51,502 nucleotides of DNA from Prevotella sp. Lineage in GTDB: Bacteria > Bacteroidota > Bacteroidia > Bacteroidales > Bacteroidaceae. The notes below the pieces were generated by a model. That model ran no database searches. It was not told the origin of the DNA and worked only from the letters and a program-made list of their open reading frames with translations. The stretch is taken from positions 1 to 51,502 of the forward strand of contig JAFZUS010000204.1 of the NCBI GenBank assembly GCA_017618275.1. Reading direction: 5' to 3'. The position numbers were made by a program, and so were the translations under genes. This document shows positions 1 to 51,502 of this stretch, piece after piece (positions within the stretch are counted from its first letter, which is position 1; each line of letters begins with the position of its first letter).

Positions 1-24
1 GATATCTTTAAACTGTTTACGCAT
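1..24 (-). CDS. mutB: methylmalonyl-CoA mutase large subunit, first codons only
   Basis: Only the first eight codons are inside the window (MRKQFKDI). The ATG is at 24-22, preceded by a Shine-Dalgarno-like AGGAG at 34-38 and 19 bp after the stop codon of the upstream small-subunit gene. The position directly behind mutA and the start sequence fit the catalytic, cobalamin-binding large subunit of methylmalonyl-CoA mutase, which isomerises succinyl-CoA and methylmalonyl-CoA. The identity rests mainly on gene order, because so little sequence is visible. Confidence 0.75.
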
Positions 25-43
25 AATTCAAGTCTCCTATTCT

Positions 44-1894
44 TTAAATACCAAGTTTCTGATTATATTCTTTCAAAGTCTCAAGCACGTTGCACTTGAC
101 GTGAACAAAGTTCTCGATGCCGGCAGCCTTCAGATCCTCCATGCAAGCAGGAGCACCAGCAACTACGAACATCGCACGACCATTCAAGTACTTAAATGCA
201 GGGATAGCATACTCAGCATACTCATCGTCCGAAGAGCAGATGACAATGATATCGGCCTTAGCCTCGAGTGCAGCATCAACACCCTCCTCGACGGTCTTGA
301 AGCCGAGGTTGTCGATGACCTTGTAACCAGCACAAGCCAGGAAGTTGCAGGAGAACTGAGCACGAGCCTGGCGCATAGCCAGATTACCTATCGTCAGCAT
401 GAACGCAGTAGGTACCTTTGCGGTTTTCTCGGTGGTCAGGCGAAGGGCCTCGAAATCAGAGGCCATACGACTGATCTTCAGGGCAGGCACGTCGGCATCA
501 TCGGAATGCTTGGCACAGCAATCGACAGCCAACGGCTCTTTGCCTTCGCTCTTCTCGGTGAAGTTCGGAAACTGGTTGGTTCCCAAGAGGAACTCCTTGC
601 GCTTGGCAGCATCGCCATGACGCTTCACGTTCGTGGCGTTGATATCGTCCTGAACGATGCCTTTCTTCACTGCCTCAAGGAAGCCGCCCTCATCCTCAAT
701 CTTGAGGAAGAGTTTCCAAGCCTCCTGTGCCAGAGCGTCAGTGAGGTGCTCAATATAGTAAGAACCTGCTCCAGGATCGACAATACGGTCGAAATGACTC
801 TCTTCCTTGATAATCAACTGCTGATTACGAGCGATACGCTCACTGAAATCAGTAGCCTTCTCGTAGGGTGCATCAAACGGTGTGACAACCATCGAGTGAA
901 CACCACCCAGGGCAGCACTCATGGCCTCGGTCTGCGAACGGAGCAGATTAACATAAGAATCAAACAAAGTCTGGTTATATGTCGACGTTGAAGCATTGAT
1001 CACCATCTTACAAGCGCAGTCACACTTAGGCTCATACTGCTTTACTATCTGTGCCCAAAGCATACGTGCGGCACGAAACTTTGCTATCTCCATGAAGTAG
1101 TTCTCCGAGATACCCATATAGAACTTAATCTTCTTTGCAGCCAAGTCCACATCGACACCGGCGTCTGTGAGTTGTTGCAGATACTCGTTACCCCAGGCAA
1201 GGGCATAACCCATCTCCTGAACAATGTAAGCGCCTGCATTGTTCAACAGGTCACTATGCACCATCACACAACGAAGATTAGGATAGTCTTTCAACTTCTC
1301 CACCAATTTCGGCATATCAGGAAGCAAGAACGTAGAGTCCTTGCCCTTCATCAGCATACGCTCGATGGGGTCAAAGCCCACGCCACCGACAATCTTCTCC
1401 TTGTCGTAGCCCATTTTCTCGAAGTAGGCCACCAGGAGGTCAGCCAGTTGCAGGGCGTGACGCATGCAGGCACGGTAACTCACCTCCACACAATCCAGAC
1501 GAATGTCCTTCAACAGTGTCTCGATGAACTCGGCACTGAGTTCGGCATGTCCCAACTTAAAACCGATGCTGTCGACCCCTTTCATCAGGATGTCGAGCGC
1601 CTTCTTGTTGGCCTCAGCAGGATCTGTCACGGCGATGTTCTGACGGACATACCACTCGTTAGAGTCTTTCTTGTTGCCACGAACGAAGGGGAACTCGCCA
1701 GGTAGCGAGTCAGGAGTCTTGAGGTCTTTCAGATCCTCACGACGATAGAAGGGCTGTACATTGAAGCCCTCATTGGTTCTCCATACCAAGCGTTTCTGGA
1801 AGTCGGCCCCTTTCAGGTCTACTTCAATTTTGTCCAACCACTCTTGAGTGGTAGGTGCTGTAAACTCGGTAAAGAGTCTTTCTTTGTTTGCCAT
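44..1894 (-). CDS. mutA: methylmalonyl-CoA mutase small subunit
   Basis: 616 residues, the usual length for the small (beta) subunit of heterodimeric methylmalonyl-CoA mutase. The N-terminal two thirds is the TIM-barrel mutase fold, with the family motif DPGAGSYYIE near residue 375. The last ~130 residues are flavodoxin-like, but the segment that carries DxHxxG in B12-binding subunits reads GNLAMRQAR here. The histidine is absent, so cobalamin should be bound only by the partner MutB. The pair interconverts succinyl-CoA and methylmalonyl-CoA in the succinate-propionate pathway in the cytoplasm. The ATG at 1894 is preceded by a TAACTTTG promoter box at 1947-1954. It is divergent from the transporter/decarboxylase cluster, which acts on the same pathway. 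Confidence 0.95.
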   Translation of the reverse strand: MANKERLFTEFTAPTTQEWLDKIEVDLKGADFQKRLVWRTNEGFNVQPFYRREDLKDLKTPDSLPGEFPFVRGNKKDSNEWYVRQNIAVTDPAEANKKALDILMKGVDSIGFKLGHAELSAEFIETLLKDIRLDCVEVSYRACMRHALQLADLLVAYFEKMGYDKEKIVGGVGFDPIERMLMKGKDSTFLLPDMPKLVEKLKDYPNLRCVMVHSDLLNNAGAYIVQEMGYALAWGNEYLQQLTDAGVDVDLAAKKIKFYMGISENYFMEIAKFRAARMLWAQIVKQYEPKCDCACKMVINASTSTYNQTLFDSYVNLLRSQTEAMSAALGGVHSMVVTPFDAPYEKATDFSERIARNQQLIIKEESHFDRIVDPGAGSYYIEHLTDALAQEAWKLFLKIEDEGGFLEAVKKGIVQDDINATNVKRHGDAAKRKEFLLGTNQFPNFTEKSEGKEPLAVDCCAKHSDDADVPALKISRMASDFEALRLTTEKTAKVPTAFMLTIGNLAMRQARAQFSCNFLACAGYKVIDNLGFKTVEEGVDAALEAKADIIVICSSDDEYAEYAIPAFKYLNGRAMFVVAGAPACMEDLKAAGIENFVHVKCNVLETLKEYNQKLGI

Positions 1895-1946
1895 AAATAC
1901 GTTAAATTATTATATAAGTTGTTTTAAGCTTTGACTTAACAGCCGA

Positions 1947-1954
1947 CAAAGTTA
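1947..1954 (-). promoter_or_regulatory. -7 box of the mutA promoter
   Basis: TAACTTTG on the minus strand matches the Bacteroidetes -7 consensus TAnnTTTG and lies 52 bp before the mutA ATG. A TTG on the minus strand at 1977-1979 gives a 22-bp spacing, slightly longer than the usual 19-21 bp, so the -33 assignment is tentative. Confidence 0.6.
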
Positions 1955-2038
1955 CAAACTTTTTACGCAAATCAGCCAATTGAATTGTGAAAGAAACAAA
2001 AAAACGGAATTTATCCAAAATTTAATGCACAAAAACGC

Positions 2039-2067
2039 TTGTATTGAGCAATTTTTGAGTACCTTTG
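2039..2067 (+). promoter_or_regulatory. promoter of the transporter gene
   Basis: TTG at 2039-2041 and TACCTTTG at 2060-2067 are separated by 18 bp, close to the Bacteroidetes promoter layout. The predicted transcription start falls inside a perfect inverted repeat (2071-2090), leaving a leader of about 115 nt before the ATG at 2189. Confidence 0.6.
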
Positions 2068-2070
2068 CAG

Positions 2071-2090
2071 CGTGATTTTAGAAAATCACG
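2071..2090. promoter_or_regulatory. perfect 9-bp inverted repeat at the transcription start
   Basis: CGTGATTTT and AAAATCACG are separated by AG only, so the dyad is perfect over 20 bp. It begins 4 bp after the -7 box. The two-base centre makes it a better protein-binding dyad (operator) than an RNA hairpin, although a shortened stem-loop at the 5' end of the mRNA is possible. Further down the leader, TTTGCA, TTTGCA and CTTGCA recur at 2129, 2140 and 2151, exactly 11 bp apart. Confidence 0.5.
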
Positions 2091-2188
2091 CAAAGAGTCC
2101 AGTCAGATTCTCAGCAAATAGCAAGCATTTTGCATTCGGTTTGCACTGGCCTTGCACCTTGTTAGGTAAGTATGTTATTAAATAATTG

Positions 2189-3880
2189 ATGGAATCTTTT
2201 CAGTGGTTAAAAGACCTTTTTACGACAACTGACTCAGTGGCGCACATCACGCTACTCTATGCCATCGTGATTGCCATCGGTGTCTATCTGGGGAAGATTA
2301 AGTTATTTGGAATCTCACTCGGCGTGACGTTCGTACTCTTTGCCGGCATTCTTGCCGGACATATCGGATTCACGGCCCCCACTTCCATCCTAACATTCGT
2401 ACAGGACTTCGGGCTGATACTATTCGTCTTTATGATTGGTATGCAGGTCGGTCCTGGCTTCTTTGAAAGTTTCGGCACACAAGGCATCAAACTCAATGGA
2501 CTGGCAGCATCGGCTATTCTGCTGAATATCCTTGTTATGTTCGCCTGCTACTATATCTTCTTCGATACAAGCAACGCCACCAGCCTTCCGATGATGGTGG
2601 GTACACTGTATGGAGCCGTTACCAACACTCCCGGTCTTGGTGCTGCTAACGAAGCGCTTACTACGGTGTTCCCCAATGGAGCGCCCCAGATTGCCTCGGC
2701 ATACGCCTGTGCCTATCCTCTTGGTGTACTTGGCATCATCGGTGCTATAATAATAATAAGGTTTATTTGTGGCGTCAAGTTGGAGAAAGAAGAGGCCCGT
2801 CTGAAGGCATTGGAGGAGACCAGTGCCAATAAGAAGCCTTATAAGATGCACTTGGAAGTGACCAACAAATACCTGGAAGGTAAGACCTTATTACAAGTAC
2901 ACGACTTTCTAAATCGTGATTTCGTAGTGTCCCGTCTTGTTCACGAAGGCGAGTTGTGCATCCCCAATCGCGATACGATCTTCCACCTTGGCGACCAGAT
3001 GCTGATTGTCTGTGCCGAAGCAGATCAGGAAGCGATCATGGCCTTTATCGGACCGAAACTCGACATCGACTTCGAGCAGCAAGACCAGCCATTGGTGTCA
3101 AAGCGAATCCTTATCACTAACCCCAGCATTAACGGTAAGACACTGGCTTCTCAGCATTTCTCCAGTGTACACGGTGTGAATGTCACCCGTGTCACCCGTC
3201 ATGGCATGGATCTCTTCGCTTCGGCCAGTCTACCGCTACAGGTGGGCGACAAAATTATGGTAGTAGGTCCGGAGGATGCCGTCGACCGTGTGGCCAACAA
3301 GATGGGTAACAGCATACGCCGATTGAATGCCCCGAATATCGCAACGATTTTCGTCGGTATCTTCCTCGGACTCATCTTTGGTTCCATCCCTCTGGCCATC
3401 CCAGGCATGCCCATTCCCGTGAAACTCGGTCTGGCTGGCGGTCCATTGATCATTGCCATCCTCATAGGCCGCTATGGTTATAAGATACACCTCGTGACTT
3501 ATACCACAACCTCAGCCAATATGATGCTCCGTGAGATCGGTCTGGTACTCTTTCTCGCATCTGTAGGCATCAAGGCTGGTGCAGGGTTCTTTGAAACCGT
3601 GATCGAGGGCGATGGTCTGCTTTACGTGCTGACAGGTTTCCTCATTACCATCATACCGATATTGATTGTAGGTCCTATTGCACGACTAAGATACAAGTTC
3701 AACTATTTCACCATTGCTGGCATGGTGGCAGGAACCTATACAGATCCCCCTGCGTTGGCTTATGCCAATAGCATCTGCTCAAAGGAAGCCCCAGCCATTG
3801 GATATTCTACGGTCTATCCCCTAGCGATGTTCCTCAGGATTTTCACGGCACAGATCATTGTGCTCTTCTTCTGCGGCTAG
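2189..3880 (+). CDS. AspT/YidE-type membrane exchanger with two RCK_C domains
   Basis: 563 residues from the ATG at 2189; a TTG one codon earlier is a less likely start. The protein has the duplicated layout of the aspartate:alanine exchanger (AspT) family. About five hydrophobic segments occur in residues 1-190, two cytosolic RCK_C/TrkA_C modules at roughly 210-290 and 295-375, and a second membrane half at 380-563. The motifs [13 protein letters not shown] and [13 protein letters not shown] are matching positions in the two halves. Known family members exchange aspartate for alanine or move dicarboxylates. Its place ahead of the decarboxylase subunits suggests a carboxylate substrate such as succinate, but that is inference. 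A CACAGATT repeat separates it from the next gene. Confidence 0.85.
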
Positions 3881-3917
3881 CCACAGATAACACAGTTTTA
3901 CACTGATAACACAGATA
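3879..3917. repeat. CACAGATT-type intergenic repeat, site 1
   Basis: A degenerate run of CCACAGATAACACAG, CACTGATAACACAG units begins inside the stop codon (TAG, 3878-3880) of the transporter gene and fills most of the gap before the next ATG at 3938. It is the most diverged of eight such sites in the window. Confidence 0.6.
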
Positions 3918-3937
3918 TAATAATACACCAAGCAAAA

Positions 3938-4963
3938 ATGAATAAAGTTAGAATCCTGTTTAGTGGTATCTTGCTGACAAGCGCCTCTGCGATGATGGCT
4001 CAAGGAGCCAAGAACATTCGCATCAACGAGGTGCTGACAAACAACACCACCAGCATCCAGGATGAGTACGGACAACGTGAAGCATGGATAGAGTTGGAGA
4101 ACACATCGTTCACCACCTACAACGTACGTGGCATGTACTTCACTACCGATCGCTCTGTACTCGATCCAAACATGAGTGTGCCCGAGCGCATCAAGCGTAT
4201 GAGCGTCATCCCCAGTGGAGACACACGTACACAGATTGGCGGTCGTCAGCACCTGGTATTCTACTGCAACTCTAACCCTGCACAGGGCAAATTGCACCTC
4301 TCACTAAAGGTTCCCATGTCGGAACCTCTCTGGATTGGCTTCTACAACGGCAATGCCACAGAACTGATAGACTCAGTCAGTATACCAGCCCTTGCCGCAG
4401 ACCAGAGTTTTGCACGACAGGGCGCCACCTCGTGGGCTGTCAAATCGGCAGAGAACGTCACCCCCGGCATCGAGAATTTCATCAAGGCCGACGAGACCAA
4501 GGATGCCTACCTGAAGCGTGAAGACCCGCATGGCTTCGGCATCACCCTATTGGCTATGGGTATCGTGTTCTTCTGCCTGGCAGTGCTCTTCGTATTCTTC
4601 TGGCTCTTCGGTACCATTATGCGCCATCTGGACACAGCAAAGAAAGTGGCCCACACCCAACCCATTAAACCCCTCACAAAAACTGTCGAAGTCACCCACG
4701 ATCTGGCTCACGCCACAGGCAACATACTCCAGGACGGTCTAAAGACAAAGGGTATCGATAAGGAGGTCTATATCGCTGTTATCGCCATGGCTCTCAAACA
4801 ATATCAGGATGACGTACACGATGTAGAATCGGGCATCATTACAATCAAGTCAAAAGACACGGATTGGACTGACGAATATTCGCAGATGACCCACTTCCAC
4901 GACCCATTACAACCGTCAAACCACATGGGAACAAGAATCCCCACCACTCCCGACCTGAAATAA
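3938..4963 (+). CDS. OadG-like decarboxylase gamma subunit fused to an exported lamin-tail domain
   Basis: 341 residues. Residues 1-21 form a signal peptide ending in AMMAQ. Residues ~25-150 resemble a lamin-tail (LTD) domain, starting IRINEVLTNN and continuing with EAWIELEN. Residues ~198-225 form one long membrane helix followed by a charged cytosolic tail, the layout of OadG, the small gamma subunit of sodium-pumping oxaloacetate/methylmalonyl-CoA decarboxylases. Ordinary OadG proteins are under 100 residues, so an extra periplasmic domain has been placed in front of the anchor. The gene lies 21 bp upstream of the biotin carrier, in the position expected for OadG. The likely role is to hold the carrier and peripheral subunit on the membrane. 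Function of the periplasmic part is unknown. Confidence 0.8.
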   Translation: MNKVRILFSGILLTSASAMMAQGAKNIRINEVLTNNTTSIQDEYGQREAWIELENTSFTTYNVRGMYFTTDRSVLDPNMSVPERIKRMSVIPSGDTRTQIGGRQHLVFYCNSNPAQGKLHLSLKVPMSEPLWIGFYNGNATELIDSVSIPALAADQSFARQGATSWAVKSAENVTPGIENFIKADETKDAYLKREDPHGFGITLLAMGIVFFCLAVLFVFFWLFGTIMRHLDTAKKVAHTQPIKPLTKTVEVTHDLAHATGNILQDGLKTKGIDKEVYIAVIAMALKQYQDDVHDVESGIITIKSKDTDWTDEYSQMTHFHDPLQPSNHMGTRIPTTPDLK

Positions 4964-4984
4964 ATATCAAATTATAAAGAAAAA

Positions 4985-5437
4985 ATGAATAAGTATCAAT
5001 ATAAAATACAAGGAGTCGATTACGACGTAGAGATTGAAGAAGTAGAAGGTAACGTTGCTAAAGTGAATGTCAACGGCATCCGTTTTGACGTAGAACTGAA
5101 GCAGCCTATCAACCCGACAAGCACGCTGAAGAAAGTACATGTCGAGGCACCCAAGCCCGTAGCCCGTCCTGCTGTGGAACCTGCTGTAGCACCAGCAGCC
5201 GACAAACCCATGGCTGCAGGTACAGGCGCAGCCATCAAGGCACCTCTGCCTGGCACCATCACTGAGGTGAAAGTCAACGTTGGCGACACCGTCAAGCAAG
5301 GCGATGTAGTTCTCGTGCTTGAAGCCATGAAGATGCAGAACAATATCGAGTCGGAGCATGAAGGCACAGTTACCTCCATTACCATCAAGCAAGGTGAGAG
5401 CGTCATGGAAGGCGCCGTCCTCATGACCATCGGTTAA
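4985..5437 (+). CDS. mmdC: biotin carboxyl carrier subunit of sodium-pumping decarboxylase
   Basis: 150 residues. The N-terminal ~45 residues are a small beta-rich domain, followed by a Pro/Ala-rich flexible linker (~52-80) and a C-terminal biotinyl domain. The biotin-accepting lysine is K116 in EAMKM, and the paired glycine-rich turn PLPGTI is present. In the complex it shuttles CO2 from the carboxyltransferase (alpha) to the membrane decarboxylase (beta). It sits 21 bp after the OadG-like gene and 23 bp before the beta subunit, so the three are surely cotranscribed. The methylmalonyl-CoA assignment rather than oxaloacetate rests on the neighbouring mutAB genes. Confidence 0.92.
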   Translation: MNKYQYKIQGVDYDVEIEEVEGNVAKVNVNGIRFDVELKQPINPTSTLKKVHVEAPKPVARPAVEPAVAPAADKPMAAGTGAAIKAPLPGTITEVKVNVGDTVKQGDVVLVLEAMKMQNNIESEHEGTVTSITIKQGESVMEGAVLMTIG

Positions 5438-5460
5438 TTCATAATAAATAATTCATAATT

Positions 5461-6618
5461 ATGGACCTCGGACAATTTATCATACAGAACTTCCATGAGT
5501 TCCTTACCTATACGGCTTTTGCCAATGCTACGGTGGGAAACCTCATCATGATTGTGGTAGGAGCCTTCTTCATCTGGCTCGCCATCAGAAAAGACTTCGA
5601 GCCCCTGCTGCTGGTACCTATCGGACTGGGAATCATTCTCGGCAATATCCCCTTCCGCGCAGATGCTGGTCTTGAAATAGGACTCTACGAGGACAATTCA
5701 GTCTTGAACATCTTCTATCAAGGTGTACGACAGGGATGGTATCCACCCCTTATCTTCTTAGGCATTGGAGCAATGACCGACTTTACGGCTTTGCTGGCTA
5801 ATCCGAAACTGATGCTCATTGGTGCTGCCGCCCAGTTTGGTATCTTCGGTGCCTATATGGTAGCCTTGGCCATGGGCTTTGAGCCCTCACAGGCTGCAGG
5901 TATTGCCATCATCGGCGGAGCCGACGGTCCTACCGCCATCTTCCTGTCGTCGAAACTATCCCCTAACCTCATGGGTGCTATCGCTGTTTGTGCATATTCA
6001 TATATGGCTCTCGTACCGGTGATCCAGCCGTTTATCATGCGTCTGCTCACCACCAAGAAAGAGCGTGTCATCAAGATGAAGCCAGCCCGTGAGGTGTCTC
6101 AAACGGAGCGCATCCTCTTCCCCATTATCGGACTGTTGCTGACCACCTTTATCGTTCCTTCAGGACTTCCCCTGCTGGGCATGCTGTTTTTCGGCAACCT
6201 GTTGAAGGAGAGTGGCAAGACCACCCGTCTGGCCAAGACCGCCGGTTCATCACTCAACGACATCGTTGTGATGCTGCTAGGTCTGACTGTCGGTTGCTCG
6301 ACACAGGCCTCGGAGTTCCTGACCTTCAACACCATCAAGATCTTTGCCCTCGGTGCCATGGCCTTCATGATTGCCACCGCCTCAGGTGTCTGCTTTGTAA
6401 AGATTATGAACCTATTCCTACCAGAGAGTAAGAAACTCAACCCATTGATTGGTAATGCTGGAGTGAGTGCCGTACCTATGGCAGCCCGAATCTCCAATAA
6501 CCTTGGACTGGAATATGACCGTCACAATTTCCTCCTCATGCATGCCATGGGTCCGAATGTAGCAGGTGTGATCGGCTCTGCTGTAGCGGCTGGAGCCCTT
6601 CTAGGTTTCCTCTCGTAA
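5461..6618 (+). CDS. mmdB: sodium-translocating decarboxylase beta subunit
   Basis: 385 residues, all membrane segments, normal for OadB/MmdB. The conserved GGADGPT near residue 160, containing the aspartate essential in characterised homologues, is intact. So is the C-terminal GNAGVSAVPMAAR region that contributes sodium/proton-coupling residues. The subunit decarboxylates carboxybiotin on the carrier and exports sodium. With methylmalonyl-CoA as substrate this completes succinate to propionate conversion with energy conservation. The carboxyltransferase alpha subunit and methylmalonyl-CoA epimerase are not in the window and must be encoded elsewhere. The stop codon is 9 bp before the following regulator gene. 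Confidence 0.93.
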   Translation: MDLGQFIIQNFHEFLTYTAFANATVGNLIMIVVGAFFIWLAIRKDFEPLLLVPIGLGIILGNIPFRADAGLEIGLYEDNSVLNIFYQGVRQGWYPPLIFLGIGAMTDFTALLANPKLMLIGAAAQFGIFGAYMVALAMGFEPSQAAGIAIIGGADGPTAIFLSSKLSPNLMGAIAVCAYSYMALVPVIQPFIMRLLTTKKERVIKMKPAREVSQTERILFPIIGLLLTTFIVPSGLPLLGMLFFGNLLKESGKTTRLAKTAGSSLNDIVVMLLGLTVGCSTQASEFLTFNTIKIFALGAMAFMIATASGVCFVKIMNLFLPESKKLNPLIGNAGVSAVPMAARISNNLGLEYDRHNFLLMHAMGPNVAGVIGSAVAAGALLGFLS

Positions 6619-6627
6619 GAGTGAATT

Positions 6628-7221
6628 GTGAATAATAGGCCTAATATCGCAATTATCGACCCCAACACCCTCTCGGCGTTGGGGTTGAAATCTATTTTAC
6701 AACATGTGATGCCTATCGTGACCGTTGACACCTTCGGTACTTTCGCAGAACTGACGGCTAACGATCCGAACCACTATTACCACTATTTCGTTGCGATGAA
6801 CGTGGTACTGGAGAACAAATCATTCTTTTCGGAGCATCGTCGCAAGACCATTGTCCTGACCCTCTCACTCGACTCTACCTCGCAACTTTCCGAGTTCCAC
6901 AGTCTTTGTATCAACGTTCCGGAACAGGAACTTATCCGTTCACTTCTGGCCTTGGAACAGCATGCCCACGGAAGCGGACAGCATCTGCCTCCCATGCCGA
7001 AAGCACTCCAGCAAAAAGTTCTCACAGACCGCGAGATTGAAGTTATGTCCCTGATTGTACAAGGATATATCAATAAGGAGATTGCAGACAAACTGAACAT
7101 TGGACTGGCAACGGTCATTACCCACCGTAAGAATATCATGGACAAACTCGGTGTGAAGAGTGTCTCCGCTCTTACCATCTATGCCGTCATGCACGGCTAC
7201 GTTGACATCAATAAGATATAA
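6628..7221 (+). CDS. LuxR-type regulator with degenerate receiver domain
   Basis: 197 residues from a GTG start at 6628, chosen because it is the first start in frame after the mmdB stop 9 bp upstream. Residues ~130-190 are a LuxR/GerE helix-turn-helix (LTDREIEVMSLI, then LNIGLATVITHRKNI). The N-terminal ~120 residues look like a response-regulator receiver, but the strand that should end in the phospho-accepting aspartate reads YFVAMNVV, so the acceptor is missing. Phosphorylation by a histidine kinase is therefore unlikely. It is probably cotranscribed with the decarboxylase genes and may regulate them. An intrinsic terminator follows 2 bp after the stop. Confidence 0.85.
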   Translation: MNNRPNIAIIDPNTLSALGLKSILQHVMPIVTVDTFGTFAELTANDPNHYYHYFVAMNVVLENKSFFSEHRRKTIVLTLSLDSTSQLSEFHSLCINVPEQELIRSLLALEQHAHGSGQHLPPMPKALQQKVLTDREIEVMSLIVQGYINKEIADKLNIGLATVITHRKNIMDKLGVKSVSALTIYAVMHGYVDINKI

Positions 7222-7223
7222 TT

Positions 7224-7248
7224 GAGGAAAAATTCCTCTTTTATTTTG
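7224..7248 (+). terminator. intrinsic terminator of the decarboxylase operon
   Basis: GAGGAA, a 3-nt AAA loop and TTCCTC are followed by TTTTATTTT. The T-tract overlaps the TTTG -33 element of the next promoter (7245-7248), so termination and re-initiation share sequence. Confidence 0.75.
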
Positions 7249-7275
7249 TTATTAGCCCATTTCTTAGTAACTTTG
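7245..7275 (+). promoter_or_regulatory. promoter of the double RidA-fold gene
   Basis: TTTG at 7245-7248 and TAACTTTG at 7268-7275 are separated by 19 bp, a full match to the Bacteroidetes promoter. The ATG is 18 bp after the -7 box. Confidence 0.85.
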
Positions 7276-7293
7276 CAGCCAAATTATTAAAAA

Positions 7294-8436
7294 ATGAGCA
7301 AAAAACTCTCACGCATAGAATTTGAGAATGCCCGTGCCGATGTCCTCTGTTTTGACAACGGCACAGAAGTAAAGGAATACCATGCCATGATCCATGTCAG
7401 TCAGAAACGGCTGACATACGCCAAGCAACTGGAGGCAGTAATGAATGCCTATCATGGTCTGCTCGATCGCTTGCCCGATACGCAGGCCGTCTTCAAGCGC
7501 TATTTCCTCAGCGATGCAGCCAACCAAGCCGACGATATTGTCTTGGCCGATGTGACCGATTGCGCCAAGAGCATCATCGAACAGGCTCCCCTTGACGGCA
7601 CGAAAGTGGCCCTTTGGGTTTACCTGATGTCTGGTGTCCAGACGGGTCTGACTAAGAGTGGTCTCTACGAAGCCCGTCACGGACAATTCCGTCATCTGTG
7701 GAATGCCAGTGCACACAACCTTGCAGCCAACTCCGAATACCAAATGCGCCTGCTTTTCAACGAATACGTGATGCAATTGGCCGAGGAAGGATGTAAACTG
7801 GCAGACAACTGCATCCGCACATGGCTCTTTGTCAATGACATTGACCTCAATTACGGCGGTGTGGTACGTGCCCGTAATCAGGTATTCTTCACCCAGGGAC
7901 TGACCGTCCACACCCATTTCATTGCCTCTACAGGTATCGGAGGTCGTCAGCAGGATCCCAATGTTCTATCACAGATGGACAACTACGCCATCGATGGTAT
8001 CCAACCCGAACAGATTCACTATCTGTATGCCTCCACACATCTGAACCGTACCAGTGACTACGGCGTGAGTTTTGAGCGTGGCACTTATATCGACTATGCC
8101 GACCGCCGCCATGTGTTTATCTCCGGCACCGCCAGTATCAACAACAAGGGCGAAATCATGTTCCCGAAGGATGTGGAGAAGCAGACCCAAAGGATGTGGG
8201 AGAATGTTGAGGCCCTGCTGAAAGAGGCAGATTGTACTTACGACGATGTAATGGAGATGATTGTCTATCTCCGCGATGTGTCAGACTATGAGACTGTAAA
8301 GAGTCTCTATGAGGAACGTTTCCCCGACAAGCCCTACGTCATCACACTCGCTCCAGTATGTCGCCCAGGATGGCTCGTCGAGATGGAGTGCATGGCCATC
8401 AAACGACAAGACAAGCCGGAATTCCCAGCCTTCTAA
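7294..8436 (+). CDS. Rid/YjgF superfamily protein with two tandem domains
   Basis: 380 residues. The C-terminal ~120 residues are a clear RidA/YjgF domain: HVFISGTASI, the helix with TQRMWENVEALL, and the conserved arginine in CRPGWLVEMECMA that binds the substrate carboxylate in RidA. Residues ~30-170 and the middle show a second, more diverged copy. A two-lobed RidA-like fold also occurs in FkbO/Hyg5 chorismatases, so a chorismate-type or other small-molecule hydrolase is possible. Ordinary RidA proteins are ~125 residues and hydrolyse reactive imines. The gene has its own promoter and stands alone between terminators. Substrate unknown. Confidence 0.75.
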   Translation: MSKKLSRIEFENARADVLCFDNGTEVKEYHAMIHVSQKRLTYAKQLEAVMNAYHGLLDRLPDTQAVFKRYFLSDAANQADDIVLADVTDCAKSIIEQAPLDGTKVALWVYLMSGVQTGLTKSGLYEARHGQFRHLWNASAHNLAANSEYQMRLLFNEYVMQLAEEGCKLADNCIRTWLFVNDIDLNYGGVVRARNQVFFTQGLTVHTHFIASTGIGGRQQDPNVLSQMDNYAIDGIQPEQIHYLYASTHLNRTSDYGVSFERGTYIDYADRRHVFISGTASINNKGEIMFPKDVEKQTQRMWENVEALLKEADCTYDDVMEMIVYLRDVSDYETVKSLYEERFPDKPYVITLAPVCRPGWLVEMECMAIKRQDKPEFPAF

Positions 8437-8440
8437 AATA

Positions 8441-8470
8441 AAGAAATCCCGCCGTTTGGCGGGATTTCTT
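8441..8470. terminator. bidirectional terminator between convergent genes
   Basis: A perfect 13-bp stem (AAGAAATCCCGCC and its complement) with a GTTT loop has A/T-rich flanks on both sides. It ends 2 bp inside the stop codon of rny and serves both the Rid gene (plus) and rny (minus). Confidence 0.9.
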
Positions 8471-10010
8471 ATTTTGCATAAGCAACGCTTCGTGTTTCTC
8501 GGATAACCGTGATCTTCACCTGTCCCGGATAGGTCATCTCATTCTGGATCTTCGTGGCTATCTCACCGCTCAGAGCCTCGGTCTCGGCATCACTCATCTT
8601 GTCAGCACCGACAATGACACGTAACTCACGACCTGCCTGAATGGCATAGGTCTTGGTGACACCTGGATAACTCATGGCGATAGCCTCAAGGTCATTCAGA
8701 CGTTTGATGTAAGCCTCCACGATTTCACGACGGGCACCAGGGCGGGCACCAGAGATAGCATCACACACCTGTACGATGGGAGCCAACAGCGTCTGCATCT
8801 CCATCTCATCATGATGGGCACCGATGGCGTTGCAGATATCGGGTTTCTCCTTGAACTGTTCGGCAATCTTGGCACCATAGAGTGCGTGAGGCATCTCACT
8901 CTCCTCGTCAGGCACCTTACCGATATCGTGCAACAGTCCTGCACGCTTTGCCTTCTTCGGGTTCAGACCGAGTTCTGAAGCCATCACAGCACAGAGGTTA
9001 GCCGTCTCACGGGCATGCTGCAACAAGTTCTGTCCATAGGAAGAACGATATTTCATCTTACCGATGATACGAATCAGTTCGGGATGCAGACCGTGAATAC
9101 CCAAGTCAATAGCCGTACGCTTACCTGTCTCAATAATCTCGTTGTCGAGTTGCTTCTTCACCTTGGCCACCACCTCTTCGATACGGGCGGGATGGATACG
9201 TCCGTCGCTGACCAACTGGTGCAGGGCCAGACGACAGGTCTCACGGCGCACAGGGTCGAAGCCGCTGATGACGATAGCCTCAGGGGTATCATCAACCACG
9301 ATTTCCACACCGGCAGCAGCCTCCAAGGCACGGATATTACGACCCTCACGGCCGATGATACGGCCCTTCACCTCATCATTGTCGATATGGAACACGCTGA
9401 CGGAGTTCTCAATAGCCGTTTCCGTTGCCACACGCTGGATGGTCTGAATCACAATCTTCTTGGCTTGAGCATCGGCATTGAGTTTTGCCTCGTCCATAAT
9501 CTCATTGATGTAACTGGCAGCAGCGGTCTTGGCCTCATCCTTCATCGATTCCACCAGACGGTTCTTGGCTTCTTCGGCACTCAGTCCAGAAACCTCTTCG
9601 AGCATCTCACGCTCCTTGAGTTGCATCTTCTCCAGTTCCTCGGCCTTGACAGCAAGCAGTTTCTTCTCATTGTCAACGCGCTGCTGTAGGTTGTCGAGTT
9701 CATTCTTGCGACGTCCGAGTTCCTCCTGACGCTGGTTCAGCGAAATCTCGCGCTGCTTCAGTTTGTTCTCACTCTGCTGGATGTGCTGGTTGCGTTGCTG
9801 CACTTCCTTTTCCAACTCGCTTTTCTTGTTCAGGAATTTCTCCTTTACCTCAAGCAGTTTCTTCTCTTTAATAACCTCAGCCTGTTTAGAGGCTGTATCC
9901 ATCATTTCCCTGTATTTCCCTTTGAGGACATAGCGGAAAACCAGATATCCGCAGACTCCTCCAAGAGCGAGGGCGCCTGCAGCAATCAGTAAGACAAAAA
10001 TTAAATCCAT
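8469..10010 (-). CDS. rny: ribonuclease Y
   Basis: 513 residues from the ATG at 10010. An in-frame ATG 11 codons earlier is less likely, because the hydrophobic anchor then follows the start directly ([10 protein letters not shown]). Order of parts: membrane helix (2-24), long charged coiled coil (~30-190), KH RNA-binding domain ([15 protein letters not shown], ~215), and HD hydrolase domain with the catalytic HD in LLHDIGKV (~360) plus a histidine pair in AHHDEME. This is the standard membrane-bound endoribonuclease Y, which initiates mRNA decay. It is the last gene of a three-gene operon behind zapA (29-bp gap). Confidence 0.96.
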
Positions 10011-10039
10011 AAAAAATCTATGTTGATAAAATAATATTC

Positions 10040-10339
10040 TCACTTCAGAGCCTCTTCAATGTCGGAAGTCAACTTCTGGAGAATATCATTATAGGGGACT
10101 GTATCGTTCTTCCGATGTTCCCGCTCATAGAGTAGCGCAATGTCTATCAGGGTCATCAACGAGATAGTGTGCTCGCCTTTCTTCCCCTTATAGGCCTGTG
10201 CATACGCATTGTAGCGGTCGGTGATGAGTTTGGCGGCAGCACGGTAGAACTCCTCGTCATCCCGGTTCACCGTCACCGCAATCTCCTCATCATAGACGTG
10301 CAGTTTGATATGTAATTTCTCTTTGTTCACTTCTGCCAT
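10040..10339 (-). CDS. zapA: cell division protein ZapA
   Basis: 99 residues from the ATG at 10339; the in-frame stretch upstream of it overlaps the previous gene and is not ZapA-like. The N-terminal part is the small beta/alpha ZapA head ([17 protein letters not shown]). Then comes a helix with [14 protein letters not shown] and a C-terminal helix expected to form the dimerising coiled coil. ZapA binds and bundles FtsZ filaments at the division ring. It is preceded by a coiled-coil gene (14-bp gap) and followed by rny, a pairing seen widely in Bacteroidetes. Confidence 0.88.
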
Positions 10340-10353
10340 CGCATCTTCTCTTT

Positions 10354-10650
10354 TTACTGTTCGTCGCTTAAGATAGCAATGCACTTGTTCACTTCCCTGA
10401 TCAGTTTGGCCACCCGTGCCTTGGCACTCTCCAGGTCGCCGTCGGTGATTTCCATCATCTTAGCCATTTTCAGGGCATTGTAGTCATCGTCCGCCTGAGC
10501 CATTTTTGCCTGCAGTTGCTTTATCTCCTGCTCGTTCTTCTCCACTATCGCATACAGGTCTGCATTCTCCTTCTTCAGTTCTTGGAACCGACGGAGCAGA
10601 TCCCCTACACGGGTCTGGAAAGTGGCAATTGTTTGCTCGTTCGAAGTCAT
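10354..10650 (-). CDS. small coiled-coil protein upstream of zapA
   Basis: 98 residues with no signal peptide and no membrane segment. Residues ~8-55 are a regular charged coiled coil (LLRRFQELKKENADLYAIVEKN). A short conserved-looking tail follows (MMEITDGDLESAKARVAKLIREV). Size, coiled-coil character and position directly before zapA suggest a ZapB-like partner in division, but similarity to ZapB itself cannot be claimed by eye. A TAATTTTG box at 10670-10677 is 20 bp upstream. Confidence 0.75.
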   Translation of the reverse strand: MTSNEQTIATFQTRVGDLLRRFQELKKENADLYAIVEKNEQEIKQLQAKMAQADDDYNALKMAKMMEITDGDLESAKARVAKLIREVNKCIAILSDEQ

Positions 10651-10669
10651 GACGTAACGTTTTGTCCTA

Positions 10670-10677
10670 CAAAATTA
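10670..10677 (-). promoter_or_regulatory. -7 box for the coiled-coil/zapA/rny operon
   Basis: TAATTTTG on the minus strand fits TAnnTTTG and is 20 bp from the first ATG of the operon. No TTTG is found at the usual spacing, so this is a weaker call. Confidence 0.45.
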
Positions 10678-10731
10678 TATAAAAAAACTCTTAAAGAAAT
10701 GCCATAGACAAATCTTTTAAGTTTTTTTATA

Positions 10732-11355
10732 CTATTTGTCGTCGTTTGTAGGCCGTGGCTCCTTTTTCGCCAGCATCACGACCTTATATACAAAGTTAGT
10801 AATCCACTGTTGGGAGAAGCCTAAGCGTTGACTGTACTGACGGACGGCCACCACCGATTTCAGCACGGCTGGATCGGTATAGTCATTCTTATTGAAGATG
10901 TCGTTCACGGTCTTCTCAGTCATCGTATAGAGCATTTTCTTCAAGAAGCCCGGCAGACGGAGTTTGAACTTCATCAGATTACCCGTCAGCATCATCAGTT
11001 CCTGCGTAAAGCCTTGGAACTGCACCAGATAGGTCTGTGCATCCTGCACCTTCTTACAACGCTTGCGGAGACTGGTGTCAATCTCCTTGAAGAAGTCGTC
11101 GTTCATACCATACATGCTCTTCAGCATATTCTTGCAACGGCTTCGCTCGCCTACGCCCAACTTATTATTCACCGTGGGCACCTTCAAGGTAGCCTTGAAC
11201 ACGCGAAGGTCAGGCAGAGCAGCCAGGTTGGTGATGCCGAGGTCGGCAGCCATCGCAGCCTGGAAATACACACGGATCAGCGTCATGAAGTCCTCCATGC
11301 CACCCACCTTATATTCTCCTTTATTCCTTCCGAAAATTTTATTCCAAAATCCCAT
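10732..11355 (-). CDS. conserved hypothetical cytosolic protein
   Basis: 207 residues, rich in lysine and methionine, with no signal peptide and no convincing membrane helix. The start MGFWNKIFGRNKGEY is followed by a largely helical protein (FMTLIRVYFQAAMAADLGI, then TQELMMLTGNLMKFKL). I do not recognise a catalytic motif or a named family. It has its own promoter box (11384-11391) and is divergent from rfbA, with a CACAGATT repeat occupying the space between the two promoters. A housekeeping role is possible but not shown. Confidence 0.75.
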   Translation of the reverse strand: MGFWNKIFGRNKGEYKVGGMEDFMTLIRVYFQAAMAADLGITNLAALPDLRVFKATLKVPTVNNKLGVGERSRCKNMLKSMYGMNDDFFKEIDTSLRKRCKKVQDAQTYLVQFQGFTQELMMLTGNLMKFKLRLPGFLKKMLYTMTEKTVNDIFNKNDYTDPAVLKSVVAVRQYSQRLGFSQQWITNFVYKVVMLAKKEPRPTNDDK

Positions 11356-11383
11356 AATATGCTTAAATTATTCAAATCGCGTG

Positions 11384-11391
11384 CAAAGTTA
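11384..11391 (-). promoter_or_regulatory. -7 box of the hypothetical gene
   Basis: TAACTTTG on the minus strand is 28 bp before the ATG. Its -33 region falls inside the CACAGATT repeat at 11400-11430, where no TTTG is present. Confidence 0.6.
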
Positions 11392-11399
11392 CGAAAAAA

Positions 11400-11430
11400 G
11401 CCACAGATTATCATAGATTATCACAGATTT
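11400..11430. repeat. CACAGATT-type repeat, site 2, between divergent promoters
   Basis: CCACAGATTATCATAGATTATCACAGATT is written in three units of about 10-11 bp. It fills the interval between two divergent -7 boxes (11384-11391 minus, 11435-11442 plus), so the upstream region of both promoters consists of repeat sequence. Confidence 0.7.
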
Positions 11431-11434
11431 TTTA

Positions 11435-11442
11435 TACTTTTG
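11435..11442 (+). promoter_or_regulatory. -7 box of rfbA
   Basis: TACTTTTG matches TAnnTTTG and lies 19 bp before the rfbA ATG. The -33 region is repeat sequence without a TTTG. Confidence 0.6.
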
Positions 11443-11461
11443 CATCCAAAACAATATAATT

Positions 11462-12334
11462 ATGAAAGGTATAGTATTAGCCGGTGGTAGCGGCACGCGC
11501 CTCTACCCCATCACAAAGGGTATCAGTAAACAATTGATTCCGATCTTCGACAAACCGATGATCTATTATCCCATCTCCGCCCTCATGCTGGCAGGCATCC
11601 GTGAGATTCTGATTATCTCAACCCCACACGACCTGCCCGGTTTCCGCCGTCTCCTCGGCGACGGTTCTGATTTCGGTGTGCATTTTGAATATGCCGAACA
11701 GCCATCACCCGACGGACTGGCACAGGCCTTCATCATCGGCGAGGAGTTCATTGGCGACGACTGCGCCTGCCTCGTCCTGGGTGACAATATCTTCTATGGC
11801 TCCGGCTTCACTGGTCTGCTGCGCCAAAGCGTAGAGAATGCGGAGAAACACGGACTTGCCACCGTCTTCGGCTACTATGTGAACGACCCAGAGCGTTACG
11901 GCGTGGCGGAGTTCGACAAGGATGGCAACTGCCTCAGCATCGAGGAAAAGCCCGAGCATCCCAAGTCCAACTATGCCGTTGTGGGGCTCTATTTCTACCC
12001 CAACAGTGTGGTGGATATAGCCAAGCACATCAAGCCTTCCGCCCGCGGAGAACTGGAGATCACCACTGTCAATCAGGAGTACCTCGCCCAGCAGAAACTC
12101 AAGGTACAGACCCTGCAGCGCGGATTCGCCTGGCTCGATACCGGTACCCATGACTCCCTCTCCGAAGCCTCCACCTTCATTGAGGTCATCGAGAAGCGTC
12201 AGGGACTGAAGGTCGCCTGTTTAGAGGAGATAGCCTTCAAGCGTGGCTGGATCACCAAGGAACAACTTGCCGAAGTCGCCAAGCCTATGGCCAAGAACGA
12301 CTACGGCAAATACCTCCTCAGCCTCACAAAATAA
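11462..12334 (+). CDS. rfbA: glucose-1-phosphate thymidylyltransferase
   Basis: 290 residues, the normal length. The N-terminal nucleotide-binding signature [13 protein letters not shown] is intact. [10 protein letters not shown], the GDNIFYG metal/substrate region and the C-terminal tetramer region (KRGWIT) are all recognisable. The enzyme makes dTDP-glucose from glucose-1-phosphate and dTTP, the first step to dTDP-L-rhamnose for surface polysaccharide. rfbD, the last enzyme of the pathway, is 12 kb away at 24222-25082; rfbB and rfbC are not in the window. A 189-bp modular repeat element begins 4 bp after the stop codon. Confidence 0.96.
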
Positions 12335-12337
12335 GTC

Positions 12338-12526
12338 ACTTTACGGTTGTTAAGACGTAGGGAACAGGGGAAAGAGACGTTCGATACAGGGGTAAAGTGC
12401 CTTTGGAACAGGGATAAAACCCGTTTCCTTCGAATCGGCAGCGGGCGTGGACATAATCAGCAGCGGCCGCTGCTCATATCGGCAGCGGGCGGGGATTATA
12501 TCAGCAGCGGTCGCTGCGTACCAATA
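12338..12526. repeat. 189-bp modular repeat element, copy A
   Basis: A 26-bp leader (12338-12363) is followed by three 22-nt units beginning ACAGGG (12364, 12386, 12408) and a 4-nt joint TCGA. Four more 22-nt units then begin ATCGGCAGCGG or ATCAGCAGCGG (12434, 12456, 12478, 12500). Alternate units contain GCAGCGGCCGCTGC-type palindromes. The whole element occurs again in inverted orientation at 31903-32091, with identical length and 14 mismatches by hand alignment. It fills the gap between rfbA and the GHMP-kinase gene. A short open frame crosses it but is not convincing as a gene. Confidence 0.9.
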
Positions 12527-12533
12527 ATAGACA

Positions 12534-14468
12534 TTAGATAGAGAATGCGGCGACGGCGGCGGTAAGGGCTTGGGGGTTACCCATGTCGTACATACGACCT
12601 TGCAGGCGTACACCCATCATGCCACTGCGCTTACGCACAGCCTCAAGGGCGGAGGTTAGTTCAATCTCCGTAATATGGTCGCCATCGATCTCCTTCTGCA
12701 TGATATCCTCGTGCAACTGGGCAAAGACCTCGGGAGTGAGGATATACTGGCCGAAAACGCTGTAATACTCTTTCTCACCATCCTTGTTGCGCAAACCTAA
12801 GAATTCCTCGGCATAACTTGCTTTCGGTTTCTCCATCATGACAGACACGTTGAGGAGAGTATGGGCCTTGTCCTCCCATACACCATGCAGGATGCCGTAA
12901 CGGCTGACCTCGGCAAGAGGAATCGGATGGATGCTGACCATCAGTGAGTTGCAGCGTTCATATTCCTCAACCATCTGGAGGGCACAGGGCTTGTTGGAAT
13001 CGCTACGATAGAGAGTGTCGCCAAGCAGCAGAAGCACGGGCTCGTTGCCGGCAAACTGGGCGGCCTGATAGACAGCATGACCAAAGCCGCGCTTCTCGCG
13101 CTGATAGACATAGCGGAGGCGCTTGCCGACATCGAGGATATGATTCTCGTACTCCTGAGCCTCTGGATTGAGTTTGCGCAGATGCTCCTCGGACAAGGGA
13201 CGCTCGAAATAATCGGCATACTGCTGACGTTCCTCCTCACTGCCCAATACAAGACAGATTTCCTCAATGCCGCTTCGGATAAGTTCTTCAAGCAGGATCA
13301 GGATAACAGGACGCACCATTCCATCTGGACAGGGAATGGGGAAGAAATCCTTCTTCAGGGCACGCGTGGCGGGATAAAGACGGGTACCGAAGCCCGCCAC
13401 GGGGATGATGGCCTTGCGTACGGTATGAACGGGTTTCAGCGTAAGGGAGTAAGCCCTCATGCCCTGCGCGTTCAAATAGTCGACCAACTGGTGCTGGGTC
13501 TCCTCGCTACGGGCCAGGAACTGCACGGAGCCGTCGCCATGGGAACCGACACCCTTGCCACCCCATACTAAAGGCTGGATATTAGGATCCTGCAGCACGC
13601 TATGTAGTTTAGGCGACCAAAGGGCCGGTGACATCGGGGCCACCTTCTCGTCGAATATGGCCTCCGCCTCGGTCATCAACTTGCCCAATGCCTCCGCATC
13701 ACCGTTAGCCATATACTGGATGGCACGGTTGACGATCTCGATGTTCAACCGTCCCAGCGCGTCATGCTCTGCCTGTTCTTCCTCATTACTGGCGAAGGGA
13801 TAGGCCTTGTTCAGATCGGAAAGAATCCTAATCGTGTCCTTCTCGGCACAGAGGTCGGCAAAGACCCAGTAGAGATGTGTCTTCACATTGAGCGAGCGCA
13901 CCTCTATCTCATCACCGTCGAAGGTCATCAGATTAGGTTTCACACCGAAGGCACAGGCCTGGTCCAGACGACCGCAACGGCTGCTGGTGCGCAGTTCGCC
14001 CACGTAGGCGATGTTCATCTCGCCCAGGGTGTTGAGATTCAGATTATATAATAAGTTGAACGCACGCGCGACGAGTACACAGATGGCTGCCGAACTGCTG
14101 AGACCGCTCTTCATGGGGAGCGTCATCCCCGTAATCTTGATACGGACACCGCCAACCTTATACCATTCGAGCATATAAGAGGCCACGCCCGCACAATAGC
14201 AGAAGAAGGAACCGCTCTTGGCGATGCGCTTCAGTTCGAGTTCGTCCATGCGACAGGAGAAGTCCTGCCATAGAGTATCAATCTCAGGAGCAGTACTATA
14301 CAACTCAAAGATACTGGACTTCTCGACTTCGGCATAGATGCCTTGCTCAATACCCGTTACGATAGCGGCACCAGGAGCGATATCGGCATTCATCGTACGA
14401 TAATGGCCCGCCCAGTCGGTATGTTCACCAAAGAGGCACAAGCGCCCAGGAACAAATAGTTTCATCAT
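12534..14468 (-). CDS. bifunctional GHMP sugar kinase / UTP-sugar-1-phosphate nucleotidyltransferase
   Basis: 644 residues in two parts. Residues 1-~350 are a GHMP kinase: the start PGRLCLFGEHTDWAG, the ATP-binding PMKSGLSSSAA near 120, and the C-terminal glycine-rich motif GGKGVGSHGDGS near 305. Residues ~355-644 resemble GalU/UTP-glucose-1-phosphate uridylyltransferase: KAIIPVAGFGTRLYPATRALKKD, LLLGDTLYRSD and a late GRMYDMGNP. One chain could therefore phosphorylate a free sugar at C1 and then activate it to an NDP-sugar, as Fkp does for fucose. Here the kinase comes first, the reverse of Fkp, and the transferase half is GalU-like. The substrate (galactose, a uronic acid or another sugar) cannot be read from the sequence. 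Confidence 0.85.
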   Translation of the reverse strand: MMKLFVPGRLCLFGEHTDWAGHYRTMNADIAPGAAIVTGIEQGIYAEVEKSSIFELYSTAPEIDTLWQDFSCRMDELELKRIAKSGSFFCYCAGVASYMLEWYKVGGVRIKITGMTLPMKSGLSSSAAICVLVARAFNLLYNLNLNTLGEMNIAYVGELRTSSRCGRLDQACAFGVKPNLMTFDGDEIEVRSLNVKTHLYWVFADLCAEKDTIRILSDLNKAYPFASNEEEQAEHDALGRLNIEIVNRAIQYMANGDAEALGKLMTEAEAIFDEKVAPMSPALWSPKLHSVLQDPNIQPLVWGGKGVGSHGDGSVQFLARSEETQHQLVDYLNAQGMRAYSLTLKPVHTVRKAIIPVAGFGTRLYPATRALKKDFFPIPCPDGMVRPVILILLEELIRSGIEEICLVLGSEEERQQYADYFERPLSEEHLRKLNPEAQEYENHILDVGKRLRYVYQREKRGFGHAVYQAAQFAGNEPVLLLLGDTLYRSDSNKPCALQMVEEYERCNSLMVSIHPIPLAEVSRYGILHGVWEDKAHTLLNVSVMMEKPKASYAEEFLGLRNKDGEKEYYSVFGQYILTPEVFAQLHEDIMQKEIDGDHITEIELTSALEAVRKRSGMMGVRLQGRMYDMGNPQALTAAVAAFSI

Positions 14469-14490
14469 ACTTTTTCTGTTTTATGTGATG

Positions 14491-14498
14491 CAAAGTTA
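14491..14498 (-). promoter_or_regulatory. -7 box of the kinase/nucleotidyltransferase gene
   Basis: TAACTTTG on the minus strand is 22 bp before the ATG at 14468. No clear TTTG is at the usual -33 spacing. Confidence 0.55.
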
Positions 14499-14548
14499 AT
14501 AAAAAACCAGCAGTTTCCGCTATTATTTGAAGATTTTTTGCAAAAAAG

Positions 14549-14580
14549 TTTGGTGGTTTCAACTAAAATGCCTACTTTTG
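14549..14580 (+). promoter_or_regulatory. promoter of the ECF sigma factor gene
   Basis: TTTG at 14549-14552 and TACTTTTG at 14573-14580 are 20 bp apart, a full housekeeping-type promoter. The leader before the ATG at 14657 is about 70 nt. Confidence 0.85.
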
Positions 14581-14656
14581 TCCCCGAATTATTAACAAAT
14601 TAAAATATTATTGCCTATCGAAACAGACTTTACTCAATTACAAAATTAATTGAAGT

Positions 14657-15253
14657 ATGAGTACTTTTAAGGAAATGACCGACGAAGAGTTGGCATTGCT
14701 TTACGTAAATGGTAATAATAAAGCATTCGACGAACTGCTTTCGCGTACCCAAGACAAGATTTTCACCTATATTATGTATATGGTGAAGGATGAGGACATG
14801 GCTAACGACCTGTTTCAGGAGACGTTTATCAAGGCCATCACCAAACTACAGAACGGACTTTACACCGACTCGGGCAAGTTCGTGTTCTGGGTGATGCGTA
14901 TTGCCCATAACGTGATTATCGACCATTACCGCGAGATCAAGGGAGAACACATTGTTGAACCTACAAAGGACAACGACCTACAGAACCTGAAAGGCGCCTC
15001 TGTGCTTGACACCTTCCGTGAGAGTGAAATGGTGAACGAACAGGTTAAGAAGGACGTGAAACGACTGATGGAGGCACTGCCCGAAAGCCAGCGGGAAGTT
15101 GTTTATATGCGATTCTTCCAGCAGATGTCATTCAAGGAGATTGCCGAAGAGACAGGCGTAAGCATCAATACCTCACTGGGCCGTATGCGTTATGCGCTCA
15201 TCAACCTGAGGAAGTTGACGAGACAGCATCGCGTCAATCTGAGTCTAGAGTGA
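14657..15253 (+). CDS. ECF-type RNA polymerase sigma factor
   Basis: 198 residues. Region 2 (~20-95) carries FDELLSRTQDKIFTYI and DMANDLFQETFIKA. Region 4 (~130-185) has LPESQREVVYMRFFQQMSFKEIAEETG, the usual helix-turn-helix that reads the -35 region. No anti-sigma factor or SusC/D genes are adjacent, so this is a free-standing ECF sigma rather than one of a polysaccharide-utilisation locus. It is expressed from a housekeeping-type promoter (14549-14580). Its last 9 bp overlap the 3' end of rpe on the opposite strand. Confidence 0.92.
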   Translation: MSTFKEMTDEELALLYVNGNNKAFDELLSRTQDKIFTYIMYMVKDEDMANDLFQETFIKAITKLQNGLYTDSGKFVFWVMRIAHNVIIDHYREIKGEHIVEPTKDNDLQNLKGASVLDTFRESEMVNEQVKKDVKRLMEALPESQREVVYMRFFQQMSFKEIAEETGVSINTSLGRMRYALINLRKLTRQHRVNLSLE

Positions 15254-15892
15254 ACGGAGGTCGCGGATGACCTGCTCAGGGTCCTTGGCACCAAACACGT
15301 AACTGCCACTGACAAGCACGTCGACACCGGCTTCCACGAGGCGTGGAGCCGTTTCGCCCTGTACACCACCGTCAACCTCAATCAGTGTCTGACACCCCTT
15401 TTCCGAAATCAACCGGCGCAGGCTCTTCACCTTGTCGATGGTGTTCTCGATGAACTTCTGTCCACCGAAACCGGGGTTGACACTCATCAGCAAGACCATC
15501 TCCACATCGCCAATGATATCCTCCAACAACGATACAGGCGTTGAGGGATTCAGTGTGACACCGGCCTTCATGCCAGCATCGTGAATCTCCTGGATGGTAC
15601 GATGCAGATGAACCGTAGCCTCAAGATGCACATTCATCATCATGGCTCCAAGTTTAGCCGTCTGCTGGATATAACGCTCAGGACGGTCTATCATGTAGTG
15701 AACGTCGAGAGGTTTGGTACAGGCCTTGGCCACAGCCTCCAGCACAGGGAAGCCAAAGGAGATATTGGGAACGAAATAACCGTCCATCACGTCGAGGTGG
15801 AGCCAGTCGGCCTCACTGCGGTTTATCATCTGAATGTCGCGGTCGAGATGAAGGAAGTCGGCAGCGAGCAATGAAGGGGAAACTAATGCCAT
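15245..15892 (-). CDS. rpe: ribulose-phosphate 3-epimerase
   Basis: 215 residues, standard length. The TIM-barrel signatures are complete: VSPSLLAADFLHL, the metal and catalytic strand HLDVMDGYFVPN, VNPGFGGQKFI and EVDGGV. The enzyme interconverts ribulose-5-phosphate and xylulose-5-phosphate in the pentose phosphate pathway. It is the last gene of a long minus-strand run. A 38-residue ORF ends 7 bp upstream, and rpe converges with the sigma factor gene with a 9-bp overlap. Confidence 0.96.
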   Translation of the reverse strand: MALVSPSLLAADFLHLDRDIQMINRSEADWLHLDVMDGYFVPNISFGFPVLEAVAKACTKPLDVHYMIDRPERYIQQTAKLGAMMMNVHLEATVHLHRTIQEIHDAGMKAGVTLNPSTPVSLLEDIIGDVEMVLLMSVNPGFGGQKFIENTIDKVKSLRRLISEKGCQTLIEVDGGVQGETAPRLVEAGVDVLVSGSYVFGAKDPEQVIRDLRSL

Positions 15893-15899
15893 AATCCTT

Positions 15900-16016
15900 T
15901 TAGTTCAGGCTCAGGGCCTGATTGTTGTTACTAACGCGATAGGTGTAAGCGAACTGACGGATCAGGTTGAGCGTCTGCTCACGGGGTTTGAACGTTTCTG
16001 GAGTAAAATGCTTCAT
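15900..16016 (-). CDS. 38-residue conserved-looking small protein
   Basis: ATG at 16016, stop at 15900-15902, directly upstream of rpe (7-bp gap). The peptide starts MKHFTPETFKPREQTLNLI and continues RQFAYTYRVSNNN. The pattern TPETFKP-x-TLN-IRQ-AYTYR is one I associate with a short hypothetical protein repeatedly annotated in Bacteroidales, which supports it as a real gene. That is from memory and was not searched. It is amphipathic, has no signal peptide and no known function. It is about 100 bp downstream of fmt. Confidence 0.65.
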   Translation of the reverse strand: MKHFTPETFKPREQTLNLIRQFAYTYRVSNNNQALSLN

Positions 16017-16080
16017 AGGCAACCATCATTTATATGTTTATACCCTTGAAACGAACGATACACCTATTTTATTGTATATT

Positions 16081-16126
16081 GCCACAGATTTCACAGATTT
16101 TCACAGATGCTTTGATTTACACAGAG
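16081..16126. repeat. CACAGATT-type repeat, site 3
   Basis: GCCACAGATTTCACAGATTTTCACAGATG, then TTACACAGAG, lies between fmt and the small ORF. Its right end reaches into the last codons of fmt (stop at 16117-16119), so the fmt C-terminus is partly encoded by repeat sequence. Confidence 0.75.
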
Positions 16127-17133
16127 TTTTCAACCCTAACACATCGTGATTCTGAAAGGTTCTTACAACCGTTTAAGAAATCCTTTACAAACATCTTTTT
16201 CTTACCAGCCATCTGAAGTTCTAACAGTTCTACCAGTTCACCGTTCTTGGCAGCAATATATAGTTTTTTATTTTCAATAATAATAGTACCAGAAGGCACT
16301 TCACGCGAGATTCCTGAAACAGCCACTTTATATATTTTAAGGGTGTTTTCATGTCCCTTTTCATCCAGTAGTGTCGTCCATGCTACAGGTACAGGACAGA
16401 GCCCTCGCACGAAATTATAGACTTGTTGGGCTGAAAGATTATTCCAATCAATTTCACAGGTCTCCTTGAATATCTTCGGGGCCAGATGCAATTCTTGTCC
16501 GGCAGTCAACAACTGCTCTTGTGGAATAGACTTAGGCTTACCATTTGATGTAATAATCCTGTCTAAGGTTTCCAGACATAAACGAGCACCTCTAGCCATC
16601 AGAGCATTATAGACTATTTCTACATTAAAAGTCTTATAAATACGGTATTCACTTTGGCAAATAATACGTCCTGTATCTATTTCCTCGTCCAAAAAGAATG
16701 TTGTAACACCAGTCTTCTTTTCTCCGTTGATAATGGCCCAATTGATGGGGGCAGCCCCACGATATTGGGGAAGCAACGCTGCATGAACATTAAATGTCCC
16801 ATATTTAGGCATACTCCAAACAACCTCTGGCAACATCCGAAAAGCCACCACCACCTGAAGATTCGCCCTCCATTTCTTTAACTGACGAAGAAACTCAGGA
16901 TCTTTCATCTTCTCTGGCTGAAGAACGGGAATGCCTTTCTTTTGTGCATACTGCTTAACGGCTGGCGGTTGCAATACACTACCATGTCGTCCTACAGCCT
17001 TATCTGGTTGTGTTACAACCCCAACTACATTATACCCATTACTTAATAACTTCCGTAGTGTATCTACCGCAAACTCCGGCGTTCCCATAAACACAATCCT
17101 CAATTCAGATTTTTCTAATGGAGTTTTCCTCAT
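16117..17133 (-). CDS. fmt: methionyl-tRNA formyltransferase
   Basis: 338 residues, slightly longer than the usual 310-325. The catalytic formyltransferase domain is clear: RIVFMGTPEFA at the start, NVHAALLPQYRGAAPINWAI containing the catalytic Asn and His, and EEIDTGRI with the catalytic Asp. The C-terminal tRNA-binding domain ends near FVKDFLNGCKNL. The last few residues look like a non-conserved extension bordering a CACAGATT repeat. The enzyme formylates initiator Met-tRNA. It sits in the minus-strand core cluster, here separated from clc by the GxxExxY gene. Confidence 0.95.
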   Translation of the reverse strand: MRKTPLEKSELRIVFMGTPEFAVDTLRKLLSNGYNVVGVVTQPDKAVGRHGSVLQPPAVKQYAQKKGIPVLQPEKMKDPEFLRQLKKWRANLQVVVAFRMLPEVVWSMPKYGTFNVHAALLPQYRGAAPINWAIINGEKKTGVTTFFLDEEIDTGRIICQSEYRIYKTFNVEIVYNALMARGARLCLETLDRIITSNGKPKSIPQEQLLTAGQELHLAPKIFKETCEIDWNNLSAQQVYNFVRGLCPVPVAWTTLLDEKGHENTLKIYKVAVSGISREVPSGTIIIENKKLYIAAKNGELVELLELQMAGKKKMFVKDFLNGCKNLSESRCVRVENSV

Positions 17134-17145
17134 AATTCTATATTA

Positions 17146-17180
17146 ATCAATCTATATAAATCTGTGTAATCTGTGGCTCA
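17146..17180. repeat. CACAGATT-type repeat, site 4
   Basis: AATCAATCTATATAAATC followed by TGTGTAATCTGTGGCTCA. On the minus strand its start supplies the TGA stop codon (17178-17180) of the GxxExxY gene and the rest forms the gap to fmt. Confidence 0.75.
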
Positions 17181-17549
17181 AAATACAAACCGTCTCTTCT
17201 CCAAACTGTTTTTGCCAAAGTTAAGTAATAGTCCGACTTTACATCTTGTCGCTGCCAAATAGTTGATCATTTGCGCTTGAAAATCTGCAGTCATATTATC
17301 AACAGCCTTTAACTCCACAACAATACTATCATAACATACGAAATCGGGTTTATAAAAGTGAGGAAGTACTTTATCCTTGTAATAGATATGCAGGCCCTTC
17401 TCTCGTTGATATGGTATTCCTCTCTCCTGAAACTCCAATTCCAAAGCATCTCCATAAACAACCTCCAGAAAACCTCCTCCCAGATTCTTATGGACTTCCA
17501 TTGCTGCCCCTATTATCTGATATGTTCTTTCGTCCCTTTGGTCTGTCAT
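17178..17549 (-). CDS. GxxExxY-family protein
   Basis: 123 residues from the ATG at 17549. The open frame runs 24 codons further upstream, but that part only translates a CACAGATT repeat. The family motif is present as GGGFLEVVY near residue 27, followed by YKPDF and VVELKA, whose Asp and Glu-x-Lys resemble a PD-(D/E)xK nuclease core. The family is small, widespread and of unproven function; nuclease activity is inference. Repeats on both sides (17146-17180 and 17556-17603) form the whole intergenic space and supply the stop codons here and in clc. The gene separates clc and fmt as if inserted as a cassette. Confidence 0.85.
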   Translation of the reverse strand: MTDQRDERTYQIIGAAMEVHKNLGGGFLEVVYGDALELEFQERGIPYQREKGLHIYYKDKVLPHFYKPDFVCYDSIVVELKAVDNMTADFQAQMINYLAATRCKVGLLLNFGKNSLEKRRFVF

Positions 17550-17555
17550 ACTAAT

Positions 17556-17603
17556 TTGTCTGTGAAAATCAACAATCTGTGAAAATCTGTGTAATCTGTG
17601 GCT
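17556..17603. repeat. CACAGATT-type repeat, site 5
   Basis: TGTCTGTGAAAATC, AACAATCTGTGAAAATC and TGTGTAATCTGTGGCTA on the plus strand. Its right end provides two bases of the clc stop codon (TAG on the minus strand, 17602-17604), and its left end lies 7 bp from the GxxExxY ATG. Confidence 0.8.
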
Positions 17604-19407
17604 AGTCCTCCGACATATCATGTACCATTTTGCGGTAAAGAGTATAAAGCCGTTGACGGGAAATATAGCCTTTCAGGTGGTTCTCGGTATCCAGCACAGG
17701 CAACCAGTCGGCACGGGTGCGGTCGAAGGTACGCATCACGTCCGCCATCGGCATTTTGTCGTCTAGTATCGCCTTGGGTTCTACCATCAACTGCGAGGCC
17801 TTAAAATGGTGATAGAGTTCAATACGGAACATCACATTACGGATCTTCATAATCTCCACCTCGCCCAACAGCATACCGCCGGCATCAAGCACAGGCAACA
17901 CGGAAGTGTGGCTGCGGCTGATCTTATGTACGATCTGTCCCAGTTCCATATCGGGAGAGACATAGTCGTAATCACGCTCAATCACTGAATCAAGGTTCAT
18001 CAGCGTCAACACAGCATGGTCGGTATGATGGGTAAGCAGTCGGCCTTCCTTCGCCAATCGTGCTCCGTAGATGCTGTGAGGCTCAAAGATGATGATAGTC
18101 AGATACGAACAGACGCTCACCATCATCAACGGTAGCAGGAGACTATAGCCACCCGTCAATTCTGCGATGAGGAACATACCCGTCAACGGGGCATGCATCA
18201 CACCCGACATCACACCTGCCATACCCATCAGGGCAAAGTTCTTCTCGGGGATATAGACACCTATCTGATGGATGTTCCAGAGGCGTGAGAACAGGAAGCC
18301 TGTGAAGCAGCCTACGAACAGACTCGGGGCAAACGTACCGCCACAGCCGCCACCGCCATTGGTAGCCGACGTGGCAATGACCTTCATCAGGATAACCAGA
18401 GCGATATAGATTAGCAGTATACTCCCCTCACCAGCAAACATCGAGTTGTTTAGCACCTGGTCCCAGTCTGTTTCGGTCCGTCCATTCAACAGCATGTTGA
18501 TGCTACTGTAGCCCTCGCCATAGAGAGCGGGGAAGAGGAAGATGAGGAGACTCAGCACAGAACCACCGATAGCCAGTTTGATATGCGGATGGTTCTTGTA
18601 ACGGGCAAACACACCCTCGCAGGCACTCATCATACGGATGAAGTAAAGTGAAACCAATCCACAGGCGACACCCAACAATATACAGGCAGGGATGCGCTGC
18701 ACAGTCCATTCGCTGTCGAGGTGGAAGGTAAACAGCGCCGCATCACCCTTGAAAATATAGGTGAAGCACGTCGCAGTAACACACGACACAAGGATGGGCA
18801 GCATCGCAGACATCGTCATGTCGATCAGCAATACCTCCACCGTAAACACCAGTCCTGCTATCGGTGCCTTGAAGATACCCGCGATGGCACCGGCAGCGCC
18901 ACAACCCACCAACGTCATCAGCATCTTACGGTCCATGTGAAAGGCCTGTCCCAGATTCGAGCCGATGGCAGAGCCCGTCAGTACAATGGGCGCCTCCGCG
19001 CCCACAGAACCACCAAAACCGATAGTGATGGCAGAGGCTATCACAGACGACCAACAGTTGTGCGACTTCAACCGCGACTTGTTCATCGAGATGGCATAGA
19101 GGATACGGGTGATGCCGTGAGAGATATTATCCTTGACAATGTAACGTACAAACAATGAAGTGAGGTAGATGCCGATGACAGGATAGACCAGATAGAGCCA
19201 GTTGGCGTGCGACGTCTCGAAGCCACTCGTCAACAGCATCACAATCTGGTTGATAATCCAGTGGAGCAAGAAGGCTGCGACTGCGGCAAAGAAGCCAACC
19301 AGCAATGCCAGGATAAGCATGAACATCCGCTCACTGACGTGTTCTACCCGCCACTCGTGCAGACGCTCAAATAGCCCCTTCCTTGCTGTCGTTACTGCTG
19401 CCTCCAT
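17602..19407 (-). CDS. ClC-family chloride channel/antiporter with CBS pair
   Basis: 601 residues. Residues ~25-430 form the ClC membrane domain. GSVGAEAP keeps the gating glutamate equivalent to E148 of the E. coli exchanger, and GGCGGTFAPSL matches the GxFxP selectivity loop. The first loop, normally GSGIP, reads SHGIT. Residues ~470-600 form two cytosolic CBS domains that can bind adenine nucleotides. Retention of the gating glutamate suits a chloride/proton exchanger, but transport mode cannot be settled by eye. The stop codon overlaps a CACAGATT repeat. Sua5/YrdC lies 30 bp upstream. Confidence 0.9.
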   Translation of the reverse strand: MEAAVTTARKGLFERLHEWRVEHVSERMFMLILALLVGFFAAVAAFLLHWIINQIVMLLTSGFETSHANWLYLVYPVIGIYLTSLFVRYIVKDNISHGITRILYAISMNKSRLKSHNCWSSVIASAITIGFGGSVGAEAPIVLTGSAIGSNLGQAFHMDRKMLMTLVGCGAAGAIAGIFKAPIAGLVFTVEVLLIDMTMSAMLPILVSCVTATCFTYIFKGDAALFTFHLDSEWTVQRIPACILLGVACGLVSLYFIRMMSACEGVFARYKNHPHIKLAIGGSVLSLLIFLFPALYGEGYSSINMLLNGRTETDWDQVLNNSMFAGEGSILLIYIALVILMKVIATSATNGGGGCGGTFAPSLFVGCFTGFLFSRLWNIHQIGVYIPEKNFALMGMAGVMSGVMHAPLTGMFLIAELTGGYSLLLPLMMVSVCSYLTIIIFEPHSIYGARLAKEGRLLTHHTDHAVLTLMNLDSVIERDYDYVSPDMELGQIVHKISRSHTSVLPVLDAGGMLLGEVEIMKIRNVMFRIELYHHFKASQLMVEPKAILDDKMPMADVMRTFDRTRADWLPVLDTENHLKGYISRQRLYTLYRKMVHDMSED

Positions 19408-19416
19408 TGCTTACTT

Positions 19417-19440
19417 CATATCTGTGTAATCTGTGGCTCA
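19417..19440. repeat. CACAGATT-type repeat, site 6
   Basis: ATATCTGTGTAATCTGTGGCTCA fills the gap between clc and the Sua5/YrdC gene, and supplies the Sua5/YrdC stop codon (TGA on the minus strand, 19438-19440). Confidence 0.75.
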
Positions 19441-20061
19441 CTTTCTGATAATCTCCACTTCCCCATTCTCCTTCAGACGGATAATGCTTGAGGGGGTATG
19501 CGGTTTGTGCTCCTGACGACGAGACCAACAGACGTAATCCACTGCATCAAGAATACGCTGGTCGATATCGCAATAGTTCTGTGCCGCGGGCTCGCCGCTG
19601 ATATTCGCAGAGGTAGACACTATCGCCTTCTGAAAACGATAGCAGAGTTCCTTTGAGAAAGGCTCGTTGGTGATACGAATACCTATCGACCCATCCTCAG
19701 CAATCAGGTTCGGGGCCAGATTGATGGCTCCGTCGAGGATGATTGTAGTTGGTCTCACAGGGGGACAGGAACCATGTGAGGCAACTGTCTCACATGGTTC
19801 CTGTCCCCCTGTGAGGCTGTCGATAAGTTGCCAGGCAACATCCGGTACATTCCGGATATAACGCTGCATCCGTGCATCAGAATCAACAAGGCAGATGAGC
19901 GCCTTCGAGTCGTCACGCTGCTTGATCTTGTATACTTTGGCAACAGCCTCAGCATTCGTTGCGTCACAGCCGATGCCCCAGACAGTATCTGTCGGATAGA
20001 GAATCACCCCACCCTTGCGCATCGTCTCGATAGCCTTTTTTATATCTTCTTCTCTTGTCAT
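19438..20061 (-). CDS. threonylcarbamoyl-AMP synthase (Sua5/YciO/YrdC) with hairpin insertion
   Basis: 207 residues from the ATG at 20061; a 45-codon open extension lies in the previous gene. YrdC features are present: GGVILYPTDTVWGIGCDA at the start, KIKQRDDSKAL, RPTTIILDGA, GSIGIRITNEPF and VSTSANISGEPA. The family makes threonylcarbamoyl-AMP for the t6A modification of ANN-decoding tRNAs. Between LIDS and RPTTII lie about 17-20 unexpected residues (LTGGQEPCETVASHGSCPPV), encoded by a perfect DNA hairpin at 19754-19815 inserted without breaking the frame. The insert falls in a surface loop ahead of the substrate-binding strand, so function is probably kept, but this is unproven. Confidence 0.88.
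   Translation of the reverse strand: MTREEDIKKAIETMRKGGVILYPTDTVWGIGCDATNAEAVAKVYKIKQRDDSKALICLVDSDARMQRYIRNVPDVAWQLIDSLTGGQEPCETVASHGSCPPVRPTTIILDGAINLAPNLIAEDGSIGIRITNEPFSKELCYRFQKAIVSTSANISGEPAAQNYCDIDQRILDAVDYVCWSRRQEHKPHTPSSIIRLKENGEVEIIRK
19754..19815. repeat. perfect 27-bp inverted repeat inside the Sua5/YrdC gene
   Basis: The left arm 19754-19780 (CTCACAGGGGGACAGGAACC...) and right arm 19789-19815 are exact reverse complements with an 8-nt loop. The arms contain CAGGGGGACAGGAACC, a composition typical of REP-like mobile hairpins. It lies wholly in coding sequence and keeps the frame open. Confidence 0.9.
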
Positions 20062-20071
20062 ATCAGTTTTT

Positions 20072-22633
20072 TTAGAACGAGGGGTTAATAACGAACCGAA
20101 TACCATGCTCAGAAGCCGTAGGCAGATTGCGGTAGTTGATACGGTGGACATACTCAATCTGTATAAGACTGAGGATGTTCTGCACACCAACGGCATACTC
20201 CAAATATGGAACCTTGCTGTCCATAGTGAAACAATTCGCAGGGAATACCATCAATTTATTGCTTGTCTGGTTCTGGGCCAGATAGGGATTGTTCTTATCG
20301 GAAAGCGAACCCCAGAGACCCTTGAACTCAAATATCTCACGCCACTTGAGTTTGCGGAGCAGCGGGATGCGGTTCAACAGTTTACCGCCCATCTCCCAGG
20401 TGAGCATCAGCGAAGCATAACGGTCATTGAGGAATTCCATATTGTTTACCATATTGAACAATTGCGGGGAGACGATGTACGAGAGGTTGGCCTGCGGCAT
20501 CGGCAACAGGGGCCAAGGCACCTGATTCCACTGCGCACCGACTCTCAGTCGTGTGTCAATCTTTCCCCAACTCATTGGCAACCACGTACGACGGTACCAT
20601 TCGAACTCGGTGTAGTTATAATTGTAGTCACCACCCAGCAGTCCCTGATAACCGACGGTGTGTTGCAACTGCACGTACCACGCATCACGGTTCATCGGAC
20701 GACGGCGTTGTTTCGTATTGACGAATTTCTCCTCAGGAGCGTAACGGATACCGAAAGTAGATTCAGTGTATCGCATCTTATCAAGCAACGCGGCACCAGG
20801 AGTCACGGGACGCAGTTCCATGGTACCGACAGGGTCAATACGTTCGGTCTTCAGGTCGGCAGTGAAGCGCCAGTGGTTAGGTGTCTCATATTCGTAGGCC
20901 AGTCGTTGGGTGTTATACATAAACATCTTGTCTATGGTATGTACCTTGAAGGATGAGAATACATTATCCTTGTCTGTGACGGCATACTTGTCACTGGGCA
21001 GAGCCACGTCGCGCTTCGAGGAGAAGATGAGGTGGTTGACGGGAAACTCCTGCGGCAGGTACTGTTTTGCGGGGAACGAATAGGTCAGTTCAGCGCTATA
21101 ATAGTTCTCATGGGTCTTCGTGCCATAGGCATAATAGCCCTTGGCGAAGAGATGGGGGTTGAGGTTCGCCGTGGTCTGTCCACCAATCCTGAGACGCAGT
21201 CCATCGTAGAAGTTCTGCGAGATAAAGGTATTGATTGGGCCGACATCAAACTTGCTGGGCTTTTCGCGGGAGCCTGTCTCTAAGTAGTTCTCGAAGAGAG
21301 CCTTGAGCACAAAGATGACATATTTGAAGCCCTTCAACTGTTCGAGGTGATCGAGGAATCCGCCCATACCAGCCTCACTTCTGGTAAACTCCACCTGACG
21401 GTGTTCCTGCCAGAATGCATCACTACGGTGATCGGAGCCAGTCTCCACCTGCACCGGGTTCTTGCTCTTGAACCGCTCGCGGGGCAATGGGTCGAACGAG
21501 AAATTGGTCTTACGTGTGGTACGCGTCACCACGGCTTTCTGTATCCAATCCATCAGCATCAGTTCCACAATCATATCATCGACAGTAAGTAGCCACTCGC
21601 CATTGTCCTGCCGCGCGAACTCCTGCATACACTGCATCGACTCCACCCAGTTGATATCGCTCGAACGGGGAAGCATCAGTTCACAGCGCTTCACCTGATA
21701 AGTTGTATCGTCGAGGATATATATCTGCCCACGGAAGCCGTAGTCCTGGATATTATTCGGCAGGAAATCGAGATGGATACAACGGTCGTTGCCCACATAG
21801 ACCGTGTCGGCGATGTAGTAACGATAGAACTGGATGGCGTCGCGCCCAATGGGCGAACTGAACTTATGACGCAGCAACAGGATGTAGTCGTCGTAGATGT
21901 CCACATCGGCAAAAACCTCACGCATCACGGTAGTCAGGATCTCACCCGTCTGGAACAGGTCGTTGACGCCACTCGAACGAGTACCCTTCACGATGGTACG
22001 CTCCGCCTTCGGGTCCTTCCGCCAGAGTTGCTCGGTCACCATCTCATCTACCGTCAACGGCAGCACCATCTTGTCGGTATACTGGCTACTATCAACTTGC
22101 TCACGCAACCAAGGATATCTCTTGAACATACCCTTCTCTAAGGTTTCCTGTTTCAGGTCGTTCAATCCAAGGCCTATCTTCTGGTAGTTCTGGTAACGAT
22201 AGTAGTCGTGGCGCTTCAGGTCGGCCTTCTTTTTGTTGGCAATCACCTTGCGCATCAGTTCCACTGCAGGATTATCCTTACGACTATAGCGCGACTTCTT
22301 CTTTGACTTCACCGTCACCTCTTTCAACGTCTGATTGTCGGCAGCCAGTCGGATAGTCATCTGTCCAGAAGTCTGCGGTCCCACGTTGATGACCTGTTCA
22401 CGATAGCCCACCGAACTGATAGTCAGTCGCCAGCCGTTGTGGCGTTCGATACGGAAACGTCCCTCACCATTGGCAATCGTGGATACATGATTTCCTTTAT
22501 ATTGGACCGTGGCATAAGGTATAGGGTAGCCGTCGGCGGCGTCGACCACCACACCACTGATCTGCGCAAACAGCATCAGAGGCATTGTCAGCAAGACAGA
22601 CAACAGAAATATCCTTATACCTTTAGAACTCAC
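20072..22633 (-). CDS. DUF5686 / carboxypeptidase-regulatory-like outer membrane protein
   Basis: About 853 residues from a GTG at 22633, chosen because the signal peptide ([20 protein letters not shown]) then follows at once. The open frame reaches further into prfC without a plausible start. After cleavage comes a carboxypeptidase-regulatory-like beta-sandwich ([19 protein letters not shown], ~20-105), then the large DUF5686 region with many alternating beta strands ending ...[10 protein letters not shown]. The terminal phenylalanine is typical of outer-membrane beta-barrels. Function unknown; common in Bacteroidetes. It overlaps the 3' end of prfC by 11 bp and lies 10 bp upstream of Sua5/YrdC, so it is embedded in the core operon. 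Confidence 0.85.
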
Positions 22634-24212
22634 TGGTGAAATGGAATTTGATATGTTTAAAATCCTCCTGCGCCATTGAGAGCACATAGCCGGAATCGGC
22701 AAGGAACACATCACGACCTTCCTTATCCTTCGCCATATACTGGTACTTGCGCTTCTTGAAATTCTCCAGTTCCTTGTCGTCGTCGCTCTCTATCCAACAG
22801 GCCTTGTAGAGATGTACGGGTTCCCAGCGGCACTTGGCGTTGTACTCGTTTTCCAAACGGTACTGAATCACCTCAAACTGCAACTGGCCTACCGTACCGA
22901 CAATCTTGCGGTTGTTGAACTGGTTGACAAACAACTGCGCCACACCCTCGTCCATTAACTGATCGATACCCTTCTGCAGTTGCTTCGACTTCATCGGGTC
23001 GTCATTCTCAATATACTTGAAGAGTTCTGGCGAGAAGGAGGGAAGTCCTCGGAAATGCAACTGCTCACCCTCGGTCAACGTGTCACCAATCTTGAAGATA
23101 CCACCTGTATCAGGCAATCCTACGATGTCACCAGGCCACGCCTCGTCGATGGTACTCTTACGCTGTGCCATAAACTGCGTCGGCGAGGTGAAACGCATGG
23201 TCTTCCCCTGACGTACATGGAGGTAGGGCTGGTTACGCTGGAACCGTCCGCTGCACACCTTACAGAAGGCGATACACGAGCGGTGGTTGGGGTCGATATT
23301 GGCAGTAATCTTGAAAATAAAACCAGTAAACTTAGGTTCCTCGGGCAGCACATCCCGTTCCTCAGCCTTCGTAGGACGGGGACTCGGGGCGATTTCCACA
23401 AAACAATTCAAGAGTTCCTGCACACCGAAGTTATTCAGGGCAGAACCAAAAAATACAGGGGCCACCTCTGCAGAACGGTAAGTCTCAACATCAAACTCAG
23501 GATAAACGCCATCCACCAGTTCCAGATCCTCGCGGAGTTTCTCGGCATTCTGCTCCCCTACCCGTTTGTCGAGTTCGTCGCTGTCGATGTCAACCTCCAC
23601 CTTGTCTGTCACACGTTGCTTGTCTGGCGTGAAAAGATCGAGTTTATGCTCATAGATATTATACACGCCCTTGAACTTGGCACCTTGGTTGATGGGCCAA
23701 CTCAAAGGACGTACCTTAATCTCCAGTTCCTGTTCCAGTTCATCAAGCAGGTCAAATGGGTCTCGACCCTCACGGTCCATCTTATTGATGAAGATAATCA
23801 CCGGTGTCTTACGCATACGACAGACGGTCATCAACTTGCGCGTCTGTGTCTCCACACCCTTGGCACCATCCACCACGATGATGGCAGAATCCACCGCCGT
23901 CAACGTACGGAATGTATCCTCAGCAAAATCCTGGTGACCTGGGGTATCCAGGATATTCACCTTATATTCTATATCAGAACCCTCTGGGGTATAGTCAAAC
24001 TCCATCACCGAAGTCGAGACCGAGATACCACGTTGTTTCTCGATATCCATCCAGTCGGAGGTAGCCGTTTTCTTGATCTTATTGTTCTTGACGGCACCTG
24101 CCACCTGTATCTGTCCACCAAACAGCAGGAACTTCTCCGTCAGGGTTGTCTTTCCCGCATCTGGGTGCGAGATAATGGCAAATGTCCTTCTTCTTTCTAT
24201 TTCCTGATTCAT
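22623..24212 (-). CDS. prfC: peptide chain release factor 3
   Basis: 529 residues from the ATG at 24212; an in-frame GTG two codons upstream lies in a CACAGATT repeat. GTPase motifs are complete: the P-loop [13 protein letters not shown], switch [14 protein letters not shown] and FINKMDREG. The C-terminal RF3 domain includes FQFE-type strands ([12 protein letters not shown]). RF3 recycles RF1/RF2 from the ribosome after termination. It follows rfbD by 9 bp, and its own 3' end overlaps the DUF5686 gene. Confidence 0.96.
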
Positions 24213-24241
24213 AGCCACAGATTACACAGATTTACACAGAG
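24212..24241. repeat. CACAGATT-type repeat, site 7
   Basis: AGCCACAGATTACACAGATT followed by TACACAGAG. It touches the prfC ATG on one side. On the other it encodes the last residues of rfbD (SLCKSV) and its TAA stop (24222-24224). Confidence 0.85.
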
Positions 24242-25082
24242 ATGCAATGCACTCGGCCAAAGATTCTTCCCAATAGGGCACCTCGATACCATAAGTTCGT
24301 TTGATCTTGGTTTTGTCGAGCACGGAGTAGTGCGGACGGTTGGCTGGTGTGGGATACTCCTCGGTATGTAGGGGACGCACATGACAGGTCGTGATACCCG
24401 CAATGCGATGAATGGCCTTTGTGAAGTCGTACCACGAGATGATGCCCTCATTCGAAAAATGATAGATGCCCGGCACAATGCCCTGGTTGATGGCAGCAAA
24501 GATGGCCACCGCCAAATCACGTGCATAGGTTGGCGTACCTATCTGGTCGAAGATGACACCCAATTCAGGTTTCTCCTTACCCAGTCGGATCATCGTCTTC
24601 ACGAAGTTATTCCCAAAGGTGGAGTACAGCCATGCCGTACGGATGATCATCGCCTTCTTACAGAACTTCATCACACCGAGTTCCCCGGCCAACTTCGTCG
24701 AGCCATAGACACTGTCTGGGCAAGGGGTATCCGTCTCGACATACGGTGTATGCTTGGTCCCGTTGAACACATAGTCGGTACTGATCTGGATAATCCAGCC
24801 ACCCCTCTTCTCGATGGCAGCAGCGAGATAAGCCGGTGCCACGGTATTCAGTGTTGTACAGAGTTCCTTGTTGTCCTCTGCCTTGTCCACAGCAGTATAG
24901 GCGGCACAGTTCACGATACCGTCAATCTCATTGTCTGCCACGAAAGCCTCTATGGCCTTCTGGTCAGTGATATCCAACTCTTCTACATCCGTATTAAAAT
25001 AGGTATGCTGGGGATTGTCCTTCTCCAGCAACTGCATCTCGTTTCCCAATTGGCCATTACAGCCTGTAATCAATATCTTCAT
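24222..25082 (-). CDS. rfbD: dTDP-4-dehydrorhamnose reductase
   Basis: 286 residues from the ATG at 25082; a TTG three codons earlier is unlikely. NAD(P)-binding GCNGQLGNE is at the start, STDYVFNG at ~100, and the catalytic Tyr/Lys pair in VYGSTKLAGE at ~128. It reduces dTDP-4-dehydro-L-rhamnose to dTDP-L-rhamnose, the end product of the pathway that rfbA begins. The last six codons and stop are CACAGATT-repeat sequence, so the native C-terminus appears to have been replaced. The start is 1 bp after the DUF4924 stop. Confidence 0.95.
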   Translation of the reverse strand: MKILITGCNGQLGNEMQLLEKDNPQHTYFNTDVEELDITDQKAIEAFVADNEIDGIVNCAAYTAVDKAEDNKELCTTLNTVAPAYLAAAIEKRGGWIIQISTDYVFNGTKHTPYVETDTPCPDSVYGSTKLAGELGVMKFCKKAMIIRTAWLYSTFGNNFVKTMIRLGKEKPELGVIFDQIGTPTYARDLAVAIFAAINQGIVPGIYHFSNEGIISWYDFTKAIHRIAGITTCHVRPLHTEEYPTPANRPHYSVLDKTKIKRTYGIEVPYWEESLAECIASLCKSV

Positions 25083-25083
25083 A

Positions 25084-25629
25084 TCACTCAAACTTCAGTC
25101 CTTCTTCTTTGTCCTTTTTGTAGTAATCTGATAACATTCCTATAAATGTCGTGATCTCCTTCACGGCATGGGCGGTATCAGGCGAAATATCTTTCTTCTG
25201 CAGACGCAGCAGCATCACACCGTAGAGCGAGTTGAAACAGGTTTCAATCTCGTTCTCTTCTTTGTTGGCCCCTCGGTTGCGCAGTTCGACGATGAATGGC
25301 AACACCTTGTAATACTCCGCATTATAGAAAGGGAACTTCGTCGACTGCAACAACTGGTTATGGAGTTCCACCAACATCTGCATCGTCACCTTATTGATTT
25401 GCAGATGCCCTTTCTCACGACAGCCCTCCTGGTTCATCATTCGGATGAGGTTTCCAAACCAGTCAACCTCCTCTTCTTTCTGCTCTTCCGTATAATCGAA
25501 ACGACTTACCCATTCATCACGGATTCGCCTCAGCGAGCAGTCGAAAGCCCGTATCGTATCCTCTACCTGCCACATATACAGCAGATATTCGGCAATATTC
25601 TTTTTCCTCAGTTCTTGAGCAACAAACAC
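25084..25629 (-). CDS. DUF4924 family protein
   Basis: 181 residues starting at a GTG (25629). The start is supported by the N-terminus MFVAQELRKKNIAEYLLYMW, which begins where this family normally begins. Mostly helical, charged, with no signal peptide; function unknown. The GTG sits exactly at the end of a four-copy 8-nt tandem repeat (GTAAAAAG on the coding strand, 25630-25661) that spans the gap from the LysE gene. The repeat also supplies the purine-rich sequence where a ribosome-binding site would be. Confidence 0.85.
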   Translation of the reverse strand: MFVAQELRKKNIAEYLLYMWQVEDTIRAFDCSLRRIRDEWVSRFDYTEEQKEEEVDWFGNLIRMMNQEGCREKGHLQINKVTMQMLVELHNQLLQSTKFPFYNAEYYKVLPFIVELRNRGANKEENEIETCFNSLYGVMLLRLQKKDISPDTAHAVKEITTFIGMLSDYYKKDKEEGLKFE

Positions 25630-25661
25630 CTTTTTACCCTTTTACTTTTTTACCTTTTTAC
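25630..25661. repeat. 8-nt tandem repeat (GTAAAAAG x4) before a GTG start
   Basis: On the minus strand the units read GTAAAAAG, GTAAAAAA, GTAAAAGG, GTAAAAAG and run directly into GTGTTT, where GTG is the start codon of the DUF4924 gene. The LysE-type stop lies just beyond at 25664. Confidence 0.8.
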
Positions 25662-25663
25662 CT

Positions 25664-26329
25664 TCAGAAGAACCTGATAAGGTTCGTCGTCGTACCCAAG
25701 AGCATAATGAGTGAGCCGAGAATCACGGTCACACCTATCACCTGGTTAATAATCTTGATGCCGTTTGTATCAAACTTGGTTCGTATCTTATCCACCAACC
25801 ACGTCAGCCCCCACCACCACAGCAAGGCACCGCCCACAATACTGGCAAAGCCCACCAACATCTCAAACGGATGGTTGGGCAACACAAAGGCGAACTGGGC
25901 ATACATCGCCAGGAAAAGGAAGATAATCAGTGGATTGGAGAACGTCACGAGGAAAGCCGTCCACATATTATACCAGAGCGTTCCCTTCTGCTGGCCCGAC
26001 TGGTGCATCTTCCGGGTAGGGTCTGTCCGATAGGTATAGAATCCGAAGCAGAGCAACATAACACTACCCACAATCTGGAGATAGAAACGGTTCTGGTCGT
26101 TGTTGATCAAGTCCATCACAAACGCCATTCCGTAACCAGCGATGGCGGCATAGATGATGTCGCTCACTGCGGCTCCCACACCTGTGGCCAGGCCATACCA
26201 ACGTCCCTTATTCAGCGTACGCTGCACACAAAGGATACCAACGGGGCCCATCGGAGCACTGGCTATCACCCCGATCATCATCCCCTTGAAGATGAAATCC
26301 AATATATTAATAGGTACGTGAAACGGCAT
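25664..26329 (-). CDS. LysE-family amino acid exporter
   Basis: 221 residues from the ATG at 26329 (MPFHVPINILDFIFKG). Six hydrophobic segments are visible. The LysE signature ASAPMGPVGILCVQRTL near residue 25 and a second half with FLVTFSNPLIIFLFLAMY match the LysE/RhtB fold. These inner-membrane exporters remove amino acids or related metabolites; the substrate here is unknown. It heads the long minus-strand run. A TAACTTTG box lies only 9 bp upstream of the ATG (26338-26345), which would give an almost leaderless transcript if used. Confidence 0.88.
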   Translation of the reverse strand: MPFHVPINILDFIFKGMMIGVIASAPMGPVGILCVQRTLNKGRWYGLATGVGAAVSDIIYAAIAGYGMAFVMDLINNDQNRFYLQIVGSVMLLCFGFYTYRTDPTRKMHQSGQQKGTLWYNMWTAFLVTFSNPLIIFLFLAMYAQFAFVLPNHPFEMLVGFASIVGGALLWWWGLTWLVDKIRTKFDTNGIKIINQVIGVTVILGSLIMLLGTTTNLIRFF

Positions 26330-26337
26330 ATCGGGTG

Positions 26338-26345
26338 CAAAGTTA
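26338..26345 (-). promoter_or_regulatory. possible -7 box very close to the LysE-type start
   Basis: TAACTTTG on the minus strand ends 8 bp before the ATG at 26329. No TTTG is found about 20 bp further upstream. If it works, the mRNA would begin within a few nucleotides of the start codon. Confidence 0.4.
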
Positions 26346-26398
26346 CTAAAAAAAAGCGACACTTCGCACTTTTTCAGCAAAATAATCTATAAAACAGT

Positions 26399-28456
26399 TC
26401 AAACTATCTTCAAGCCGAGCATTGTCAGGTCATCGTTGGGTTCAGCACCGTCGCGGAAGGCTTCTATGTCAGCCTTCAGAGTCTCGACGGCCTGACGGGC
26501 ATTCTCGAACTTCGTATTCTTGAGGATATCCAACAAGCGATCATCGCCGAACTGCTCCTGCTTGGTATTCTCGGCTTCATTCAGACCATCGGTATAGATG
26601 AAGAGAGGATGCCCCTTGATGTTCTTGATACTTTCGCCTTCATACTCCAAGTCGGGCCACAGGCCGATAGGTGCATTGGGGAGCATTTCCATAAACTCTG
26701 CCTGTGGAAGGATGACTGGCGGGTTATGGCCCGCATTGCAATATTCCAGAGAACCGGTGTTCAGGTCGGCCAGACCCAGGAACATCGTGACGAACATACC
26801 CTGTTCATTATCCACCGCAAGGGCGCCATTCATGCGGGTGGCAATCTCGGCAGGCTTCATACCCTGAGAGGCTAATGTACGGAAAAGACGAGTGGCCTGA
26901 GCCATGAAGAGCGAGGCTGGCACGCCCTTTCCGCTCACGTCACCCACGCAGAAATAGAGGCTGTCGCCCATCAGCAGATAGCCATACAGGTCACCTCCCA
27001 CCTCTTTGGCTGGTGTCATGGACGCATAGAGGTCTAGGCCCTCGCGGTCTGGCGACATGCTGGGCACCATCGACATCTGGATATCCCTCGCAATACGCAG
27101 TTCACTCTCGATACGTTCCTTGGCGGCAGTGGTCTCCTCTAATTTGTCGTAGGCTACCTGTAGTTTCTCATGGGCAGCCGTCAGACGCTGCGTGGCATTG
27201 CGCCTGTGAAGCGTGTAGATAACGAAGAACACTATTATCAGGACCAAGGCGACACCTGTTGCCATTAACCGCTGACGCGATAGTTTGGCTTGCTGTTGGG
27301 ATATCTCGGCCTCTTTTCCCTGCGTGTCGTAGATAGTAGCCAACTCAGCCGTCGCACTGTTCTTCTGATCTGTGATAGCGTCATCGAGCAAAGAGAGGAT
27401 GCGCTCTCCCATCACCCGGGCGGAGTCCCTGCGGCCAGCCTCTGCATTGGCCCTGTATTTGGGCAACAGATAGAGTTGGATGTTGTCTGTCGAAGGTTCC
27501 ATCCCCCAATGCGCCATCATTTCATCAAGATAGCGGTAATTGTCTGCTGCCTCAGCATAGCGATGCGCAGCCACTAAGTAGTCGTTGGCATTGATATGAC
27601 CCGCACCCGTCTTTGAATAGTCTGTCTTCAGGAAGGCCTGATAGGCTTTGGCAGCCTCTTCCAGTTTGTTCAGTCCCTGAAGGGCCACAGCACGCATAAT
27701 CTCGATACGGCCCTGATACTCGTCGAAATATTCCACGCGTGCATCAGGCTTCTGGCGGTACTTGTCCAACAGCATTTCCGTACGGTCTATCCAATAGATC
27801 GACTCCGCATAATGGCGGGTGTTGATATAGGCCAGACTCGTGTAGACTGTTCCAAGCACAGCCTCCTGGAATCCACGACTGGTAGAATCCGACTGCCAGC
27901 GGTTGGCATAATGTCCACGGGCTTTCAGGAAACTCTCGTTGGCTTCCTTGTCCTGTCCGAGATTCAACTGGCAACAGCCGATATTGTTGAGCAGGATGGC
28001 ATAGTCGATATCGGAGCCGATACCCGACTCTTCCATCTTCTTCACAGCCGGGATGGCCACAATGAGTGAACCCTCATAGTCACCTTTTACAAGCAACAAC
28101 TCGGAGAGTCGACGGGCACATTTGTTATAACTCAACTGATCTTCGTCATTTTGTATCTTAGATTCGATGGCCTTCCGATAATACAATTCAGACATACGAT
28201 AATGGCCCTGATGATAGTAAGAAACGCCACGCCAGCGGTTGGCATCCAAAGGGGAGATGATACCCGCCACCTCAAAACTGTCGGCCAAGACCCTCATTCG
28301 GTCATAGTTCTTGGCTACACCGACATCAAACAACACGCTGTCGGCGTTACTTGCCTTTAGCGCCGGCCTTCGTTTCTTCACGCCATCACAAGCGACAAGC
28401 GCCATGACAAGAGATACGAACAACATGCCAAATATATACTTTGAGACCCTTCGCAT
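26399..28456 (-). CDS. TPR-containing transmembrane PP2C/SpoIIE-type phosphatase
   Basis: 685 residues. The N-terminus has a signal sequence with a lipobox-like end (MALVAC). Residues ~60-380 are TPR-like helical repeats. A membrane helix at ~398-420 (GVALVLIIVFFVIYTLHRR) is followed by a short coiled coil. The C-terminal ~230 residues are a SpoIIE/RsbU phosphatase with metal-binding aspartates in GGDLYGYL, CVGDVSGKGVPA and PNDDLTML. This suggests periplasmic sensing by the TPR part and cytosolic dephosphorylation of an anti-anti-sigma-type or other phosphoprotein, but no such partner is encoded nearby. It is divergent from glucokinase. Confidence 0.9.
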   Translation of the reverse strand: MRRVSKYIFGMLFVSLVMALVACDGVKKRRPALKASNADSVLFDVGVAKNYDRMRVLADSFEVAGIISPLDANRWRGVSYYHQGHYRMSELYYRKAIESKIQNDEDQLSYNKCARRLSELLLVKGDYEGSLIVAIPAVKKMEESGIGSDIDYAILLNNIGCCQLNLGQDKEANESFLKARGHYANRWQSDSTSRGFQEAVLGTVYTSLAYINTRHYAESIYWIDRTEMLLDKYRQKPDARVEYFDEYQGRIEIMRAVALQGLNKLEEAAKAYQAFLKTDYSKTGAGHINANDYLVAAHRYAEAADNYRYLDEMMAHWGMEPSTDNIQLYLLPKYRANAEAGRRDSARVMGERILSLLDDAITDQKNSATAELATIYDTQGKEAEISQQQAKLSRQRLMATGVALVLIIVFFVIYTLHRRNATQRLTAAHEKLQVAYDKLEETTAAKERIESELRIARDIQMSMVPSMSPDREGLDLYASMTPAKEVGGDLYGYLLMGDSLYFCVGDVSGKGVPASLFMAQATRLFRTLASQGMKPAEIATRMNGALAVDNEQGMFVTMFLGLADLNTGSLEYCNAGHNPPVILPQAEFMEMLPNAPIGLWPDLEYEGESIKNIKGHPLFIYTDGLNEAENTKQEQFGDDRLLDILKNTKFENARQAVETLKADIEAFRDGAEPNDDLTMLGLKIV

Positions 28457-28481
28457 ATACCTTAATCTTTATAAGATGGTG

Positions 28482-28489
28482 CAAAGATA
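28482..28489 (-). promoter_or_regulatory. -7 box of the phosphatase gene
   Basis: TATCTTTG on the minus strand is 25 bp before the ATG at 28456. No TTTG at the standard spacing. Confidence 0.55.
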
Positions 28490-28553
28490 TAAAAAATCTG
28501 AAAAAGAATGGTTAATTTCCTTAAAAATTTAAAGAAGTCAGCAAGATTTTAAC

Positions 28554-28561
28554 TACCTTTG
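28554..28561 (+). promoter_or_regulatory. -7 box of the glucokinase gene
   Basis: TACCTTTG matches TAnnTTTG and is 39 bp upstream of the glk ATG. No clear -33 element. Confidence 0.55.
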
Positions 28562-28600
28562 TAACGTTTAATGAATAAATAAATAAAAACCACAAATAAT

Positions 28601-29590
28601 ATGAACGAGCAAAACGCAGCAATCAAGCCGTATGTCATTGGCTTGGACTTAGGAGGAACGAACTCCGTATTCGGTATTGTAGATGCACGAGGTGACATCA
28701 AGGCAACCACCGCCATCAAGACGGGCGGCTATGAAAAGGTTGAGGACTATGTCGACGCCTGTGTGGAGGCCCTGCAGGTCATCATCGACCAGGTGGGCGG
28801 CATCGAGAAGATCAAGGCGATGGGTATCGGTGCGCCCAACGGCAACTATTATAAGGGAACCATCGAGTTTGCACCGAACCTGCCCTGGGCACACAATGGC
28901 GTGGTACCTCTGGCCCAGTTGTTCAGCGAACGTCTGAACAATATCCCCGTAGCCCTGACCAACGACGCCAATGCCGCTGCCATCGGTGAGATGGTCTATG
29001 GTGTGGCTCGCGGCATGAAGAACTTCATCGTCATCACCCTGGGTACTGGTGTGGGCTCTGGTATCGTCGTCAACGGACAGTTGCTCTACGGACACGACGG
29101 CTTCGCCGGAGAATTGGGCCACGTCACGATGGTGCGCGGTGAGGAAGGTCGTATGTGCGGATGCGGACGTACAGGTTGTCTGGAGGCCTACTGCTCTGCT
29201 ACCGGCGTTGCCCGCACGGCTCGCGAACTGCTCTCGAAGACAGACCGTCCCAGTCTGCTGCGCGAGATGGATCCGGAGAAGATCACATCCCTCGACGTAT
29301 CCATTGCTGCCGGCAAGGGCGACGAACTGGCCAAGGAGATCTACGACTTCACCGGCAAGATGCTGGGTGAGGCCTGTGCCGACTTCGCTGCCTTCAGCAG
29401 TCCCGAGGCATTCATCTTCTTCGGTGGTATGGTCAAGGCAGGCGACCTGATCATGAAACCTATCCAGGAAGCCTACAATAATCACGTGCTGAAGATCTTC
29501 AAGAACAAGGCCCAGTTCCTTGTGAGCGGTCTCGACGGTGCAAGTGCCGCCGTGCTTGGTGCCTCTGCCATCGGCTGGGAGATCCAGTAA
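28601..29590 (+). CDS. glk: ROK-family glucokinase
   Basis: 329 residues. The phosphate-binding loop GLDLGGTNSVFGIV is at residue ~14, the catalytic aspartate in TNDANAAAIGE at ~125, and the ROK zinc motif CGCGRTGCLE at ~190. ROK kinases of this length are glucose or N-acyl-hexosamine kinases, and in Bacteroidales this one is usually glucokinase. It feeds glycolysis and glycogen, whose enzymes lie at 36-41 kb. A CACAGATT repeat array starts right after the stop. Confidence 0.9.
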   Translation: MNEQNAAIKPYVIGLDLGGTNSVFGIVDARGDIKATTAIKTGGYEKVEDYVDACVEALQVIIDQVGGIEKIKAMGIGAPNGNYYKGTIEFAPNLPWAHNGVVPLAQLFSERLNNIPVALTNDANAAAIGEMVYGVARGMKNFIVITLGTGVGSGIVVNGQLLYGHDGFAGELGHVTMVRGEEGRMCGCGRTGCLEAYCSATGVARTARELLSKTDRPSLLREMDPEKITSLDVSIAAGKGDELAKEIYDFTGKMLGEACADFAAFSSPEAFIFFGGMVKAGDLIMKPIQEAYNNHVLKIFKNKAQFLVSGLDGASAAVLGASAIGWEIQ

Positions 29591-29651
29591 TCATCTGTGT
29601 GTAATCTGTGGTCATCTGTAAAATCTGTGGCCATCTGTGAAATCTGTGGCT
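29591..29651. repeat. CACAGATT-type repeat, site 8 (longest)
   Basis: Six ATCTGTG units follow each other with a 9-10 nt period: ATCTGTGTGTA, ATCTGTGGTC, ATCTGTAAA, ATCTGTGGCC, ATCTGTGAA, ATCTGTGGC. They begin directly after the glk stop and run towards a stem-loop. Confidence 0.85.
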
Positions 29652-29659
29652 AAAAAATG

Positions 29660-29685
29660 AGGTTGGTGCAGGACGCTACCAACCT
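29660..29685 (+). terminator. stem-loop after glk
   Basis: AGGTTGGT and ACCAACCT form an 8-bp stem with a 10-nt loop, followed by CTAATTATAATT. The tail is AT-rich but has no long T-run, so it is a moderate terminator candidate. A smaller GATAAG-AAT-CTTATC hairpin follows at 29722-29736. Confidence 0.5.
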
Positions 29686-29734
29686 CTAATTATAATTGAT
29701 AAGGTGAATCAGCAAATGGCTGATAAGAATCTTA

Positions 29735-29849
29735 TCGGCGGCAAATATACAGTTTATTTACATCTTTTGCAAGTTTTTAGGCAAAAAAATGCAAAACAAG
29801 GCCTATTTTTAACGATAATCTCATAATAATTCGCTATCTTTGCGGAGGA
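29735..29849 (+). repeat. 115-bp direct repeat, copy 1
   Basis: It starts TCGGCGGCAAATATAC and ends TATCTTTGCGGAGGA. The second copy at 30574-30688 differs at 2 of 115 positions by hand alignment. Both copies end in a Bacteroidetes -7 box (TATCTTTG, here 29835-29842) and a GGAGGA, so each carries part of a promoter/leader. This copy runs straight into a beta-glucosidase relic. Confidence 0.9.
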
Positions 29850-29995
29850 TCGAGCCCCTCTTCCCCTTCGGCTATGGTCTGAGTTACACCTCCTTCGCCA
29901 TCGACAAGCCCCTATATATAAATAATAAGGTACAGGTACGCGTAAGGAACACGGGAAAGTATCAGGTGATGGTGGGCAACGGCTCACAGGGGTAA
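29849..29995 (+). pseudogene. C-terminal relic of a GH3 beta-glucosidase
   Basis: In frame from 29849 the translation reads IEPLFPFGYGLSYTSFAI and then a short beta-rich tail ending GNGSQG before TAA at 29993. PFGYGLSYT-F is the hallmark at the junction of the GH3 C-terminal domain and its fibronectin-like tail. Everything upstream (some 700 residues of a normal GH3 enzyme) is missing and is replaced by the 115-bp repeat. No start codon or active site remains. Confidence 0.75.
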
Positions 29996-30024
29996 TAAGA
30001 CGGTCACTGTTCTGGAGTGCGTTT

Positions 30025-30138
30025 CAATTTGCGTATAGGCGCACAGTCGTTTGCGTATAGGCGAACGGTCGTTTGCGTATAGGCAAACGATAGAGAGATA
30101 GGCATCCTTCCCCTTTTACCCTTAGTCTTTTCCCCTGC
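30025..30138 (-). repeat. 22-nt modular repeat element C
   Basis: Read on the minus strand: two 22-nt units starting GCAGGGG and AAAGGGG (30117-30138 and 30095-30116), then a 4-nt joint TCTA (30091-30094). Three 22-nt units with TTTGCCTATACGCAAA or close variants follow (30069-30090, 30047-30068, 30025-30046). The plan (CAGGGG units, 4-nt joint, then a second family of 22-nt units able to form hairpins) is the same as in elements A and B, but the second-family sequence is different. Confidence 0.75.
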
Positions 30139-30177
30139 TAGTACCAGTACAGTCCCCCTTCGTGACTTCGTACGAAA

Positions 30178-30331
30178 ACGGTCACGGTCACAGTTGTGAC
30201 CATGTGACCGCTGAGGTCTCAAAATCAATCTGTAGACAAATTAATATATTGATTATTAGGTAATTGAATAATTTCTTTAAACTTGTTCAAGGACTTGTTG
30301 GTCACATGGTCACAGTTGTGACCGTGACCGT
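30178..30331. repeat. 154-bp region bounded by 32-bp inverted repeats
   Basis: Left arm 30178-30209 and right arm 30300-30331 are reverse complements with 2 mismatches (both in the centre), separated by 90 bp of AT-rich sequence. Each arm contains a smaller dyad GGTCACA-GT-TGTGACC. No open frame lies between. It resembles a miniature inverted-repeat element or a paired operator. Confidence 0.8.
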
Positions 30332-30357
30332 CTTGCTGAATATTTCTTGTTCCATTA

Positions 30358-30389
30358 TTTGGCAGTTTCAGAAATAGTTCGTATCTTTG
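30358..30389 (+). promoter_or_regulatory. promoter in front of the DUF285 relic
   Basis: TTTG at 30358-30361 and TATCTTTG at 30382-30389 are 20 bp apart, a full match. It would transcribe the relic and possibly the LRR gene downstream. Confidence 0.8.
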
Positions 30390-30436
30390 CAACGTCGTTT
30401 GAAAAAGAGATGAATAATTAAAAAACCATAAAGATT

Positions 30437-30579
30437 ATGAAACATCCATTAAGTATGCTGTTCAAGACAGATGTTCTGGCGCTGCTCAAAGTTGACGTCG
30501 CTTAACCTGACAGGCTTCGACACGCAGAAAGTGGAGACGATGTCCTGGATGTTCAGCGGCTGTACCTCGCTCGTCGGCG
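30437..30579 (+). pseudogene. relic of a BspA-like (DUF285) surface protein
   Basis: An ATG at 30437 opens a 22-codon frame ending at 30505. In the next frame, 30471-30579, the sequence encodes MFWRCSKLTSLNLTGFDT and then MSWMFSGCTSL, the typical DUF285/BspA repeat (LTSLDLTGFDT..V..MSGMF.GCSSL). The pattern is a gene start with an intact promoter, an internal deletion/frameshift, and then truncation where the second 115-bp repeat begins at 30574. Confidence 0.7.
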
Positions 30580-30688
30580 GCAAATATACGGTTTATTTAC
30601 ATCTTTTGCAAGTTTTTAGGCAAAAAAATGCAAAACAAGGCCTATTTTTAACGGTAATCTCATAATAATTCGCTATCTTTGCGGAGGA
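30574..30688 (+). repeat. 115-bp direct repeat, copy 2
   Basis: Differs from copy 1 (29735-29849) at two positions. It interrupts the DUF285 relic on its left and supplies TATCTTTG (30674-30681) plus GGAGGA upstream of the intact LRR gene on its right. Confidence 0.9.
30674..30681 (+). promoter_or_regulatory. -7 box of the LRR gene, inside the repeat
   Basis: TATCTTTG lies 46 bp before the ATG at 30728. No TTTG at the -33 position. The same box is present in repeat copy 1. Confidence 0.5.
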
Positions 30689-30727
30689 ATAACGATAATC
30701 CGACAAACGAATCAAAACCATTAGAAT

Positions 30728-31891
30728 ATGAAAAAGGTATTATTTACTATCGCATTGATGCTCCTGCCAATGCTGGCAAGCGCCGATGCCGTGGAAATCG
30801 GCGGCATCTATTACTATTTGTACAGTGAGACAAAGACTGCTGTAGTAACGAGCAATCCGGAAAAATACTCTGGTAGTGTGGATATACCAGAGAAGGTCAA
30901 ACCTGAAGAAACAGAAACAGAGTACAGCGTGACCGCCATTTTCAACCGCGCTTTCGAGTGTTGCAGCGACCTGACTTCAGTTACCATCCCAGGCAGCGTG
31001 ACATCCATCGGCGTTTATGCTTTCAGTGAATGCAGCGGCCTGACTTCGATTACCATCCCTGGCAGCGTGGCATCCATTGGAGAATTTGCCTTCTACGGTT
31101 GCAGCGGCCTGACTACTATTACGGTGGATGAATCTAATCCGTATTTCAAGAGCGAGGAAGGCGTGCTGTTCAGCAAGGACGGAACGACGCTCATTACCTA
31201 TCCCATTGGTAAGACTGAAACTGCATATACTATCCCCAACAGCGTGACATCCATCGGCATAAGAGCATTCTTAGGTTGCAGCAGCCTGACTTCGGTTACC
31301 ATCCCCAACAGCGTGACCTCCATTGGCGATAGGGCTTTCTATGATTGCAGTGGTCTGACTTCGGTTACCATCGGCAACAACGTGACATCCATCGGCAGAT
31401 ATGCTTTCTTGGGTTGCAGCGGCTTGACTTCCATAACCATCCCCAACAGCGTAACGACCATCGACGGTTATGCCTTCCGCGGTTGCAGCGGCCTGACTTC
31501 AGTTACCATCCCAGCCAGCGTGACCACCATCGAAGAATATGCTTTCCGTGAATGCGAAGGCCTGAAGTCGATAACAATCGTCGGCAACGAGACATCCATC
31601 GGCCATTGTGCTTTCGCATATTGCAGTGGCCTGACAGATTTCTATTGCTATGCGAAGGAAGTGCCAGAAACTATGAATTCAGTTTTCAAAGGCTCGAATA
31701 TTGAACAAGTTACGCTGCATGTGCCGGAGGAGGCGATAGAGGCATACAATGCTGTAGAGCCCTGGAGCAACTTCAAGGAAATCGTTGAACTGGTGGACGA
31801 ATCCAAGTTTGACCTGAACGGCGACGGCGTGGTGAATGCCGCCGACGTGGTGACGCTGGTGAACCACATCATGGGCAAGAAAGCGGAATAG
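30728..31891 (+). CDS. secreted BspA-like leucine-rich repeat protein with dockerin-like tail
   Basis: 387 residues. Signal peptide 1-~20 (MKKVLFTIALMLLPMLASADA). From ~60 to 330 there are about nine LRR_5 units of 23 residues (CSGLTSVTIPNSVTSIGDRAF type), one interrupted by a ~30-residue insert with YFKSEEGVLFSKDGTTLITYP. The last 35 residues contain DLNGDGVVNAADVVTLVNHI, a single dockerin-type calcium-binding repeat often found at the end of secreted Bacteroidetes proteins. BspA-like proteins are surface-exposed and act in adhesion. Downstream of the stop is repeat element B. Confidence 0.92.
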   Translation: MKKVLFTIALMLLPMLASADAVEIGGIYYYLYSETKTAVVTSNPEKYSGSVDIPEKVKPEETETEYSVTAIFNRAFECCSDLTSVTIPGSVTSIGVYAFSECSGLTSITIPGSVASIGEFAFYGCSGLTTITVDESNPYFKSEEGVLFSKDGTTLITYPIGKTETAYTIPNSVTSIGIRAFLGCSSLTSVTIPNSVTSIGDRAFYDCSGLTSVTIGNNVTSIGRYAFLGCSGLTSITIPNSVTTIDGYAFRGCSGLTSVTIPASVTTIEEYAFRECEGLKSITIVGNETSIGHCAFAYCSGLTDFYCYAKEVPETMNSVFKGSNIEQVTLHVPEEAIEAYNAVEPWSNFKEIVELVDESKFDLNGDGVVNAADVVTLVNHIMGKKAE

Positions 31892-31902
31892 TATAGTACA
31901 AA

Positions 31903-32091
31903 TATTGGTACGCAGCGACCGCTGCCGATATAATCCCCGCCCGCTGCTAATATCAGCAGCGGGCGCTGCTGATTATGTCCACGCCCGCTGCTGATTCGAA
32001 GGGAACGGGTTTTATCCCTCTTCCAAAGGCACTTTTCCCCTATAACCAACGTCTCTTTCCCCTGTTCCCTATATCTTAACAACCGTAAAGT
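31903..32091. repeat. 189-bp modular repeat element, copy B (inverted relative to A)
   Basis: On the minus strand it has the same order as copy A: leader, three ACAGGG-type 22-nt units, TCGA joint, four AGCAGCGG-type 22-nt units. Length is identical to A and 175 of 189 positions match in a hand alignment with no gaps. It lies between the convergent LRR and RND genes, ending 3 bp before the RND stop codon. Confidence 0.9.
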
Positions 32092-32094
32092 ATA

Positions 32095-35000
32095 TTATTT
32101 CGCACGCTTGAAGACCTTCTCCTCGATGGTCTGGAAGATGACGAAGAGGCAGGGCACGATAAACAGCAGGGCGACGGTGCCGATGAGCATACCGCCGATG
32201 GTTCCCACGCCGAGCGAATGGTTGCCGTTGGCCCCTACCCCCGTGGCCAGTGCCAGGGGCAACAGGCCGAACACCATGGTCATCGAAGTCATCAGGATGG
32301 GGCGCAGACGCACGGCGGCGGCATCGAGGGCGGCGGCCACGATGCCCATGCCCTGACGGCGGCGGGCCGAGGCATACTCGGTCAGCAGGATGGCCGTCTT
32401 CGACAGCAGACCGATCAGCATGATCAGTCCCGTCTGCATGTAGATATTGTTCTCCAGTCCCCAGAGATGGGCGAAGATGAACGAGCCCGCCAGACCGAAG
32501 GGCACGCTCAGGATGACGGCCAGCGGTATGAAGATGCTCTCGTAGAGGGCGCACAGGATCAGGTAGATGAAGATGATGCAGATGACGAACACCAGCGTGG
32601 TGGTGTTCTGCGAAGAGGCCTCCTCGCGGGTCATGCCGCCAAACTCGTAGCCGTAGCCCTCGGGCAGTTGCTCCGCCGCCACCTCGCGGATGGCCTGTAT
32701 GGCCTGGCCGCTGCTGTAGCCGTCGGCCGCCGTACCGCTGACGGAGATGGAGGGGAAGAGGTTGAAGCGCGAGAGGGTCTCGCTGCCGTAGATGCGCGTC
32801 AGCGTGAGATACTGGCCGATGGGCGACATCTCGCCCTTGTTGGTCCTGACGAAGATATTGTTGAGCGACTCGGTATCGAGCCTGTATTCGGGCGAGGCCT
32901 GCACCATGACGCGGTAGAGTTTGGTGAAGCGCACGAAGTTGGAGGCATACGAGCCGCCGACATAGCCGCCCAGGGCCGCCAGCACGTCGCTGGGCGATAC
33001 GCCGCGCCGCTTGCAGAGGGCGGCATCCACCTCGATGCGGTACTGCGGGTACTTCAGCGAGAAGTTGGTGAAGGCACGGCTGATCTCGGGGCGCTCGTTG
33101 AGGGCCGCGATGAGGCGGTTGGTCTGCGCCAGCAGGTCGTTGATGGTGCCGCCGTGCTTGTCCTGGATGTGGAGTTCGAAGCCGTTCAGACGGCCGAAGC
33201 CCGGCAGCATGTTCTGCGTGTTGACCTGTATCTTGGCGTTCGCGATGTCGGCGGTGCGGCGGTAGATCTCGTCGACGATGCTCTGCACGTCGTCGCCCTT
33301 GCCCTTGCGCTCGTCCCATTTCTTCAGTTTCAGCGTGAAGTTACCGTTCGACGACGACTGCTCGAAGTTGTTCGAGTTGCCGGCGATGAGCGAATAGATG
33401 CGCAACTGGGGCAGGTCTTTTATGCGATCCTCCACCTCTTTTAGTATCTGATACGTCTGCTGGAGGCTGCTGCCCGGCGAGGCCTGCACATTGATGAACA
33501 CCGTGCCCATATCCTCGTTGGGCACCAGGCCGGTCTTGGTGGTATGCATCATCCAGCCGAGGCCCGCGATAGCCACCACGACGAGAACGGCGGCAAGGGT
33601 CTTACGGCGGATAAATCCCGTGACGGCACCTTTGTAGTGGTTGGAGAGCGTGTGCAGAATGCCCCTTTGGCGGAAGCCGTTTCCCCGATTAACGGGGACA
33701 CTCCGCATGATGAGTGCGCAGAGCGCCGGCGAGAGGGTCAGCGCGTTGAAGAGTGAGATGGCCACGGCGATAGCCATCGTGAGTCCGAACTGCGTATAAA
33801 AGGTTCCCGTGACGCCACTGATGAAACAGACCGGCACAAAGACGGCCATAAACACCAGCGTCGTGGTGACGAGCGCCGAGGTGATGCCGTGCATGGCATC
33901 GATGGTAGCGGTATGGGCGTCGGCGCCGGTCTCGTCGAGTTTCGCCTGCACCGCCTCCACCACGACGATGGCATCATCCACCACCGTGCCTATCACCAGC
34001 ACCAGGGCGAAGAGCGTCAGCATGTTCAGCGAGAAACCGATGGCGTAGATGACGGCCAGCGTGGCAATCAGCGACACGACGATGGCGATGGCGGGGATAA
34101 TCGTTGCCCGCCAACTCTGCAGGAAGACGAACACGACGAGGATCACCAGCAACAGGGCCTCGAGAAGCGTCTCCAGCACGCTGGCTATCGACGCATCGAG
34201 GAAGTCCTTCTTCGACTCAATGTCCTCGATGACGATGCCCGGCGGCAGCGACTGGCGGATGTCGTCCACCTCGCGGTCGATCTGCTTGATGATCTCGTTG
34301 GCATTGGAACCGGCCACCTGGTTGATGGAGATGTTCACACCCGGACTGCCGTTGGTCTCGCCGATGATATTGTAGTTCTGTGAGCCCAGTTCCACGCGGG
34401 CGATATCGCCGATGCGCAGCACGTCGCCGTCGGGCAGCGAACGGATGACGAGGTTCTCGTACTCCTGCTCTTCCTCGTAGCGTCCACGATACTTCAGCAC
34501 ATACTGGAAGGTGTTCTGGCTCTCGGCACCCAGCGTACCTGTGGCCACCTCGACATTCTGCTCGTTAAGCACCTGGGTGACGTCGGAGGGCACAAGGCCG
34601 TAGCGCGCCATCTTCAGCGGGTCGAGCCAGATGCGCATCGAGTAGTCGGCACCCATCACGTTCACCTCGCCCACACCAGGGATACGGCTCAGTCGCGGCT
34701 CGATATTGATCTTCGTATAGTTGGCCAGGAAGGCACGGTCGAAGGTCGAGTCGGGACTGTAGACGGCAATCTGCTTGATGTTCGACGTCTGACGCTTTCT
34801 GACGGTCAGACCGCTCTTCACCACATCGCTCGGCAGGCGGCCCTGCACGGCGGCGGCACGGTTCTGCACGTTGACCATCGCCATGTCGGGGTCGGTGCCC
34901 TGACGGAAGAAGATACCGATGCTGGCAGTACCGTTGTTCGAGGCCGACGAGGTCATATACATCATGCCCTCCACACCGTTGATGGCTTCCTCCAACGGCA

Positions 35001-35190
35001 CCACGACACTCTTCTGCACCGTCTCGGCATTGGCACCGGTATAACTGGCCATGATACGGACGGTGGGCGGTGCGATCTCAGGGAACTGCTCCAGGGCGAG
35101 ACGACTCAGTCCGATGATGCCCACCAGCACCATCAGCACGGAAATCACGCCAGCCAATATCGGCCGGTCTATAAAAGTCTTGACATTCAC
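32095..35190 (-). CDS. RND efflux transporter, AcrB/HAE1 type
   Basis: 1031 residues, normal for AcrB. N-terminal helix MNVKTFIDRP, porter domain motifs, GNGFRQRG loop, and the second half with FGLAGSFIFAHLWG are standard. The transmembrane helix 4 proton-relay region shows VVDDAIVVVE with the paired aspartates. It would export drugs, bile acids or dyes by proton antiport with the adaptor upstream. The start is a GTG (35190) formed by the end of a five-copy 8-nt tandem repeat. The 3' half (about 32100-33350) is visibly richer in G+C than its neighbours. No outer-membrane TolC-type gene is present in the window. Confidence 0.95.
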   Translation of the reverse strand: MNVKTFIDRPILAGVISVLMVLVGIIGLSRLALEQFPEIAPPTVRIMASYTGANAETVQKSVVVPLEEAINGVEGMMYMTSSASNNGTASIGIFFRQGTDPDMAMVNVQNRAAAVQGRLPSDVVKSGLTVRKRQTSNIKQIAVYSPDSTFDRAFLANYTKINIEPRLSRIPGVGEVNVMGADYSMRIWLDPLKMARYGLVPSDVTQVLNEQNVEVATGTLGAESQNTFQYVLKYRGRYEEEQEYENLVIRSLPDGDVLRIGDIARVELGSQNYNIIGETNGSPGVNISINQVAGSNANEIIKQIDREVDDIRQSLPPGIVIEDIESKKDFLDASIASVLETLLEALLLVILVVFVFLQSWRATIIPAIAIVVSLIATLAVIYAIGFSLNMLTLFALVLVIGTVVDDAIVVVEAVQAKLDETGADAHTATIDAMHGITSALVTTTLVFMAVFVPVCFISGVTGTFYTQFGLTMAIAVAISLFNALTLSPALCALIMRSVPVNRGNGFRQRGILHTLSNHYKGAVTGFIRRKTLAAVLVVVAIAGLGWMMHTTKTGLVPNEDMGTVFINVQASPGSSLQQTYQILKEVEDRIKDLPQLRIYSLIAGNSNNFEQSSSNGNFTLKLKKWDERKGKGDDVQSIVDEIYRRTADIANAKIQVNTQNMLPGFGRLNGFELHIQDKHGGTINDLLAQTNRLIAALNERPEISRAFTNFSLKYPQYRIEVDAALCKRRGVSPSDVLAALGGYVGGSYASNFVRFTKLYRVMVQASPEYRLDTESLNNIFVRTNKGEMSPIGQYLTLTRIYGSETLSRFNLFPSISVSGTAADGYSSGQAIQAIREVAAEQLPEGYGYEFGGMTREEASSQNTTTLVFVICIIFIYLILCALYESIFIPLAVILSVPFGLAGSFIFAHLWGLENNIYMQTGLIMLIGLLSKTAILLTEYASARRRQGMGIVAAALDAAAVRLRPILMTSMTMVFGLLPLALATGVGANGNHSLGVGTIGGMLIGTVALLFIVPCLFVIFQTIEEKVFKRAK

Positions 35191-35230
35191 CTTCTCACCT
35201 TCTCACTTTCTCACCTTCTCACCTTCTCAC
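35191..35230. repeat. 8-nt tandem repeat (GTGAGAAG x5) before a GTG start
   Basis: Plus-strand units: CTTCTCAC at 35191, 35199, 35215, 35223 and TTTCTCAC at 35207. On the coding strand these are GTGAGAAG repeats that encode the last residues and TGA stop of the adaptor gene (35219-35221) and run up to the GTG start of the RND gene (35188-35190). Confidence 0.9.
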
Positions 35231-36319
35231 CTCTATCCCTTCCTTCAGCAGTCCGGCACCCTCGGCGATGATGGTATCGCCCTCGTTGAGTCCTTCCTCC
35301 ACAATATACTCCTGTCCGTTGTGCTGCGGGAACAACTTGACGGGCGTAGCCTTCGTCTTGCCATCCACCACACGGTAGACGAACGTACGGTTCTGCAATT
35401 CATAGGTAGCCTCCTGCGGTACGACGAAGCACTGCGACTGTTGTGTCGGCACAAGGATGGCCGCGCTGCCGCCGTCGCGCAACAGATGTTCCGGATTGGG
35501 GAAGACGGCCCTCAGGGCGACGGCTCCCGTAGAAGCATCCACCGTTCCGCTCACGGCATCGATACGTCCCTCATGACCATAGTCGGCACCACTCGCCAGA
35601 CGGAGTTTCACCGAAGGGGACTGACGGATAAAGTCGGCATTCGAGCCGTAGCGCCCGATAAGGTCGATGGCAAACTTCTCCGTGACGGAGAAGTAGGCAT
35701 ACATCTCTCTGTCGTCGGCAACCGTGACCAGAGGCTCACTGATGCCGCTGCTCACAAGGGCTCCCACATGCCAGGGAATCATCGAGGCCACACCGTCGAC
35801 GGGACTCTTCACCTCCGTACACGACAGTTGCCAACGGGCATTCTTCTCCTGCGCCTTGGCCTGTGCCAGCGCCGCCTCTGCTTCGAGCAGTGCATGACGC
35901 GTGGTCTCCAGACTGAACTCACTTACCACACTGCCCTGCCTCAGTTGCTGCTCACTGTTGTAGTTCATCTGCGCCGTAGCCAGTTTGGCCTCCGCACTCT
36001 TGCGGTTGGCAACAGCCACTTCCAATGCGGCCTGATAGGGTGTCTGGTCGATGATGAACAATGTTTGTCCCCGCTTGACGGCCTTACCCTCACCCGTGCA
36101 GATACGGGTGATGTTGCCTGTCACCTGGGGACGCACCTCCACAATCTGTCGTCCTGTGAGCCGGGCACTGTACTCTCTGGTGAGCGTCATATCCTTCCGA
36201 CTCACCACCATCGTCTTGTACTGCGCCGCATCGTGCGCTTTTTTCTTCTCACCGCCGCAACCGGCAGTGAGAAGAAAAACCAAAGCAATACCGAAATAGT
36301 AAGTATAGTTAATTTTCAT
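35219..36319 (-). CDS. RND efflux periplasmic adaptor lipoprotein, AcrA type
   Basis: 366 residues with a lipoprotein signal (FLLTAGC, Cys ~21). Barrel-sandwich halves flank a helical hairpin (~95-165: AEAKLATAQMNYNSEQQLRQ onward). The beta-barrel and membrane-proximal domains follow, ending GAGLLKEGIEVRR. It bridges the inner-membrane pump to an outer-membrane channel. The gene starts only 17 bp after the stop of the GH57 gene, so it is probably read through from the alpha-glucan cluster. Its last codons lie in the 8-nt tandem repeat. Confidence 0.94.
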   Translation of the reverse strand: MKINYTYYFGIALVFLLTAGCGGEKKKAHDAAQYKTMVVSRKDMTLTREYSARLTGRQIVEVRPQVTGNITRICTGEGKAVKRGQTLFIIDQTPYQAALEVAVANRKSAEAKLATAQMNYNSEQQLRQGSVVSEFSLETTRHALLEAEAALAQAKAQEKNARWQLSCTEVKSPVDGVASMIPWHVGALVSSGISEPLVTVADDREMYAYFSVTEKFAIDLIGRYGSNADFIRQSPSVKLRLASGADYGHEGRIDAVSGTVDASTGAVALRAVFPNPEHLLRDGGSAAILVPTQQSQCFVVPQEATYELQNRTFVYRVVDGKTKATPVKLFPQHNGQEYIVEEGLNEGDTIIAEGAGLLKEGIEVRR

Positions 36320-36336
36320 GATGATCTCTTCTGGGC

Positions 36337-37710
36337 TTACTTAGCCGCAGGCTCTGAAGGGGTCTTAGTCTTTTTCTTTGCAGCCTTGGGCTTGTCGGCC
36401 TTGGGCTTCGCGGCCTCGAGTTTCTCCAACTTAGACTTCAGACGGATAATCTCCTTGTCCTTCATCTCAATCTCGTCACCCTGGTTCTTGATGGTGGTGA
36501 GCAGGCCCTCCAACTCGTCGTTGTCGATATCGAGCGGATAGAGGGCATTCACCCTGTTGATGAAGTCGCCGAGGATGTTCATGTAGTTGGTGAAGGCATC
36601 AAACGGCCCGCTGTAGATTCCACGGTCCAGTCCTACGTTCGAGGGCTTGGTGGTCATGAAACGGAAATTATTGGAAGCCTGCAGATAGTCCCAGTCCTGA
36701 TTGATGCGCGGGTCGTTGGCGATGCGCAGACGGTCGGCCACACTATAGAGTTTGTTGAAGGCCTCACGCTGCATGGCGTTACCGAGCCAGCAACTCACAT
36801 CGCGCTCCTCATCCACCCACGACAGGGTGTCGGGCACGTCAATCTGACCAACGCTCTTGCAGGCCTTGCAGATCTCCGTCGGCGTAGAGAAGGTGATGCC
36901 TTTTTCCTTGGCACAGGCGGGCAGTGCATGGATGAAGTCGAGGATGTTCGACGACAATGGCTGGGCGATACCCAGAGCCGAGAGTTCCATGAAGATATTG
37001 ATGATCTGCTCCTCTTCCGGCAGACGGGCAATACGGTCGATATAAGCATCGGCAAAGAGGGGATAGCCGTCCCACTCGGAGTTGTTGAAGCGCAGCGAGA
37101 TATCATCCGACAACTCCACGTCGCGGAGCAACAGTTTCAGATTCGGGGCGATATTGCAGTTATAGACATAATGCGGACTCTTCCAGCCCAGCACGTGCTT
37201 GGCACCTTCCGTCAACATGCCCTTGAAGCCCATGGCGGCAATCTGGGCACCGATGTCGTCACTGTAGATCAGCGACGAGTTGCGGGCTACGGTGGGTTTC
37301 TTACCGAAGAGTTCCTCAATCTTCGCAGCCTGTTTCTTCACGTCGAGGGCGAAGGTCTCCTCATTGGCCAATGACGACAGACCGTGGCTGTAGGGCTCTG
37401 CGAGGAACTCCACGCAACCGGTCTCATTCATCTGCTGCAGTTTCTCAAGCACCTGCGGGGCATGCATCTCCAACTGCTCGATACCCGTACCCGACAGCGA
37501 GAAGGCCACCTTGAAATACTTGCCATTCTCCTTGATCATGTCGTGCAGGGTGTTCAGTGCCGGCATATAACTGCGCTCGGCAATGTCGGTGATGCTACGC
37601 TCGTTCTCGTAGTCATCGTAGTAATAATGGTCGGTACCGATATCGAAGAAACGGTAGCGCTTCAGATGAATAATCTGATGTATCTCGAAATAAAGACAGA
37701 TAGTTTTCAT
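36337..37710 (-). CDS. glycoside hydrolase family 57 alpha-amylase-like enzyme
   Basis: 457 residues. N-terminal MKTICLYFEIHQ corresponds to the GH57 catalytic barrel start. VEFLAEPYSHGLSSL and the later LIYSDDIGAQIAAMGF are motif regions of bacterial GH57 alpha-amylases. After ~400 residues comes a coiled coil (EIEMKDKEIIRLKSKLEKL) and a Lys/Ala/Pro-rich tail (~430-457), unusual for the family. No signal peptide, so it acts in the cytoplasm on glycogen or maltodextrin. It is third in the gene order debranching enzyme, glycosyltransferase, GH57. A large inverted repeat lies between it and the glycosyltransferase gene. Confidence 0.9.
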   Translation of the reverse strand: MKTICLYFEIHQIIHLKRYRFFDIGTDHYYYDDYENERSITDIAERSYMPALNTLHDMIKENGKYFKVAFSLSGTGIEQLEMHAPQVLEKLQQMNETGCVEFLAEPYSHGLSSLANEETFALDVKKQAAKIEELFGKKPTVARNSSLIYSDDIGAQIAAMGFKGMLTEGAKHVLGWKSPHYVYNCNIAPNLKLLLRDVELSDDISLRFNNSEWDGYPLFADAYIDRIARLPEEEQIINIFMELSALGIAQPLSSNILDFIHALPACAKEKGITFSTPTEICKACKSVGQIDVPDTLSWVDEERDVSCWLGNAMQREAFNKLYSVADRLRIANDPRINQDWDYLQASNNFRFMTTKPSNVGLDRGIYSGPFDAFTNYMNILGDFINRVNALYPLDIDNDELEGLLTTIKNQGDEIEMKDKEIIRLKSKLEKLEAAKPKADKPKAAKKKTKTPSEPAAK

Positions 37711-37730
37711 ATTTCTTTTGTCTTATTACC

Positions 37731-37846
37731 AGCCCCCTAAGTTAGGGGGTTGGGGGTCTGAACGACCGCTTTGTTGTTAATAATCTTATTACCTATTAGG
37801 GAGTCTTACACTTGTTCAGACCCCCATCCCCCTAACTTAGGGGGCT
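37731..37846. repeat. 116-bp region bounded by 33-bp inverted repeats
   Basis: Left arm 37731-37763 and right arm 37814-37846 are reverse complements except at one position, with 50 bp between. Each arm contains CCCCCTAAGTTAGGGGG-type palindromes and GGGGGTCTGAAC. The right arm runs 2 bp into the stop codon of the glycosyltransferase gene. Confidence 0.9.
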
Positions 37847-39116
37847 AAGTTTCCCATCCGAGGGTGCGGCGATAGAGTGTGCGGATCCAGGTGCCCACCT
37901 TCTCCCAAGTGATCTGATCCACCTCGCGCTTGCCCTCCTCCTTCAGATACTGGAAGAGCGAGTCGTTATGGCAGATGGAGTAGATGGCATCGGCGAGTGC
38001 GTGGATGTCCCAGTAGTCAACCTTGATACAGTTGTCGAGAATCTCAGCACAGCCACTCTGCTTCGAGATGATCGAAGGCGTACCGCACTGCATGGCCTCC
38101 AGCGGAGAGATACCGAACGGCTCACTCACGGAGGGCATCACATATACATCAGATGCTTTCAGACATTCATAGACCTGCTTTCCGCGCATAAAGCCGGGGA
38201 AGTGGAAACGGTCTGCGATGCCTCGCTCGGCAGCCAGGTGAATCATCGCATCCATCATATCGCCCGAGCCTGCCATACAGAAACGCACGTTGCGGGTACG
38301 GTGGAGCACCATCGTAGCGGCCTCAACGAAATATTCCGGTCCCTTCTGCATCGTGATACGGCCCAGGAACGTCACCACCTTCTCCTTGCCCGTATGGTCG
38401 GGACGCGGGATATCTTGATACTCCTGCGGCAGGGGATAGACGGCATTATGCACCGTAAAGCACTTACGCGGATCCTGATGATACTGGTTGATGACCGTCT
38501 GACGCGTCAGTTCTGACACGCACATGATACAGTCGGCCCAGTCCATACCGTTCTTCTCAATCGAATACACCGTGGGGTTCACCTTACCGCGACTACGGTC
38601 GAAGTCGGTCGCATGCACATGGATACAGAGCGGTTTGCCACTGACCTGCTTGGCGTGGATGCCGGCAGGGAAGGTCAGCCAGTCGTGGGCGTGGATGATG
38701 TCAAACTCTTCGGCACGTGCCACCTGACCGGCGATAATCGAGTAGTTGTTGATCTCCTCGTGCAGGTTGCCCGGATAACCACCGGCAAACTCCATCGCAC
38801 CGAGATCGTTCACATTCATATAGTTGAAGTCGGCATAGATATGATCACGGAGCCTGAAATAGTAGTCAGGATCCATGATATTGCCCACGCGGTTCTTCAC
38901 ATAGTCGTAGTCGACGTCGCGCCAGGCGATAGGCACCGCATTCATAGCCACGATGCGACACGCATGCTGGCTCTCGTCGCCGAACGGATGCGGCAGACAG
39001 AGCGTGATATCCATATCACCCTGGGCCTTCAGACCCTCAGAGATGCCATAGTTAGCGGTAGCAAGTCCACCGAACACATGAGGAGGATACTCCCATCCAA
39101 ACATTAATACTTTCAT
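37845..39116 (-). CDS. GT-B glycosyltransferase, glycogen-synthase-like
   Basis: 423 residues. The N-terminus (MKVLMFGWEYPPHVFGGLATA) is the nucleotide-sugar-enzyme pattern of starch/glycogen synthases. The C-terminal half has VVTFLGRITMQKGPEYF and the GT4/GT5 signature PSVSEPFGISPLEAMQCGTP with the two catalytic-site glutamates. Between a debranching enzyme and a GH57 amylase, it most likely extends glycogen, though a related alpha-glucan transferase is possible. It starts 12 bp after the debranching gene. Confidence 0.9.
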   Translation of the reverse strand: MKVLMFGWEYPPHVFGGLATANYGISEGLKAQGDMDITLCLPHPFGDESQHACRIVAMNAVPIAWRDVDYDYVKNRVGNIMDPDYYFRLRDHIYADFNYMNVNDLGAMEFAGGYPGNLHEEINNYSIIAGQVARAEEFDIIHAHDWLTFPAGIHAKQVSGKPLCIHVHATDFDRSRGKVNPTVYSIEKNGMDWADCIMCVSELTRQTVINQYHQDPRKCFTVHNAVYPLPQEYQDIPRPDHTGKEKVVTFLGRITMQKGPEYFVEAATMVLHRTRNVRFCMAGSGDMMDAMIHLAAERGIADRFHFPGFMRGKQVYECLKASDVYVMPSVSEPFGISPLEAMQCGTPSIISKQSGCAEILDNCIKVDYWDIHALADAIYSICHNDSLFQYLKEEGKREVDQITWEKVGTWIRTLYRRTLGWET

Positions 39117-39128
39117 AGTCGTCCCTCC

Positions 39129-41078
39129 TTATTTTTGATATGAATACTTATCCATGAGTTTCAGTGTGCGCAGAATCTCTGCCACATTCATGGCAAACGA
39201 CATGGCACCGCGCCCGTGGAACGGCGGGTTGCCGTCGAACAGTTCAGAGATGGTGCCGAGGGCATGATAGTCCATTTCGTCCTCGTAGCCCACAAGTTGT
39301 CGCTCGATGAAACTCAGACGACTGCGCTTGTAGAGTTTCAGACAAGCCTCCATGTAGAAGCCACCCAGCCAAGGCCAGGCCGTTCCCTGATGGTAGGCAT
39401 AGTCGCGCTGCGTCTGCGGACCCACATAGATGGGATTGTAGCCCCCACTCTTTGGCGAGAGGCTGCGAAGACCCTTCGGTGTCAGCAGTTCGCGGGTGCA
39501 GATATCCACCACACTCTTCATCTGGTCCTGACTCAGCGGCGAGTAGTCGAGCGCCACAGCGAAGATCATGTTCGGACGCACGCTCCAGTCCATCATGTTG
39601 CCATCCACATAGTCGAGCAGATAGCCGTATTCGTTGACGAAGGTCTCCACGAATGAAGCCTTCACCTTGGCAGCCAATGCTTCCAGATGTGTAGCAGACT
39701 TGGAATCCTTCTGTTCGGTAGCCATCGCTGCGCAGAACTGCAGGGCGTTGTACCAGAGAGCGTTGAACTCCACGATATAACCCGAACGTGGCACCACCGG
39801 CTTACCATTGGCGGTGGAGTTCATCCACGTCACGGCACGGTCGCGACCGTTCGAATAGAGCAGGCCGTTCTCGTCGAGACGCAGGTTCGGATGTCCACCC
39901 TTCTCTATATACTTGATGATGTCTTTGACCAGTTTACCGTATTTCTTGTAGCCAGCCTCGATACCAACCTCCTTCACGTACTGCTGGACGGCCCAGATAG
40001 CCCACAGGGGTACGTCAGGCTGTTCGATTTCGTAAATCTTTGCCGACAGCGGTTTCTCGTCCATAAACTCACGGAGTGCCTTTTCTGCGGTCTTCATCAC
40101 GAACTCGAAATAGTCAACCTCACCGATGGCCAGTGTCAGACCCGGCAGGGCGATAAAAGTATCACGGGCACGTACCTTAAACCAAGGATAGCCTGCCAAC
40201 AGATAGCGGTCGTCGTTCTTCTCGCGCTTATGGAACTGGTGGGCAGCCGTTACCAGACAATGATAGAAATTATCGCGCGGCACGCGGTCGTCTACCTCCT
40301 CGTCGAAGAGTTTCTTCAACTGCGAAGTCTTGCTCTGCGAGGTAGAGGCAGCGAAGATGATGCTCTCGCCCTTCTTGATGGGCATCTCGAAATAGCCAGG
40401 CACATAGAGGTCCTCGTTCGAGGCATAGCCACGCTCCTGCTCCTTCGGATACTCAATGCCTCGATACCAATCGGGCTGGAAAATAAACTCGTTCTTCTTC
40501 GAGAACTGCATATACAAATCGGGATAGCCGGCATACATACAGGTCTTGATACCATTGTCCACCTCCTTGTACTCACGGCTGGCTGTCATGTTCTCGTGTG
40601 TGAACTGACGCACGCTGCGGAAAGCCAGGAACGGGCGGAAGCGCAGGGTCGTGGCAGAATGGGCATCCACCAGCGTATAACGGATGAGGATGCGGTCCTC
40701 ATAATGCTGGAAGATCACCTCCTTCTTCAGGATCACGCCGCCCACACGGTAGGTGGTCGTCGGAACCTTGGTGGCATCAAACTCTCGGATGTACTTGTGT
40801 CCGTTAGGACTGAAATTGTTGCCCTGATACTTGTGCAGACCCAGGTTGAATTCCGCCCCGTGCTGGATGACCGTACAATCCAACGACGACAGGAGCACAT
40901 GGTTCTCATCGTCGAGTTCTGGTACAGGAACAACCAGCAGACCGTGGTATTTGCGCGTATTGCAGTCTACCAACGTAGAACTGCTATAGGCACCCGAACG
41001 GTTGGTTCTGAGAAATTCGCGACGGAGACTCTCCTGCAGGTTCGTCATCACGGCTTTTTCTAATCGTAAATAACTCAT
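39129..41078 (-). CDS. glycogen debranching enzyme (amylo-alpha-1,6-glucosidase)
   Basis: 649 residues. The N-terminal ~270 residues are the bacterial debranching-type beta domain (LVDCNTRKYHGLLVVPVP). The catalytic (alpha/alpha)6 barrel follows with YPWFKVRARDTFIALPGL, NSTANGKPVVPRSGYIVEFNALWYN and YHQGTAWPWLGGFY, typical of GH133. It removes alpha-1,6 branch stubs from glycogen in the cytoplasm. First gene of the alpha-glucan/efflux transcription unit, with its own full promoter at 41131-41161. Confidence 0.93.
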   Translation of the reverse strand: MSYLRLEKAVMTNLQESLRREFLRTNRSGAYSSSTLVDCNTRKYHGLLVVPVPELDDENHVLLSSLDCTVIQHGAEFNLGLHKYQGNNFSPNGHKYIREFDATKVPTTTYRVGGVILKKEVIFQHYEDRILIRYTLVDAHSATTLRFRPFLAFRSVRQFTHENMTASREYKEVDNGIKTCMYAGYPDLYMQFSKKNEFIFQPDWYRGIEYPKEQERGYASNEDLYVPGYFEMPIKKGESIIFAASTSQSKTSQLKKLFDEEVDDRVPRDNFYHCLVTAAHQFHKREKNDDRYLLAGYPWFKVRARDTFIALPGLTLAIGEVDYFEFVMKTAEKALREFMDEKPLSAKIYEIEQPDVPLWAIWAVQQYVKEVGIEAGYKKYGKLVKDIIKYIEKGGHPNLRLDENGLLYSNGRDRAVTWMNSTANGKPVVPRSGYIVEFNALWYNALQFCAAMATEQKDSKSATHLEALAAKVKASFVETFVNEYGYLLDYVDGNMMDWSVRPNMIFAVALDYSPLSQDQMKSVVDICTRELLTPKGLRSLSPKSGGYNPIYVGPQTQRDYAYHQGTAWPWLGGFYMEACLKLYKRSRLSFIERQLVGYEDEMDYHALGTISELFDGNPPFHGRGAMSFAMNVAEILRTLKLMDKYSYQK

Positions 41079-41130
41079 AGTTCCTTAATAGGTTTTTATT
41101 CTAATTCTTATCGTTTTTAGTTTGAATTTT

Positions 41131-41161
41131 CAAAAGTACTCAATTTTCGCCAAATGGCAAA
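41131..41161 (-). promoter_or_regulatory. promoter of the alpha-glucan cluster
   Basis: On the minus strand TTTG (41158-41161) and TACTTTTG (41131-41138) are 19 bp apart. The leader to the ATG at 41078 is about 50 nt. It is the only promoter I see for the five genes down to 32095. Confidence 0.85.
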
Positions 41162-41189
41162 GGAATCGTCATTATTTAACATATTTTAT

Positions 41190-42125
41190 TTAGGCAGGAA
41201 TCAGAAAATTGATAACTTCCTGCTCCACATTCACGCAAAACGATCCCACCGGTGTTTTCATCAACCGTCCGTCGATGCCCACCATGGCCTTCTTGGCATA
41301 ATCCACCTGTACCTCCGTCGTGCGGTAGGGGTGCACGCTGCGATGGTTCAGGAAACGACCCGTGATCAGCAGCCACAAACCCTCTATCAACTGCACCATC
41401 TCCGGATGATATACCACCGACACATCAAGCATACCGTTGTAAGGCACGGCATTCGGCGTCTGTCCGTAGCCCGGACCGCTACCGATACAGACGGTCATCA
41501 CCTTGCGGTCAACCACGTCGCTGTTGATGCGGAGTTTCATCTTATACTCCATCCGATGGAAGAGCATCACGAAGAGGGACGTTATGAATGACAGGGTGCG
41601 CGAACCGAAGAGTCGGCGCGTCTGTCGGCGCAGGTTCATGATGTCGGCCGTCATACCGATGTTCAGACAGTTCAGGAAATAGCGGTGACACTTATCACCA
41701 TTGGCATTGGTATAGCGGATGCAGCCGAGGTCCACCATACGGATACGACGCTGTACAAGCCAGTCGACGGTCTGCTCAGGCTTGTCCTCATCGAAGTCCC
41801 AGAACCGTGCGAAGTCGTTCATCACGCCGTTGGGTATCACGCCGAGGGCAATCTCCTCGCGTACGGCCTTCTCTTCCATCATCAGGCAGTTCACGGCATC
41901 GTTCAGTGCCGAGTCGCCGCCCACGATGACAATGGTCTTGTAGCCGTTAGATATCATCATCTTCACCAACCGCTCCACACTGTCGGCCGTCTCGCTCTGC
42001 ACCATGTCGTACTGCACCCCGCGCTCGTCGAGAGCCTTCTGAATCTTCTCCCAACGCTTACGCTTGTTGCCGATTCCCGTCTTGGGGCAATACAGAATGC
42101 CCCACCTTGTCGTCTCTACTGCCAT
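41190..42125 (-). CDS. diacylglycerol-kinase-family lipid kinase
   Basis: 311 residues with the DAGK catalytic fold: IVGGDSALNDAVN (the GGDGT-like nucleotide loop, here GGDSA), LGVIPNGVMNDFAR, and a C-terminal beta domain with GSGPGYGQTPNAVPYNGMLDV. It phosphorylates a lipid such as diacylglycerol or an undecaprenol/sphingoid derivative; the substrate is unknown. The third position of the glycine motif is Ser instead of Gly-Thr. Its start overlaps the miaA stop by 10 bp, so the two are translationally coupled. Confidence 0.88.
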   Translation of the reverse strand: MAVETTRWGILYCPKTGIGNKRKRWEKIQKALDERGVQYDMVQSETADSVERLVKMMISNGYKTIVIVGGDSALNDAVNCLMMEEKAVREEIALGVIPNGVMNDFARFWDFDEDKPEQTVDWLVQRRIRMVDLGCIRYTNANGDKCHRYFLNCLNIGMTADIMNLRRQTRRLFGSRTLSFITSLFVMLFHRMEYKMKLRINSDVVDRKVMTVCIGSGPGYGQTPNAVPYNGMLDVSVVYHPEMVQLIEGLWLLITGRFLNHRSVHPYRTTEVQVDYAKKAMVGIDGRLMKTPVGSFCVNVEQEVINFLIPA

Positions 42126-43027
42126 AATTGCTTGATTCTTTCTATCTTTTCCTCCATGGGGAGGCTTGCGTCAATCCAATGTATCTTGAAGCCCCGCCGC
42201 TCCATACCCCTGAACCACGTCATCTGTCGCTTGGCAAACTGATGGATGGCTATCTCGAGGCGGGTGAACATCTCGTCGTAGGTCAGTTGGCCTGTGAGAT
42301 ATTCCGTCACAAACTTGTATTCCAGACCATAGTAAATCAGGTCGTCAGGGGTGATGCCCTCGTCGAGAAGGGCCTTCACCTCCTCCACCATACCCGTCTC
42401 CAAACGGGCTTTCAGCCGTCGGGTAATCTTCTCGCGACGCAGTTCGCGGTCGATGCTGATGCCGATAATCAGCGACTCCACTGGCGGCAGTTCGCGACGT
42501 GGTGTCGGATGCTCTATATTATATGTTTCAATCTCTATCGCCCGGATGGCCCGCTGACAGGAGTCCACATCCGTCGTGTTGTGCATGTTCGAACCCGTGC
42601 GGGCCTTCAGTACCGTCAGCATCTCTGTCAGTTCCGCCAACGACTTCCCTTTAAGCGCATCCCTCAGCGCCTGGTTCTGAGGTACGGGCGAGAGATGATA
42701 GCCTTTCAGCACCGCCTCGATATAGAGTCCCGTACCACCGCAGAGAATCGGTACCACTCCCCTACTCCGTAACTGCTGGTACACATCGAAGAAATCCTGC
42801 TGGTACTCGAAGAGGTTGTACTTCGTACCCGGCTCCACAATATCAATCAGGTGATACGGCACGTCGCCATAATCCGCGAGGTCCTTGCCGGTGCCGATAT
42901 CCATACGACGATACACCTGACGTGAGTCGGCGGAGATCACCTCCCCGCCAATCTCCGCCGCCAACCGCGCCGCCACGGGGGTCTTCCCCGAAGCCGTCGG
43001 GCCCAGTATCGTTATCATCGGCTGCAT
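42116..43027 (-). CDS. miaA: tRNA dimethylallyltransferase
   Basis: 303 residues from the ATG at 43027; a TTG three codons earlier is unlikely. P-loop GPTASGKTPVAARLA, then EVISADSRQVYRRMDIGTGK and PYHLIDIVEP are the standard MiaA substrate- and tRNA-binding motifs. It isopentenylates A37 of tRNAs reading UNN codons. The start follows the stop of the upstream exported protein by 1 bp, and the 3' end overlaps the lipid kinase. Confidence 0.95.
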   Translation of the reverse strand: MQPMITILGPTASGKTPVAARLAAEIGGEVISADSRQVYRRMDIGTGKDLADYGDVPYHLIDIVEPGTKYNLFEYQQDFFDVYQQLRSRGVVPILCGGTGLYIEAVLKGYHLSPVPQNQALRDALKGKSLAELTEMLTVLKARTGSNMHNTTDVDSCQRAIRAIEIETYNIEHPTPRRELPPVESLIIGISIDRELRREKITRRLKARLETGMVEEVKALLDEGITPDDLIYYGLEYKFVTEYLTGQLTYDEMFTRLEIAIHQFAKRQMTWFRGMERRGFKIHWIDASLPMEEKIERIKQLWQ

Positions 43028-43028
43028 C

Positions 43029-43403
43029 TCACTCAACCGGCTTGATGGTATATCTCTCGTTGGTATTATAGTCGCGGTCCTTATCCTTGCCGAAATATTC
43101 GAGCAAGTATTTCCTGTTCTTCAGTCTGGTGACCCGAATCAGCACCTCCCTATACGTTACTTTACCGTTTTCCAGATAACTCTCGTAAGCGTTGAAGGTG
43201 GTTGCCTTCTTGCTTTCGTTGTTCTTAATCAACTTAAAGGCAGAGACATTCCGGTGGCTTTGGGCAATGTCTACGTACAGGCTGTCGCCCTTGAACCTGA
43301 ACATCAGTTCCCCGCTCTGCGACACATACGTACCGTCTATCTCGATGGCATTTGCCGCGAAGCAGCCACACATCATTAGAATCAATAGAACAAACTTCCT
43401 CAT
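43029..43403 (-). CDS. small exported protein of unknown function
   Basis: 124 residues from the ATG at 43403 (MRKFVLLILMMCGCFAANA is a signal peptide). The mature ~105 residues look like a small beta-rich domain (GTYVSQSGELMFRFKGDSLYVD, YREVLIRVTRLKNRKYLLEYFG). No lipobox in the usual place. It heads the miaA-lipid kinase unit and has a promoter overlapping the preceding terminator. Confidence 0.8.
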   Translation of the reverse strand: MRKFVLLILMMCGCFAANAIEIDGTYVSQSGELMFRFKGDSLYVDIAQSHRNVSAFKLIKNNESKKATTFNAYESYLENGKVTYREVLIRVTRLKNRKYLLEYFGKDKDRDYNTNERYTIKPVE

Positions 43404-43441
43404 AATAATACTTTTAAATATATCGGTTTTGATTTCGGGGA

Positions 43442-43472
43442 CAAAGATATTAAAAAAAGCCGAAAGCGCCAA
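43442..43472 (-). promoter_or_regulatory. promoter of the exported protein/miaA unit
   Basis: On the minus strand TTG (43470-43472) and TATCTTTG (43442-43449) are 20 bp apart. The TTG sits in the loop of the upstream terminator hairpin. Confidence 0.7.
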
Positions 43473-43482
43473 GACTTTCGGC
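43452..43482 (-). terminator. intrinsic terminator of the AAA+/exported-protein operon
   Basis: On the minus strand GCCGAAAG, an 8-nt loop and CTTTCGGC are followed by seven Ts. A classical terminator at the end of the six-gene unit. Confidence 0.9.
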
Positions 43483-43526
43483 CGATTTTTATCCTTCGTC
43501 GGTTTTGTTTCATAAGCATGATTTGC

Positions 43527-44495
43527 TTATGGATTAGTAATACTACTAATACCTGTATTAGTATACTTCTGTGGGAACAGGGATTTGGTGAACCATTTGG
43601 GACAATGATGACTAACGGTGACATCGGTCAGTTGCATCTGTTTCTCTGTATAGGGATTGGTCCAAGTGCCTTCGACCAGGTCATCCCATCCGCCACCCCG
43701 ATGGTGCTTGAAACGGATATAGCCGCTGATACGGCCACCTGGCAGGTACTCGTTGACGTTGAAACTGTAAACGTTGCCCTCGCGCGTATAGTCACCATTG
43801 ATCATGATGGGTTCAGGCTTCTTGGCTTTCGGGTAGTAGATATAGCCACGGGCATCGCCAGCATCGTTGCACTGGAAGGCGATGATGACGGGGATACGCC
43901 CGTCGAGTTTGCCATCGAGCCGCCACAAAGGCAGGTTGAGCATATCGTCGAAAGTGACGTAAACGTCGTCCTCCATGTCCCAGATGTCCTCGAGATAAAG
44001 TTGGAGGGTGTGCCCCTGCCAACGATAATAACTGGTGACGCGCTTGTCGGGGCCGTGACTGAGCACGGTGGTGATGTATTTGTGCTCATCGTCGATCTGA
44101 GGCTCGCCGATGCCGCTATATCCCTCGGGCTCCACGAAACAGTGCTGCGCCTGATCCCAGAGCAGAGCCTCGTGCTGGGTATTGTTGGCAAAGCCGCCCA
44201 TATAACCCAGATAGATGTCCACATCGGGATAGCCGTCGAAGTTGAGGTCATCCTCAGAGAATGTGCCGACGATTTCAGCCATCTCCTCGGACAAGGCCGG
44301 TTCCAACTTATAATTATAGGTCTTGATGAGTTTGCCATCGGCGTAGATGCCGAATAGCACCTCTGCAATCTCGCCTTCAGCATTCTTCACCTTCGTGGTT
44401 TTAAAGGTGAAGTCCTTGCGTTCGTACTGTCTTTGTGCGCTCACCGTCAGCGTGACAAGGGCAAGCGCCATAGCCAGAAGCATTCTTGTTTTCAT
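43527..44495 (-). CDS. exported protein with XAC2610/FG-GAP-like motif
   Basis: 322 residues from the ATG at 44495; the open frame upstream is a shadow of the previous gene. Signal peptide MKTRMLLAMALALVTLTVSAQ. Residues ~65-90 contain DLNFDGYPDVDIYLGYMGG, the D-x-N-x-D-G-x-x-D calcium-loop arrangement seen in FG-GAP repeats and in XAC2610-related periplasmic proteins. The rest is beta-rich, with WRLDGKLDGRIPVIIAFQC and a C-terminal ISGYIRFKHHRGGGW section. XAC2610 itself is a periplasmic immunity-type protein in Xanthomonas; a similar role here is only a lead. Last gene of the six-gene operon. Confidence 0.75.
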   Translation of the reverse strand: MKTRMLLAMALALVTLTVSAQRQYERKDFTFKTTKVKNAEGEIAEVLFGIYADGKLIKTYNYKLEPALSEEMAEIVGTFSEDDLNFDGYPDVDIYLGYMGGFANNTQHEALLWDQAQHCFVEPEGYSGIGEPQIDDEHKYITTVLSHGPDKRVTSYYRWQGHTLQLYLEDIWDMEDDVYVTFDDMLNLPLWRLDGKLDGRIPVIIAFQCNDAGDARGYIYYPKAKKPEPIMINGDYTREGNVYSFNVNEYLPGGRISGYIRFKHHRGGGWDDLVEGTWTNPYTEKQMQLTDVTVSHHCPKWFTKSLFPQKYTNTGISSITNP

Positions 44496-44508
44496 CATTG
44501 CTAATATA

Positions 44509-45594
44509 TTATAAGGTGGTGAGCAGCGAGGTGAACACCTGGAGATAGCGCAGGGCCGTCTGTTTGTCGCCCTCGCCCTGGTCGCCGTCGTCGGCTGTAG
44601 TCTTGGTCTCGATGCATTGGCCATTCTCGTCGTAATAGTAGCGCCACTCGAACTGCTCGTCTTCCTCCTTGGCATTGGTGTAGGAGAAGATGAGGTCGTG
44701 GGTCTCAGGTGCAAAGAGGTATTCGCCGTAGACATCGGAACCCATGTTGTTATGGTGGCGGTGCTCAGAGATGAAATAGCAGTGGTGGTCGGAAAATGCT
44801 CCTATCTGCTGGGGCTCGTAGTAGATCTTCACGTCGGTGATCTGGGGCGGGCCAAAAGTCTGGTCACGGACCACGATGTGCATGTCGTGGGGTATCTCCG
44901 ATTTGTCGTTCTTAGCAATCTTGTCCTTGGCCTGGGCATAGATGCTGCGGATCTGCTTTAGACGCTCGGCCTTGGGCGATGTAGCCTGACCGAAATGCCC
45001 CACTGCCGACGGGATGTGCTTGACATTCATCAGTGTCTCGAAGACGTCGAGGTAATTCTGGGCCTGCTCCTTCTCGGATTTCTCGTCGTTCCAGGTATGG
45101 GAACCCGGTTCGGCATCGTGGCCTCCCACCTTGTGCTTCTGGTCGATGAGACGGCCTTCGGCATCGTAGTAGTAACGGGTCTCGACGACGAAGCCGGCAT
45201 GGGTCTCCGACTTCATATAGGCGAAGAGCAGGTAGCCGTCGTTGGGGTCGAAGAGATACTCGCGATAGCGGGTGTGGCCGTCGGCCGTCCAGTTCTCTAC
45301 GATGAAGTAGCAGGAAGAGGCATTGGGATAGTCGAGCGAGGTGTCGGTACGGTACTTGTTGAAGTAGTAGTTCAGCCTGGTCTCGTTGTAGACGACAAAG
45401 TCCTCGCTGACCTCTGTCCCGTCGCTCACCTGTATCTGCACGTCGAGGGGCGCCATACCGTTCTTGCCGTTCTGCGCCATCTGGGCTTTCGCATCAGCGT
45501 AGGCCTTACGGATGCGACTGACCTGCTCTTGCTTAGTCTGAGCCTGAGCCGTCAGGGCCAGCAGACAGATGATAGCCAATAGGATGTGTTTCAT
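44509..45594 (-). CDS. exported protein made of two similar halves
   Basis: 361 residues, signal peptide MKHILLAIICLLALTAQAQ. Residues ~22-190 and ~205-361 are two diverged copies of one domain. Compare RIRKAYADAKAQMAQN with QIRSIYAQAKDKIAKN, YREYLFDPNDGYLLFAYMKS with YGEYLFAPETHDLIFSYTNA, and TRYYYDAEGRLI with WRYYYDENGQCI. Each copy ends near NYLDVFETL or RYLQVFTSL. I do not recognise the domain. Fourth gap-free neighbour in the operon; its start is 3 bp after the upstream lipoprotein stop. Confidence 0.78.
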   Translation of the reverse strand: MKHILLAIICLLALTAQAQTKQEQVSRIRKAYADAKAQMAQNGKNGMAPLDVQIQVSDGTEVSEDFVVYNETRLNYYFNKYRTDTSLDYPNASSCYFIVENWTADGHTRYREYLFDPNDGYLLFAYMKSETHAGFVVETRYYYDAEGRLIDQKHKVGGHDAEPGSHTWNDEKSEKEQAQNYLDVFETLMNVKHIPSAVGHFGQATSPKAERLKQIRSIYAQAKDKIAKNDKSEIPHDMHIVVRDQTFGPPQITDVKIYYEPQQIGAFSDHHCYFISEHRHHNNMGSDVYGEYLFAPETHDLIFSYTNAKEEDEQFEWRYYYDENGQCIETKTTADDGDQGEGDKQTALRYLQVFTSLLTTL

Positions 45595-45597
45595 AAT

Positions 45598-47106
45598 CTA
45601 TTCCTTTGGGTCGATATCCTTGAACCAGGCATTGATCTCCTGGCCTTCAGGCACTTTGTCGAGATACTTCTGTCCCTCCTCCTTGGAGATCTCCTTGTCG
45701 TTGAGCGAGCACTCACTCAACTCTCCATATACCTCGAGGGCGAAGAGTTTCCAGAGTTGTTTGCCGTTCTGGAAGGCATAGATGACGTGCTGCATGGCAG
45801 GGCCGCCAGGCGAACCAGAGAACTTGAGGTAACAAATGCCGTCTTTCTCACATGAGGAAGGACTCTGGTATTTGTTCTCCACGTCGACGAGTTTGAACTT
45901 GCCGTCCTTGCGGATGAAGAAGGCACCGTTCTTATCGTCTTTGTCGCGCAGCCAGATCCACTCGTTGTCGTAGTCGATATAGCAGTGGGCCCACTTGGTG
46001 AGCTCGATGTACTTGTGGGCGTGCGTGTCGGCAGCGAGGAAGAGTTTCTTCATCTCGGCGAAGTCGGCCTTCCAGACGGGTATCTCCTCGTCGATCAAAG
46101 CGTGGAAAATCTCGTACTGGTGCTCGACGAGCTTGCCCTCTCTCAGGTAGATCATGCCGACGCAGTAACTCTCGGGGGCACCATGGGTGTAGCAGAGCTC
46201 GAGACCCTTGGGACCTTCGAAGGCAGCAACGATATCGTTGGGGATGTAGCCGTCGGCATCAGCATTCCATGCGCTACCGTACTCCTCGTCGTAATGTCCC
46301 AACTGCTCGTACCTGTAGATCTTGCCGCTATCGACGAGCACCTCGAGGGCGAGGGCATACTTGCGGTCTTTGTCGTACGGATCCTTCGGGGCGTTCTTGT
46401 ACTGTCCCTCGAACTCCACGGCGCCGTGGATGTATCGTCCGCCGATGGTCTGGAGCATCGAAGAGTTAGTGGCCTTCATGCCGTACTCCTTCTCCAACTG
46501 CTTGACGATGTCGGTGGGGAGTTTGGGATAGGTGCCGTCGTTGTCCATTTCCTTGACGGTGAGTTGCTTACGAGAGTTCAGATAGCTGTCGGTGACGATG
46601 ACCAGGCCCCAGCCGTCAATACGGAACTCCTCGTGCTTCTTCTCCTTGGGGTTGACGTATTCGAAACGGGCGCAGAGCGAGGGAATCTCCTCACGACCGT
46701 GTATCTCGCCGATGCTGGGGGTTTTACCGTCGGGATCCTTCAGCACCTCGTCGACGAACCTGATCTTGTAGGCCTTGTCGCCGTCGAGCAGGTTGGTGTA
46801 CTGGGCAGCGTTGCGACGGAACATCTCCTGCAGTTCCCAACTTTTCTTCCAGACGTCGAAGATGTCTTCCTCGCCTTCGCTCCGCTGGGGTTCCTCGATG
46901 TTGACCCAGTAGAGCATCTGCATGTACTTCCCGTCGCTGCCGATGAGGAACATGGGCAGCGGGGTGGTGTCGTTCTCCTCGATGATGCTGTCGATAACGG
47001 CGGCGGTCAACGAGTCCTGACTGTCGGCAGGAGCCGTCTGGCCAGCGTTCTTACAACTGATCATCACTGCCATCGCGCAGATGGCCACAAGCATTAGTTT
47101 CTTCAT
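45598..47106 (-). CDS. exported lipoprotein of unknown function
   Basis: 502 residues. The signal ends in a lipobox-like VMISC (Cys ~18), so it is probably anchored in the periplasm or on the surface. The mature protein is acidic and beta-rich, with segments FEYVNPKEKKHEEFRIDGWGL and YIDYDNEWIWLRDKDDKNG. No catalytic signature recognised. It lies between two other exported proteins of the same operon, with 25-bp and 3-bp gaps. Confidence 0.78.
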   Translation of the reverse strand: MKKLMLVAICAMAVMISCKNAGQTAPADSQDSLTAAVIDSIIEENDTTPLPMFLIGSDGKYMQMLYWVNIEEPQRSEGEEDIFDVWKKSWELQEMFRRNAAQYTNLLDGDKAYKIRFVDEVLKDPDGKTPSIGEIHGREEIPSLCARFEYVNPKEKKHEEFRIDGWGLVIVTDSYLNSRKQLTVKEMDNDGTYPKLPTDIVKQLEKEYGMKATNSSMLQTIGGRYIHGAVEFEGQYKNAPKDPYDKDRKYALALEVLVDSGKIYRYEQLGHYDEEYGSAWNADADGYIPNDIVAAFEGPKGLELCYTHGAPESYCVGMIYLREGKLVEHQYEIFHALIDEEIPVWKADFAEMKKLFLAADTHAHKYIELTKWAHCYIDYDNEWIWLRDKDDKNGAFFIRKDGKFKLVDVENKYQSPSSCEKDGICYLKFSGSPGGPAMQHVIYAFQNGKQLWKLFALEVYGELSECSLNDKEISKEEGQKYLDKVPEGQEINAWFKDIDPKE

Positions 47107-47131
47107 ACCAAATGACGGATGTTATTCATTT

Positions 47132-48349
47132 TTAGGGATATACGAAATGCGTACCGTTCCACGTCAATTTTTTCTCAATCTTTCCCATAGGGATATAATA
47201 GGTATAGGTCATCGTCTTTCCCTGACGGGGCAGGGCGTGCGACGTGACCATAGTGCCCGGAGGCGCCTCAAGGGTGATGCCCCCAATATCATCGGCATAG
47301 ACCACCTTCATGGTGCGCGAGGCATTGTCGTACTTGTAGAAGGTGATACCCGTATATTGTCCGGCCTCGGGTTTGCCATTCAGGAAGAGGTCGTTGGTGA
47401 TGGCTACGAGTTTGTGCTTCTTGTCGGCATAGTTCCAGAAGCAGCACTCGATGACCTGACGGCTGTCGCCGTTCTCGTCGGAATCTACGGACACATAGCC
47501 CACATAACCGTTCTGGACGTCGACGATAAGATCGTCGCCAGGCATTTGTTTCATGCCGTTCTTGTAGAAGCCCCATGCTTCCCTCAACCCGTTGAGCGAT
47601 TCATCTGTCTCATCTCCCCGCAAGAGCAGGGCTGCGACAAAGTCCTTGATGTTAGGCTGTGCGCCGCTGAACTTAACAGTGATTTCGCCCAAGCCGTCAT
47701 CAAACTCAAGGGGTTCGGTCTTCGCATAGACGGGTTTCATGCCGTCCCAGGTGAAGGTGTGCTGCACAGGACCGTCGTTACCGCTCCAGTCATCGACGAG
47801 GACATTCTTTCCCGTCTTTGGCAAATGACAGAATATCTGCTGATATTCTCCCCTGTCGCCCCAGCGGTAGCCCTTCAGGATTGCAGGCTCTGGGATGAGA
47901 GCCTTCTTCTGGGGGTCGTAGTCGTAGGTACATAGTACTTCCATGCAGGGGTCTGTGGGCTTACCCACAAGGACGGCCAACAGTTTATGACCGTTGGAAC
48001 GGTTCCAGTAACAGGCCGACATATACTCACCGTCGGTGCCGCCATCGCTGACTGACACATAGCCGTTCTTAGCGTCGACGGTGACTGTCAGAGCCGTCTC
48101 GTCTTCGAGAACTTCCTTGTCGAGCCCCTTCTCCATCGTGTTCCTGACGGCTCCTACCATCCATGTGGGCCACGTCTGGTCAAAACGCTCGAGCATGATG
48201 CCGAGACTACCGTTAATCACATTGTCGATGGTCTTCGTGCTCCACCCTTTGTCAATCACTTGGAGCGGTGTGCTCTCAAACTTCCTTCCTTGTGCCTGTG
48301 CCGTCAATGTCATGACGAGTAACAGCAGGATTGATGCGTATTTCTTCAT
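47132..48349 (-). CDS. exported protein with internally repeated halves
   Basis: 405 residues, signal peptide MKKYASILLLLVMTLTAQAQ. Two related halves: NGYVSVSDGGTDGEYMSACYW ... HKLLAVLVG (~100-135) matches NGYVGYVSVDSDENGD ... CCFWNYADKKHKLVAITND (~275-320). Both are followed by a strand like YDYDPQKKALIPE or YKYDNASRTMKVV. No named family recognised. The acidic Asp/Gly-rich turns suggest calcium-stabilised beta structure, by inference only. 17 bp after the beta-helix gene. Confidence 0.78.
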   Translation of the reverse strand: MKKYASILLLLVMTLTAQAQGRKFESTPLQVIDKGWSTKTIDNVINGSLGIMLERFDQTWPTWMVGAVRNTMEKGLDKEVLEDETALTVTVDAKNGYVSVSDGGTDGEYMSACYWNRSNGHKLLAVLVGKPTDPCMEVLCTYDYDPQKKALIPEPAILKGYRWGDRGEYQQIFCHLPKTGKNVLVDDWSGNDGPVQHTFTWDGMKPVYAKTEPLEFDDGLGEITVKFSGAQPNIKDFVAALLLRGDETDESLNGLREAWGFYKNGMKQMPGDDLIVDVQNGYVGYVSVDSDENGDSRQVIECCFWNYADKKHKLVAITNDLFLNGKPEAGQYTGITFYKYDNASRTMKVVYADDIGGITLEAPPGTMVTSHALPRQGKTMTYTYYIPMGKIEKKLTWNGTHFVYP

Positions 48350-48366
48350 TCGCGTACCTTATATTA

Positions 48367-50013
48367 TTATTGTGGTCCGATGTTACGTGCCTTGATATCC
48401 TTGTCGAGGGGATTAGGCGAGAAGAAGTTCTTCTTACCCGACTGGTCGGCCATGTTCATTGTGCCAAGATTTTGTGTGGGATGATAAATCTTACAACCCA
48501 TCAGATAGAACGTCGTGTCGAAATAGAAAAGTTTGGAATCGCCCCAGTTGGCGAAGAAACGGCAGTCGTCGAACACGACACCTTCACTACCCCAACTCTC
48601 AACAAGCCCATATTCGCGGTTGTTGAAGAAATCACACTTCGTGAACTTCACGGCCATACAACCATTGAATTGCAAGATGCCATAGGTACAGTCATGAATC
48701 GACGTGTTAATCACACCCAAGTCATTGGTCTGACGGGCATCAATGCCGTAGGTGCCACAGCCATAGAGGTCGCAGTCCTTGATGACATTCATCCGTCCAC
48801 CCCTCACACCAATCACGCCACCAGAGCAAAAGCCACCCTCGGTATGCCCGATGGTGAGATTATGCACCTCGCAATGCTCACAGTTGATGAAATACAGACA
48901 GAAGGAGTAACGGGGATCAACCTCGATGCTCGAATTCTTCTCACCTTTGATGACGAGTTCCTTGAAATTGACGAGTGCCAACTGCTGCCCGTCGGTTTCC
49001 GACTCACTGATCACCAGCGGCTGGCTACCAATAGAAGCAGAGGCATCAGATGACCAACGACGACCTTTCACATTCGTAAAGAGCGACTGGTTTTCCAAGA
49101 CTCTCGACAGGTTCAGATGGGTATCCTTGGCAATAATCACCGTGCGTCCGTTACCAAGGGCTGCCAGAAACTCCTTTTCGGTATGAACGGTATAAGTTCC
49201 TGCATCATCGATCTCGTCAGGTCCGCGTCCGTCATCATCAAGTCCACCTGGGAACTGGCCTTTCTGGCCGTTCACCAAGGCACGCAGTTCACTGTTATAT
49301 TCTGGTCCGCTCGAAAAATCACGGTAGCCACGTTCCTCATCAGGCACAGCCTCCTCACTCTTGATGAGTTGAACGTTGGTCTGCTCGATGATACTGAGTT
49401 TGATGGTGTTGTTATCTGCCACGGGTTTGTACCACTTCTGCTTGCCGAAATGCTCCTGTAAATCCTTCGACTGGAATTTCCACCCGCGACGGGCCAGAAT
49501 CTCGTTTCGCATCAGACGCAGGTCGGACTTGGAGAATTGAGCCAGATAGGTGGTATTCAGCAACATACTGGTGATGATTTCACTCACGGGTTGCCGTTCT
49601 GCCCACTGCTCCTGACCGATACAGTTCTCAAGGTTGTCGGGTGTCAACACCAATGTCCAGACAACATCGTTGTTAGGCTTGCGGACTGCCAGAAAGTACA
49701 TACCGTCCTGACGGATATAATCGACACGCCAGCCCAACTGGCCCCTTACAGGCATATAGGCATCAGGATGATCCGTGGTGAGGGTATAACGCCCCTGCTT
49801 TGAGGGGTCTTTAGAAAGCATAAACCTAAACCCACCCTCGTGGGCATCGATGCCGTTCATCGTCACTTCACCCGAAGCAGCCACCTGGGCGGTGTAAAGG
49901 ACAGAGCCGTCCCACCACTTCGAGCCATTCTGGATGGTCTGCGCCATAGCGCTGACGCTAAATAATAAATTACAACTAATAAATAATAAACTTATTAACA
50001 GTCTTTTGTTCAT
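48367..50013 (-). CDS. exported YARHG-domain and right-handed beta-helix protein
   Basis: 548 residues from the ATG at 50013, which puts the signal peptide first (MNKRLLISLLFISCNLLFSVSAMAQ). Residues ~155-195 are a YARHG domain: SDLRLMRNEILARRGWKF ... HFGKQKWYKP, the extracellular cell-wall-associated type. Residues ~280-500 show the repeating pattern of a parallel beta-helix (ELVIKGEKNSSIEV, NCEHCEVHNLTIGHTEGGF, DCDLYGCGTYGIDA, NTSIHDCTYGILQF, KCDFFNNREYGLVES). Beta-helices bind or cleave polysaccharides, but no lyase or pectinase active site is visible. It starts 24 bp after the AAA+ ATPase gene. Confidence 0.8.
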   Translation of the reverse strand: MNKRLLISLLFISCNLLFSVSAMAQTIQNGSKWWDGSVLYTAQVAASGEVTMNGIDAHEGGFRFMLSKDPSKQGRYTLTTDHPDAYMPVRGQLGWRVDYIRQDGMYFLAVRKPNNDVVWTLVLTPDNLENCIGQEQWAERQPVSEIITSMLLNTTYLAQFSKSDLRLMRNEILARRGWKFQSKDLQEHFGKQKWYKPVADNNTIKLSIIEQTNVQLIKSEEAVPDEERGYRDFSSGPEYNSELRALVNGQKGQFPGGLDDDGRGPDEIDDAGTYTVHTEKEFLAALGNGRTVIIAKDTHLNLSRVLENQSLFTNVKGRRWSSDASASIGSQPLVISESETDGQQLALVNFKELVIKGEKNSSIEVDPRYSFCLYFINCEHCEVHNLTIGHTEGGFCSGGVIGVRGGRMNVIKDCDLYGCGTYGIDARQTNDLGVINTSIHDCTYGILQFNGCMAVKFTKCDFFNNREYGLVESWGSEGVVFDDCRFFANWGDSKLFYFDTTFYLMGCKIYHPTQNLGTMNMADQSGKKNFFSPNPLDKDIKARNIGPQ

Positions 50014-50036
50014 ATTGGTAATCATAATATTCAATG

Positions 50037-51071
50037 TTAATTTTCTATGTTTGTCCTTGCTGAGAAACCGCCCTTGAGGTCATCGACGGTCAGTTCCGTC
50101 AACTGCGACTTGCTGAGATTCGACTGTCCAGCCAATCGGTTGGCCTGTTGTTGGATGCTCTTCTCAAACACATTACGGGCGAAACGGGCATTACCGAAGT
50201 TACGGTCCTTGTGCGCCACAGCATACTCAAACTGTTCCTTGAGATATTCCTCAGCATCAGCAGCAAGGGTGTACTGGTTTTTCTTCATATACATTTTGAA
50301 AATGTCTGACAGTTCTCCTGCCGAATAGTCGGGGAAGTCGATATAGCGGTTGAAGCGTGACTGCAGACCGGGGTTAGAATCGATAAAACGCTGCATCTCA
50401 TCCTTATAGCCGGCGATGATAACCACCAGACGATCACGATAGTCCTCCATACGTTTCAACAGTGTGGCAATGGCTTCCTGACCATAGTCCTGTCCGTTGG
50501 CACCTTCAGGAACGAGTGAATAGGCCTCGTCGATAAAGAGCACGCCATCGAGGGCTTGCTGGATGACCGTATCGGTTTTCAAGGCTGTCTGTCCCATATA
50601 CTTGGCCACGAGTCCGCCACGATCGGTCTCCACAGTGTGACCTTTCTTCAGCACGCCGAGATCCTTATAGATACGTCCAACGATTCGGGCCACTGTGGTC
50701 TTACCTGTACCTGGTGAACCATAGAACACGAGGTGGTACGACACCTTCGCCGTCTTCAGTCCCTGAGCCTCACGTTGTTTCTGGAGTCTCACGAAGTTGG
50801 CCAAGGAACGTACTTCTTTCTTCACAGAGTTCAGGCCAATCAATTCATCGAGTTCCTCGTAGGGGTCACCCTCCAAGGGCTCGTTCACGATGACGGAGTC
50901 TTTTTTCTCTACCTGTTCGGTCTGCTGGGCTACATCTTCTGTGGCATCCTTTTTCTCATCATCATCTGCAAAGATACCCACGATGACCATCAATACAAAG
51001 AAGCCTAAACTCAGGCATCCGCAGCCTTTGAGGAATTTGCCCGTCATTTGCTTAAAGTTATTCGTATCCAT
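50037..51071 (-). CDS. membrane-anchored AAA+ ATPase, CbbX/SpoVK type
   Basis: 344 residues from the ATG at 51071; the open frame upstream overlaps the promoter and terminator. Residues ~15-36 form one membrane helix (CLSLGFFVLMVIVGIFA), followed by an acidic linker and an AAA+ module. Walker A is GSPGTGKTTVAR, Walker B is GVLFIDEAYSL, and the arginine-finger/sensor region is NPGLQSRFNRYIDF. CbbX/SpoVK-type ATPases remodel protein complexes, and here the ATPase would be tethered to the cytosolic face of the inner membrane. First gene of a unit with five exported proteins. Confidence 0.88.
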   Translation of the reverse strand: MDTNNFKQMTGKFLKGCGCLSLGFFVLMVIVGIFADDDEKKDATEDVAQQTEQVEKKDSVIVNEPLEGDPYEELDELIGLNSVKKEVRSLANFVRLQKQREAQGLKTAKVSYHLVFYGSPGTGKTTVARIVGRIYKDLGVLKKGHTVETDRGGLVAKYMGQTALKTDTVIQQALDGVLFIDEAYSLVPEGANGQDYGQEAIATLLKRMEDYRDRLVVIIAGYKDEMQRFIDSNPGLQSRFNRYIDFPDYSAGELSDIFKMYMKKNQYTLAADAEEYLKEQFEYAVAHKDRNFGNARFARNVFEKSIQQQANRLAGQSNLSKSQLTELTVDDLKGGFSARTNIEN

Positions 51072-51098
51072 ATAATTCTGATTTATTAGTTGATCCTT

Positions 51099-51117
51099 TT
51101 GCACGTTTTGCGTGCAA
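51099..51117. promoter_or_regulatory. 7-bp inverted repeat at the AAA+ operon transcription start
   Basis: TTGCACG, a TTTTG spacer and CGTGCAA. On the minus strand the first arm overlaps the last three bases of the -7 box, so the dyad covers the start site. It may be an operator or a 5' mRNA hairpin. Confidence 0.5.
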
Positions 51118-51145
51118 AGATACATAAAAAAAGCCGTCCGACAAA
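51115..51145 (-). promoter_or_regulatory. promoter of the AAA+/exported-protein operon
   Basis: On the minus strand TTTG (51142-51145) and TATCTTTG (51115-51122) are 19 bp apart, a full consensus. The TTTG is in the loop of the gap terminator. Confidence 0.85.
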
Positions 51146-51155
51146 ATCGAACGGC
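51126..51155 (-). terminator. intrinsic terminator of gap
   Basis: On the minus strand GCCGTTCGA, a TTTTG loop and TCGGACGGC form a 9-bp stem with one G-U pair, followed by seven Ts. It begins about 30 bp after the gap stop codon. Confidence 0.9.
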
Positions 51156-51187
51156 CACTTTTTATTGATTGTCTGTATAATCTGGGC

Positions 51188-51502
51188 TTATTTGAGCTCA
51201 GCGAGGTACTTAATGGTGCGAACCATCTGAGAAGTGTAAGAGTTCTCATTGTCATACCAAGCAACAACCTGAACGAGAGAGTTGCCGTCACCAATCTTAG
51301 AAACCATAGTCTGGTTAGCGTCGAAGAGTGAACCGAACTTCATACCGATGATGTCGCTAGAAACCAGCTTCTCCTCAGTATAACCGAAGCTCTCGTTGGT
51401 AGCAGCCTTCATGGCAGCGTTGATACCCTCAACAGTTACCTCACCCTTAACAACAGCGTGCAGGATAGTGGTAGAACCTGTAGGAGTCGGAACGCGCTGA
51501 GC
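51188..51502 (-). CDS. gap: glyceraldehyde-3-phosphate dehydrogenase, C-terminal part
   Basis: The last 104 residues are in the window and the gene continues beyond the right edge. [10 protein letters not shown] (the family has RVPTP here), [18 protein letters not shown], and [16 protein letters not shown], with the conserved NAD-contacting Asn, are all classical GAPDH C-terminal motifs. It is the glycolytic enzyme that oxidises glyceraldehyde-3-phosphate with NAD. The intrinsic terminator follows at 51126-51155. Confidence 0.95.

Follow-up and report, generated by a model that had tools for sequence, protein, structure and literature searches.

A dispersed repeat of Prevotella with two adjacent 22-bp minisatellites, probably a MITE-like mobile element

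Between two convergent genes on a Prevotella sp. contig (JAFZUS010000204.1, assembly GCA_017618275.1; the 51,502 nt analysed are referred to here as the window) lies a short region of 22-nt tandem units which, when this single copy is read alone, resembles a unique regulatory element. The question raised is whether it is one. By Pfam families, the upstream neighbor is a nucleotidyltransferase gene (RmlA-like) that ends at 12334 and the downstream neighbor a convergent GHMP kinase/nucleotidyltransferase gene that ends at 12534. An earlier note on this DNA described CAGGG starting at 12365, 12387 and 12409 followed by four units of a second family starting at 12434, 12456, 12478 and 12500, and all of these are present in the sequence, the unit positions confirming that two 22-nt families are adjacent. 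The joint between the families, given there as 4 nt, is by the same coordinates 3 nt long (12431-12433). The two alternating types of right-hand unit that were reported are full palindromes (12456 and 12500; GCAGCG-NN-CGCTGC) and half palindromes (12434 and 12478; GCAGCG-NN-CGKGGA, one arm having become CGGGGA-like), with every unit starting (A/G)GCAGCGG. The core of the range assigned to the element, 12338-12526, holds, but its ends include a few flank bases, as other copies bound the repeat at ~12339-12522. No protein-coding role is apparent, in agreement with the description of the region as non-coding. The features in the window are:

12339..12522, + strand, dispersed element copy 1 (alignment of 11 copies; Pfam on the flanks)
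12353..12418, + strand, left array, three 22-nt units around CAGGG(G) (TRF period 22)
12434..12455, + strand, right array unit 1, half palindrome GCAGCGGGCGTGGA
12456..12477, + strand, second unit of the right array, a full palindrome GCAGCGGCCGCTGC whose arms are the same in all 11 copies and in which a single centre base varies
12478..12499, + strand, right array unit 3, half palindrome GCAGCGGGCGGGGA
12500..12521, + strand, fourth unit of the right array, a full palindrome GCAGCGGTCGCTGC, after which the element ends sharply with GTAC(C)
29930..30150 (approximate extent), - strand, a second kind of element with other unit letters and a similar plan, 22-nt dyad units at 30028-30089 beside a G-run part, at the third lag-22 peak of the window
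31907..32090, - strand, element copy 2, 91% identity, with a BspA-type LRR gene on one side and a convergent AcrB-type transporter gene on the other

The periodicity is real. Self-identity within 12339-12526 is 0.518 at lag 22 and 0.486 at lag 44, dinucleotide shuffles of the same sequence give a mean of 0.255 at lag 22 (sd 0.033), with none of 5000 reaching 0.518, and none of 2000 shuffles reached that value at any lag from 10 to 50. TRF likewise reports period 22, at 12353-12418 and 12433-12510. A lag-22 scan of the 51.5-kb window has three strong peaks, 0.533 at copy 1, 0.473 at copy 2 and 0.449 at ~29.9-30.3 kb, with 0.371 and 0.353 the next values listed. Tandem repeats of other kinds are also present in the window, namely 69-nt coding repeats (30960-31546) in a gene of the BspA-type leucine-rich repeat kind, which also matches dockerin weakly, and ~10-nt repeats of the CACAGATTTT/AATCTGTGAA type at 11402-11429, 16083-16108, 17574-17600, 24216-24240 and 29591-29650.

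The element is not single. A search of the window's own genome (G000) with a 206-nt query identified 11 dispersed copies of ~184 bp, the other ten 89-94% identical, plus one secondary inverted match inside a copy, and the end pattern GCAGCGNNCGCTGCGTAC, with up to two mismatches allowed, has 11 matches at the same copies and one in the backward control. The region is one copy of a dispersed, apparently mobile repeat and not a unique element. When the copies are aligned, one end is sharp, at GCGTACC, the other lies near CTTTACGGTTGTTAAG and the flanks are unrelated; in two copies (C206, C179) the leader end is missing. Across four genomes, 22 of 28 copies are clear of open frames of at least 100 aa in a mechanical ORF list and six overlap one (C210, C206, C29, G007:C20, G007:C2 and G022:C13). 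Ten of the G000 copies have two called neighbors, which are convergent in four cases, divergent in three and co-directional in three, and no orientation relative to the neighboring genes is shared among the copies. A short (~184 bp), non-coding, dispersed sequence present in 11 copies has these hallmarks of a miniature inverted-repeat transposable element (MITE). Inspection of the G000 copies by eye revealed no terminal inverted repeat and, among the flanks of all 11, no consistent target-site duplication; an AATAA or similar run, also noted by eye, is beside both ends of three copies and absent from the rest. The units are arranged head-to-tail with no spacers and so do not form a CRISPR array.

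Related genomes provide evidence for movement. Junctions were fetched from three relatives. In two (G013 and G348) a short spacer that lacks the element follows the end of the rmlA-like gene, which makes them empty sites for this one locus of the 11. In G013 the spacer has a plain hairpin and T-rich tail, in G348 (L402) 18-nt tandem units, GAAGAGCCGGAGATGACG, occupy the place of the element, and the third junction, in G143, has other sequence and another neighbor gene. In RUG12065, several copies are located between inverted repeats, ~39 nt long in the clearest case; self-comparison identified two such pairs, of 39 and 36 nt, and further inverted-repeat pairs enclose arrays. A 27-nt end pattern has 58 matches in this genome versus none in the control, and the pairs formed by these matches include some that enclose 95 bp without an array. 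The inverted repeats in RUG12065 may be those of a different MITE that carries the array as a passenger. The ends are CTTTACGG and GTACC in G000 and GGTAATGATATAGCAGTTGACC in RUG12065. The 95-bp mini-elements (L234, L239, L244) have the same GGTAATGATATAGCAGTTGACC ends as the array-bearing element. Neither a parent transposon nor a mobilising enzyme was found; among the 58 end matches in RUG12065, several of which are near contig ends, no IS-sized pair was recognised by position.

Because 11 similar copies with sharp ends occur at unrelated places, because relatives have empty junctions and because copies differ by whole 22-bp units, the element is probably a dispersed, MITE-like repeat that does not move autonomously and contains a pair of adjoining 22-bp minisatellites; we give this reading a probability of roughly 0.7. 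A transposase or recombinase supplied in trans would move the element, and units would be gained and lost by slippage or unequal exchange.

One candidate for such an enzyme is a RAYT, a Y1 HUH transposase, which would make the element a palindromic repeat of the REP/BIME kind. The units are palindromic and the copies many, the sole PF01797 match of G000 is 313 nt from an element copy, and in RUG13587 one element match lies ~1.6 kb from one of two RAYT loci. The PF01797 gene of G000 has, however, its own repeat, CACATGGGGACAG, on both sides, no GCAGCG palindrome is present within 1.5 kb of either RAYT locus in RUG13587, where other repeats flank the genes, and the element is present in G032, where no PF01797 match reaches E ≤ 0.001. 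In RUG12065 one element copy lies at the point where the frame of a Y1 transposase is cut short (of the 121 profile positions, 4-98 are matched), an arrangement in which the element interrupts the RAYT frame. With other repeats flanking the RAYT genes in two genomes and an interrupted frame in the third, mobilisation by a RAYT was rejected as highly improbable. REP/BIME sequences resemble the element in being palindromic and numerous in a genome, sometimes in tandem, and are described in PMC3733652 as 20-40 bp units tagged GTAG or CGTC, the GTAG types being tied to RAYT genes; here the pitch is a constant 22 bp and the RAYT genes examined carry other repeats. The Y1 (IS200-like) transposase gene of G000 (L024 880-1719, - strand) with its CACATGGGGACAG flanks is perhaps a separate RAYT/REP system, and the two Y1 transposase loci of RUG13587 (L115 1330-2100 and L124 1350-1970) are bordered on both sides by their own repeats, of the CCCCGGAGGGG type and the CCCAGGGC/GCCCTGGGC type.

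The nearest published precedent, BrickBuilt of Porphyromonas gingivalis, is a MITE whose units of 23 nt are arranged in tandem, with a leader and a tail, and which has 19 intergenic copies in one genome (PMC4596501). The earlier note knew of no named element with this plan; BrickBuilt is a named kind whose plan is similar. Both are dispersed and intergenic, with spacerless, imperfect tandem units of variable number between a leader and a tail, and with predicted stem-loops (PMC4596501). BrickBuilt has, however, one family of 23-nt units, whereas here two adjacent families have a pitch of 22 with full and half palindromes alternating, and its terminal inverted repeats are like those of IS5-family ISPg elements and start GAGACC, in contrast to G000, where no such repeat was seen, and to the ends in both G000 and RUG12065. 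Nucleotide matches to BrickBuilt are reported to be limited to P. gingivalis and P. gulae, apart from low-homology hits to the terminal inverted repeats (PMC4596501). As unit length, unit sequence and ends all differ, the Prevotella element is of the same kind as BrickBuilt but is not a member of it. MITE464/PgRS of P. gingivalis is similarly a MITE with internal tandem repeats, with units of 41 nt rather than 22, and 41-, 23- and 22-nt tandem repeats in strain W83 are attributed to other authors in the same source, without exact locations (PMC4596501). No paper on 22-nt arrays in Prevotella was among the matches listed in a search of open-licence PMC literature. A minisatellite-bearing MITE is thus known from P. 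gingivalis.

The right half of the element has matches in 27 of 398 genus genomes at E ≤ 0.001, G000 and 26 others, with two candidates scored per genome and four genomes matching only at ~1e-4 to 8e-4. With the 206-nt query, four of 60 relatives searched match, including G000. The element is abundant in two metagenome-assembled genomes, with at least 42 matches in RUG13587 (G083; 40 candidates scored of 121) and at least 40 in RUG12065 (G275; 40 scored of 74), a few of the matches being secondary hits in one place. Both equivalences were established from sequence identity. An exact-pattern scan returned 93 stretches, and of the 80 listed 76 have titles naming Prevotella, Prevotellaceae or, in one case, Bacteroidales, many of them of ruminant origin by title; the remaining four (two Streptomyces, one Cupriavidus, one other bacterium) were inspected and judged to be chance matches. 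The pattern was found in no viral contig and the element matched none of 72,556 plasmid records and no phage record, and an origin from phage, plasmid or virus was dropped for this reason. Plasmid iterons are also tandem sites of ~22 bp, at which initiator molecules bind next to one another, whereas the copies here are dispersed on contigs with ordinary genes.

The pitch is held while unit number changes, as the earlier note had proposed should be looked for. In the 11 G000 copies, which were not chosen by pattern, 33 of 34 core-to-core steps are exactly 22, and copy C179 has one extra left unit. Over 93 copies the count is 264 of 272, for which ~182 of 190 is the fair figure, since the search pattern itself fixes one step in each of 82 copies; the 'other' group in this count retained four chance-match stretches and a doubly counted array of L160. 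Copy G007:C14 has 5.6 left units, and in several species the left half, with its G-runs, also steps by 22 although its letters have drifted far. The alternation of full and half palindromes is similarly present in most copies from RUG12065 and RUG13587, which were picked by a pattern that holds one half and one full unit. Homologues with irregular unit spacing, which would have spoken against the element as described, were not encountered.

Within the units, the arms of both full palindromes are invariant in all 11 G000 copies and the centre bases vary, the commonest letter being present in 8, 7 and 7 of 11 at three of the four positions. The cooperative protein binding that had been suggested from the spacing is compatible with invariant dyad arms and variable centres. 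On the mobile-repeat reading, the pitch might be held because each unit, a GCAGCG-NN-CGCTGC dyad or its half version, would be a docking site for proteins that bind side by side about two turns apart; the protein might be the enzyme that mobilises the element or a DNA-binding protein of the host. We regard this docking step as tentative, and lowered our confidence in it when a recheck of non-coding DNA, described below, showed our case for a selected pitch to be non-discriminating. Relaxed B-DNA makes two turns in ~21 bp, so that 22 bp is not an exact fit, and this also counts against docking.

A related proposal is that the arrays serve as binding platforms for a nucleoid or regulatory protein of the host, so that the element would be domesticated and its spread incidental. 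This would account for the invariant dyad arms, for one pitch with unrelated unit sequences, and perhaps for two arrays in G016 that end in a flipped unit, as judged by eye. The distribution of the element is nonetheless patchy (the 27 of 398 genomes), some species are almost without such arrays outside their own element and there is no common orientation to neighboring genes, and we consider this role unlikely.

The element could alternatively be transcribed and function as RNA, its hairpin chain serving as a terminator, an RNA stabiliser or a small RNA. The + strand folds better than shuffled sequences (z -4.2), four G000 copies are between convergent genes and G013 has its plain hairpin with T-rich tail at the same junction. 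The - strand folds less well (z -2.5), several other 22-nt units have little dyad symmetry, and over the 11 copies the covariation term is only -0.53 kcal/mol, with both-sided change in 2 of 47 pairs. The regularly spaced RNA hairpins suggested in the earlier note are favored by the + strand fold and gain little from the covariation. A terminator was rejected, as a scan of 12200-12700 found no terminator-like site, and so was a known RNA family, with no Rfam match at gathering score in the window and two microRNA hits far below cut-off. A function as RNA is, on this evidence, improbable.

The pitch extends beyond this element. The second kind of element in the window has a second copy on a different contig of G000 (G000:C123:340-472), 81% identical and with G-runs spaced 22/22; it occurs near GTCACA/TGTGAC palindromes (window 29930-30150; L088 ~320-460). 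To place the pitch in the genus, samples were drawn from G016 and G024 (20 stretches of 20 kb each, from single-contig genomes chosen for completeness), from G000 (382,576 bases, mostly from copy-bearing contigs with the copies avoided, and so not a random draw) and from 19 other genus genomes (241,767 bases), with 719,063 bases from other families of the order, ~82-84 kb of it non-coding, as control. Non-coding parts were called with a simple purpose-made gene finder, two versions of which gave 98,682 or 46,768 non-coding bases for the mixed sample with the same lag-22 counts, and diverged tandem similarity was defined as 28-38 of 44 positions. Lag 22 has 31 such cases in the genus samples and lag 44 has 25, mostly from the same arrays; at each of the remaining lags between 13 and 60 there are 0 to 4. 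The lag-22 cases are distributed as 11 in G016, 11 in G024, 8 in the mixed genus sample and 1 in G000, with 1 in the other families. The difference between the genus and the other families (p = 0.008 or 0.003 with the two gene-finder versions) is modest evidence, as the control is small and the 31 cases are not independent. Once the element family is set aside, RUG12065 has no diverged lag-22 array in 264,970 bases, RUG13587 has 1 in 112,373 and other MAG loci have 1 in 148,839, so that the pitch belongs to particular elements rather than to whole genomes. In G024, several arrays are within dispersed elements that are alike over 370-630 bp, in a search confined to 250 bp on each side, and that have inverted repeats.

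The units that share this pitch are otherwise unrelated. Thirty-two unit sequences from 10 species, a partial list hand-picked from TRF output, form 25 clusters at 15 of 22 matching, the 99.9th percentile of shuffled pairs, and two or more unlike 22-nt arrays are often side by side (G000, G119, G024, G027, G032). One pitch common to unrelated units in many species is not explained by ordinary slippage, and it becomes testable which cellular component measures 22 bp. Duplication of any sequence by a process of fixed size, such as paired nicking at a distance of 22 nt, might leave a pitch with no function. The adjacent, unrelated arrays and the 25 clusters are as such a process would give, and in non-coding DNA lag 22 accounts for about the same share of near-identical 44-nt windows as of diverged ones (3 of 9 versus 31 of 93, small numbers). 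This comparison does not discriminate, and fixed-size duplication is therefore kept as a rival with its odds raised. Short near-identical duplications (at least 20 of 22, non-coding) have, however, no clear peak, lags 22, 41 and 44 accounting for five each of 28, and perfect 16-mers in the whole sample, coding included, are found six times at lag 22, six at 21 and five each at 10, 16 and 41, again small numbers. We consider fixed-size duplication an improbable explanation. The pitch is set either by selection or by duplication in 22-nt steps, and the age comparison does not separate them. A row of protein docking sites would be a simple reader of the 22-nt grid. More broadly, and this we regard as rather doubtful, many unrelated families of mobile or domesticated elements could be built on one 22-bp grid because a conserved machine works by spacing and not by sequence; candidates would be a DNA-binding protein that assembles in rows, a transposition complex common to these families or an enzyme whose DNA duplications come in 22-bp steps. 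Two further arrangements were noted in the genus: G032 (L044, L046) has three dissimilar 22-nt arrays clustered in a few hundred bases, and G016 (L280-L299) has a smaller group of tandem arrays with a period of ~41.
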